In this document: positions 1 to 41,127 of the stretch, piece by piece | Layout of the letters: each line of letters begins with the position of its first letter | How positions within the stretch are numbered: position 1 is the stretch's first letter | NCBI GenBank assembly: GCA_022825385.1 | Contig: JAJDWX010000023.1 | Location: forward strand, 1-41,127 | DNA from: Rhodothermales bacterium | GTDB taxonomy: Bacteria; Bacteroidota; Rhodothermia; Rhodothermales; VXPQ01 | Length of the DNA stretch: 41,127 nucleotides | Direction: 5' to 3' | The notes under the pieces: model-generated | Seen by the model: only the letters and a program-made list of their open reading frames with translations | Told to the model about the DNA's origin: nothing | The model's database searches: none | Translations under genes and position numbers: made by a program

Positions 1-141
1 AGTTCCAAACAGCGAGGAGAATACCTGCCCCAGTGGCTGCACCGATACAATTGGCATCGACCGCACGCCAGCCTCAAATACCAAACCCCCATCGAGTCCC
101 TCAAATTGCCAATGAATAATGTAGTGGGTTTACACAGTTAG
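1..141 (+). mobile_element. C-terminal end of an IS481-type transposase (DDE/rve), cut by the window start
   Basis: Frame 1 reads through from the first base to a TAG at 139-141. It encodes about 46 residues containing WLHRYNWHRPHASL and ending NNVVGLHS. The YNWHRPHxSL stretch close to the C-terminus, followed by a short tail ending in LHS, is the usual end of IS481-family integrase-core transposases. The catalytic DDE region would lie upstream of the window. IS481 transposases end almost at the right terminal repeat, and the bases just before the stop (TTTACACA, ending about 137) could be the element tip. The sequence after about 138 belongs to a restriction-type gene that starts mid-protein, so the element seems to have inserted into that gene. 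The left end of the element cannot be seen. Confidence 0.75.
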
Positions 142-176
142 CCCTTCCAGAGCATGCCGCTAAGGCCAGTATTTTC

Positions 177-1649
177 ATGGGTCGTCTCTTGCCACTGGTT
201 TCGATCACGGACATTGATTTACACATTGAAGAGGTAACCGGGGCGGACAAGCCGCTGGATATCGTCGTCGATATCTTCAATCGCGTCAATAGCGGCGGTA
301 CCAAGTTATCCAAGGGGGACTTGGCGCTGGCCAAGATATGCGCCGATTGGCCGGAGGGCCGGAGTCAGATGAAAGCGCAGCTTGGGATTTGGCAGAAGCA
401 AGGCTACAACTTTAATCTGGATTGGTTACTACGTTCGGTGAACACGGTCCTGACGGGCGAGGCCAAATTCAGTTATCTGCATGAAAAGAGCGCCGAGGAA
501 ATTCAGGAAGGCTTGAAACGGGCAATTAAAGCGGTCAATACCGCCCTGAATATGATTGGCGGACGTTTGGGTCTCGATCATGACCGGGTACTGTTTGGTC
601 GTTTCGCCATCCCGGTGATGGCTCGTTACCTTGACCAGCGAAACGGGCCGCTGGACGAACGCGAACGAGACAAATTACTGTTCTGGTATTTTCAGGCAGG
701 CATGCGGGGTCGATTCTCGGGCTCGACAGAAACCAAGATCGATCAGGACCTTGCGCTCATTGAGAAAATTGAGGGCGGTCTGGATCGGCTGATAGAACAA
801 TTGCGCCTTGGGTATGGAGGACTTCGGGTCGAGTCTGGATACTTTGATGCATGGAGCCTGGGGGCTCGATTCTATCCTGTGCTCTATATGCTTACCCGCA
901 TGGGGGAGGCCAAGGACTGGGGCACTGGTTTGCCGCTCAAGAAGGATATGCTGGGCCAACTGGAGGTCCATCACATCTTTCCTAAATCACAGCTCTATTC
1001 CCGTGGCTACAACCGATCCGAAGTCAATGCCCTGGGCAATTTCTGTTTTCTGACCAAGGACACCAACCTTTCTATCAGTAACCGTCTACCAGAGGAATAT
1101 TTTCCCGAAATCGAAGAAAAACACAAGGACGCCTTGCAATCGCAATGGATTCCAATGGACCCGGAACTTTGGCGCATCGAAAATTATCGGGATTTTCTTG
1201 AAGCCAGGAGAGTCTTGCTTGCGGACGAGACAAATACAAGGCTTGCGGAGCTGCTTCACGGCGACACCCAATGGCTTCACCGCCTGTCGGCATCGGTCGA
1301 GGAACCCCCAAGCGTTGCTTCGCCCGAAGTCATTGGCGGCATCAGCAGCGAGGAGGAAGAACAAGAACTTGAGGTGCTCAACACATGGATTGAGGAGCAA
1401 GGTCTTCCCCAGGGCCAACTGGCTTATGCCTTCGCCGACGAAGAGACAGGAGAACAAAAGGCAGTGTTCGATCTTGCATGGCCGGAGGGGATCCAGCCGG
1501 GGCTGAGCCAACCCGTGGCGGTCCTGCTCAACGAAAGCAGCGACGTGATCGCCCTCGCCAGCGGCGCCGGCTACCGATGCTTCACAACGCCCTCGGACTT
1601 CAGGCGATATGTAGAGGCCGAATTTCTGCTTCCGGGGCAGGGTTTGTAG
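177..1649 (+). CDS. GmrSD-like DUF262/DUF1524 (HNH) restriction protein, N-terminus lost next to an IS
   Basis: The 490-residue reading frame matches the second part of DUF262 proteins (type IV restriction, GmrSD/BrxU-like), which cleave modified DNA. Residues 31-52 (DIFNRVNSGGTKLSKGDLAL) correspond to the segment that normally follows the N-terminal ParB-like nucleotide-binding domain. A C-terminal HNH nuclease is present: EVHHIFPK at about 263-270 and GNFCFLTKDTN at about 288-297. An acidic linker and a tail domain of unknown role (about 375-490) follow. The N-terminal domain with its DGQQR motif is absent. The same frame can be read back to about base 120, just after a stop codon, where the IS481 tail begins. 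ATG 177 is only the first available start. I infer that an insertion removed the 5' part and that the protein is probably inactive as an NTP-dependent nuclease. The remaining HNH domain looks intact. Confidence 0.75.
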   Translation: MGRLLPLVSITDIDLHIEEVTGADKPLDIVVDIFNRVNSGGTKLSKGDLALAKICADWPEGRSQMKAQLGIWQKQGYNFNLDWLLRSVNTVLTGEAKFSYLHEKSAEEIQEGLKRAIKAVNTALNMIGGRLGLDHDRVLFGRFAIPVMARYLDQRNGPLDERERDKLLFWYFQAGMRGRFSGSTETKIDQDLALIEKIEGGLDRLIEQLRLGYGGLRVESGYFDAWSLGARFYPVLYMLTRMGEAKDWGTGLPLKKDMLGQLEVHHIFPKSQLYSRGYNRSEVNALGNFCFLTKDTNLSISNRLPEEYFPEIEEKHKDALQSQWIPMDPELWRIENYRDFLEARRVLLADETNTRLAELLHGDTQWLHRLSASVEEPPSVASPEVIGGISSEEEEQELEVLNTWIEEQGLPQGQLAYAFADEETGEQKAVFDLAWPEGIQPGLSQPVAVLLNESSDVIALASGAGYRCFTTPSDFRRYVEAEFLLPGQGL

Positions 1650-1674
1650 CAGAAAGGGTTTGACCCGTAATGTG

Positions 1675-1705
1675 AATTTTTTGAGAATAAATTCAAAAAA
1701 TTTTT
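1675..1705 (+). terminator. AT-rich hairpin followed by a T tract, likely terminator of the DUF262 remnant
   Basis: A perfect 10-bp inverted repeat, AATTTTTTGA (1675-1684) and TCAAAAAATT (1693-1702), with an 8-nt loop and more T residues after it, lies 25 bases beyond the stop codon at 1649. The stem is AT-only, so its strength is uncertain. Confidence 0.45.
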
Positions 1706-1808
1706 CTATGCCAGCAAAGGGGGAGGTGCATTCGTATATTAATTACGAAGCAGTTAAACAGACAGTTCCGAAGTGGTGCGAGAGATCGTAGCCCAACGGG
1801 ACAAATCG

Positions 1809-1818
1809 CCCCCCCCCC
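1809..1818. repeat. Run of ten C residues upstream of the EcsC-like gene
   Basis: An uninterrupted C10 tract ends 24 bases before the ATG at 1843. Upstream of it is an inverted repeat with 6-bp arms (TTCGTA 1731-1736 and TACGAA 1744-1749). A homopolymer at this distance from a start could alter expression by slippage. It could also be a sequencing or assembly artefact. Confidence 0.6.
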
Positions 1819-1842
1819 AACCCTCGAAAAATCATTGCAGTT

Positions 1843-2502
1843 ATGGATAATAGTAACGCCATTTCAGGAAATAAAATTCTTAAAGCCTTGGAATTAATTC
1901 TTGCAGATGTTGAAGATCTTCGTAAGGATGCCAAGGAAACTTGTAAACTTTTTCAAGAAAAATATGAAAACGAAAAAGATGAACATGATATCAAGGATAT
2001 GGCTGCTAAAAAAATAATCAAAAAGTTTTCTGATCGTGCAGGATTTTGGGGTGGGGCCACTGCGTTAACAGGTGTAATTCCCGGTCTCGGTACATTAATA
2101 GCTACCTTTGGAGGATCTGCAGCAGATATAGCTCTTTTAATGAAATATCAAGTCGAAATGGTGATGGAAATTGCAACAGTATATGATTATGATATTACTC
2201 AAGAAGAAATCAAAAACCAATGTTTAATAATTTCTGGTCTTGCAGTGATTAATAATACGGGTAAAAAAATTATAAGTACAACAACCAGTACGGCATTTGT
2301 GAAAATTGTAAAACAATACCTTAAAGGTGCAACGCTTCAAACTGTAAAGCAAATTTTTAAAACTGTTGGTGTTAAATTAACTCAAAGGTTTTTGATTAAA
2401 ATTATTCCCTTTGGAGTTGGAGTTGTGATTGGCTCTACCTTAAATAAATTGCTTACTATACAAGTGGGCAAGAATGCTCAAAAATTTTTCTCCCCTTCAT
2501 AA
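1843..2502 (+). CDS. EcsC-like hydrophobic/glycine-rich protein
   Basis: 219 residues. The protein starts with a charged helix (1-65). A glycine-rich hydrophobic segment (about 69-95, GFWGGATALTGVIPGLGTL) follows, then a helix with DIALLMKYQVEMVMEIATVYDYD (about 96-118). This order, a Gly-rich patch then D-I-x-x-L and E-I-A-x-x-Y-x-x-D, is typical of EcsC-domain proteins, membrane-associated proteins of unknown biochemistry. The C-terminus has two further hydrophobic stretches (about 125-150 and 185-205). Base composition is strikingly AT-rich compared with both flanks, which suggests recent acquisition. No clear ribosome binding site precedes ATG 1843. The gene sits between an IS481-hit restriction gene and an IS256-type remnant. 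EcsC assignment is by pattern only. A role in defence is possible from context but unproven. Confidence 0.6.
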   Translation: MDNSNAISGNKILKALELILADVEDLRKDAKETCKLFQEKYENEKDEHDIKDMAAKKIIKKFSDRAGFWGGATALTGVIPGLGTLIATFGGSAADIALLMKYQVEMVMEIATVYDYDITQEEIKNQCLIISGLAVINNTGKKIISTTTSTAFVKIVKQYLKGATLQTVKQIFKTVGVKLTQRFLIKIIPFGVGVVIGSTLNKLLTIQVGKNAQKFFSPS

Positions 2503-2508
2503 ATAAAT

Positions 2509-2665
2509 TTGAAGTGTGTCCAAGGAAGTGTGTAGGCAAAATTGAATGTCGTGGGGCATTCTGTCTCCGTAGAGTATGACGAACTGATTGAGTGCTCCTT
2601 CGAACTTTTCACAGGCCGCGTCCATTTTCTTCAACACCTCCGTTCAAGGCCAGGCAGAGCAGATT
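2509..2665 (-). pseudogene. Decayed C-terminal end of an IS256-type (mutator) transposase
   Basis: The minus strand encodes NLLCLALNGGVEE and, after a +1/-1 shift, CEKFEGALNQFVILYGDRMP. Together these mimic the end of IS256-family transposases (LYLALxxI...W...ALNQFAIxFxDR). A frameshift and stops separate the two pieces, and nothing recognisable of the catalytic domain lies upstream. The sequence beyond the coding end reads CCTACACACTTCCTTGGACACAC on the minus strand, resembling an IS256-type terminal repeat, with the probable tip near 2509. This marks an old insertion boundary directly behind the EcsC-like gene. Confidence 0.55.
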
Positions 2666-2673
2666 AAGGATGG

Positions 2674-2988
2674 TCATGTCAGGGCAAGTCCCTTATACAG
2701 TCGGTTGCTTGTGGGGCAGGTGCATTGCGTCCGAGAGAACAAGCCTGAGTATACAAGCTGGTCAATTACTTCGTCTACAGCCTGCATGGTGTCCTTGTAT
2801 GTGGTGTTTTTGTGCTTGCGCAGCCAGTAATCCAATGATCTGGGTTTATTATGCTGGTTCAGAGTGCATTTACATGCCCCCTTAATAATACATGAGAGAT
2901 TGTTCTTTACCATGTATTGTTTGAGTTCGATAGCATCGAACCCGGCACCGGGTCCACCGTTTGGAAGGCTGATCCACATTGTATTCAC
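2674..2988 (-). CDS. Small hypothetical protein, Cys-containing C-terminus
   Basis: A 104-residue frame starting with GTG at 2988 (an in-frame ATG lies at 2979). Residues 20-85 look like a soluble helical protein (LKQYMVKNNL, TMQAVDEVIDQLVYSGLF). The tail CTCPTSNRLYKGLALT has a CxCP motif and a pattern (CPxSxRxxKxLxL) seen at the end of many short hypothetical proteins in accessory DNA. I do not recognise a family with known function. No good ribosome binding site is visible. The frame abuts the IS256-type remnant downstream. The alternative is a chance frame. The protein-like composition and end motif argue mildly for a real gene. Confidence 0.4.
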   Translation of the reverse strand: MNTMWISLPNGGPGAGFDAIELKQYMVKNNLSCIIKGACKCTLNQHNKPRSLDYWLRKHKNTTYKDTMQAVDEVIDQLVYSGLFSRTQCTCPTSNRLYKGLALT

Positions 2989-3155
2989 CGATTTTTTACG
3001 TTATATGTTTACGGAGTGTCATGCCGCCTTCATCAGCGGCTCTCGTCTTGCAGTATACGCCATCCAGATCAGATTGTCAACGCCTTCCCGGCACCAAGGA
3101 AAATGCCGCCGACCGTACGGCGACATTTTTCCCTGGCGCATACCGCTTTCGCCCG

Positions 3156-4334
3156 CTACTTGATCCCCTGTTGCGCTGCTTTCTTGACCGCTGTCCAAGC
3201 ATTCCAAGCCGCTTCCCACGCGTAATAATGGGCGTGGAATTCGGGGGGATAATGGTCGCGGGGTTTACGTCCCAGGAAACTGCTATACTCCAAATGCTCA
3301 GACAGAGAATGCGAAGCCTTGGCCTTGGCCGCCAAAGCGTATTCCCGCGCCTCGGAGATATTTTCCCGCGCAGCCGAACCCCGTTCCTGCGCATTCGAAG
3401 CCTCCTTCCGAGCCGCCGCAACGTCAACTTCCCGCATGGTCACAGTCGTTTCGTGTGCCTTTACCTCCGCTTCACAGGCCGCCGCGCCCAGTTTTTGCAG
3501 TTCTGTTACCGCCGCGTCGCAATCTGCTTCGTCCCATTCCTCGGCTACTTCTCGCCATGCCCCGCAAACTGCGTAGAACGCCGCCGAAGCATCTTCCCCG
3601 GCATCCGAAGCCCGCTGTTCCCGAACCTCCGAAGCCTCCTTCTGGGCCAGCGCAAGATCGCGTTCTTTCAGCGCCAGACTCGCTTCGTGCGCTTTCGCCT
3701 CCGCTTCGTAGGCCGCCACAACCAGCTTTTGCACTTCTATGAGCGGCGTGCCGTCAACCCTTTCTTTCCACGCATCCGCTACCTCTTGCCATGCCTTCCA
3801 GGCCGCTCCCCACGCATAATAATGAATATGGAATTCCGGGGGGTACCCTTCGCCAGGAGGCTTTCCGAAAAAGGTGCCATACTTCAAATACTCGTCAGAA
3901 CATTTGTCAGCCTTGTTCCTGGCTGCCAAAGCATACTCCCGCGCCTCGGCAAGATTCTCTTTCGCACCCGAAGCCCGTTCCTGCGAATTCGAAACCCCCT
4001 TCCGGGCTGCCGCAACTTCAAGTTCGCGCATCGTCACAAGCGTTTCGTATGCCTTTGCCTCCGCTTCGAATGCCCCCGCAATCAGTTTTTGCAGTTCCTT
4101 CGTCGGCACACTGACGTCTGCTTCGTCCCAATCCTCCACTATGTCGCACCATGTTTCGCAAGTCGCTTCGAACGCCTCCGAAACATTCTCCTCTTCCTCG
4201 ATGGTCCGTTCGCGAATCTCGGAAATCTTCTCCTGCGTCAGCGCGATATCACGTTCCTTCAACGTGACAATCGCTTCGTACGCTTTCTCCTCTGCCTCGT
4301 ATGCCGTTACAACCAGTGTTTGTAGTTCTGTCAT
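3156..4334 (-). CDS. Internally duplicated, Ala/Glu-rich helical (coiled-coil-like) protein
   Basis: 392 residues from the ATG at 4334. This start is preferred because CTGGAGAAGACG directly precedes it, a good Shine-Dalgarno; an in-frame ATG 27 codons upstream has none. The protein is two tandem copies of a roughly 195-residue unit (about 3-195 and 200-385). Each unit is built from two related helical sub-repeats beginning ELQxL...A.EAE.KA.E (residues 3, 79, 200, 277). Each unit ends with a conserved YPPEFHxHYYAWxAAWxAW block (about 164-182 and 362-380). No signal peptide or membrane segment is seen. Composition (Ala, Glu, Lys) predicts long amphipathic helices. I know no named family. The aromatic block kept in both copies suggests a functional surface rather than simple low complexity. 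No partner gene is adjacent on the same strand within 200 bp except the AT-rich gene at 4604. Confidence 0.75.
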   Translation of the reverse strand: MTELQTLVVTAYEAEEKAYEAIVTLKERDIALTQEKISEIRERTIEEEENVSEAFEATCETWCDIVEDWDEADVSVPTKELQKLIAGAFEAEAKAYETLVTMRELEVAAARKGVSNSQERASGAKENLAEAREYALAARNKADKCSDEYLKYGTFFGKPPGEGYPPEFHIHYYAWGAAWKAWQEVADAWKERVDGTPLIEVQKLVVAAYEAEAKAHEASLALKERDLALAQKEASEVREQRASDAGEDASAAFYAVCGAWREVAEEWDEADCDAAVTELQKLGAAACEAEVKAHETTVTMREVDVAAARKEASNAQERGSAARENISEAREYALAAKAKASHSLSEHLEYSSFLGRKPRDHYPPEFHAHYYAWEAAWNAWTAVKKAAQQGIK

Positions 4335-4603
4335 CGTCTTCTCCAGGTTTGTAAGTGAATGGGATGCCCCACGTTGTTCCGCAGTCTCCAAATTCGAATC
4401 AAAATACGCGCCCATCCGCCGCTCGCCGGGATTGCTTCGCTCTCCCTAAATGGACAGATTTCTGGAGTTTTCTCTGTGTAGGCTTGAGTTTAAGCGGCTT
4501 TGGCCTACAGTATACGACATTGAGGCGATAATGTCAAGGGGTTTCGCGTTTTTTTTGCTAACTTATCCAAATGAATCGCGCCTCGGTTTGTTCTTTTTAA
4601 AAA
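4335..4603. other. Intergenic stretch without a gene
   Basis: About 270 bases between two minus-strand genes. It contains a T8 run near 4550 and AT-rich DNA after 4550, marking the composition change into the low-GC gene at 4604. No convincing reading frame, tRNA or terminator is seen. Confidence 0.5.
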
Positions 4604-5248
4604 TTAAGGGAGCTGCCACAAAAATAGATCAAGTTTTTTAACATCAGTGAAACCATTGAATTTTGGAAAATTATTGTCAAATAAAATTTGCCATTGTTTA
4701 GAACAATTTTTGTAAATTGTATTATCAATGCATGTTTTTATTTCTAAATATTTGTTATTGTAGATATTTAATTTTCTTCCATATCCAATTCTTTTTAATC
4801 CAAGATTTTTTAAAACATTTGTGTCCCATACTGGCAATTTTGGATTGATTGTAGCAACAAGTTTGGAACAGAAAGATGCTTCATATCTTCCGGTTATATT
4901 GTAAAATTCTTCTAGAACACTATAAAATAAAATATTATTATTATTATATTTTTCGCGTTCAAGAATTTCAAAAAATATTCCATACAAGTTTTTATGTGAT
5001 GTTTTTGAAATCAATTTTATAGGGCAATCTTTTGGAAAGCCATCCAAAGGCCAACGCATTCTATAATAAGATCTAAATGTTGCTTGGTATTTATTGTTTT
5101 TTTCAACATTGCATTTCAATAATGAATCTTGAAGATAAAAATATTGATTAAGTTTTTTATGATTTAGGCGCGTTATAACCATGTTCATGTTTTTTGTATT
5201 AAGTTTTGAACAGAGGAGTTGAGAGCATGTAGTATGTTGTCCGTTCAT
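4604..5248 (-). CDS. AT-rich hypothetical protein, 214 aa
   Basis: The start is taken at ATG 5248 (MNGQHTTC) because TTGGAGACCAAA precedes it; upstream in-frame codons lack such a site. The protein is rich in Asn, Lys, Tyr and Ile, and its DNA is far more AT-rich than its neighbours. Recognisable points are ASFCSKLVATINPKLPVWDTNVLKNLGLK (about 131-159) and a Trp/Phe-rich C-terminus. The phrase SKLxATINPxxPVWDxxVLxNL occurs in a group of short hypothetical proteins that I know only as conserved hypotheticals, perhaps related in fold to helix-hairpin-helix base-excision proteins; that last point is a guess. No membrane segment or signal peptide is seen. Low GC suggests recent transfer. Confidence 0.6.
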   Translation of the reverse strand: MNGQHTTCSQLLCSKLNTKNMNMVITRLNHKKLNQYFYLQDSLLKCNVEKNNKYQATFRSYYRMRWPLDGFPKDCPIKLISKTSHKNLYGIFFEILEREKYNNNNILFYSVLEEFYNITGRYEASFCSKLVATINPKLPVWDTNVLKNLGLKRIGYGRKLNIYNNKYLEIKTCIDNTIYKNCSKQWQILFDNNFPKFNGFTDVKKLDLFLWQLP

Positions 5249-5492
5249 TTTGGTCTCCAAGGTAGATGATTGTAAAACCGACTCCTCCATACTAACCCCT
5301 TCCCCCCACAATGTCAACCCCCTCTCCAATTTCCGCCCATCCAGCCCCGCTGCAAGACACCCCCCAACTCCCCCACCACACCCGGGCAGCCTCCACGACC
5401 GCCCGGGTGTTCACCCTCACGACTCCTTCACCGGAATGTCCCGGCGCGAAACGCTGCGGACACGTCTCGCTGGGACCATTCCGCCTCAACAT

Positions 5493-7649
5493 TTACGCCA
5501 CCGGAGAGAATCCTATGGACCCCGGCAGGTTTGGCTTGGCTTCGCACTCTTCTCGGAGCATGGCGACCAGCGCATCGGCATCGTCCAGTTGGCCTGTGAT
5601 TTCGGCCTTGTGGCGAACCACTGCAAAGTCGCCGGGCGTGAGTCCTTGCAGGCTCGACAGCGCGGCCGGCGGTTCCATCCCGAAGTAGAGCCGAAACAGG
5701 CCCGCCGCCTGCTCGGTCGAACTGTAGCCGAACCGCACTTTGAACACGAAGCGGCGATGCGTGGCGACGTCCAGCTTCTCCGTGTAGTTCGTGGTGCAGG
5801 CGAACGGCAACGGGTGCGATTCCATCTGGGTCAGCAGCTCGTTCACCTGGATCACTTCCCAGTTGTGATGCGCCCCGCGCCGATCCGCCAGAAGCGAATC
5901 TGCCTCGTCGATTATCAGGAACGAACGGGTAGCGAGCGCTTCCTCGAACGCCCTGGCGATATTCTGCTCCGATTCCCCTACGTACTTGTCCAGCAAATCA
6001 GACGCGCGCTTGTGCAGCACTTCCATGCCCATGCGGTCGGCCAGGTAGCGCACATAGGCGCTTTTTCCGGTTCCCGGCGGGCCGTGCAAGCACAGGGACA
6101 GGGGTTGGGCGCCGCGCCGGGTCAGCCGGTCTGCGAGAGCGACCAGGTCCTGATCCGCCTGGATGAACGTAGGATCGAAACGCGCAGGCGTAGATTGCAC
6201 GCGCCGTTTGCCCCCCATCAGAGCCGCTATATGCCGCAAGCTGCGCTCAAGCATGGCCAGCCTTTCCGCTTCCGGCACAAGGGCCGCCGCGCGTATCGGA
6301 CCTTCCATGACGCCGGGCGCCATATCGAATTCGCGCACAAGCCGGGCCACCTGCGCCGGTTCGATGTGCACCTTGTGCCTTTCCAACTGGCGCGTCAGGA
6401 TTCGTTCCCGCACCTGCAAGGGCGGTTTCCGAATGTGTACCACATACGTCATGCGGCGAAGGAAGGCCGGGTCGATGGAAGCCGCATGGTTCGTGGTCCA
6501 GATGGTGGGCGCCGCATTTTCCTCCAGGAGCCGGTTCAGGAACAGTTTGGAGCCATCGCTTCGATGCCTTCTCCCAAAAAACAACCCGAAGGACATGGGG
6601 CCTGGAAAGCCCCCGCCCAGGATATCGTCCATCTCGTCGAACAAGAGGAGCGCGTTCGGATCTTTCCCCAGCAGGCGCCCTGCCAGACCGAGGTCTGCGA
6701 GGCGCTCGCTCCGCGACGGTTCGTTGCCGCGCTCGTCTTTCTCTCCGCCGCTGAACAGGGTTGCGCCAAGCCGGTTGGCCAACACCTTCGACAGTTCCGT
6801 TTTGCCCGTGCCGTTCGGTCCGTACAGCAGGATGTTGACGCCTTTTTTTCCTTCCTGGAGCGCCCCGAGGAGCATTTGCTCCAGCCTATCCCGGTCGTCG
6901 GCAACATGGTCGAAGTCGCACCAGTCCAGTTCCGTCGGCGCGCTGGCGTCGAGCAACAGGCGGCGCACATCCGTCTCTTCTTCGGGTGCCCAGGCGATCT
7001 TTTTCAGCCGGGACGGAATATCGATGTCGCCATCGGAATCCATGTTCAGCAGGCCGGAAGCGACGAGCGGCGCATCGACGGCGAGGCGCCTGCCAATGGT
7101 TTTGGGGTTCATGTCCAGAAAGCAGGACATCACGGCCTTGCCAATACCGCTCGGTCCAAATCGCCGGGCCCTGGTAATGCTATCCACCAGCGATTCGAGG
7201 AACGGCTGCGTCTCGTAGCGCAATGGGAGCTCCAGGATGGCCACGTCTTCCGGCGAGAGGCGAGCGATTTCGGCGAGTTCTGCCAGGCGGGTGGACAGGA
7301 GGTCCGGCGCAACGCTTTCCGCTTGGCTGGCCAGGCATTCGACATGCTTCCGCAAGTCGCGCCATGCCTTGTCCGAGTTCGTGGCCTTCTCTGCCTCGTC
7401 GGAGTGGTCCGGCATTCTCCCGCGCCGCTTGACCGGGATGCTCTTCGTAGCCTCGACAAACGCGGTCTCGTCTCCAGCCCGAAGGCCCTCGCACAGGTCC
7501 AGAATGTGCTCCTCTATCCATTCGATCAATGCCCCGGCCTCGTCGCTTCGGCGATGGACGCGTTTCATGGCGTTGCCAAGCCATACAAGGGCCAGATAGC
7601 GTTGGTAGTCGGTGTCGTTTGCTTTACTTATCATAGTATGCGCGCTCAT
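5493..7649 (-). CDS. Tandem AAA+ ATPase (CDC48/FtsH-type ATPase modules, no protease)
   Basis: 718 residues from ATG 7649. An N-terminal helical region (1-240) precedes two AAA+ modules. Module 1 has Walker A GPNGTGKT (277-284), Walker B LLLFDEMD (334-341), sensor-1 TTN (385-387) and an Arg-finger pair RR (398-399). Module 2 has Walker A GPPGTGKS (523-530), pore-like YVGESE (556-561), Walker B LIIDEAD (578-584), TTN (619-621) and RR (632-633). Both modules therefore look active. No protease, HNH or transmembrane domain is attached, so the likely role is an unfoldase or remodelling ATPase. The start codon overlaps the stop of a 31-codon ORF (ATGA). Similarity between that ORF and the protein beginning at the internal ATG 7634 makes MISKANDT an alternative start. 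It is transcribed away from the Xre-ImmA gene at 8174 across a shared regulatory region. Confidence 0.85.
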   Translation of the reverse strand: MSAHTMISKANDTDYQRYLALVWLGNAMKRVHRRSDEAGALIEWIEEHILDLCEGLRAGDETAFVEATKSIPVKRRGRMPDHSDEAEKATNSDKAWRDLRKHVECLASQAESVAPDLLSTRLAELAEIARLSPEDVAILELPLRYETQPFLESLVDSITRARRFGPSGIGKAVMSCFLDMNPKTIGRRLAVDAPLVASGLLNMDSDGDIDIPSRLKKIAWAPEEETDVRRLLLDASAPTELDWCDFDHVADDRDRLEQMLLGALQEGKKGVNILLYGPNGTGKTELSKVLANRLGATLFSGGEKDERGNEPSRSERLADLGLAGRLLGKDPNALLLFDEMDDILGGGFPGPMSFGLFFGRRHRSDGSKLFLNRLLEENAAPTIWTTNHAASIDPAFLRRMTYVVHIRKPPLQVRERILTRQLERHKVHIEPAQVARLVREFDMAPGVMEGPIRAAALVPEAERLAMLERSLRHIAALMGGKRRVQSTPARFDPTFIQADQDLVALADRLTRRGAQPLSLCLHGPPGTGKSAYVRYLADRMGMEVLHKRASDLLDKYVGESEQNIARAFEEALATRSFLIIDEADSLLADRRGAHHNWEVIQVNELLTQMESHPLPFACTTNYTEKLDVATHRRFVFKVRFGYSSTEQAAGLFRLYFGMEPPAALSSLQGLTPGDFAVVRHKAEITGQLDDADALVAMLREECEAKPNLPGSIGFSPVA

Positions 7650-7741
7650 GTTATATTGGGGGTTTGCGGGTGGATGAAGTCGGCGCCCCATACGAGGGCC
7701 GTGTAGCGTTGGCACGCGGTGCCGTTTGGTTTCTTTCCCAT
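7646..7741 (-). CDS. 31-aa ORF overlapping the AAA+ start; partial duplicate of the AAA+ N-terminus
   Basis: ATG 7741 to TGA 7646-7648, with the stop sharing ATGA with the AAA+ start. The peptide begins MGKKPNGTACQRYTALVW. Aligned with the AAA+ protein from its internal methionine (MISKANDTDYQRYLALVW), 11 of 18 positions are identical, and the DNA is similar too. It is either a leader peptide that couples translation of the ATPase or the stump of a duplicated ATPase gene. It is preceded by GCAGAGACT, a weak ribosome binding site. Confidence 0.45.
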   Translation of the reverse strand: MGKKPNGTACQRYTALVWGADFIHPQTPNIT

Positions 7742-7820
7742 AGTCTCTGCGGTTTATGGTCGTCGATGACGTCGGTTGGCCGGGTTCTCCCCGTCGGGCC
7801 CGCCGTACGAGCGGGCGGGA

Positions 7821-7831
7821 TGTACTGTACA
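7821..7831. promoter_or_regulatory. Palindrome TGTACTGTACA between divergent AAA+ and Xre-ImmA genes
   Basis: A perfect 11-bp palindrome lies in the 432-bp divergent intergenic region, beside a second inverted repeat (GCCCGC ... GCGGGC, 7798-7816). Its place upstream of both genes, one of which encodes an HTH_Xre protein, makes it a candidate operator. No binding evidence exists in the sequence. Confidence 0.35.
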
Positions 7832-7978
7832 AACAAGATAAGCAGCACAATCTAAATATGCAAGTATCAGTTTACAAAAAAATACAATCAACAATACACA
7901 TTTTGTGCACAGAGTGGCTTTTTTCATGGTGGAAAGGTCGTGCGAACTGGCCAAGTAGCCTCTTCGCAAAAACATCAC

Positions 7979-8007
7979 TTGACAATATTAATAATTGTAA
8001 ATAAAAG
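7979..8007 (+). promoter_or_regulatory. Candidate sigma70-type promoter for the Xre-ImmA gene
   Basis: TTGACA (7979-7984), a 17-nt spacer and TAAAAG (8002-8007) lie in AT-rich DNA ahead of the gene starting at 8174. The -35 box is perfect and the -10 box weak. The predicted leader would be about 160 nt. The rest of the 7742-8173 interval shows no gene. Confidence 0.4.
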
Positions 8008-8173
8008 ATTTATAGCAAAAAAAGCATGTTCATTGCTTGGCATTGCCGAACAAAGCAAAAAAATTCCTATCTTCTCGCACAAGCGCCTGATGCAGGCAAT
8101 AGCGCAGAAATTGCCCGCCCATCGCAGGGCATGAAGGACCCCGTGAGTACATCCTTGCTTTCATACGCACGAC

Positions 8174-9181
8174 ATGGGATCACTTTCCGAATCAGAGGAG
8201 CTTTACAAGCGCATAGGACAGAACGTGGCCAAAAAGCGCCGCGAACTCGAACTTTCGCAGACCAAGCTGGCGGAGCGCTGTGGCGTTACGCGGGGTTCCA
8301 TTGCGAATATCGAGAGCGGAAAACAGCGCGCCACGCTGCAAACGCTTTCGGATATTGCAGAAGCGCTCGAAGTGGATATGCTTTCGCTGTTCGCTTCGTC
8401 CGAAGCAGATGCGAAAGGCGAAAGCAAGGCGTCGGATAGTTCCTCCTCAGCCTGGTTGCGGGAAAAACCGCTTGCTTTCTTGCTCGGAACGCTTCTCGGC
8501 GGGGGCAGTCTTGCTGCTCTACCCATACGTGCTGGGCTTGTTGGCCTTGTCCCCGGGGTGGGGGGCGTTGTAGCGGCCTCGGCGGCGACAGCCATAGTGG
8601 CTCGCAAACTGGTCCAGAAGATGGGTGCTGAGGATTCTTCCAGGGATGCCGCCTCATCGCCTCCCATTCCGATCAAAAAACTCGAAAAGCAGGCGGAGAA
8701 CCTTGTACGGGAAGCGGGCATAACGAAAATCCCGGTGCCCGTGGGGGCGGTTGCGAAACATCTTGGCATTGAGGTCGCTGAGGAGGATCTTGGCGAAGAC
8801 TGCTCTGGAATTTTGATCAGGGAGGGGGATTCCGCCGTGATCGGCGTCCATGCGGACCACCACGAGCACCGCAAGCGCTTCACCATCGCGCACGAGATAG
8901 CACATTATATATTACATACGGGAGAAGCCTATATCGACCAGTTTCACATCGACTTGCGCAGCAACAACCCCGGCTCTGCCACGAAGCAGGAAGAAGACGA
9001 AGCCAATCGATTCGCGGGGGCGCTGCTTATGCCCGCCGATCAGGTTCGGAAAGCGTTCGCGGAGCAGCGCGTCGATCCGTCCCGGGACGACGAAATACCG
9101 GAGATGGCCAAACGGTTCAAGGTCAGCGTACAGGCCATGACCAAGCGCCTGATGCATCTCGACCTGATTTCAGCGGATTGA
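8174..9181 (+). CDS. Xre-family HTH fused to ImmA/IrrE (DUF955) metallopeptidase, with central hydrophobic segment
   Basis: 335 residues. An N-terminal HTH_3/Xre domain (about 10-72, SQTKLAERCGVTRGSIANIESGK) binds DNA in this family. The C-terminal ImmA/IrrE zinc metallopeptidase domain (about 170-330) carries HEIAH at 240-244 and the distal glutamate in EEDEANRFAGALLMP (E276). Such proteases cleave or inactivate repressors under stress or phage induction. Between the domains lies an unusual Gly/Ala-rich hydrophobic stretch (about 98-145, with GTLLGGGSLAALP and GLVPGVGGVVAASAATAIVA) long enough for two membrane passes, which typical Xre-ImmA fusions lack. It is transcribed divergently from the AAA+ gene, so it may regulate it. 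The start ATG 8174 has no strong ribosome binding site. Domain calls are firm; the partner is inferred. Confidence 0.88.
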   Translation: MGSLSESEELYKRIGQNVAKKRRELELSQTKLAERCGVTRGSIANIESGKQRATLQTLSDIAEALEVDMLSLFASSEADAKGESKASDSSSSAWLREKPLAFLLGTLLGGGSLAALPIRAGLVGLVPGVGGVVAASAATAIVARKLVQKMGAEDSSRDAASSPPIPIKKLEKQAENLVREAGITKIPVPVGAVAKHLGIEVAEEDLGEDCSGILIREGDSAVIGVHADHHEHRKRFTIAHEIAHYILHTGEAYIDQFHIDLRSNNPGSATKQEEDEANRFAGALLMPADQVRKAFAEQRVDPSRDDEIPEMAKRFKVSVQAMTKRLMHLDLISAD

Positions 9182-9190
9182 TTCCAAGAG

Positions 9191-9300
9191 ATTGAGGCCG
9201 CCCCAGCGGAATGCATGTGAATTGAAGGCTGCCCCAGCGGAATTTATGTGAATTGAAGGCCGCTCCAGGGAAATGCACGAGAATGGAGCCCGCCCCATCC
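9191..9300. repeat. Tandem repeat of about 30-31 bp, 3.5 copies
   Basis: Copies at 9191-9220, 9221-9251, 9252-9282 and a partial one at 9283-9300 share ATTGAAGGCCGCCCCAG and then GGAAT...ATGTGA, with a few differences between copies. They fill the space between the convergent ends of the Xre-ImmA and ABC transporter genes. The array has no conserved palindrome and no unique spacers, so it is not CRISPR. Confidence 0.75.
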
Positions 9301-9302
9301 TC

Positions 9303-11102
9303 CTACAATTCCGCAATCTCCTGCTCCAGCAACTGCTTCCGGTACAGGTCCGCGTACAACCCCTTGCGCCGCAGCAGTTCCTCGTGCGACCCCCGTTCGG
9401 AAATGGTCCCCTCTTCGAGCACGAGAATCAGGTCGGCGTCCATCACCGAAGAAATGCGGTGGCTCACGATGACGACCGTGCAGGCGCCGTAACGCCGCCG
9501 CAAATGCCCCAGCAATTCGTTTTCCGTGTTCGTATCCACCGCAGAGAGCGCATCGTCCAGAATGAGGATGGCGGGCCGACGAATCAGCGCCCGGGCAATG
9601 GATGCCCGCTGTTTCTGTCCGCCAGAGAGCGTGATGCCCCGTTCGCCCACCAGCGTTTCGAATTCGTTCGGAAAATCGCGCACATTCTCGAGCAAGGCCG
9701 CCTCTCTGGTCGCTTCTTCGATGCGCGCTTCGTCCGCCTCCGGCGCGCCGAAAGCGATATTGTTGCCCACCGTGTCGCTGAACAGGAATACGTCCTGGGG
9801 GACATACCCGGTAGACGAGCGCACCACGTCCAGCGGAATATGCCGGATGGGCCGTCCGTCGATACGCACCGTCCCCTGCGTGGCCTCCAGCAGCCGGGGA
9901 ATCATTTCCACGAGGGTCGTTTTGCCAGACCCCGTCCGCCCCACGATAGCCAAGGTGGAGCCGGCGGGCGCGTCGAACGACACATCCCGCAGCACCCAGG
10001 GCCCCTCCTCCCCGTACCGAAACGAAACCTTGTCGAACCGGATCGCCCCGCGAATTTCCTGGACCTCCGAAACCATCTCGTCCGTATCCGCAATGTCGGG
10101 TTTGGCCTCGAAAATGCGGTTCAGCCGAATCATGGACGCGGACGCCCGCTGAATCATCGTTACTACGAAGCCCATCGACGCCACCGGCCAGGTCATGTAC
10201 GCCACGTAAATCACGTATTCGGCAATGTTGCCGATGGTGATGGACCCTTCGACCACCAGCCGCCCGCCCAGCCAGATCACGATGATGCTCGCCATGCCCA
10301 CCAGCAGCAGAAACACCGGACGAAACGCGGAATCGACCACCGCAAGGTCCAGGTTGCGTCGCCGGTACGCGGCGCTTTCCTTCTCGAAAGCCCGGGCCTC
10401 GGCGTCCTCCCGCGTATAGGCCTTCAGGACGCGAATGCCTGCCAGCGCTTCCTGCACCCGGCTGGTGAGGCGGGAATATTGCGCCTGAATCGCGTCGCTG
10501 CGCTTGTGCTGCATGCCCGCCATGAAGAACACCGCCACCGCGAGGAAGGGCATGGGAATGAGCGCGTACAGCGTGAGCGTCGGGGAAATAATGAACATCA
10601 CGGTGATGGCCGTGACCACGACCACGCCCGCCCGCACGATATACATAATGGCCGGGCCGATGTAGCGCCGGACGCTTTCGATGTCGCTCGTGGCGCGGGC
10701 CATCACGTCCCCCGTCGAGTACGTATAGTAGAATCGCTGCGAAAGCCGTTGCAACCGGTCGTAGAGCGCATTGCGCAGGTCGAACTCGATATGCCGCGAC
10801 GCGACCACCACCGTTTGCCGCTGCAGGAAAGAGAACGCGCCGCTCAGCAGGCTTAGCGCGATGATGACCAGGCCAAAAGCAAGCAAGCCCACGAAGAAAC
10901 TGGCGTACAGATAGCCCCGGACCGGCGTGCCCTCGTAGAGGTGGTACAGGTTCACCAGGCGCGGGATGCTATCGACCGCAATGCGCACCACGACCGGCAC
11001 CGCTACGGAAAATCCGGCGGACGCGATGGCGCACAGCAATCCCGGAATGAAGAGATGCTTGTACTTCCAGTAGTACTTGTTGAGATCGGCGAGGGAACCC
11101 AT
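9303..11102 (-). CDS. ABC exporter, fused membrane and ATPase domains (MsbA/MdlB-like)
   Basis: 599 residues from ATG 11102, chosen because CCAAGGCGC precedes it and because the family starts close to the first membrane helix. The N-terminal half is an ABC_membrane domain with about six helices (for example near residues 20-45 and 65-95). The C-terminal ATPase has Walker A GRTGSGKT (about 384-391), the Q-loop YVPQDVFLF, signature LSGGQ (about 486-490), Walker B ILILDDAL and switch His in IVSHR. This is a homodimeric or heterodimeric type IV exporter of lipids, peptides or drugs; the substrate cannot be told from sequence. It stands alone and is divergent from the M16 operon. Tandem repeats lie just behind its stop. 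Confidence 0.92.
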   Translation of the reverse strand: MGSLADLNKYYWKYKHLFIPGLLCAIASAGFSVAVPVVVRIAVDSIPRLVNLYHLYEGTPVRGYLYASFFVGLLAFGLVIIALSLLSGAFSFLQRQTVVVASRHIEFDLRNALYDRLQRLSQRFYYTYSTGDVMARATSDIESVRRYIGPAIMYIVRAGVVVVTAITVMFIISPTLTLYALIPMPFLAVAVFFMAGMQHKRSDAIQAQYSRLTSRVQEALAGIRVLKAYTREDAEARAFEKESAAYRRRNLDLAVVDSAFRPVFLLLVGMASIIVIWLGGRLVVEGSITIGNIAEYVIYVAYMTWPVASMGFVVTMIQRASASMIRLNRIFEAKPDIADTDEMVSEVQEIRGAIRFDKVSFRYGEEGPWVLRDVSFDAPAGSTLAIVGRTGSGKTTLVEMIPRLLEATQGTVRIDGRPIRHIPLDVVRSSTGYVPQDVFLFSDTVGNNIAFGAPEADEARIEEATREAALLENVRDFPNEFETLVGERGITLSGGQKQRASIARALIRRPAILILDDALSAVDTNTENELLGHLRRRYGACTVVIVSHRISSVMDADLILVLEEGTISERGSHEELLRRKGLYADLYRKQLLEQEIAEL

Positions 11103-11331
11103 GCGCCTTGGTACGTCGCCGGGCCGCCAGGGTTCGCAGGCCACAGCCGACCGTCTGGAACTATCGGACGCGGGTTTTAGCGGGTTGTACCTAAACTTTG
11201 ACGAAATTGTCTCGTATACGAAAAGGATAGGCCGTTTTTTCTGGCGCGACGCCGCCGGCGCCCCCTGCGGGCAGTCCGCCGCGCCGGTTTCGGCTCTGTC
11301 ATACAGTCCTCGCTAATATCCGCCTATACGC

Positions 11332-11337
11332 TATAAT
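11332..11337 (+). promoter_or_regulatory. Consensus -10 box immediately before the M16 start codon
   Basis: TATAAT at 11332-11337 ends four bases before ATG 11342. No clear -35 box lies at the right distance and no ribosome binding site fits between. If this is the -10, transcription would begin at or next to the ATG, giving a leaderless mRNA. Confidence 0.35.
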
Positions 11338-11341
11338 ACAT

Positions 11342-12910
11342 ATGAGCGCCCGCACCATCCTGGTCGTCTTTTTCCTTATTCTCGCCTGTATGCTGCCCGT
11401 GTACATGGCGCCCGCGCAAGAGCAGGAACAGGACCTGCTGGCCCGCTTCGAGGAACGGGTCACGGAGTTTACCCTCGACAACGGACTGCGCTTCATTGTC
11501 ATCGAACGCCACGACGCGCCCGTCGCCACCTTCTATACCTATGCCGACGTGGGGTCGGTGGACGAAGTGAAGGGCATTACGGGCCTGGCGCACATGTTCG
11601 AGCACATGGCGTTCAAGGGCACCTCCGCCATCGGCACGACGGATTCCGCCGCCGAACAAGCCGCGCTCGAACAGGTGGACGTCGCCTACGAGCGCCTCCG
11701 CGCCGAGCGGCACAAGGGCCTCCACGCCGATCCCGACAAGATCGCCGAACTGGAAGCTGCCTTCGCCGAGGCCCGCGACGCCGCGCAGGAGTACAGCACC
11801 CCCGAATTCGAGGAAGCCCTCGAACGCAACGGCGGCACGGGACTCAACGCCTCCACGGCGAACGACCGCACGGATTATTTCGTGAGCCTGCCGGTGAACC
11901 AGACCGAACTCTGGTTTTCGCTGGAGTCGGAGCGCTTTCTGGACCCGGTGCTGCGGGAGTTCTACGTGGAGCGGGACGTGGTGGCCGAGGAGCGCCGCAT
12001 GCGCACCGAGAGCAACCCCTTCGGGCGCCTGCTTGAGGAATTCTGGACCACGGCGTTCAAGGCGCATCCGTACGGCGAGCCGGGCATCGGCCATATGTCG
12101 GACATTCAGTCCTATACGCGGGCCGAGGCCATGGATTTTTTCCATAAATACTACAACCCCGCAAACCTGATCGTCGCGATCGCCGGGGACGTGGACCCGG
12201 ACGAGGCGCGCGCGCTGGCCGAAACCTATTTCGGGCGCCTTCCCGAAGGGGACCGCCCCGACCCCGTGGAAACGGTGGAGCCGCCGCAAATCGCCGAACG
12301 CCGCGTAACGATCGAAGAGCAGAGCCAGCCCATCGTCATCGCCGGATGGCACAAGGGCAGCGTGAACCACCCCGACCAGGCCGTATACGACGTGCTGGAG
12401 CGCATTCTCAGCGACGGACGGACCAGCCGCCTGTACCGGGAAGTCGTCGAGGAAAAGCAGATCGCCTTGCAGGCGCAGGCGCTGAACGGCTTTCCCGGCA
12501 TGAACAAGTATCCGCACCTGTTCCTGATCTACGGCGTACTGAATCAGGGACAACCGCCGGAAGCGTTCGAAGAGGCCGCCTACGGGATTCTGGAGGACAT
12601 CGGCGAGCACGGCGTTACGGAGGACGAAGTCGCGCGGGCGAAAACGCAGGCCCGCGCCCAGCTGGTGCGTCAGTTGCAGTCGAACACCGGACTGGCCGTG
12701 CTCTTTTCCTATCACGAAGCCGTGACCGGCGACTGGAGCGACCTGTTCACCTATCTCGACGAGATCGACCAGGTGTCCGCCGAGGACGTGCAGCGCGTCG
12801 TCGGAGAAACCTTTACGAAGTCCAACCGGACGGTGGCTTCGATCCGCACCGAGACGCCCGATACGGAAGAGGACATGGAAGAAAACATGGACGCGGAGGC
12901 CGAAGGGTAG
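11342..12910 (+). CDS. Secreted M16 zinc peptidase (active subunit)
   Basis: 522 residues with a signal peptide (about 1-25, hydrophobic core ILVVFFLILACML, then APAQEQ). It has the inverted zinc motif HxxEH as HMFEH (84-88). The downstream glutamate falls within VERDVVAEERRMR, as in M16 peptidases. About 50 extra residues, helical and charged, are inserted between the two (around 105-165). A second M16_C domain covers about 240-430 (YTRAEAMDFFHKYYNPANL and on). It probably acts in the periplasm on short peptides together with the catalytically degenerate M16 protein encoded one base downstream; such active/inactive pairs are common. The acidic C-terminus (EDMEENMDAEAEG) is unusual but short. 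It heads an M16-M16-nagB operon. Confidence 0.92.
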   Translation: MSARTILVVFFLILACMLPVYMAPAQEQEQDLLARFEERVTEFTLDNGLRFIVIERHDAPVATFYTYADVGSVDEVKGITGLAHMFEHMAFKGTSAIGTTDSAAEQAALEQVDVAYERLRAERHKGLHADPDKIAELEAAFAEARDAAQEYSTPEFEEALERNGGTGLNASTANDRTDYFVSLPVNQTELWFSLESERFLDPVLREFYVERDVVAEERRMRTESNPFGRLLEEFWTTAFKAHPYGEPGIGHMSDIQSYTRAEAMDFFHKYYNPANLIVAIAGDVDPDEARALAETYFGRLPEGDRPDPVETVEPPQIAERRVTIEEQSQPIVIAGWHKGSVNHPDQAVYDVLERILSDGRTSRLYREVVEEKQIALQAQALNGFPGMNKYPHLFLIYGVLNQGQPPEAFEEAAYGILEDIGEHGVTEDEVARAKTQARAQLVRQLQSNTGLAVLFSYHEAVTGDWSDLFTYLDEIDQVSAEDVQRVVGETFTKSNRTVASIRTETPDTEEDMEENMDAEAEG

Positions 12911-12911
12911 C

Positions 12912-15158
12912 ATGCCCGTCCGTCCGACCCCGTTCTTGTCCCCCTCGTCCCCGAAATCCGCCGACGAACCTGTCGCAAAATCTGTCGCCATGCCTGTTTC
13001 AACCATGCAATCTTTCGCCGCCATGACACGCTATGCGTTTCGGATGCTGACCGCCTGCGCCGTCGCCGTACTGTGCGCAGCGCCCGCCTTCGCGCAATCC
13101 CATTATGCGGATATCGACACGCCGCCGCTCCCCGAATTCGACATTCCGGAGCCGGAGCAGGTCACGCTTTCCAACGGCATGACCGTTTTTCTTATCGAGA
13201 ATCCCGAACTGCCCCTCGTGGAGATGTCCGCCCGCGTAGGCGTGGGCGCGCTCAACGAACCGGCCGACAAGGTGGGGCTGGCCTCGGTCGCCGGGGAGGT
13301 CCTGCGCACGGGCGGCACGGAAAACGTGGACGCCGACGCGCTGAATCTCCGCCTGGAGAACATGGGCGCGCAAATCGAATCGTCGATAGGGACGGTTTCC
13401 GGCCAGGTGTTCATGTCGTCCCTGACCGAGACGGTGGACGAGGTGCTGCCCCTGTTCGCCGATGTGCTCATGCACCCCGCCTTTCCCGAAGACAAGATAG
13501 ACCTGGCAAAAACGCAGGAAAAATCGTTCATCGCCCGCCGCAACGACCAGGCGATGTCCATCGTGAATCGCGAATTCTCCAAGTTGCTGTACGGCGCCGA
13601 TTCCCCGTATGCGCGGCATACCGAGTACGCCACCATCGACGCCATCGAGCGCCAGGACCTGATCGATTTTCACGCGCGGTATTTCCTGCCGAACAATACG
13701 ATCCTGGGCGTCTGGGGAGATTTCGACGCCGAAGCCATGGCAGAGAAACTCGAAAACGCGTTCGCCGCCTGGGAAGCGCAGGAGGATTTCGTCCGTCCGC
13801 CGCAACCCGCTCCCGACGCGAATTCCGAATACGGGGTCTACTATGCGCCGAAGGAGGATGTGACGCAGAGCGCTATTTTGATGGGGCATCCGGGCGAGAT
13901 CGCCATGAACCACCCGGACTATTTCGCGGTAACGGTGATGAATCAGGTGCTGAGCGGGTTTACCGGGCGGCTTTTCCAGAACGTGCGCGACGACAAGGGG
14001 CTGGCCTATTCGGTATTCGGGGCCTACACCGCCAATTTCGAGCGGCCCGGGCAGTTCTACGCAGGCATTATGACCAAGTCGGAATCGACGGTGGACGGGA
14101 CGGAAGCCGTGCGCGAGGAAATAGAGAAGTTGCGCGCCGCGCCGCCGTCCGAAGAGGAACTCCAGTTGGCCAAAGACAACTACCTGAACAGTTTCGTCTT
14201 CAATTTCGATACGCGCCAGGAAATCGTCAGCCGCATGATGACCTATGCGTACTACGATTATCCGCTTGATTTTCTGAATCAGGTGCGGGAAGGGGTACAG
14301 GCCGTGGATGCGAACGACGTGCACCGCGTGGCCGAGAAGTATCTCCGCCCGGACGACATGAAAATTCTCGCCGTGGGCAACGGGGCCGATTTCGGGCGTC
14401 CGCTGGCCGATCTGGGCGAGGTGCACACCCTGGACGTAACGATTCCCACGGGCCGCGAACCGGCGCCCGAGGCCACCGAGGAAACGCTTTCCGAAGGGCA
14501 GGACCTGTTCCGCAAAGCCGTGGAGGCGCTGGGCGGGCAGGAAGCCTTCGCTGCGATCCGCACCATACGCCAGGCGATGACCATCGCAAACGTCATACCC
14601 GGCGGCGGACAGATGGAAATGGACGCCATGCAGTATGTGGCCTACCCGGATCGGATGCGCGCCGAGATGTCCTTGCCCGGCGGCATGGGGTCCATCGTCG
14701 TCGTGATCGACGGGGACGAGAGCATGGCGGACTTGCCGGACGCCTTGCCTATCGATCCTTCCGAAATTATCGAACAGTACAAGTCGCAGATGGATCGCGA
14801 CATAATCTCCATGCTGGGCCGCGGCGATATGGTCGTGCAATATCTGGGCCAGGAAGAAAACTATGACGGGCGGACCGCGGACGTACTTTCCATCACGTCG
14901 CCGGGCGTGGCGGGCGCGACCGAGATGCTGCTGGACGCCGAGACGCACGAACCGGTCGGCGTACGGTACGACCAGGGCCCCGTGCAAGTGTTCGTGGTTA
15001 TGGCAGAGATGCAGCAAATCGGGGACGTTCGGCTTCCGTCCAGGCTGGAAACCTACATGGACGGGAATCTCACGGGTTCGGTGGAGCTCGATACCGAAAT
15101 CAACGTGGAGTTGCCCGAGCATCTGTTCGAACTCAAGACCTCCGGCGGGTCGTTTTAG
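12912..15158 (+). CDS. Secreted inactive M16-like subunit fused to a C-terminal lipoprotein-carrier-like domain
   Basis: 748 residues from ATG 12912, which has GAAGGG just upstream and follows the previous stop by one base. A second in-frame ATG at 13023 (MTRYAFRML) gives a textbook signal peptide ending AAPAFA, so the first 37 residues may be untranslated. The M16_M and M16_C domains (about 75-500) lack HxxEH, and the corresponding segment reads VGLASVAGEVL. The R/Y motif typical of the partner subunit is present (GRLFQNVRDDKGLAYSVFGAY, about 350). Beyond residue 525 lies an extra domain of about 220 residues (LFRKAVEALGGQEAFAAIRTI...LPSRLETY), resembling LolA/outer-membrane-lipoprotein sorting folds. 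I infer that it pairs with the upstream active M16 peptidase in the periplasm. Confidence 0.88.
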   Translation: MPVRPTPFLSPSSPKSADEPVAKSVAMPVSTMQSFAAMTRYAFRMLTACAVAVLCAAPAFAQSHYADIDTPPLPEFDIPEPEQVTLSNGMTVFLIENPELPLVEMSARVGVGALNEPADKVGLASVAGEVLRTGGTENVDADALNLRLENMGAQIESSIGTVSGQVFMSSLTETVDEVLPLFADVLMHPAFPEDKIDLAKTQEKSFIARRNDQAMSIVNREFSKLLYGADSPYARHTEYATIDAIERQDLIDFHARYFLPNNTILGVWGDFDAEAMAEKLENAFAAWEAQEDFVRPPQPAPDANSEYGVYYAPKEDVTQSAILMGHPGEIAMNHPDYFAVTVMNQVLSGFTGRLFQNVRDDKGLAYSVFGAYTANFERPGQFYAGIMTKSESTVDGTEAVREEIEKLRAAPPSEEELQLAKDNYLNSFVFNFDTRQEIVSRMMTYAYYDYPLDFLNQVREGVQAVDANDVHRVAEKYLRPDDMKILAVGNGADFGRPLADLGEVHTLDVTIPTGREPAPEATEETLSEGQDLFRKAVEALGGQEAFAAIRTIRQAMTIANVIPGGGQMEMDAMQYVAYPDRMRAEMSLPGGMGSIVVVIDGDESMADLPDALPIDPSEIIEQYKSQMDRDIISMLGRGDMVVQYLGQEENYDGRTADVLSITSPGVAGATEMLLDAETHEPVGVRYDQGPVQVFVVMAEMQQIGDVRLPSRLETYMDGNLTGSVELDTEINVELPEHLFELKTSGGSF

Positions 15159-15175
15159 GGAGGCGCTGGGCTTTT

Positions 15176-15937
15176 ATGTTCGTCGAAATACTTTCCGATT
15201 ACGACGCGGTCAGCGCGCGGGCGGCGGAGATCGTCCTCGCAGCGCTCCGTCGCGAGAACCCCGTGCTCGGGTGCGCTACCGGCAGTACGCCGATTGGCCT
15301 GTACCGCCGCCTGATTGCGCTCGGCAACGAGGAGGGCCTGGATTTTTCCCGGATCGCCACGTTCAACCTGGACGAGTACGTGGGATTGCCCCCCGAACAC
15401 CCGCAGAGTTACGGGCGTTTCATGCGGGAGCATTTCTTTGACGCGGCAGGCGTCGATCCGGCCCGGGTTCATATGCCGGACGGGATGGCCGACGACCTTG
15501 AAGCCGCTTGCGCCGCGTACGAACGGAGCATCGAGGTGGCCGGGGGCATCGATTTGCAGATTCTCGGCATCGGGTCCAACGGGCATCTTGCGTTCAACGA
15601 GCCGGGGTCTTCGCTCGGCTCCCGTACGCGGGTGCAGGCGCTGACCGAAAAAACCCTCTCCGACAACGCCCGTTTTTTTGGCGAGGGAGAGGCGCCGCCC
15701 CGCAAGGCCGTTACGATGGGCCTTGGCACCATTATGGAGGCGCGCAAACTGCTGATGCTGGCGAGCGGAACGGGGAAAGCCGCCGCCGTGCGCGACGCGC
15801 TGGAGGGACCCGTTACCGCCATGTGTCCGGCGTCCGCCTTGCAAATGCACCCCCATGCGCACATTCTGCTGGACGAAGCGGCGGCCTCTGCGCTGGCGTA
15901 CCGGCACCGGGACGGCGTGGCCGAACCGAAGCGGTAA
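15176..15937 (+). CDS. nagB: Glucosamine-6-phosphate deaminase
   Basis: 253 residues, matching the full family length. It converts glucosamine-6-phosphate to fructose-6-phosphate and ammonia in amino-sugar catabolism, in the cytosol. Conserved elements are GCATGSTP (32-39, phosphate binding), NLDEYVGL with the catalytic Asp (D66), and GIGSNGHLAFNEPGSSL with the active-site His (H137) and Glu (E142). Asn replaces the Asp of the enterobacterial GxxNDGH version, as in NagB from other phyla. GGGAGG lies about 12 bases before the ATG, 17 bases after the M16-like gene, so it is probably the last gene of that operon. No allosteric-site analysis was attempted. Confidence 0.95.
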   Translation: MFVEILSDYDAVSARAAEIVLAALRRENPVLGCATGSTPIGLYRRLIALGNEEGLDFSRIATFNLDEYVGLPPEHPQSYGRFMREHFFDAAGVDPARVHMPDGMADDLEAACAAYERSIEVAGGIDLQILGIGSNGHLAFNEPGSSLGSRTRVQALTEKTLSDNARFFGEGEAPPRKAVTMGLGTIMEARKLLMLASGTGKAAAVRDALEGPVTAMCPASALQMHPHAHILLDEAAASALAYRHRDGVAEPKR

Positions 15938-15955
15938 CGTATCTCGAAGGCGAGT

Positions 15956-16204
15956 TTACGGCATGAGCTGCAGGGCGGCGAACAACAGGCCGGAGGCTGC
16001 GAAAACCGTTCCGACTATCCAGCGCACAAGGCGGGTCTCCAGGGCGCTCATTTCGCCGCGGATAGTACTTATCTCGGCGCGCACAAAATCTTTTGTGGCG
16101 AGGTCTTCCTGGCGGGTTCCGATAGCGTTTGCAATCGCTTCGGCGTGGGATTTTGCGATGCCTGCTTTGGAAAGGTCGCTGGCGATGGAAAGCGTGTTGA
16201 TCAT
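15956..16204 (-). CDS. Small coiled-coil protein with C-terminal membrane helix (DUF1640-like)
   Basis: 82 residues. The first half (SKAGIAKSHAEAIANAIG) matches the 'xxGFxxxQAEAIxxA' start of DUF1640/CCDC90-type bacterial proteins. An amphipathic helix rich in charged residues follows (VRAEISTIRGEMSALETRL), then one hydrophobic helix at the end (IVGTVFAASGLLFAALQLM). Its ATG overlaps the stop of the response-regulator gene as ATGA, so translation is likely coupled. Its role is unknown. A similar TM-plus-coiled-coil protein lies at 33920-34411. Confidence 0.75.
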   Translation of the reverse strand: MINTLSIASDLSKAGIAKSHAEAIANAIGTRQEDLATKDFVRAEISTIRGEMSALETRLVRWIVGTVFAASGLLFAALQLMP

Positions 16205-16974
16205 GGCGTTTCCGGGTAATTAAGGGTTAATACCCCGTTTTCGGGGTTCTGTTTCGCGTTTTCTCCATGGCGCGGGCGTTTTATGAACCGGTATCCGACG
16301 CCGTACACCGTCTTTATCCATACGGGATCGTCGGGGTCCGGCTCGATTTTCTTGCGCAGCGCCGAAACGTGCCGGTCAATGGTGCGCGTGGATATGTCCA
16401 GCGAAATGCCCCATATGCTGCGCAGGATTTGTCCCCGGCTGACCGTCCGCCCCCGGTGCTCGATGAAGTACCGCAGGATGTCGAATTCCCTGGCGGTAAG
16501 CTGTACGGCGTCGCCGTCGCGGTGCGCCGTGTGACTGCTGAAATTCACATGCAAATCCCCGACTTCGTACGTGTCCCAGGGCTGTTCGGCGGGCGGGTTG
16601 CTGCGGCGAAGCAGCGCCTTGACCCGGGCCGCCAGTTCCTCGATATGAAAGGGCTTGGTCACGTAATCGTCTGCGCCTGCGTCGAATGCGCGCAGCTTGT
16701 CGTCGGCGTTGGCGCGAAAGGTCAACATGACGATCGGCGTGGTTACGCCCGCCAGGCGGGTCTTGCGCAATATGTCGAAACCGTTGCGCCGCGGCATGGC
16801 GATTTCGAGCAAGACAATGTCGTACGCAGGCATCCGGGTCAGGAGATGGAGTCCCTGCTCTCCGTCCCAGGCTCCGTTTACGACGTAGCCCTTGCGTTCG
16901 AAGAATTTCCGTAAGTTGGCGGATATTCGTACGTCGCTATCGACGATCAACATGCGCGTAGAGGCGTTCTTCAT
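16201..16974 (-). CDS. OmpR/PhoB-type response regulator with Glu at the phospho-acceptor position
   Basis: 257 residues from ATG 16974; an in-frame TTG at 16983 is a weaker start. The receiver domain (8-122) shows VDSD (11-14), LLEIAMP (55-61), T85 in MLTF and K107 in VTKPF. Glu57 stands where the phosphorylated Asp normally lies, and Ser13 replaces one of the two acidic pocket residues. The C-terminal winged helix (about 135-240) is intact: LTAREFDILRYF, then TIDRHVSALRKKI and YGVGYRF. DNA binding is therefore expected, while phosphorylation by a kinase is not. Glu may mimic the phosphorylated state. No sensor kinase gene is adjacent. It is coupled to the small membrane protein downstream and diverges from a small ORF at 17016. 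Confidence 0.88.
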   Translation of the reverse strand: MKNASTRMLIVDSDVRISANLRKFFERKGYVVNGAWDGEQGLHLLTRMPAYDIVLLEIAMPRRNGFDILRKTRLAGVTTPIVMLTFRANADDKLRAFDAGADDYVTKPFHIEELAARVKALLRRSNPPAEQPWDTYEVGDLHVNFSSHTAHRDGDAVQLTAREFDILRYFIEHRGRTVSRGQILRSIWGISLDISTRTIDRHVSALRKKIEPDPDDPVWIKTVYGVGYRFIKRPRHGENAKQNPENGVLTLNYPETP

Positions 16975-17015
16975 GGGGTTCAACCCGCTGTTTCAGCGAT
17001 TTTTTGCGAGGTTTT

Positions 17016-17228
17016 ATGAGTGGGTACAATGGAGTCATTCTCCTTACGCTGGTCGGTTTTCTGGCGCTGGCCGCGTTGCTGCTGACGCCGGTATACCGGT
17101 TTCTGAAGCGGGAGGAAAAAGTTGCGGAAGCCTGGACGGAAGACCCGTATGATTCGGTGGATTCGGTTCATTCCCCCGACGACGCGCCGGCAGGCGAATC
17201 GCCGGGCGGGGGCGACGCGCCGACGTAA
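17016..17228 (+). CDS. Small single-pass membrane protein (hypothetical)
   Basis: 70 residues from ATG 17016, preceded by GCGAGGTTTT; an in-frame ATG lies 12 bases upstream. The N-terminus has a strong transmembrane helix (GVILLTLVGFLALAALLLTPV) followed by KRE and an acidic, Pro/Gly-rich tail. The last 61 bases overlap the 3' end of the convergent comEA-like gene. It lies 41 bases from the divergent response-regulator gene. No family recognised. The good ribosome binding site and helix make it likely, but the overlap counts against it. Confidence 0.45.
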   Translation: MSGYNGVILLTLVGFLALAALLLTPVYRFLKREEKVAEAWTEDPYDSVDSVHSPDDAPAGESPGGGDAPT

Positions 17229-17776
17229 ATGTGCGGGCGAAGGCGTTCGAGGGTTTTCGGCCCGATGCCTTTCACCTGCTGCAGGTCGTCCGGCGAGCGA
17301 AATGCGCCGTAGGCCGCCCGAAACGCCAGAATGCGTTCCGCCGTTTTCGGTCCGATGCGGGGCAGCCGCTGGAGCTCCGCCGCGCCGGCCCGGTTTATGT
17401 CGATGCGCAGCGTTTCCGAATGGCCTGGAGCGCTTGCATTGTCCGCGGCTGGAGCGGACGACGCGGCGGGCGGTTCCCGCGCCGGAGACCGGGCCGAGGC
17501 GGAAAGATGGGCGGACGCGGTTCCCGGCGGGTTGTCCTCCGGCTCGCTGGCGGAGGCCCCGCTTGCCGAGGCCGTTTCCGCGCCGCTGTCGTCCTGCGAC
17601 CGCTCGAAAAAGAGCTGGTCCAGTTCGGCGTACGCATCCGGCGTCGCCAAAATGGCGCGTTGCTGGACTTGCCGCACAATAATTCCGATTATGAGGAGGC
17701 CCGACAGGCACGAAAGCGCCATGGCTTCGTGTTTCGTAAGGCTGAGTCGTTGCTGAAGGCGATGAAGCAGTCGCAT
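17168..17776 (-). CDS. ComEA-like helix-hairpin-helix protein, membrane-anchored
   Basis: 202 residues from ATG 17776. A membrane helix near the N-terminus (LSCLSGLLIIGIIV, about 22-35) is followed by a low-complexity Ser/Ala/Pro linker (about 60-125). The C-terminal double HhH domain (about 128-190) reads DINRAGAAELQRLPRIGPKTAERI ... LQQVKGIGPKTLERL, the typical ComEA non-specific DNA-binding unit used in DNA uptake. The C-terminus has a short acidic/Pro tail overlapping the convergent small ORF. It is divergent from recO, with 67 bases between the starts. Membrane-bound competence protein is the best call. A general HhH DNA-binding protein is the alternative. Confidence 0.82.
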   Translation of the reverse strand: MRLLHRLQQRLSLTKHEAMALSCLSGLLIIGIIVRQVQQRAILATPDAYAELDQLFFERSQDDSGAETASASGASASEPEDNPPGTASAHLSASARSPAREPPAASSAPAADNASAPGHSETLRIDINRAGAAELQRLPRIGPKTAERILAFRAAYGAFRSPDDLQQVKGIGPKTLERLRPHIYVGASPPPGDSPAGASSGE

Positions 17777-17789
17777 GGCTTTTTTTGAT

Positions 17790-17825
17790 CTATAGACACA
17801 TAAAAAGCCCGGATATAACCTCCGC
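17790..17825. promoter_or_regulatory. Dispersed 36-bp motif, copy 1, in the comEA/recO divergent promoter region
   Basis: The segment begins CTATAGACACA and ends ATATAACCTCCGC. It is nearly the same as 39004-39040. In both copies TAGACA and TATAAC are exactly 15 bases apart, like -35/-10 boxes reading rightward. Here they would place a start about 19 bases ahead of recO. Confidence 0.45.
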
Positions 17826-17843
17826 CCCGAAAAATTTCGAAAA

Positions 17844-18602
17844 ATGATTGTTCGCACCGAGGCGATCGTGCTCAGAAGCATCCAGTACGGCGAAACCAGT
17901 CGGATCGTCACCCTTTTCACCAAAGAAAAAGGCAAGGCAGCCGCCATGGCGCGGGGCGCGCTGCGGCCCAAAAGCCGGTTCGGATCGACCTTGCAACCCA
18001 TGTCGTACGTGCAGGCCGTTTTGTACTGGAAGGCGTCCCGACAGGTGCAGACGCTTTCCGAATGCAGCCATGTCCGTACGTTCGGGCGGCTGCGGACGAA
18101 TCTTGCGGCGCTGGCGTACGGGCAGCGCGTGGTCGAAATCGCGCAGGCGCTGATGCAGGACGAGGACGAAAATCCGCTCGTGTTCGCCCTGCTTCTGGAC
18201 GCGCTGGAGCGACTGGATCGGTACGAGGGGCGGGCCGAGCAGGTCTTCTTTTTGTTTCAGCTCCATTTGGCCCGGATTCTTGGCTTTTCGCCGGACATCG
18301 ACCGGGAGGCCGTCGAGCGCGTCCCGGAATCCGGGGGCGCGCTGCTGCTGGAAACCGGGTCGGTGGAGCCGTCCAGGGGGCAGGGGAGTCCCGAAACCAT
18401 GCGCTTCGCCGCCCGCCGGACCTTGCGCGCCTTCGCCATCGTGGCCCGCGCCGACCCCGATACGGTCATGGAGATGCGGCTGGACAAGCGCACCGCCGCG
18501 GAACTGGGCCAGCTCATTGAGGATTTTCTTCGGTATCACGTCGAAGACGCCTTGCCGACGCGCGGCAGCCGCGTGGTGAAGCAACTTTTTAGCGATCTCT
18601 GA
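17844..18602 (+). CDS. recO: DNA repair protein RecO
   Basis: 252 residues, normal length. The N-terminal OB fold starts with the family signature RTEAIVLRSIQYGETSRIVTLFTKEKGK (about 4-31) and continues with RGALRPKSRFGS. The C-terminal helical domain covers about 90-250. RecO loads RecA onto SSB-covered ssDNA with RecR in the RecFOR pathway. The Cys4 zinc-finger found in many RecO proteins is absent; the matching region reads ESGGALLLETGS. A promoter-like repeat lies just upstream. Its co-location with lexA downstream is consistent with a DNA-repair cluster, although lexA has its own promoter. Confidence 0.92.
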   Translation: MIVRTEAIVLRSIQYGETSRIVTLFTKEKGKAAAMARGALRPKSRFGSTLQPMSYVQAVLYWKASRQVQTLSECSHVRTFGRLRTNLAALAYGQRVVEIAQALMQDEDENPLVFALLLDALERLDRYEGRAEQVFFLFQLHLARILGFSPDIDREAVERVPESGGALLLETGSVEPSRGQGSPETMRFAARRTLRAFAIVARADPDTVMEMRLDKRTAAELGQLIEDFLRYHVEDALPTRGSRVVKQLFSDL

Positions 18603-18654
18603 GCGCCGCCAGGCCCTTTTGATTGGCCGTCCTGAAATATTTTTTTCGCCGGGC

Positions 18655-18699
18655 TTGACGCGGAGCGCGTTTGAACATATATTGTACATATGTATGCGG
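18655..18699 (+). promoter_or_regulatory. lexA promoter with overlapping palindromic operator
   Basis: TTGACG (18655-18660), a 17-nt spacer and TATATT (18678-18683) form a strong sigma70-type promoter. An imperfect palindrome, ACATATATTGTACATATGT (18675-18693), covers the -10 and start site. Self-repression by LexA at this place is the usual arrangement. The sequence differs from the E. coli and Bacillus SOS boxes. Confidence 0.6.
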
Positions 18700-18744
18700 C
18701 CGCCTGCGGCCTCGCAACACGCCATCCAACTGCCTCCAAATGGT

Positions 18745-19398
18745 ATGCCTCGCAAAAACCTCACCTCGAAACAGTACGAATTCCTCCAGTATGTCTCGGG
18801 CTACCTTCGCAAGCATCGCGTGTGGCCCACCTACCGGGAGATCGCCGAGCATTTCCGGTATCGGTCCACCAACAGCGTGACGCAGAATCTCGAAGCGATC
18901 TGCAAAAAGGGGTTCCTGACGCGCGGCCTTCGGGGATATTGCTTCCCGGACGAAGACGAATTTCTGACGAGCGCGGCGGGGATTCCCGTGCGCGGCGTCA
19001 TCGCGGCGGGGCATTTGCAGGAAGCCGTCGAAGCCGACCTTGGAACCATTACGCTCGAAACGCTCTTTCCCAATCTGGATCGCATTTTCGCCATCCGCGT
19101 ATCGGGGCAGTCCATGATCGGCGCGGACATTCACGACGGGGATTACGTCTTGCTGATAGACGACGATATTCCCAACGGGGGCATCGGGGCCATTCTCTAC
19201 GATGGCGAGACTTCCCTGAAGCGGATATATTACGACGGAAACGGGCTGCGCCTCGAACCGGCCAACGAGGAATACGCGGATATTCATATCAAGCCGGACG
19301 TTTTCGAAGAAGTTCGGGTGCTTGGACGCTACGTAGGGCATGTGAACCATAGCGGCATGTACCGTACCTACGGCCCGCCGCGCAGTTATCGAGCATGA
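18745..19398 (+). CDS. lexA: LexA-family SOS repressor
   Basis: 217 residues from ATG 18745 (MPRKNLTSKQYEFLQYV), the usual LexA beginning; longer in-frame starts add a non-family tail. The N-terminal winged HTH spans 1-68. The linker contains the self-cleavage Ala-Gly (A88-G89 in VIAAGH). The S24 peptidase domain has Ser123 in VSGQSMIGADIHDGDYV and Lys159 in ETSLKRI, the catalytic dyad. It represses SOS genes until RecA* triggers autocleavage. It has its own promoter with a palindrome over the -10 box. Its stop overlaps the start of hyuA (ATGA), an unusual operon partner. Confidence 0.92.
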   Translation: MPRKNLTSKQYEFLQYVSGYLRKHRVWPTYREIAEHFRYRSTNSVTQNLEAICKKGFLTRGLRGYCFPDEDEFLTSAAGIPVRGVIAAGHLQEAVEADLGTITLETLFPNLDRIFAIRVSGQSMIGADIHDGDYVLLIDDDIPNGGIGAILYDGETSLKRIYYDGNGLRLEPANEEYADIHIKPDVFEEVRVLGRYVGHVNHSGMYRTYGPPRSYRA

Positions 19399-21392
19399 CG
19401 GAACGCATCGGGATCGATACCGGGGGCACGTTCACGGATTTCGCGCGCCTGAAGGACGGGGAGCTGGTTGTTTGCAAGACGGCCACCACGCCGCAGGACC
19501 AGAGCCGCGCCGTGGAGGAAGGCGTACGGCGGCTTGGCGTCGCAGCGGACGCCGCCATCGCGCATGGCACCACCGTGGCGACGAATGCGCTCCTCGAACG
19601 CCGGGGCGCCCGCTGCGCCCTGATTGCGACCCGGGGTTTTCGCGACGTGCTGGCTATCGGGCGGCAGAATCGTCCCGATCTGTACGCATTGTCCCAGCGT
19701 CGCCCGCCGCCGCTCGTCCCGGCGGACCTGCGATTCGAAGTCGCGGAGCGGGTGACCGCCGACGGTTCCGTCCTGACGCCGCTGGACGAGCGCGCCGTCG
19801 CCGCCCTCGGCGAAAGGCTGCAAGGGCTGGGCGTGGCAAGCGTGGCGATCATATACCTTTTTTCGTTTCTGTACCCGGAACACGAGCGCAGGACAGCGGA
19901 AATTCTGAAGGAATATCTTCCCGACGCCCGGTTCTCGCTGAGCGCGGACATTCTGCCGGAATACCGGGAATACGAACGCGCGGCTACGACCGTCGCGAAT
20001 GCGTACCTGCAACCCGTTGCGGCGCGGTATCTGGATCGGCTCGGGCGGGTTGTGGCGCCGAGGCCGGTGCGCGTCATGCAATCGAACGGCGGGGTGATCG
20101 GGACGAAACAGGCGGCGCGGCGCCCGGCGCGCCTCGCGCTCAGCGGTCCGGCGGGCGGGGTGGTGGGGGCCTTTCGCCTGGCCAAAACGGCGCTGGGCGA
20201 GCAGGCGCCAAAAATTCTCACACTCGACATGGGGGGCACCAGCACGGATGTGGCGTTGTGTCCCGGCGAAATACCGCGCACCGCCGAAAGCGCCATCGCA
20301 GGATTGCCGCTGCGCCTGCCCTCGGTGGACATACATACGGTGGGCGCAGGCGGGGGCAGCCTGGCCCATGCCGACGCAGCGAACGCGCTGCATGTGGGCC
20401 CCGCCAGCGCGGGCGCCGCGCCGGGGCCTGCGTGTTACGGACGGGGCGGCGAAGCGCCTGCGGTTACGGACGCGAACGTGGTCCTTGGACGCATCCTGCC
20501 GGACCGCTTTCTGGGGGGCGAGTTTGGGCTCGACGCCGACGCCGCGCGGCGCGCCGTCGAACAATTAGGGCGGCCGCTGGGCCTTTCCCTACGCGAAACG
20601 GCGCTGGGGATCGTTCGGATCGCCAACGCATCCATGGAGCGGGCCTTGCGCCGCGTATCGGTCGAGCGGGGGTACGATCCGAAAGAGTACGCGCTGGTCC
20701 CGTTCGGGGGCGCGGGGCCGTTGCACGCTTGCGAACTGGCGGACGCGCTTTCGATCCGCCGGATTTTGTTGCCGCCCCAGCCGGGGGTGTTGAGCGCTCT
20801 CGGTTTGTTGATGGCGGACGTGGCGTACGATACGTCCCTTGCGGCGCCCGCCGACGAGGCGGCCCTCGCGGCGCTGTATGCGCGGGAAACGGAGCGCGTC
20901 CTGAAGGTATTCGCCGGAGAGGGACGCGGGCGCCCCGTCGTCGAAACCTTTGCGGACATGCGCTACCAGGGGCAAAGCTACGAATTGACCGTGCCGACAG
21001 ACCCCGCCCGCCCCGACGACGCCCGCCGCCGCTTTCATGCGCGCCATGCCCGCCGGTACGGCTACGCGACGCCGGACGCCCCCGTAGAGATTGTGACGCT
21101 GCGCGTACGGGGAACGGCGCCTGGCGCGGAGGCGCCGTTGCCAAGGGATGCGGAGCGGGCCGAGGCGTCAGCGACTTCCGGGACGGCGCAGGTCGGCCAG
21201 ACGCCGGTGACGCTGGATACCGGCGAGGAGGCGATGGCGGCCTTGTATGATCGGGATCGGCTGCGGTGGGGCCATGCTTTCGAGGGGCCTGCCGTGGTGG
21301 TTCAGTACGATGCGACTGCGTTCGTCGCGCCTTCGTGGCGCGTGGAGGCGGACGCCTGGCGCAACTTGCATTTTTCCCGTCTTCCGGACTAA
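19395..21392 (+). CDS. hyuA: HyuA-type hydantoinase/oxoprolinase subunit A
   Basis: 665 residues. It has the Hydant_A_N start RIGIDTGGTFTD (about 4-15) and a second HGTTVATNALLERRGA block (about 56-71). The central hydantoinase_A domain contains DMGGTSTDVALC (about 279-290) and the AGGGSLA region. The family covers ATP-dependent N-methylhydantoinase, 5-oxoprolinase and acetone/acetophenone carboxylase alpha-type subunits with an actin-like ATPase fold. The exact substrate is not decidable here. It works with the HyuB subunit encoded 14 bases downstream. Its start overlaps the lexA stop, so the pair may be transcribed from the lexA promoter. Confidence 0.9.
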   Translation: MTERIGIDTGGTFTDFARLKDGELVVCKTATTPQDQSRAVEEGVRRLGVAADAAIAHGTTVATNALLERRGARCALIATRGFRDVLAIGRQNRPDLYALSQRRPPPLVPADLRFEVAERVTADGSVLTPLDERAVAALGERLQGLGVASVAIIYLFSFLYPEHERRTAEILKEYLPDARFSLSADILPEYREYERAATTVANAYLQPVAARYLDRLGRVVAPRPVRVMQSNGGVIGTKQAARRPARLALSGPAGGVVGAFRLAKTALGEQAPKILTLDMGGTSTDVALCPGEIPRTAESAIAGLPLRLPSVDIHTVGAGGGSLAHADAANALHVGPASAGAAPGPACYGRGGEAPAVTDANVVLGRILPDRFLGGEFGLDADAARRAVEQLGRPLGLSLRETALGIVRIANASMERALRRVSVERGYDPKEYALVPFGGAGPLHACELADALSIRRILLPPQPGVLSALGLLMADVAYDTSLAAPADEAALAALYARETERVLKVFAGEGRGRPVVETFADMRYQGQSYELTVPTDPARPDDARRRFHARHARRYGYATPDAPVEIVTLRVRGTAPGAEAPLPRDAERAEASATSGTAQVGQTPVTLDTGEEAMAALYDRDRLRWGHAFEGPAVVVQYDATAFVAPSWRVEADAWRNLHFSRLPD

Positions 21393-21406
21393 GGATACGC
21401 TGATCA

Positions 21407-22981
21407 ATGGACCCGATTCTCCTGGAACTGTACCGGCATCGGTTCGCGGGCGTCGCCGAGGAAATGGGCGTGACGCTGCGGCGGACGGCGTATTCGCCCA
21501 ATATCAAGGAGCGGCTGGATTTCTCGTGCGCCGTGTTCGACCGGCGCGGCGGACTGGTGGCGCAGGCCGCGCACATTCCGGTTCATCTCGGGGCCATGCC
21601 GCGCAGCCTCGAAGCGGCGCTGAACGCCATCGACGCATGGCGCCCCGGAGACGCCGCGATTCTGAACGATCCGTACGAGGGCGGCACGCACTTGCCGGAC
21701 ATTACCATGATTTCTCCGGTGTTTGCAGAGGGGCGCCTTGCGTTCTTCGCAGCGAGCCGGGCGCACCACGCCGACGTGGGCGGCATGAGTCCCGGATCGC
21801 TGCCGCTTTCTCGCGAATTGTATCAGGAAGGCGTCATTATTCCTCCCGTGAAGTGGCGCAAGGAGGGCAAGGTCGTCGCCGATCTGGAGCGGCTCATCTT
21901 GCGCAACGTGCGTACGCCGGCGGAGCGGCGCGGCGACCTGGCGGCGCAGCAGGCGGCCCATGCGGTGGCGGAGGCCCGCCTTGCGGCGCTGATCGAGCGG
22001 CATGGCGCGGCGGAGGCGGAAGCGTACGCGCGCCATTTGCCTGCGTGGAGCGAGCGGCTCTTTCGGGAGCGCATTCGGGCGTGGCCGGACGGAGTGTTCC
22101 GGTTCGAGGATACGCTGGAGCCGGATTTTGTGGATGCGGCGGCGGGGGAAAAGATTGTTATTCGGGTGGCGGCCCATATTCGGGGGGACGGCGTGACGTT
22201 CGATTTCGAGGGGACGTCGCCCGCCACAGACGGTTCGCTGAACGCGCCGCTGCCGGTTACGGAGGCGGCCTGCTACTACGCCGCGCGGGCGCTGGCGGCG
22301 GCGGACATTCCCATGAATGCGGGGTGTTTCGCCCCGGTTCGCGTCGCGGCGCCGCCGGGGTGCCTCGTGCATGCCCGCCCGCCGCATGCGGTGGCCGCCG
22401 GCAATGTCGAAACCTCGCAGCGCATCGTGGACGCGGCGCTTGGCGCGTTGGCGCAGGCCCTGCCGAACGAGGTGTGCGCCGCCGGGCAGGGCACGATGAA
22501 CAATCTGACCATCGGGGGTTTTCGCGCCGACGGGTCCCCCTATGCGTACTACGAAACCATCGGGGGCGGGATGGGGGCTTCTGCCGGGGCGGACGGTCTG
22601 GGCGGGGTGCATGTGCACATGAGCAACACGCTCAATACGCCGGTCGAGGCGCTGGAAATGGCGTTTCCGTTTCGGATCGAGACGTATGCGCTGCGTCGCG
22701 GGAGCGGCGGGGCGGGCGCGCGGCGGGGCGGAGACGGATTGGTGCGGACGTACCGGTTGCTGCGGCCCGCCACCGTAACGGTGATTAGCGAGCGGCGGCG
22801 GACGCCTCCGTGGGGATTGCAGGGCGGGGCGTCCGGCGCCTGCGGACGCAATACGCTCGTGCGTTCGGACGGCAAGGAAGAAATCTTGCCCGCCAAGTTC
22901 AGCCGCCGGTTCGAGGCGGGCGACATGCTGCGCATCGAAACGCCGGGAGGCGGGGGCTGGGGCGAGGCGGACGGGGCCTGA
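21407..22981 (+). CDS. hyuB: HyuB-type hydantoinase/oxoprolinase subunit B
   Basis: 524 residues, the usual Hydantoinase_B length. Features are LYRHRFAGVAEEMGVTLRRTAYSPNIKERLDFSCAVFD (about 6-43), NDPYEGGTHLPDITMISPVF (about 86-105), FDFEGTSPATDGSLNAP, and near the end GGAGARRGGDGLVRTYRLL. It forms the catalytic complex with HyuA for ATP-dependent opening of cyclic amides or an analogous carboxylation. AAGGA precedes the ATG by 11 bases, inside the motif AAGGATACGCTGATCAA that recurs elsewhere in the window. No transporter or carbamoylase gene accompanies the pair, so the physiological substrate is unclear. Confidence 0.9.
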   Translation: MDPILLELYRHRFAGVAEEMGVTLRRTAYSPNIKERLDFSCAVFDRRGGLVAQAAHIPVHLGAMPRSLEAALNAIDAWRPGDAAILNDPYEGGTHLPDITMISPVFAEGRLAFFAASRAHHADVGGMSPGSLPLSRELYQEGVIIPPVKWRKEGKVVADLERLILRNVRTPAERRGDLAAQQAAHAVAEARLAALIERHGAAEAEAYARHLPAWSERLFRERIRAWPDGVFRFEDTLEPDFVDAAAGEKIVIRVAAHIRGDGVTFDFEGTSPATDGSLNAPLPVTEAACYYAARALAAADIPMNAGCFAPVRVAAPPGCLVHARPPHAVAAGNVETSQRIVDAALGALAQALPNEVCAAGQGTMNNLTIGGFRADGSPYAYYETIGGGMGASAGADGLGGVHVHMSNTLNTPVEALEMAFPFRIETYALRRGSGGAGARRGGDGLVRTYRLLRPATVTVISERRRTPPWGLQGGASGACGRNTLVRSDGKEEILPAKFSRRFEAGDMLRIETPGGGGWGEADGA

Positions 22982-22985
22982 GGGG

Positions 22986-23014
22986 TTGCATAGGTGCCCC
23001 GATTTTTGTATTCT
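22986..23014 (+). promoter_or_regulatory. Candidate promoter of the Hachiman-like operon
   Basis: TTGCAT (22986-22991), a 17-nt spacer and TATTCT (23009-23014) lie just after hyuB. A start near 23021 would give a leader of about 190 nt that contains all four hairpin repeats before the ATG at 23210. Confidence 0.45.
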
Positions 23015-23035
23015 GTGCACGGGTATAACCAAAGG

Positions 23036-23195
23036 CCGTTATTATGCGAAAAACGTATAGAAGGGGTTGTTGCTATGCAAAAAATGCATAGCGCGGTGCG
23101 CCGACGGGACGAAATAGCGATCTCCTAACTGGCTCCACCCCGTTGCTATGCAAAAAATGCATAGAAAGGCCTTTTCTTATGCAAAAAACGCATAA
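23036..23195 (+). repeat. Two copies of a 56-bp double-hairpin module in the leader of hamA
   Basis: Module A (23036-23091) and module B (23140-23195) are separated by 48 bases. Each has two AT-rich hairpins of the type CTATGCA-AAAAA-TGCATAG (hairpins at 23043-23059, 23073-23091, 23146-23164 and 23177-23195), joined by a GAAnGG...TT linker. The middle two hairpins have perfect 7-bp stems and identical sequences. The outer ones carry changes, some compensating. They could act as operators for a dimeric protein or as RNA hairpins. Confidence 0.85.
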
Positions 23196-23209
23196 AAGCA
23201 TTTGTAAAG

Positions 23210-24043
23210 ATGGTGAGCACGAGAGCAGGAAGCGGTACCGGGCCTGGCGCTCGGGTGTCCGCAGGTTTGATTGCGTATACGCTGGGCAAGGAGCCGTGCA
23301 CCGGAGTCGGTATTACGTGGGCGTCCAGCGAATTAGACGATGCCTTGACAGGCTCTGTCATAAGCATTCTGCGCGACGATTCGGGTTCGGCGCTAATCAA
23401 GGAGGCGTTGATACCACTGGGCGAAACGGACTTTGTCGCCGAGCGCGTTAATGAACGGTTAAAAAGGGGGTTCAAGAACTGGCGTGTCGGCGAAGCTATC
23501 GCTGAAGCGTACCTTAAGGATTGGCGCGAATGTAATTTTCCGTGGCCGATGAGTCGGGATGAGCGGCAATTCGGGGCGAGCCTTCCTGGCGCTGATCTCG
23601 TGGGATTCGCAATGGAGGACGGGCGCTATAGATTGGTATTCGGCGAAGTCAAAACCTCGTCCGATACTCGCTATCCGCCGGGCGTCGTTCATGGCAAATC
23701 GGGGCTTCGGCAACAGATAGAGAACTTGCGCAATGATGTTAACCTTCGGGATGTCTTGGTCAATTATATGCTTATTCGTTCTCGGAATACCGATTGGGCC
23801 TGCCTGTTTATGCAGGCCGTGGAACGGTATTTGTCTGCTAAAAGCGATGTTCGATTGTACGGAGTCCTTGTCCGCGATGTACCCCCGGATGAACGCGATC
23901 TCCGGGGCATCGTGTTGGAACTTGCTTCCGATTGTCCTGAAGGAATGGACATCGCATTCCTTGGAATATACTTGCCCGGGGGCCGAATCAACGATTTGGG
24001 CAAGGACGTTCTGGCACGCATGAAGGGAGGTGATGCGGGATGA
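23210..24043 (+). CDS. HamA-like nuclease (DUF1837 type) of a Hachiman/AbpAB-like defence system
   Basis: 277 residues. A PD-(D/E)xK-type core is visible: GEAIAEAYL (E95), GADLVGF (D129) and FGEVKTSSD (E146-x-K148), followed by a helix with QQIENLRND. This order (GE, GxD, GExK) is the DUF1837 pattern of HamA/AbpA, the effector nuclease of Hachiman, which the partner helicase restrains until it meets damaged or phage DNA. The gene overlaps the helicase gene by ATGA, which fits a two-gene system. The start ATG 23210 lacks a strong ribosome binding site, and the first 20 residues (Gly/Ser/Arg-rich) may be untranslated. The sequence appears divergent, so HamA membership rests on motif order and partner rather than a database match. 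Confidence 0.68.
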   Translation: MVSTRAGSGTGPGARVSAGLIAYTLGKEPCTGVGITWASSELDDALTGSVISILRDDSGSALIKEALIPLGETDFVAERVNERLKRGFKNWRVGEAIAEAYLKDWRECNFPWPMSRDERQFGASLPGADLVGFAMEDGRYRLVFGEVKTSSDTRYPPGVVHGKSGLRQQIENLRNDVNLRDVLVNYMLIRSRNTDWACLFMQAVERYLSAKSDVRLYGVLVRDVPPDERDLRGIVLELASDCPEGMDIAFLGIYLPGGRINDLGKDVLARMKGGDAG

Positions 24044-27000
24044 GCATTACGCAGAAGTCATTACGTGTATTGACCTCTCACTGGGCAATCGCGGCTATTG
24101 GCCAGGCTGATCTGGATAAGGCGGAACGGCTAATGAACGAACGCCTGGCGCATCACGCCGTTGGCCGTCAAATTTTTTTCGACTTCGCTGCGGATGGAGG
24201 GCATGCACAGCATCATGATCTGAATAATAAGGCTGAGGATGAACTGCTGGACCGGGTTGCGTTTGCCTATGAATTGGCTGCCATTGAAGGATTGGAGGCA
24301 TTGGCAAGTCCAACGGGGGAGGCCGGATCGTTGCGAGAGCAAGCAGTCGCCGCGTCGTATAAAGCCTTTGAACTTCGTCGTCTTTTCCCGGTCCCGAAGG
24401 AGAATATAGACCGGATATTCTTCGTGTTGAGGTTGTCTGCCCTGGCTTATTGCGGAGACCGCTGGTCCGATCTGCGTCGTTGGTATGACGAGCGCCCGGA
24501 TAGCCTTGCTGCGCCCAGCGTAGCGGATATGCCATGGGACACCCGAGTGCTGTACCGACTCTTCGAATGCTGGATCAGGCTTTTTCGCAAGGATGGTTGG
24601 GACGATCTGGACAGAGTGCGCGAGATTATCGCTGGACTAAGGGTTGACCAGAAGGAGCATGAGGAGCGGCAGTTTGAAGGCGGTTCCGATGCAGGGAACA
24701 GGGCTATTGCTATGAGATTAGTGGCCTTGTACCATTGGGCCAAGGCAACTGAAATACTGGCCCGGTACATGTTGCAAGGCGATATGGCTGACCCGATGGT
24801 TCAGCTCGACAAGCACTTTGAGGCGGGTATCAAGGCTGCTACTGCGCTTGGCGATGCGGGCCTGGATGTCTTGTTGCGCTGGCTTCACGCCACCGGGCAT
24901 GTCATGGTCAGAATATCGATGTGGTGGGCCGTGCGGAGGGTCAATTCCAAGACCTCGGAGTTTGTCCGGTCATTGGGAAAACGAGAACATCGTCCGATGT
25001 TTCAACTTCTTCCCCCGCAAAGGGCAGCCCTCCTTGAAGAGGGTCTTTTGGATCCGGCCAAGACGGCGATCGTGGTGGAGATGCCAACCTCCGGCGGCAA
25101 GACACTGTTGGCGCAGTTTCGCATTCTGCAAGCGCTCAATCAGTTTCGGGAAAGCGGAGGCTGGGTTGCTTACGTGGCGCCTACGAGGGCTCTTTGCGCC
25201 CAGATCGCCCGTCGCTTGCGCAGGGATTTTGAACCCGTCGGGCTTCGGGTAGAGCAGTTGACTTCGGCGGTCGAGGTAGATGCATTCGAGGATGAACTCC
25301 TGAAAGCCGAGGAGAATGCTTTCGATGTATTGATTGCAACGCCGGAAAAACTATCTCTGGCGATTCGAAACAAGAGAATTGCACGCCCGATGGCACTTCT
25401 CGTTATGGACGAAGCCCATAACATGGAGGCCGCTGGTCGCGGGTTACGGATCGAGCTCTTTTTAGCCACGGTCAAACGGGATTGCCCGGATGCGCACTTT
25501 CTCCTCCTCATGCCATTCGTCGAAGGAACCGACGATGTGGCGAAGTGGCTTGCTCACGACGTGAACGCGGGTAAGGCAATAAGTTTGGGATCAACGGCAT
25601 GGAGACCTAACGAGAGAATACTGGGCCTTTATCGAGCAGTCTCGGATGAATCGAAACGAGCGGGGTGGCGCCTCGAATTCGAAACGCTGACGGCGACTTC
25701 TAAGGCAATGCATCTGCAAGGGACACACCGCGTGGGTGAATGCAGGCCTGTTAAGGTTCCCAGAAGCAAGGTGCTTTCCGGCGGGGGCGAGCAAAAAAAT
25801 CTGGCTCTTCAGTCAGGCGCTATGGCCTCCATTATGTCTCAGCGAGGCACAAGTATTGCCATTGCTAATACGATCCAATCGGTTTGGAGAACGGCGCAAG
25901 TACTGCAACAGTCCATGCCGGTTATAGCGTATCCCGATGCCGACACCAGGCTGGTTCAGGACTTCTTGCGCACTGAGATAGCGGAGAACTTCGAGTTGGT
26001 GGACATGCTGGATCACGGCATAGGAGTGCATCATGCCGGTTTGTCGGACGAGACCCGCGCGCTCATGGAATGGCTCGCAGAGTCTGGTCGTCTCAAGGTG
26101 TTGTGTGCGACGACCACTGTGGCGCAAGGCATCGATTTTCCCGTCTCATCTGTGTTTCTGGCATCGAGACACTTTCCGGGTCAATACGGGCAAGTCGAGA
26201 TGACCCCCCGGGAATTCTGGAATCTGGCTGGTCGAGCCGGGCGCATTGGACACGACAGCGTAGGCGTTATAGGCCTTGCAGAAGGCCAGAATCGGGAAGA
26301 AATAATCAGGTTTGTTAGCCGAAATACAGGGGCGCTCGTATCAAGATTGGTTACTCTTCTGGACGACCTTGACAAGCAGGGTAAATTGGCTGGCCTTGCT
26401 GGCATGCTTTGGACAGATCAGTGGGAAGATTTTCGTTGTTATGTGGCGCATTTGTGGGCGGAGAAGAAGAACCTGGACGCGGTGCTTGCGGATTCCGAGC
26501 AATTGTTGCGCTCTACCTATGGCTACACGACTCTTCGCGCCGATGCTGATCGGAGGGGACATGCGAATGCTCTTTTGCAAGCTACGCGGGATTATGCCAA
26601 GAAGATCGCTGAAATGCCGCCGGGAATGGCTTCGCTTGCCGACGCCACGGGCTTTTCTCCAGAAGGCGTGGGTAAAGCCATGCAGGGGCTTGGCAGATTA
26701 GAGAATAGATTGCAACCTGACGACTGGGTTCCGGATAGCCTGTTTGGGGAGGCTGGCCGGATTGCGGATATTTTCGGGGTGATGCTCCAGGTGCCGCAAC
26801 TGGAACGCCAGTTCACGGATATCGTTGGCGGCGGGCGTGGGCAGAGTGCGTTGTCGGATATTACTCGAGACTGGGTCAATGGGGAGCAAATCAAGGAAAT
26901 CGCCGCTCGGTATTTTAGTGGTTCCGGGGATTCTGCGGACACCAAGGCGCTCACTGATACCTGCCGGGCTATATACAGGGCTATCGCCAACGGTGGTACG

Positions 27001-27348
27001 TGGGGTATTTCCGCTCTGAGTGCAATGGCGGGAGCAAGTCAGGACATCTCTGATCGCGACCGCCGCCGCATGCAAGTCCTACCTGCTATGATTTACCACG
27101 GGGTCCGATCCGAGGAGGGGGTTCTGATGCGCATGAATTCAGTGCCTCGAAGCGTGGCGGTAAATCTCGGCGATTTGTACAAGGAGTCTGTGCCCGATAC
27201 GCAGGCTCAGTATTCCATTGGCCATGCGCGAGACTTTCTCAGAAGTATGCAGGCACAGGATTGGGGGCGTGTTCGACCCGCCCATGCTGCGCTGGACGGC
27301 ACGGGCTATCAGCGCATCTGGCGGATACTTTCAGGCGAGGCGCCGTAG
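24040..27348 (+). CDS. HamB-like SF2 (Ski2-type) helicase of a Hachiman/AbpAB-like defence system
   Basis: 1102 residues. An N-terminal helical region (1-340) has no family I recognise. The helicase core has motif I MPTSGGKT (348-355), Ia APTRALCAQ (380-388), ATPEKL (433-438), motif II DEAH (457-460), VHHAGL (663-668), motif V TTTVAQGIDFP (691-701) and motif VI NLAGRAGR (728-735). A roughly 350-residue C-terminal region follows. The order and the GRAGR motif are those of Ski2/Hel308-like helicases and of HamB. GGGAGGTG upstream and the ATGA overlap with hamA indicate coupled translation. Predicted role: ATP-dependent sensing of DNA ends or ssDNA and release of HamA. The motif III position reads LLLMPF rather than SAT, which deviates from many family members. 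Confidence 0.78.
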   Translation: MSITQKSLRVLTSHWAIAAIGQADLDKAERLMNERLAHHAVGRQIFFDFAADGGHAQHHDLNNKAEDELLDRVAFAYELAAIEGLEALASPTGEAGSLREQAVAASYKAFELRRLFPVPKENIDRIFFVLRLSALAYCGDRWSDLRRWYDERPDSLAAPSVADMPWDTRVLYRLFECWIRLFRKDGWDDLDRVREIIAGLRVDQKEHEERQFEGGSDAGNRAIAMRLVALYHWAKATEILARYMLQGDMADPMVQLDKHFEAGIKAATALGDAGLDVLLRWLHATGHVMVRISMWWAVRRVNSKTSEFVRSLGKREHRPMFQLLPPQRAALLEEGLLDPAKTAIVVEMPTSGGKTLLAQFRILQALNQFRESGGWVAYVAPTRALCAQIARRLRRDFEPVGLRVEQLTSAVEVDAFEDELLKAEENAFDVLIATPEKLSLAIRNKRIARPMALLVMDEAHNMEAAGRGLRIELFLATVKRDCPDAHFLLLMPFVEGTDDVAKWLAHDVNAGKAISLGSTAWRPNERILGLYRAVSDESKRAGWRLEFETLTATSKAMHLQGTHRVGECRPVKVPRSKVLSGGGEQKNLALQSGAMASIMSQRGTSIAIANTIQSVWRTAQVLQQSMPVIAYPDADTRLVQDFLRTEIAENFELVDMLDHGIGVHHAGLSDETRALMEWLAESGRLKVLCATTTVAQGIDFPVSSVFLASRHFPGQYGQVEMTPREFWNLAGRAGRIGHDSVGVIGLAEGQNREEIIRFVSRNTGALVSRLVTLLDDLDKQGKLAGLAGMLWTDQWEDFRCYVAHLWAEKKNLDAVLADSEQLLRSTYGYTTLRADADRRGHANALLQATRDYAKKIAEMPPGMASLADATGFSPEGVGKAMQGLGRLENRLQPDDWVPDSLFGEAGRIADIFGVMLQVPQLERQFTDIVGGGRGQSALSDITRDWVNGEQIKEIAARYFSGSGDSADTKALTDTCRAIYRAIANGGTWGISALSAMAGASQDISDRDRRRMQVLPAMIYHGVRSEEGVLMRMNSVPRSVAVNLGDLYKESVPDTQAQYSIGHARDFLRSMQAQDWGRVRPAHAALDGTGYQRIWRILSGEAP

Positions 27349-27449
27349 GTTTTTGGGCATTGAAGAGGGATTTTTTCACGGAGAATGAACCGATTGATGC
27401 CTTGGCGGGTTCAGTAGCCGGTAGTGTTTGGGCTTAAATTATGTGGAAA

Positions 27450-29387
27450 TTATTCAATCGAGATAATGTTTTCAGGGTCTAGAATTTCATGGCAAAGACG
27501 TTCTATGCTTTTAGATCGTTTTCCATCATCCCATGCGAATGAAAGACTTTCGCATATATGTAGATAGTTCTTCTTAAGACCGCCAACTTGACCGTAAATA
27601 TGACAAGCTCTTTGTTGGTAATTTTTCCAGACTTCTACGCCAATTTCTTCCTTCACAATGGCACCAATATCCGAGTGCCATATTGTGAATCCCTTGCCCC
27701 AAATCGTCTCATCCGGAAACGCATCTTTTTCAGCTTTTCCGACAAGATTCAAGAGTGCCTTGTTATCCTTTTCATGTTTGATTCGCCTGCCGTTTTCTTC
27801 AAATTTATCAGTGTCAGCGTCAAATATAAGATACGTAGGTATTTTCATGTGTTTACTGATGACGAGTGGCCTGAGCAATTTACTTTTACCATTTGTTGGA
27901 ACGATATGGCATCCCAAGCGTCTAAACTCATCTAACTTGTCAAGTAGGATAAAGTATGATTCCAAATAGGCTTTGTCTTCCAGTCCTTCGACCAATATAA
28001 GGCGTCGAGTAAAGAACATTTCATTCAATGCTGGCTGTAATGCCTGATGTACTTTGGCAAGAGCCCCCTCCGGTTTGGTAGGCCGTTCGTCGGTCGCCTC
28101 GGCCAAAGCTTCTATAATATCTTCAAATGACATATGGTAAATTGAAGAAGATGGGCTGCCGTCTTCCTTGCGAACCATACGAACGTCTTCAAATCCCTTC
28201 CCGGACACGAACCACGGGCTGTGAGTGGATATGATAACTTGTGAATTTCCATGGCTCAGTCTGTTGAGAACAGATGCGAGATGGCGAGCTTGTGGCGGAT
28301 GTTGATACAGTTCAGGCTCTTCACACGCTAAAATAAGCGTAGGGCCTTCATTGGCCTCTGTACCAGACAATTCATGTAACAACGCGAGAAGGTAGGACCT
28401 CTGTAGACCGTGTCCGAATCGCGCAAGCGCACCTTCAAAATCACCTTCGCCTGCAAGAATATGCGCCCAAGGCTCTTCTACACGTACTGACTTATCCGGG
28501 TCCTGTTTCCATTGTAGCCGCAAACGAGCATCGGGATGCGCCCATTCCGCAAGTCGGGCCTGAAGGGATTTCGAAATATCGTCGAGGATATGCTGGTTTC
28601 CATCCAGGAGCTTCTGGTATTGCTCCTGCATACCTGTTCGCATATTCTTCACTGATTCATCAAAATTTGCTTTAGAACGAACCGTTCGCGCCAAGAGTTT
28701 ACCGAGCGCAGAATTTCTAGCCTCGACCTGTTCCGAGGTTGCATCTTTCACTGCTGGAACATAAACCCATTGAATATGCTTGGCAAGGCGATTTATACCT
28801 TTCGAAAATCCATAGAATTGATCTTTACTTGGTATGAGCTTGCAATCATCAGGTCGCTCTGCTTCATATTCGCGTAGAAAATCGATCATTGCCTGTTTTG
28901 TATTGGCATTAGGAAGTCCTTTGTGAGCCTTCTGAAGACCATTATATATATTCTTCAGATCAGGAACCTTGATCTTTTCGTCGATTGCACGAAAGAATGG
29001 CATGAAGGCTTGCATTACAAGACGCTGCCCGTATTGCTTGACCTCGGCTTTCCCTGTGGACTTATCAAAAATTGCTTCAGCAGAAACAGCCAATTGATCC
29101 TGTCGAACGTAGTCTGAAAAATCTTTTTTGGCCTCTTGGCTGAGATTTGTAAAAATAATGGTTATTTTAATAGGTTTTTCCGTATCCTTACAATGAAAAT
29201 CTTCCTGATCTAACTGGTGTAAATCAGTAGGCAGACCGTCAGATTCACGAAAAAATACGTTGAGAGCGGTAAGCACATTCGATTTACCGGCTCCGTTCGG
29301 GCCAACGAGGCACGTGTAGTTATTGAATGGGATGGTTTCATCCTTGAATGACCTGAAGTTCTCGATTCGGATAGAAGAAATTTGCAT
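27450..29387 (-). CDS. OLD-family ATPase-Toprim nuclease (class 1, stand-alone)
   Basis: 645 residues from ATG 29387, preferred over ATG 29396 because ATGGAGATT gives a Shine-Dalgarno. The N-terminal ABC-type ATPase starts IRIENFRSF, with Walker A GPNGAGKS (29-36). The second half of the ATPase has the Walker B region LILACEEPELYQHPPQ and ISTHSP. The C-terminal Toprim nuclease has LILVEGLEDKAYL and the DxD in FDADTDK. OLD proteins cut DNA and act against phages; class 2 members (GajA-like) have a UvrD-type helicase partner, which is missing here. The gene is convergent with the Hachiman-like operon and follows acnA on the same strand with a 57-bp gap. Its lower GC than acnA suggests insertion of a defence gene behind a core gene. 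Confidence 0.88.
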   Translation of the reverse strand: MQISSIRIENFRSFKDETIPFNNYTCLVGPNGAGKSNVLTALNVFFRESDGLPTDLHQLDQEDFHCKDTEKPIKITIIFTNLSQEAKKDFSDYVRQDQLAVSAEAIFDKSTGKAEVKQYGQRLVMQAFMPFFRAIDEKIKVPDLKNIYNGLQKAHKGLPNANTKQAMIDFLREYEAERPDDCKLIPSKDQFYGFSKGINRLAKHIQWVYVPAVKDATSEQVEARNSALGKLLARTVRSKANFDESVKNMRTGMQEQYQKLLDGNQHILDDISKSLQARLAEWAHPDARLRLQWKQDPDKSVRVEEPWAHILAGEGDFEGALARFGHGLQRSYLLALLHELSGTEANEGPTLILACEEPELYQHPPQARHLASVLNRLSHGNSQVIISTHSPWFVSGKGFEDVRMVRKEDGSPSSSIYHMSFEDIIEALAEATDERPTKPEGALAKVHQALQPALNEMFFTRRLILVEGLEDKAYLESYFILLDKLDEFRRLGCHIVPTNGKSKLLRPLVISKHMKIPTYLIFDADTDKFEENGRRIKHEKDNKALLNLVGKAEKDAFPDETIWGKGFTIWHSDIGAIVKEEIGVEVWKNYQQRACHIYGQVGGLKKNYLHICESLSFAWDDGKRSKSIERLCHEILDPENIISIE

Positions 29388-29444
29388 AATCTCCATTGTT
29401 TAGAAAATGGTTCATAATTGCAGTGTTGCCGCCCGCCCGTCCCC

Positions 29445-32162
29445 TCACGCCGTTACGCACGCTCGCCGCAGATAATCCCGCAGCACATAGTGGAGGATGC
29501 CGCCGTTGCGGTAATAATCCACTTCCACGTCGGTGTCGAGGCGGACCACGGCCTGGAAGGCGGTCTGCGTTCCGTCCGGCCTCGCGGCGGTTACGGTGAT
29601 TTCCTGCCGGGGCGCTACGGCGTCGGTTATAGGAATATCGAAGGTTTCCTCGCCGGTCAGTCCCAGGGTGGCCGCGGTTTCTCCCTTGCGAAATTGCAGG
29701 GGGAGCACGCCCATGCCGATGAGGTTCGACCGGTGGATGCGTTCGTAATTCTCCACGATGGTCGCCTTGACGCCCAGCAGCAGTGTTCCTTTCGCCGCCC
29801 AGTCCCGGCTCGACCCCATGCCGTAATCCTTGCCGCCCAGCACAACGAGCGGGACGCCCGCCTCGCCGTAGCGCATGGCAGCGTCGTAGATGGACATGAT
29901 TTCGTCCGTGGGGAAGTGCCGCGTGACGCCGCCTTCCGTCCCCGGAACCAGCAGGTTCTTGATGCGGATGTTGGCGAACGTGCCGCGAATCATCACTTCG
30001 TGGTTCCCCCGGCGCGATCCGTACGAATTGAAGGCATGCCGCCGGACGCCCTGTTCGGTCAGATATTTTCCGGCGGGCGTATCCTGCCCGATGGCGCCGG
30101 CGGGCGAAATATGGTCCGTGGTGGTGGAATCGCCGAGCTTGGCCAGTACCCGGGCGCCCCGAATTTCCTGTATGGCGGGCGTTTCCGGATCCATATCCAC
30201 GAAGTAGGGCGGCTCCTGAATGTAGGTCGAAGCATCGTCCCATTCGCACAGCGATCCTTCCGCCGTTTCGATGGCGTTCCAGGTTTCGCTGGATGTTTCG
30301 ACGCCGTCGTATTCGTCCCGGAACAGGTCCGGGGTGACGACTTCGCGGATCGTACGGAGAATTTCCCCGGAATCCGGCCAGATGTCGCGCAGGTATACGT
30401 CGTCGCCCGCCGAATCCTTGCCGACGGGGTCGTTCGCGAGGTCGATATCCACTGTGCCGGCCAGCGCGTAGGCCACCACGAGCGGCGGGGATGCGAGGAA
30501 ATTGGCCTGCACGTGCGGATGAATGCGGCCCTCGAAGTTCCGATTCCCCGACAGGACGCCCGCCACGACGAGATCAGCCTCCCGGATGGCCTCGGCGACC
30601 GGTTCGGGCAAGGGCCCCGAATTGCCGATGCAGGTGGTGCATCCGTATCCCACCAGGTTAAAACCCAGTTGGTTCAGGTACGGAAGCAGCCCGGCTTCGT
30701 GCAGGTAGCGAGTAACGACGCGGGAGCCGGGCGCCAGGCTCGTCTTGACGTACGGGGGCACGCGCAGGCCGCGTTCCACGGCATGCTTCGCCACCAGGCC
30801 GGCGCCGATCATGACCGACGGGTTGCTGGTGTTCGTGCAGCTGGTGATGGCGGCGATGGCTACGTCGCCGTGCCGCAGCGTACGCTCGTTGCCCTGTTCG
30901 TCCCGGTAGCGCCCGGCGCGGTCGAGCGCGTCCGCCTGCAAGCCGAAGCCCTGGGGGCCGGCCGGGGCGGTCAGTGTGGCGGCGAAGGTTTCGCCGAGTT
31001 CGGGCATGGGGATGAGGTCCTGCGGACGTTTCGGGCCCGCCACGCTCGGCACGACGTCGCCAAGGTCCAGCTCCAGCACGTCGAGAAATTCCGGGTCGGG
31101 GGCGTCCGCCGCGCGGAAAAGGCCTTGCTCCTTCGCATACCGTTCCACCATGTCCACGAGCGCCGGTTCGCGGCCCGTGCGGAGCATGTAGTCGAGCGTG
31201 ATCCGGTCCACGGGGAAGAAGCCCATGGTGGCGCCGTACTCCGGGGCCATGTTGGAAATGGTGGCGCGGTCCGGAATGGACATATGGTCCAGGCCGGGGC
31301 CGAAGAATTCCACGAACCGGCCCACGACGCCGTAGGAGCGCAGGCGGCGCGTGGCGGTCAGCACCAGGTCGGTGGCCGTGGCGCCTTCGGGGAGTCGCCC
31401 CGTCAGCCGAAACCCGATTACTTCCGGCATGAGCATGCAGATCGGCTGGCCCAGCATGGCGGCCTCGGCTTCGATGCCGCCCACGCCCCAGCCGAGTACG
31501 CCCAGCCCGTTGATCATGGTCGTATGGCTGTCCGTTCCGACGAGGGAATCCGGGTAGGCCACTTGCAACCCGTCCTCCGGGCGGGTCCATACGCCGCGGG
31601 CGATATATTCCAGATTCACCTGGTGGCAAATGCCGCCGGACGGGGGCACGACCGAGAAATTCTCGAAGGCTTTTTGTCCCCAGCGCAGGAAGGCGTACCG
31701 CTCCTGGTTCCGCCGAAACTCGATGTCCGAATTCAGGCGAAGGGCTTCGTGCGTTCCGAAATGATCCACCTGAATGGAGTGGTCGATCACGAGATGCACC
31801 GGCACCCTCGGGTTGATGGCGTCTGTGTCGCCGCCGAGGCGGGCTACGGCGGAGCGGAGCGCGGCCAGGTCCACCACGGCGGGTACGCCCGTGAAATCCT
31901 GCAACAGGACGCGGGCGGGCGCGAAGGGAATTTCCTCGCGGGCGGGGCGCTTCGGGTCGTACGTAGCGAGGCGTTCGACGTCTTCCGGCGTGACGGCGCG
32001 TCCGTCGCATTCCCGGAGCGCGGATTCGAGCAGCACCTTGATGGAGAAAGGGAGGCGGTCCGGATCGCCAAGGCCGCGGTCGGCGAGGCGGTCGAGCCGG
32101 TAGAGGTAGGCGTCGCCCGATCCTGTGTCGAACGTGTCGCGGGCGCCGAAGGGGTCTTTCAT
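29445..32162 (-). CDS. acnA: Aconitate hydratase A
   Basis: 905 residues, full length for AcnA/IRP-type aconitases. It interconverts citrate and isocitrate through cis-aconitate in the TCA cycle, using a [4Fe-4S] cluster. The cluster cysteines lie in [16 protein letters not shown] and [10 protein letters not shown]. The N-terminal substrate region includes [13 protein letters not shown] and [17 protein letters not shown]. The C-terminal swivel domain has [13 protein letters not shown]. The start ATG 32162 has only a weak AAGAACG site before it. GC-rich and consistent with core-genome composition. It is followed by the OLD-family gene and preceded by a DUF4143 ATPase gene on the same strand, with repeats between. 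Confidence 0.96.
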
Positions 32163-32212
32163 GACGTTCTTGCGGGTGTATCCGGCGGCGGAGCGTTTCG
32201 GGCGGGCTGGAG

Positions 32213-32240
32213 GGCGGTTTCGGGAGGGCGGTTTCGGGAG
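32213..32240. repeat. 14-bp direct repeat (GGCGGTTTCGGGAG, two copies)
   Basis: Two perfect tandem copies lie between acnA and the DUF4143 gene. Related copies (GGGGTTTCGGGAGG at 33715-33728 and AGGCGTTTCGGGAGG at 33786-33800) lie in the next large intergenic region, so this is a local dispersed motif. Confidence 0.6.
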
Positions 32241-32336
32241 GGCCCGGAACGCCGCGCCGCGCAGGGCCGGAATGAAAAAAGGGGTATCCTGTAATTACTC
32301 CCCAAAGGCCGAAATGGTTCGGGACCATGCGCTGGA

Positions 32337-33500
32337 TCACAGGTAGCGGAAGCCTTCGGCGAGGGCAAGGGAAAGACCTGTGGCTTCGACTCGTTCGTGC
32401 AGGGCAAAGCGGGCGTTTCCCGGGAAGACGACGAACAGGCGGTCCAGCTGGAGACTGTTCAGGGCGGAGTGCATGGATCGGGTCATGGAGGGGGCGCTTG
32501 TGCGCTTGAATTCGAATCCGATGCGCTGTCCTTTATGTATCGCGAGGAGGTCCAGTTCCGCGCCCTGATGGGTTGCCCAGTGGTAGCGCTGCTCCCGGGC
32601 GATCCCGGTCAGGCGAATAATTTCCTGCATGGCGAATCCTTCCCAGGAGGAGCCGGACTTTGGGTGTCCCATGAGCGCTTCCCGGGAGTCGATGCCCAGC
32701 AAGGCATGGAGCAGTCCGGCGTCTTCGATATATATTTTGGGCGCCTTGACTTGTCTCTTTTTGAGATTTTCGTACCAGGGGGGCAGTTTGCGTACGATCA
32801 GCGCATCGACGAGCGTGTCCAGCCAGGCGTTGATGGTGGGGCCGGTTACGCCGAGGGCGCGTCCTGGTTCGGCGCTGCTCCAGCGGTTGCCGTGATAATG
32901 CGCCAGCATGGTCCAGAAGCGCCGCATGGTTGCGGCGGGGGCGGAAAATCCGAGTTGCGGCAGGTCGCGTTCCAGGAAGGTGCGGACGAATGCGTTGCGC
33001 CAGAGGAGGCTCTGCGCATCGTCTTCAGCGAGAAAGGATTTTGGAAATCCTCCGCGCAGCCAAAGTGTTTCGATGTTGTGTGCGCCGACTTCGTTCGCGC
33101 GAAACGGCGGCAGTTCGTAATAGGCGATGCGTCCGGCAAGCGTCTCCGAGGATTGGCGCAACAGGTCCGGGCTTGCGCTGCCGAGCACAAGAAAGCGCGC
33201 GGCATGGCCGCCCCTGCGGTCCGCCAGCACGCGCAGCAGGGGAAAGAGTTCGGGACGGCGCTGCACCTCGTCGATGACGATGAGTCCGCGCAGGGATTCG
33301 AGGGCCAGTTTGGGCTCGGCGAGCGCCGCTTCGTGCGTCGGGTCTTCCAGATCGAAAAAGTGGACGGGGGCGGGCCAGTCGCTCGTCAGGCGGCGCGCAA
33401 GCGTGGTTTTGCCGACCTGCCTGGCGCCTACGATGCCCACGACGGGGAATTGACGCAGGAGGCCCCGGAGGGCGGTTTCGTGTTCGTTGCGCGGTATCAT
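32337..33500 (-). CDS. AAA ATPase with DUF4143 C-terminal domain
   Basis: 387 residues from ATG 33500 (MIPRNEHE). It has an N-terminal P-loop AAA_14 domain with GIVGARQVGKTTLARRL (about 22-38) and Walker B LIVIDEVQRRPELF (about 90-103). The C-terminal DUF4143 domain (about 200-350) has YIEDAGLLHALLG and ends with a nuclease-like core (GSSWEGFAMQEI ... ELDLLAIHKGQRIGFEFKRT) resembling the PD-(D/E)xK segment of such proteins. These ATPases are widespread in Bacteroidota and archaea and lack an agreed function; a DNA-related or toxin-antitoxin-like role is often suspected. It is preceded by the AAGGATACGCTGA motif. The start site has no convincing ribosome binding site. Confidence 0.88.
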   Translation of the reverse strand: MIPRNEHETALRGLLRQFPVVGIVGARQVGKTTLARRLTSDWPAPVHFFDLEDPTHEAALAEPKLALESLRGLIVIDEVQRRPELFPLLRVLADRRGGHAARFLVLGSASPDLLRQSSETLAGRIAYYELPPFRANEVGAHNIETLWLRGGFPKSFLAEDDAQSLLWRNAFVRTFLERDLPQLGFSAPAATMRRFWTMLAHYHGNRWSSAEPGRALGVTGPTINAWLDTLVDALIVRKLPPWYENLKKRQVKAPKIYIEDAGLLHALLGIDSREALMGHPKSGSSWEGFAMQEIIRLTGIAREQRYHWATHQGAELDLLAIHKGQRIGFEFKRTSAPSMTRSMHSALNSLQLDRLFVVFPGNARFALHERVEATGLSLALAEGFRYL

Positions 33501-33519
33501 CTTGCAAGATGCTTTGATT

Positions 33520-33542
33520 AAGGATACGCTGACCAAAACCGC
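33520..33542. repeat. Dispersed AAGGATAC...CCGC motif, copy near DUF4143 start
   Basis: 23 bases beginning AAGGATACGCTGA and ending CCGC match 40988-41010 at 19 of 23 positions. A partial match (AAGGATACGCTGATCAA) covers the hyuB ribosome binding site at 21391. This copy and the one at 40988 stand 20-40 bases upstream of minus-strand start codons. Confidence 0.5.
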
Positions 33543-33919
33543 TTCGCCCGCCGCTTCGCGTTGGTCGCGTAGTATATGTAATGCTTGGTATATGCTATAT
33601 GATGGGACACGGCGCAGGGCGAAAGGGCATGATTATAATATACATGAAAATCTAAAATCGTATTATGGATTTTCATGGATAAATGAATGCATTCCGGCAG
33701 GGACGATGCGCAGAGGGGTTTCGGGAGGAAAGCCTCATGATTGCAACGCGCAATTATGAGAGGCACTCAGGGGCGCGGCGCATAGAGGCGTTTCGGGAGG
33801 GCGCTTTCCTTCCGGCGATTCGCGGGGGTACGGCTCCGCGATGCGAGGCGACGGATAGAGATGCGCAGGCGGGGAAACCGTCGCGCGGGTTGCGCCCTGT
33901 TTTTACGTTCCCGGCAGGA
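33543..33919. other. Intergenic region with AT-rich island and inverted repeat
   Basis: No convincing gene. A 14-bp inverted repeat with one mismatch, TATACATGAAAATC (33639-33652) and GATTTTCATGGATA (33668-33681), has a 15-base spacer and sits in an AT-rich island in GC-rich DNA. Two TTTCGGGAGG motifs follow. Confidence 0.55.
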
Positions 33920-34411
33920 TTAGACGACGCAGTGCAGGCCTTGGTCGTTGGGGACGAAGCGGGGCAATGCGCCGGGCGCCAGGATGGAGCGTATGTTTTC
34001 CGCATGCCGGGCAAGCAGCAGGACGATGCGGCTATTTCGGCTCCGGGCTTGCGGGCTATGCGCCGGCGCTACATTCCGGGCGGGTGGTCGCGCGGCCCCG
34101 ATTGCCTCTCCGGTACGTTCCCGCACGGGCGTTACTGTCGGTGTTTCCGCGCCCGTGTCCGCGGCCGCGACAATGCCGAGGTGGTTCTCAATGCGGTCAA
34201 CGCGGCCTTCAAGATGATCAAGGCGGGTTTCAATGCGGGCGAGACGCTCCCGCATGTCCGCCATTTCCCCGCGCATGCTTACCATTTCCCCGCGCAAGTC
34301 CGACATTTGTGCATTGAGCGACGAATGCATGTTAAGGACTGCGACGAACAAGGCGATCCCGATCGTCAGGATGGCCCCCAGGTTGGTCCAGTATTTTGTG
34401 GTCTCGCTCAC
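33920..34411 (-). CDS. Membrane-anchored coiled-coil protein
   Basis: 163 residues from GTG 34411, preceded by ACAGGACGCC. An N-terminal membrane helix (AILTIGIALFVAVLNM, about 13-28) is followed by heptad-like repeats (MSDLRGEMVSMRGEMADMRERLARIETRLDHLEGRVDRIENHLG, about 36-79, with an evident 7-residue periodicity). The tail is Ala/Pro/Arg-rich. It resembles many small hypothetical DUF1640/apolipoprotein-like sequences. Function unknown. The first half is convincing, while the C-terminal 80 residues have atypical composition and may reflect frame drift. The related small protein at 15956-16204 has the reverse order (coiled coil, then membrane helix). Confidence 0.65.
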   Translation of the reverse strand: MSETTKYWTNLGAILTIGIALFVAVLNMHSSLNAQMSDLRGEMVSMRGEMADMRERLARIETRLDHLEGRVDRIENHLGIVAAADTGAETPTVTPVRERTGEAIGAARPPARNVAPAHSPQARSRNSRIVLLLARHAENIRSILAPGALPRFVPNDQGLHCVV

Positions 34412-34574
34412 GGCGTCCTGTAATCACGGGTTGACTGCTGCTTGAATTATTATAGCGGCATGGCGCGCTGCAGGTTCCGGCTGCGAAAGAAAAAATTTTA
34501 TGATATAAATAATTTAAAATAAATAACTTACGATTATAAAAAATGCCATCTCCGTCGCTTCTGCCCATTCGTAT

Positions 34575-34621
34575 CCTAAATAATTTAGGCGGCGAAAATC
34601 GGCTCCTAAAAAATTAAGGAG
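34575..34621. other. Two AT-rich palindromes at the 3' end of the RNase D gene
   Basis: CCTAAATAATTTAGG (34575-34589) is a palindrome with 6-bp arms. CTCCTAAAAAATTAAGGAG (34603-34621) is an imperfect one overlapping the stop codon. They may form a terminator-like structure for the minus-strand gene, but a terminal U tract is lacking. Confidence 0.4.
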
Positions 34622-35798
34622 GGCTATTCGGTGGGTTTGGGGTGGCCGGGGTTTGGCGCAGGGCTGCAAGCAGTGCTTCGCCGATGGTTTCCGCTTGCCA
34701 CTGGCGTACTTCGGGAATGGCCGCCAGGGCGGCAAGGTTCTTTGGCGCGGCGGCGGCGATGTTTTGCAGCGCATGGTTCGGCATGACGATTCCCCGATCA
34801 AGTTTCAGGCACTCCGCCGCCCGGTTGCGCGCCTTTTTCAGGCGGTCGAAGGCGGCTTCTTCCTCCTCGGTTGGCCGGGTAGCGCGGGGGGCGGGCGGGT
34901 AGGGGGACAACGCTGAATCGGGCAGGCGGGCAACCTGGTCCAGGACGTCGAGCAGCGATGGTCCCTGGGCCTCGGCGAGCCAAGCCGGAAATCCCCTGAT
35001 GGCGGCGAGGGCCTCTATGGAGGCGGGACGCCTGGCGACGACCTCAACGAGCGCGGCGTTGTTCACGATACGGCCCGGCGCCCGGTCTCTCGCGCGGGCG
35101 ATCCGGTCTCGCCAGCCAATGATTTCCCGGAGCGCAGCGACGGACCGGTCGTCCATGCGCTGGGCCTCTTTGAAACGGGTTACCGGATCGGGTGCGGCGT
35201 CCTCTTCGTGGGCGTTTGCCGCGCTCGCTGCAAGGCGGCGGTATTCTTCCTGGGCCCAGTGGAGGCGTCCTCGCTTGCTGAGCTCCTTTTCAAGAATCGC
35301 TATCAGGCGGTGCAGGTGGCGCGTGTCGCCCGCCGCGTAGTGGATCATCTTGCGGGTCAAGGGGCGGCGAGCCCAGTCGGCTTTCTGGAATCTCTTGGAA
35401 ACGCGAATGTTCAGGCGCCGGGCCAGCAGGTCCTGGAGTCCGACGGCGGGTTCGCCAAGGAGGCTCGCCGCGATCTGGGTGTCTGCCGGGTTGGCCACCG
35501 CGACGTCCAGATCGCGGGCCAGGAGCCGCAGGTCAAAGTCGCCGCCATGCAGGACGATGCGTCGCTGCGGGTCCTCAAGGAGCGGCTTCAGGTAGGGCCT
35601 CAGGTCGAGGGCGAGGGGGTCCAGCACGAAGGTTTCGCTCAGGACGGAGAGTTGAACCAGGCAGAGGCGGTCCGAGTAGCGATGGAGTCCGGCGGCCTCG
35701 CAGTCCAGCCCCAGGGTGCGGACGCTCTGGACCGCATGTTCGATGCGACGGGCCGCGTCATGCGTTTCTACGTAGGTGATGGCACCTTGGGCCGGCAT
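34614..35798 (-). CDS. rnd: Ribonuclease D (DEDDy exonuclease with HRDC domains)
   Basis: 394 residues from ATG 35798. The 3'-5' exonuclease domain (about 5-175) retains the DEDD pattern: LDCEAAG (Exo I, Asp and Glu), HGGDFDLRLL (Exo II) and HYAAGDTRHL (Exo III, Tyr and Asp). The canonical DTEF of Exo I reads DCEA, a minor change. Two HRDC-like helical domains follow (about 205-285 and 315-385, for example ALREIIGWRDRIARARDRAPGRIV). RNase D trims the 3' ends of tRNA and other stable RNA precursors. The protein ends in a Pro/Asn-rich tail. No ribosome binding site is visible before the ATG. tRNA-Ala lies nearby but on the other strand. Confidence 0.9.
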   Translation of the reverse strand: MPAQGAITYVETHDAARRIEHAVQSVRTLGLDCEAAGLHRYSDRLCLVQLSVLSETFVLDPLALDLRPYLKPLLEDPQRRIVLHGGDFDLRLLARDLDVAVANPADTQIAASLLGEPAVGLQDLLARRLNIRVSKRFQKADWARRPLTRKMIHYAAGDTRHLHRLIAILEKELSKRGRLHWAQEEYRRLAASAANAHEEDAAPDPVTRFKEAQRMDDRSVAALREIIGWRDRIARARDRAPGRIVNNAALVEVVARRPASIEALAAIRGFPAWLAEAQGPSLLDVLDQVARLPDSALSPYPPAPRATRPTEEEEAAFDRLKKARNRAAECLKLDRGIVMPNHALQNIAAAAPKNLAALAAIPEVRQWQAETIGEALLAALRQTPATPNPPNSPP

Positions 35799-35865
35799 AA
35801 AGTCGAATAATGTCTTTCAGGGGCGGCTCCTAAACGGCGCGGGCGGGGGGAAGGTTCGGAAGGGG

Positions 35866-35976
35866 GCGGCGGTCGATGTGGTTATCGTCACGCCGGGCGA
35901 CATTGCGCGCTACCGGGACAGCCATGCGCTGGTGATCAAGCCGGCGCTCAACGAGGGGAGGGTGGTGTATGAGGCG
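35866..35976 (+). pseudogene. C-terminal fragment of an MNT-type nucleotidyltransferase
   Basis: The frame reads AAVDVVIVTPGDIARYRD ... VIKPALNEGRVVYEA, the usual end of minimal nucleotidyltransferases (antitoxin of MNT/HEPN pairs). The N-terminal GSxxRG...D motifs are missing and no HEPN partner follows. The fragment is embedded in a frame that continues without resemblance. The following stretch to 36336 holds no gene I can support. Confidence 0.5.
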
Positions 35977-36336
35977 AGATGTTCGAAGATTTCCAGCTAC
36001 ACGACAAGCGCATTGACCAATGCCTGAAAGCGCCGCACACCGGCTGTTGCATGCCGATCCTCAACGCCCGGAAGATGGCATACGGCAAGACATCACAAGG
36101 CTGCTCGATGGCAGGTTTGCGGTCGAAGCCAGATTGACAGGACAGTCCGCAACCATCCCGTAATCTCCTTGTTTGAACGGGTCCGATCAATCCGGCGGTG
36201 TTCTGGTGCTTGCGGTCGTCGTCGCTGTGTTGAGGGCAGCGGCTTTCGCTTGCAGAATACGTTGTTGCGTGTCAAGTTGCCAAGGCCCCCCAATCCCCCG
36301 GAACCCCCCCGCCCCGCTAAAGTAAATGAGACCCCC

Positions 36337-36409
36337 GGGGCTATAGCTCAGTTGGTAGAGCGCTGCAATCGCACTGCAGAGGTCAGCGGTTCGACTCCGC
36401 TTAGCTCCA
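36337..36409 (+). tRNA. tRNA-Ala (anticodon CGC)
   Basis: A 73-nt cloverleaf. The acceptor stem GGGGCTA/TAGCTCC includes the G3-U70 wobble that identifies tRNA-Ala. The D arm is GCTC-AGTTGGTA-GAGC. The anticodon stem-loop is CTGCA-ATCGCAC-TGCAG, giving anticodon CGC for codon GCG. The T arm is AGCGG-TTCGACT-CCGCT and the discriminator base is A. CCA is not encoded. Confidence 0.95.
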
Positions 36410-36572
36410 CAATCGCCGCATGTTTTGCGTCGAATAAACCTGTGGAAGGCATCATTTTTGACGCATTTCCACAATCTACGCATATTTTGCGGCGAATAAT
36501 CTTGCGGAAGTCATCGTTTTTGACGTGTTTCCGTAATCTACGCAAAATTTGCGGAGAATAATTTCGCGAAGG
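36410..36572 (+). repeat. 62-bp tandem repeats directly after tRNA-Ala, 2.6 copies
   Basis: Copies at 36410-36471, 36472-36533 and a partial one at 36534-36572 begin immediately at the tRNA 3' end. Each contains CGCA-N5-TGCG (a short inverted repeat, longest in copy 3 as CGCAAAATTTGCG), then GAATAA and GGAAG or GAAGG. Copies differ at roughly one base in five. No reading frame is supported. Confidence 0.8.
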
Positions 36573-36675
36573 ACCTGGGCCGGGCGCCGCTGTTTTCATG
36601 CAATGCGTCCGGCTTGTTTTTCGTCTCGTTTTTCTGTCATCCGGGGTTCGCGCAACCCCTCAAACAACGGCAAGT

Positions 36676-37452
36676 ATGGCAACGCACAAGCAGTCTGGTC
36701 GCTTCGTATGGTACGACCTGTACACCGGGGATTCCGCCGCCGCCATCGAATTTTACGGCAGCGTCATGGGCTGGGGAACCGAGCCGTTCCCGGGAGGAGA
36801 CATCCCCTACACCATGTGGACCAACGAGGGGGCGCCCTTCGGCGGCCTTATGGAAATTTCGTCGGATATGGGCGAGGTTCCGCCCCACTGGCTTCCGTAC
36901 ATTTCCGTGGAGGACGTGGACGAGACCGTCGAACGCATCCAGGAACTGGGCGGGGGGCTCCATGTGCCGCCGCAGGACATTCCCAACGCAGGCCGCTTCG
37001 CCATAGTAACCGATCCGCAGGGCGGCTTCTTTGCGATCTTCGGGTCCAGCGTCGCCGAGCCGGATATGGAAGCGCAGCCGGGCGTCGGCGAATTTTCCTG
37101 GCACGAACTGGCTTCCTCGGACTACGAGGCCGCCTTTGATTTTTATCAGGCCCTGTTCGGCTGGGAAATTACCAGCGAAATGGACATGGGCGACGCGGGC
37201 ATCTACCGCATGTACGGCCAGAACGACCTGGTGTACGGGGGCATATTCACCAAGACCGACGACATGCCCGGCCCCCCGCCTCCCTGGTGGGCCTTGTATG
37301 TGCGCGTCGAAGATATCGAAGAGACGCTCGCCGCCGTCGAGCAGCATGGCGGACAGGTGGTCATGGGTCCGCAGGAGGTTCCCGGCGGGGACAAGGTTGC
37401 CCATTGCATCGATCCGCAAGGGGCCGGTTTCGCGCTCCACGCCAGTAAGTAG
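36676..37452 (+). CDS. Double VOC (glyoxalase/bleomycin-resistance fold) protein
   Basis: 258 residues from ATG 36676 (MATHKQSGRFVWYDLYTG), the typical start and length of this family; an upstream in-frame ATG at 36598 would add a non-family 26-residue extension. There are two similar VOC modules: about 8-120 (WYDLYTGDSAAAIEFYGSVMGWG ... VTDPQGGFFAIFG) and about 135-255 (WHELASSDYEAAFDFYQALFGWE ... CIDPQGAGFALHAS). Each has the ends that carry metal or substrate ligands in the superfamily. These proteins are annotated as glyoxalase-like or hydroxylase-like. The substrate is unknown. No operon partner is obvious. Confidence 0.88.
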   Translation: MATHKQSGRFVWYDLYTGDSAAAIEFYGSVMGWGTEPFPGGDIPYTMWTNEGAPFGGLMEISSDMGEVPPHWLPYISVEDVDETVERIQELGGGLHVPPQDIPNAGRFAIVTDPQGGFFAIFGSSVAEPDMEAQPGVGEFSWHELASSDYEAAFDFYQALFGWEITSEMDMGDAGIYRMYGQNDLVYGGIFTKTDDMPGPPPPWWALYVRVEDIEETLAAVEQHGGQVVMGPQEVPGGDKVAHCIDPQGAGFALHASK

Positions 37453-37470
37453 GGTCTTCGGCGGGGCTTT

Positions 37471-37511
37471 GCCTGTGGCGATCGGCAGGCTGCTACGCTT
37501 CTGCCACAGGC
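37471..37511 (+). other. Hairpin downstream of the VOC gene
   Basis: GCCTGTGGC (37471-37479) pairs perfectly with GCCACAGGC (37503-37511) across a 23-nt loop, about 20 bases after the VOC stop. A T-rich stretch comes only 20 bases later, so it is at best a weak terminator candidate. Confidence 0.35.
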
Positions 37512-37617
37512 CGGGAGCGGCCAAGCGCGTAATTTTCTTTTTCGTGAATTGTTATTGAAGAAAAGCTTGCGTAATATGCCTCCAACGCTACCCCGTAACG
37601 ATTAAGGAGGTTTTTGC

Positions 37618-38058
37618 ATGAAACGCGCACTATTTATCGGAATGGTTTCCCTGTTCGCCGCCTCCGGCGCGCTGGCCCAACTCCCTGCCACCCCCCTGGA
37701 GGGCACCTGGGAGATGGTTTCCCAGCGGGTGGTCTATCCGGACAGCACCGTAGACCGAACCGATCAGATTCCGTATACGATAAAGATTCTCAATTCCACG
37801 CATTTCGCCTTCGGGCGGCAGATCCTGGACGAGGAGGTGTTCGCGGGCGGGGGGACCTATTCGTTCGACGGCGAAACCTACACCGAGCACATCACGTGGC
37901 ATAGTTCGGCGGGCCTGGCGGGGCAATCCGTCACGTTCGAAGCCCATGTCGAAGGGGACACGTGGCGCCATGTGGGCCATATCCTCGATTTCCGGCTCGA
38001 AGAAATCTGGCAGCGGGTCGGCGCGTCCGAAGAAGGGGACGGCGAAGCGATGGAGTAG
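37618..38058 (+). CDS. Small secreted lipocalin-like hypothetical protein
   Basis: 146 residues, preceded by a strong AAGGAGG ribosome binding site (37604-37610). The signal peptide is MKRALFIGMVSLFAASGALA, with cleavage after ALA. The mature part begins LEGTWEMVSQRVVYPDST and contains alternating beta-strand patterns (IKILNSTHFAFGRQ, GTYSFDGETYTEHITWH), as in the lipocalin-like/DUF4488-type proteins that start GxW. No Cys for lipid attachment. Function unknown. Probably monocistronic. Confidence 0.75.
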   Translation: MKRALFIGMVSLFAASGALAQLPATPLEGTWEMVSQRVVYPDSTVDRTDQIPYTIKILNSTHFAFGRQILDEEVFAGGGTYSFDGETYTEHITWHSSAGLAGQSVTFEAHVEGDTWRHVGHILDFRLEEIWQRVGASEEGDGEAME

Positions 38059-38088
38059 GGGCCGGAGGCCCGTGCCGACGAGCGTGGT

Positions 38089-38691
38089 TCAGTTACGTCC
38101 GCTTATTTGCTTGTGCAGCAATTCGCGTATCAGTTGGATCAAGTCGTCAAGGTTATTTTCATCTCCTTGATCCGCGCGTTGCAGGGCCCGGACGTATCGC
38201 GTTCGATTAGGCTCGGCTCTGAGCACTTCGGGGAGGATGGTATCGCCCGGTAACAACCCTCCGGATTTCACGCAGAGAATAAAATAGCAAACGGCCCTTG
38301 CTGTCCGGCCATTGCCATTTACAAAGGGGTGGATATGATTAATGCGCCATAGCGCGAATGCAGCAAGGAAAAAAAGGTCGGTGGTTTCCCAGTACCGATT
38401 CACCAGATTCACAAAGTCGTCCATGAGCGGAGGAACGCTGTAATGTTCTGGCGGTCTGTATTTTCCTACCTCGACTGGATGCGAGCGATATTTACCCGCC
38501 GAATGGTGCAAGCCGACGATCGCATGGAAATTGAGCGCCTTGATGATGGATTGAAACAGCATAGGCCGTTCGATTTCCAAGGCCGTGGTCGCCATGGATT
38601 CTAAAAAACTGTAATGCCTGTTTCCGTTCGCGACAGACAGTTTCTGATAGGCTGGATGCTGTTCATCGCCAAAGAGTTCGAATAAATCCAT
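38089..38691 (-). CDS. Fic-domain AMP-transferase-like toxin
   Basis: 200 residues with the complete Fic motif HPFVNGNGRTAR (about 119-130), where the His and Gly-Asn-Gly-Arg bind the NMP donor. The N-terminal part (MDLFELFGDEQHPAYQKLSVANGNRHYSFL) is typical of a Proteobacteria/Bacteroidota Fic subfamily with a small upstream partner. Most Fic proteins transfer AMP to a protein hydroxyl group. The S/TxxxE(G/N) inhibitory helix is not evident inside this protein, so inhibition would come from the partner encoded upstream with a 3-base gap. Two-gene toxin-antitoxin-like arrangement. Confidence 0.88.
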   Translation of the reverse strand: MDLFELFGDEQHPAYQKLSVANGNRHYSFLESMATTALEIERPMLFQSIIKALNFHAIVGLHHSAGKYRSHPVEVGKYRPPEHYSVPPLMDDFVNLVNRYWETTDLFFLAAFALWRINHIHPFVNGNGRTARAVCYFILCVKSGGLLPGDTILPEVLRAEPNRTRYVRALQRADQGDENNLDDLIQLIRELLHKQISGRN

Positions 38692-38694
38692 CGT

Positions 38695-38880
38695 TTACAA
38701 GCAGGTTTTATTCAGCATTTTTCGTACCTCGTCTTTTGTCAAGGGACTGTCCACGGGTAGCATCCCCATGACGAAAGACACCCTTTGTTCTCTCCGTTCC
38801 TCCAGCGTCATTTTCTTCTTCGCTGCTTCCCGCAACAGTTCCTCAAGGTTGTCGGGGGTTTGGGTCTGCTTTTTGAACAT
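38695..38880 (-). CDS. Small partner (probable antitoxin) of the Fic protein
   Basis: 61 residues, preceded by CGGAGG before the ATG. It is charged and helical, with TLEERREQRVSFVMGMLP and SPLTKDEVRKML, a pattern I know from short proteins encoded just before Fic genes of this subfamily. The gene ends 3 bases before the Fic start, indicating co-translation. A classical (S/T)xxxE(G/N) inhibition motif could not be placed, so its mode of inhibition is open. Confidence 0.68.
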   Translation of the reverse strand: MFKKQTQTPDNLEELLREAAKKKMTLEERREQRVSFVMGMLPVDSPLTKDEVRKMLNKTCL

Positions 38881-39003
38881 GGCGTTTTGCCTCCGGCGTA
38901 TGGACGATGGGTTTACCTGCGCTTTTTTGAACCGTGACCGGGTCGCCCGGATCCCGGAAACGGTTCCGCGCGCGCTGGTCTGCGCATCAAGCGCAATTTC
39001 CCC

Positions 39004-39040
39004 CTATAGACACAAAAATCCGCCGAATATAACCTCGCGC
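39004..39040. promoter_or_regulatory. Dispersed 36-bp motif, copy 2, between Fic and CPBP genes
   Basis: Begins CTATAGACACA and ends AATATAACCTCGCGC, close to 17790-17825. It lies 120 bases upstream of the antitoxin start (minus strand). TAGACA and TATAAC are again 15 bases apart. No gene follows rightwards. Confidence 0.4.
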
Positions 39041-39084
39041 TTCGCTTTTTTTCGGCTCCAGCGAGTAGGGCCGCGCGACGTCCC

Positions 39085-39813
39085 TTATCCGTCCAGCAGG
39101 ACGAGGACCATGACGTCGTAGAGGGCGTGTGTCCAGGCCGCGACGCCGAATCCCCGCCAGAGGAACACGACATTCAGCGCCAGTCCGAACAACATCCGGA
39201 AAAGGAACGAACCCGGCTGGAATGGATCTCCCAGCGGGCCTATGTAGTGCATCAGGCTGAAAAGAAAGGCCCCGACGAGCGCCGCTATGGCGTAGGCTGG
39301 CGCCCGGCTGCCCATGATCCGGCGCAGCGCCCAGAATAGCATGCCGACCAGCAGCACCCGAAACAGCAGTTCCTCGTACAGGCCCGCCCCGACCGAAAGG
39401 GCCAGTTTCATGGCCAGTCCTTCGATGGGGGCAGCCTGCGCCAGCATGGGCAGGATCGCCTGCACCAGGTTGGCGACGAGGAGCGCGATCGCGACGGCGT
39501 ACGCGGCGCTTTCGAGCAGCATCCACAGAAAATAGCGGGGACGGAACGGGATATTTTTCTTGCGGTCGTTCCAGAATACGGCGATCCCCGCAACCAGTAT
39601 GGCGACGCCGAACGCGATCAGGCCGTGATCTCCAACCACCAGCAACAACTGCTTGAGCCACATTTCGGACGAAACGCGCACCTGCGCCACGGCGCTGCGG
39701 TTCGCGAAAACGATCAGCAATTCGTACAGCGCGAGGAGCGGAAGCGCCGCCAGAAATCCGTACGTAGCCGAGCGGGAGGTTGCGTGGTATCGGTTCCAGA
39801 CGCTCTCAGTCAT
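39085..39813 (-). CDS. CPBP-family (CAAX/Abi) intramembrane metalloprotease
   Basis: 242 residues with about seven hydrophobic segments. The family motifs are present: EExxxR as YEELLFR (about 147-153), FxxxH as FSLMH (about 186-190), and a last helix with AWTHALYD (about 226-233) contributing a metal-ligand His. CPBP proteases cleave within or near membranes; bacterial members act in peptide maturation or immunity, with unknown substrates here. The start overlaps the stop of the TPR gene by eight bases. The TPM-TPR-CPBP order on the minus strand suggests one operon for envelope protein quality or membrane processing. Confidence 0.88.
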   Translation of the reverse strand: MTESVWNRYHATSRSATYGFLAALPLLALYELLIVFANRSAVAQVRVSSEMWLKQLLLVVGDHGLIAFGVAILVAGIAVFWNDRKKNIPFRPRYFLWMLLESAAYAVAIALLVANLVQAILPMLAQAAPIEGLAMKLALSVGAGLYEELLFRVLLVGMLFWALRRIMGSRAPAYAIAALVGAFLFSLMHYIGPLGDPFQPGSFLFRMLFGLALNVVFLWRGFGVAAWTHALYDVMVLVLLDG

Positions 39814-40138
39814 CGAAGCCCGCTCCGTCTATCTGCATCAGGGCGTCCCGGAGTTCGGCCTGCGCATGCGCGTCGCGCTGCCGCCCGGCCACGGCGACGC
39901 CCTGGCGCCAGGTTCGCATGGCGTCCTGTTTCCGGCCCAGTTGCTCGTACAATTTCCCGAGATGGTACCATGTGCCCACATACTCGGGATTTTCCGCAAT
40001 CAGGCCCTCGAAAAACCGAAGCGCTTCCCTGGCGTTGCCTCGCTTGCGGTATTCCTGCGCCAGGGCAAACCGGACGAATGCGTCGTCCGGGTCCTCTTCA
40101 TGGAACGCGCGCAGCGCTTGTAACCGGTCGTTCTGCAT
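39806..40138 (-). CDS. TPR-repeat protein
   Basis: 110 residues with two or more TPR units: DDAFVRFALAQEYRKRGNAREALRFFEGLIAENP (about 18-51) and YVGTWYHLGKLYEQLGRKQDAMRTWRQGVAVA (about 53-84). No signal peptide. It probably mediates protein contacts. Overlap of its end with the CPBP protease start (8 bases) implies translational coupling. It starts 31 bases after the TPM gene. Confidence 0.8.
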   Translation of the reverse strand: MQNDRLQALRAFHEEDPDDAFVRFALAQEYRKRGNAREALRFFEGLIAENPEYVGTWYHLGKLYEQLGRKQDAMRTWRQGVAVAGRQRDAHAQAELRDALMQIDGAGFDD

Positions 40139-40168
40139 CGCAGCGGGGAAAAATATTCCCGGGCAAGT

Positions 40169-40951
40169 TTACCATCCGCCTCCTGCGCCGCCGCCGCCGA
40201 ACCCGCCTCCGCCGAATCCGCCAAAACCTCCGCCGCCCAGTCCGCCGCCGAATCCTCCGCCGCTGCCGCCGAACCCGCCTCCCCAGACAATGAAATGGGG
40301 GCCGTGCGCATGGCGACGATAGCGTTTGCCCCCGTCGTTCCCGCCCCGCCGCCGCCGGATGGTCGCGACAACGAACCAGATTACGATGATTAGCGTGAAG
40401 AGCGTGGACGGATCGATGGGGGGCGCGGCGCGGCGCGCCTGCGTCCGCTCGGCCGTATATTCGCCCGCCGCCGCGGCCATCAGCAGGTCCGTCGTGGCGG
40501 AAAGTCCTTCGTAGAACCGTCCTTCGCGAAAATACGGGACCATGACGTTGCGATAGATGCGGGCGGCGACCGCGTCGGAAATGGCGCCTTCGAGGCCGTA
40601 TCCCGTTTCGATGCGCGCTTCGCGGTCGTCGCGGGACACGAGGACCACAACGCCGTTATTCTTTCCTTCCTGTCCTACGCCCCATGCGCGGCCCAGGGCC
40701 AACGCATATTCCGCCGCCGGAACGCCTTCGAGCGACGGAATCGTAACGACCACGATTTGCGTGGAGGTCGTGTCTGCGTACGCCGTCAGTTTTTCGGCCA
40801 GTCGCCGCGCTTCGGAGGGGGTAAGCAAGTCCGCCTCGTCCGCCACCAGGCTTCCGGCGGAAGGAATAACGTCTATGCTCCGCTGGGCGAATGCGGCCGT
40901 CGGATAGCACAATCCCGCCATGCCCGCAATGCATAGCCCGGCGAGCGCCAA
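40169..40951 (-). CDS. TPM-domain (YgcG/TPM_phosphatase) protein with Gly-rich tail
   Basis: 260 residues with TTG 40951 as the only in-frame start codon seen near the 5' end; no upstream ATG or GTG occurs in frame. The N-terminus is a signal-type hydrophobic segment ending AAFA. The TPM domain (about 30-160) has VADEADLLTPSEARRLAEKL, TQIVVVTIPSL and NGVVVLVSRDDREARIETGYGLEG. A membrane helix (LFTLIIVIWFVVATI, about 186-200) and an RRRR stop-transfer follow. The tail (about 225-260) is almost only Gly and Phe (GGGFGGSGGG repeats). Role unknown; related proteins assist photosystem repair or envelope maintenance. The real start is uncertain because the DNA upstream enters a dispersed repeat. 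Confidence 0.85.
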   Translation of the reverse strand: MALAGLCIAGMAGLCYPTAAFAQRSIDVIPSAGSLVADEADLLTPSEARRLAEKLTAYADTTSTQIVVVTIPSLEGVPAAEYALALGRAWGVGQEGKNNGVVVLVSRDDREARIETGYGLEGAISDAVAARIYRNVMVPYFREGRFYEGLSATTDLLMAAAAGEYTAERTQARRAAPPIDPSTLFTLIIVIWFVVATIRRRRGGNDGGKRYRRHAHGPHFIVWGGGFGGSGGGFGGGLGGGGFGGFGGGGFGGGGAGGGW

Positions 40952-40987
40952 CCGGCCCCGAATCCATTGCGGCCAGCGGCGGGGCCA

Positions 40988-41010
40988 AAGGATACTCTGA
41001 TTAAATCCGC
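40988..41010. repeat. Dispersed AAGGATAC...CCGC motif, copy at window end
   Basis: Begins AAGGATACTCTGA and ends CCGC, 19 of 23 identical to 33520-33542. It stands 37 bases upstream of the TTG start at 40951. Confidence 0.5.
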
Positions 41011-41020
41011 GAAGCTCAGA

Positions 41021-41112
41021 GGCTGCGAGGGGTGCGCTGGCAAGGAATGACGAAGCAGCGTGGCAGGCCCCACGTAATGAGGAATGACACAGCCAGCGTG
41101 CCCCTCGCAGCC
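41021..41112. repeat. Long imperfect inverted repeat at the window end
   Basis: Arms of 21 bp, 41021-41041 and 41092-41112, match at 19 positions (GGCTGCGAGGGG...CGCTGGC). The 50-base loop has its own hairpin (CGTGG-CAGGCC-CCACG, 41059-41074) and two GGAATGAC copies. This looks like a structured intergenic repeat element. Confidence 0.7.
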
Positions 41113-41127
41113 TCCCGAAGGGCGCGT

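Follow-up and report, generated by a model that had tools for sequence, protein, structure and literature searches.

A tandem AAA+ ATPase divergent from an XRE-M78 repressor-protease fusion in a Rhodothermales genome: a candidate accessory module

Results

Layout of the locus

The window (the whole 41,127-nucleotide stretch of Rhodothermales DNA that was analysed) contains a gene for a 718-residue ATPase with two intact AAA+ modules. It is divergent from a gene encoding a 335-residue fusion of an XRE helix-turn-helix (HTH) domain and an M78 zinc protease. A sequence-only reading of this DNA had described the same arrangement, a tandem AAA+ protein divergent from an Xre-ImmA fusion, and this is borne out by the domain matches, the intact motifs and the gene orientation. 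The features are as follows.

4604..5245, minus strand: variable third gene, 3' of the ATPase; 213-residue helical protein with a predicted fold like HhH-GPD DNA glycosylases
5493..7649, minus strand: tandem AAA+ ATPase, 718 residues; alternative start ATG at 7634
7646..7741, minus strand: short ORF (MGKKPNGTACQRYTALVWGADFIHPQTPNIT) upstream of the ATPase; its TGA overlaps the ATPase ATG (ATGA)
7979..7998, plus strand: TTGACAATATTAATAATTGT, a -35-like hexamer (TTGACA) overlapping ACAAT-N7-ATTGT; candidate XRE operator, predicted function
8174..9181, plus strand: fusion of XRE HTH, Gly/Ala hydrophobic linker and M78 (ImmA/IrrE) zinc protease, 335 residues
8465..8611, plus strand: hydrophobic Gly/Ala segment of the fusion, residues about 98-146, outside the HTH and M78 domains

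The tandem AAA+ ATPase

The Pfam AAA family matches the ATPase in two stretches (E 3e-36). The Walker A, Walker B, sensor-1 Asn and Arg-finger positions are intact in both modules. Module 1 has Walker A GPNGTGKT at residue 277 and Walker B LLLFDEMDD at 334, and module 2 has GPPGTGKS at 523 and FLIIDEADS at 577. Module 2 also contains an aromatic pore-loop-like sequence, DKYVGES, at residue 554. This position is conserved in a comparison with nine homologues (KYV, MWV, KWV and the like), and in the same comparison module 1 is without it. The protein belongs to phrog_10401 (ATPase) across both modules (E 1.8e-70, residues 102-707, profile positions 67-658 of 667).

The ORF listed for the ATPase, 5493-7850, is over-extended, and the conserved protein begins at the ATG at 7649 or that at 7634. 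The first 54 nucleotides of the short upstream ORF are similar to the 5' end of the ATPase gene and represent a partial duplication. In the nearest relative, locus L006, the DNA of this ORF is conserved and the layout is identical to that of the window.

The spacer between the two genes

Measured from the corrected ATPase start, the spacer is 524 bp long (7650-8173) and not the 0.4 kb given by the sequence-only reading, which had also drawn attention to a perfect palindrome and to promoter boxes. The spacer contains three 8-bp perfect palindromes, against 2.6 expected by chance, and relatives do not keep the one at 7904, TGTGCACA. The palindrome is ruled out as an operator because of this chance-level number and lack of conservation. 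The promoter boxes fare no better, with 2 promoter-like matches where 0.7 +/- 0.9 are expected, a non-significant excess. Judging from the sequence, the better operator candidate for the XRE protein would be the ACAAT-N7-ATTGT pattern (ACAATATTAATAATTGT) at 7982-7998, which overlaps TTGACA and occurs once in the whole window. The element at 7979-7998 is identical in L006, and a third locus, L035, keeps only part of it.

The XRE-M78 fusion and its hydrophobic segment

The XRE HTH spans residues 19-69 (HTH_3, E 8.7e-14) and the M78 domain residues 194-327 (Peptidase_M78, E 3.8e-24), with HEIAH at 240 and EEDEAN at 273. Between them lies the Gly/Ala hydrophobic segment of about 50 residues that the sequence-only reading had noted. 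By the domain matches it is outside the M78 domain. The same reading had placed the segment near a membrane, and here the evidence is divided. Its Kyte-Doolittle maxima over 19 residues are 1.88 and 1.82, both above the 1.6 line, and the similar segment of the L035 fusion reaches 1.74 and 1.57. On the other side, flat biological-scale sums for the window segment are +3.5 to +4.8, unfavourable to membrane insertion, and in the L006 fusion the first half is replaced by hydrophilic sequence. Membrane placement is thus weakly suggested, by borderline hydrophobicity in a segment of which half is absent from one orthologue. An AlphaFold2 model of the fusion, built from three sequences, has a pLDDT of 49; it is confident in the HTH alone and uninformative across the segment.

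The L006 and window fusions are 67% identical; their M78 parts are close (dN 0.09) and their linkers very divergent (dN 0.75). Purifying selection acts on both members of the pair (dN/dS 0.34 and 0.48 in the comparison with L006), and they change faster than the adjoining core genes (dN/dS 0.08).

Neighbouring genes

The third gene encodes a protein of 200-213 residues in the window and L006. In genome G298, from which L035 comes, the third gene is instead an Mrr_cat nuclease (E 1.3e-10), and this gene adjoins a C-terminal remnant of a second ATPase copy (L035 7958-8245). A structure model of the window protein, built from six relatives, of which three come from viral contigs, is confident (pLDDT 88). 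Foldseek found no match to it below E 0.001, and a PDB sequence search with the profile of the third gene gave spurious matches only. A second structural alignment returned mostly HhH-GPD DNA glycosylases, the best with a modest Z of 7.1 over 159 aligned residues; the tool itself cautions that Z values of 7 to 8 turn up often, so the glycosylase likeness is a lead and not a finding.

Further left are a 419-residue protein (3156-4415), an EcsC-family protein (1843-2502) and a weak GmrSD-like restriction protein (177-1649, E 0.005). The 419-residue protein has no Pfam or NCBIfam match and consists of two halves that resemble each other (about 73% identical at the DNA level in the L006 comparison); its DNA is 94% conserved in L006. 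In the gap between the fusion gene and an ABC-transporter gene, imperfect repeats of about 35 bp (GGCnGCnCCAGnG..AATG..TGAAT) are visible by eye at 9190-9290.

Distribution within the genus

Six genomes of the genus were searched for the ATPase and the XRE-M78 fusion. The divergent pair is present in the same order in three of them (G000, G296 and G298), and the other three (G297, G299 and G300) have no complete copy of either gene. Neither gene was found in G299 or G300, the absence from G300 being weaker evidence because that genome is 87% complete. G297 is without such an ATPase and retains a 43-residue scrap of the M78 C-terminus, which lies some 3.6 kb away from the same ABC-transporter gene.

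The immediate flanks and third gene of the G298 pair differ from those of the window. A different locus is not claimable for G298, as both contigs end nearby. The flanking genes in G298, a second XRE-M78 gene and a sigma factor, are found within about 12 kb of the same ABC-transporter gene in G297. The region beside this transporter is variable across the genus, with another XRE-M78 gene there in G297 and G299. This second, different XRE-M78 gene of the sister genomes' variable region lies at L035 13466-14533, L054 6571-7653 and L055 7164-8312; that of L055 adjoins a large nuclease/helicase-type gene resembling L035 1834-5325.

The ATPase family beyond the genus

A nine-row ATPase profile matches 41 of 398 sampled Pseudomonadota genomes at a threshold of 1e-60. 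In the window's own order 4 of 114 genomes match, including G729 from another genus, whose ATPase has no M78 neighbour. Neighbouring M78 and WYL genes were scored with HMMs built for this analysis, and the counts are lower bounds because some fetched stretches are short. Outside the genus a WYL regulator gene occurs at 21 of 57 ATPase loci, at a distance of 2-5 kb in four (L211, L212, L238 and L244) and closer in 17. The co-conservation expected of the two-gene module that the sequence-only reading had proposed holds within the genus, as joint presence and absence in the six genomes, and does not extend outside it, where an M78 neighbour was found at none of the 57 ATPase loci within the fetched stretches.

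In a tree of the family the M78-paired ATPases form one clade (100/100 support), with the G729 copy as its sister. Together these are nested in a larger clade with WYL-paired members, and WYL-paired ATPases are scattered over several parts of the tree.

The surroundings of 14 plasmid copies were examined: a WYL gene lies no more than 2 kb away in 11 of them, and a nuclease gene of the PD-(D/E)XK, DUF2779 or TM0106 type no more than 6 kb away in 10; the PD-(D/E)XK nucleases are RecB-like. Other plasmid neighbours are ADP-ribosylglycohydrolase, BREX and phospholipase-D genes, with a weak match to Azaca at some (ZacB, E 8e-8). An ATPase-WYL pair is also present on one prophage-like contig. A viral contig carries a full-length tandem ATPase (L063 5491-7539) with no WYL or M78 gene in the fetched stretch. 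The wider family lies in defence-like surroundings, and control of the window pair may be phage-inducible, as the sequence-only reading suggested. A defence role is not general, because many homologues lie in housekeeping-like surroundings with no WYL or M78 neighbour.

Comparison with known systems

M78 proteases cleave XRE-type repressors (PMC10904395, PMC2701414). In PprI-DdrO the M78 peptidase cuts the repressor when ssDNA is present (PMC10904395), and CapP-CapH is cited in the same article as acting likewise with ssDNA. Control of an adjacent operon by repressor cleavage is an established M78 mechanism (PMC10904395, PMC13373217), which makes its extension to an ATPase, as first suggested from the sequence, plausible.

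CapP is the best match of the M78 half of the fusion (E 2.3e-38), and its HTH resembles CapH (E 3.9e-7). In both cases an HTH and an M78 protease stand beside an accessory operon. CapH and CapP are two proteins found at CBASS and other immune operons, whereas the window protein is a single chain with a hydrophobic linker, fused also in L006 and L035, and is divergent from an AAA+ gene rather than placed at a CBASS operon. The capP model matches at positions 3-154 of 242, stopping 5 residues before the end of the fusion and leaving about 90 model positions uncovered. The fusion apparently has no counterpart of the C-terminal sensor part found in CapP/PprI. We do not assign it to CapH+CapP, which requires separate proteins and the CapP C-terminal part.

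COG2856-Xre fusion proteins have long been known (Makarova 2009, PMC2701414), and the window protein, with an XRE HTH and an M78 HEXXH protease in one chain encoded in accessory DNA, is of this kind. The known partners are PIN or RelE toxins; here the partner is a tandem AAA+ ATPase, and the fusion has its Gly/Ala linker. The WYL-associated loci of Pseudomonadota plasmids and a prophage encode the same ATPase family (28-45% identity) but have, unlike the window, a WYL regulator followed by nuclease (PD-(D/E)XK, DUF2779) or phospholipase-D type genes.

Module 2 resembles IetA of IetAS, an AAA ATPase with a subtilisin-type protease. The window ATPase has two AAA modules, scores 105.7 against an NCBIfam cut-off of 510, and its scanned flanking ORFs gave no match to a serine protease family, so it is not IetAS. 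The fusion gives matches to PADLOC RmrA models and to the NCBIfam model of the spr1629 antitoxin, but the latter scores 71.9 against a cut-off of 335 and membership of Rosmer/spr1629 is rejected. A general family-library scan of the flanking ORFs named none as an RmrT/RipA-type toxin. A search of the open-access literature found no named system for the pair.

Discussion

We propose that the locus is an accessory module whose tandem AAA+ remodeller is silenced by the divergent XRE-M78 fusion and released by cleavage, the fusion standing in for a WYL regulator; we give this reading about an even chance (roughly 50%). The HTH would bind an operator in the spacer and keep the ATPase gene silent. 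A stress signal, probably of the DNA damage or invasion class, would lead the M78 protease to cut the linker of its own chain or of a dimer partner, and with the HTH freed, the ATPase gene and the one that follows it would be de-repressed. The ATPase may then thread a protein substrate through module 2. The fusion gene would fill a position that at the loci of related ATPases is probably taken by WYL regulators. We read it as a lineage-specific regulator swap because published work presents CapW/BrxR (WYL) and CapH+CapP as alternatives for controlling the immune operons next to them (PMC13373217). Several observations count against this reading: the pair has turned up in just three genomes, all of them related; the fusion is apparently short of the CapP C-terminal part; the operator candidate is incomplete in L035; and the many homologues in housekeeping-like surroundings make a defence role less than general.

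The two genes could instead have nothing to do with each other and simply share a variable region, with the ATPase a stand-alone remodeller and the fusion regulating only itself or other genes. The variability of the site by the ABC transporter, where another XRE-M78 gene occurs in two genomes, and the lack of M78 neighbours outside the genus agree with this, but all three ATPase-bearing genomes of the genus have the same divergent pair, including G298 with its other flanks and third gene, and the remaining genomes lack both; we consider it unlikely. Somewhat less probable again is a toxin-antitoxin relationship, as in Rosmer/RipAB, with the fusion directly restraining a toxic ATPase or third gene. 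The RmrA and spr1629 matches point this way, and RipB is an XRE-ImmA-type antitoxin (PMC12795458). The low spr1629 score counts against it, as do the divergent genes, which form no operon, and the many ATPase homologues without such a partner.

The hydrophobic segment suggests a further, doubtful alternative, in which a Gly/Ala hairpin or glycine zipper tethers the regulator to the membrane, senses envelope damage (phage entry or pores) and triggers the cleavage that frees the HTH. The Kyte-Doolittle maxima in the window and L035 and the missing CapP-type C-terminal part are in keeping with this; the unfavourable biological-scale sums, the loss of the first stretch in L006 and the uninformative structure model are against it. 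The hydrophobic stretch might conceivably be the signal-sensing part of a fusion that lacks the CapP C-terminus. Least probable of the readings is a defence module with an M78 switch coupled to the membrane, in which a membrane-associated, self-cleaving repressor-protease would sense envelope or entry damage, free its HTH and switch on a tandem AAA+ unfoldase whose DNA-acting partners (glycosylase-fold protein, Mrr nuclease) are exchangeable.

Returning to the proposed regulator swap, the simplest reading is that a fused HTH-M78 switch serves this genus in the position filled by WYL in its relatives. The locus looks like known parts in a combination undescribed in the open-access literature searched, newly wired but not a system of a new kind. 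It draws attention to a widespread and apparently unnamed tandem AAA+ family, often with WYL regulators, and with nucleases on plasmids, and to one lineage where a fused HTH-protease stands at the place of WYL in relatives. Once tested, the locus would extend the range of operons known to be run by interchangeable stress controllers, and it would provide a compact one-chain repressor-protease for study.
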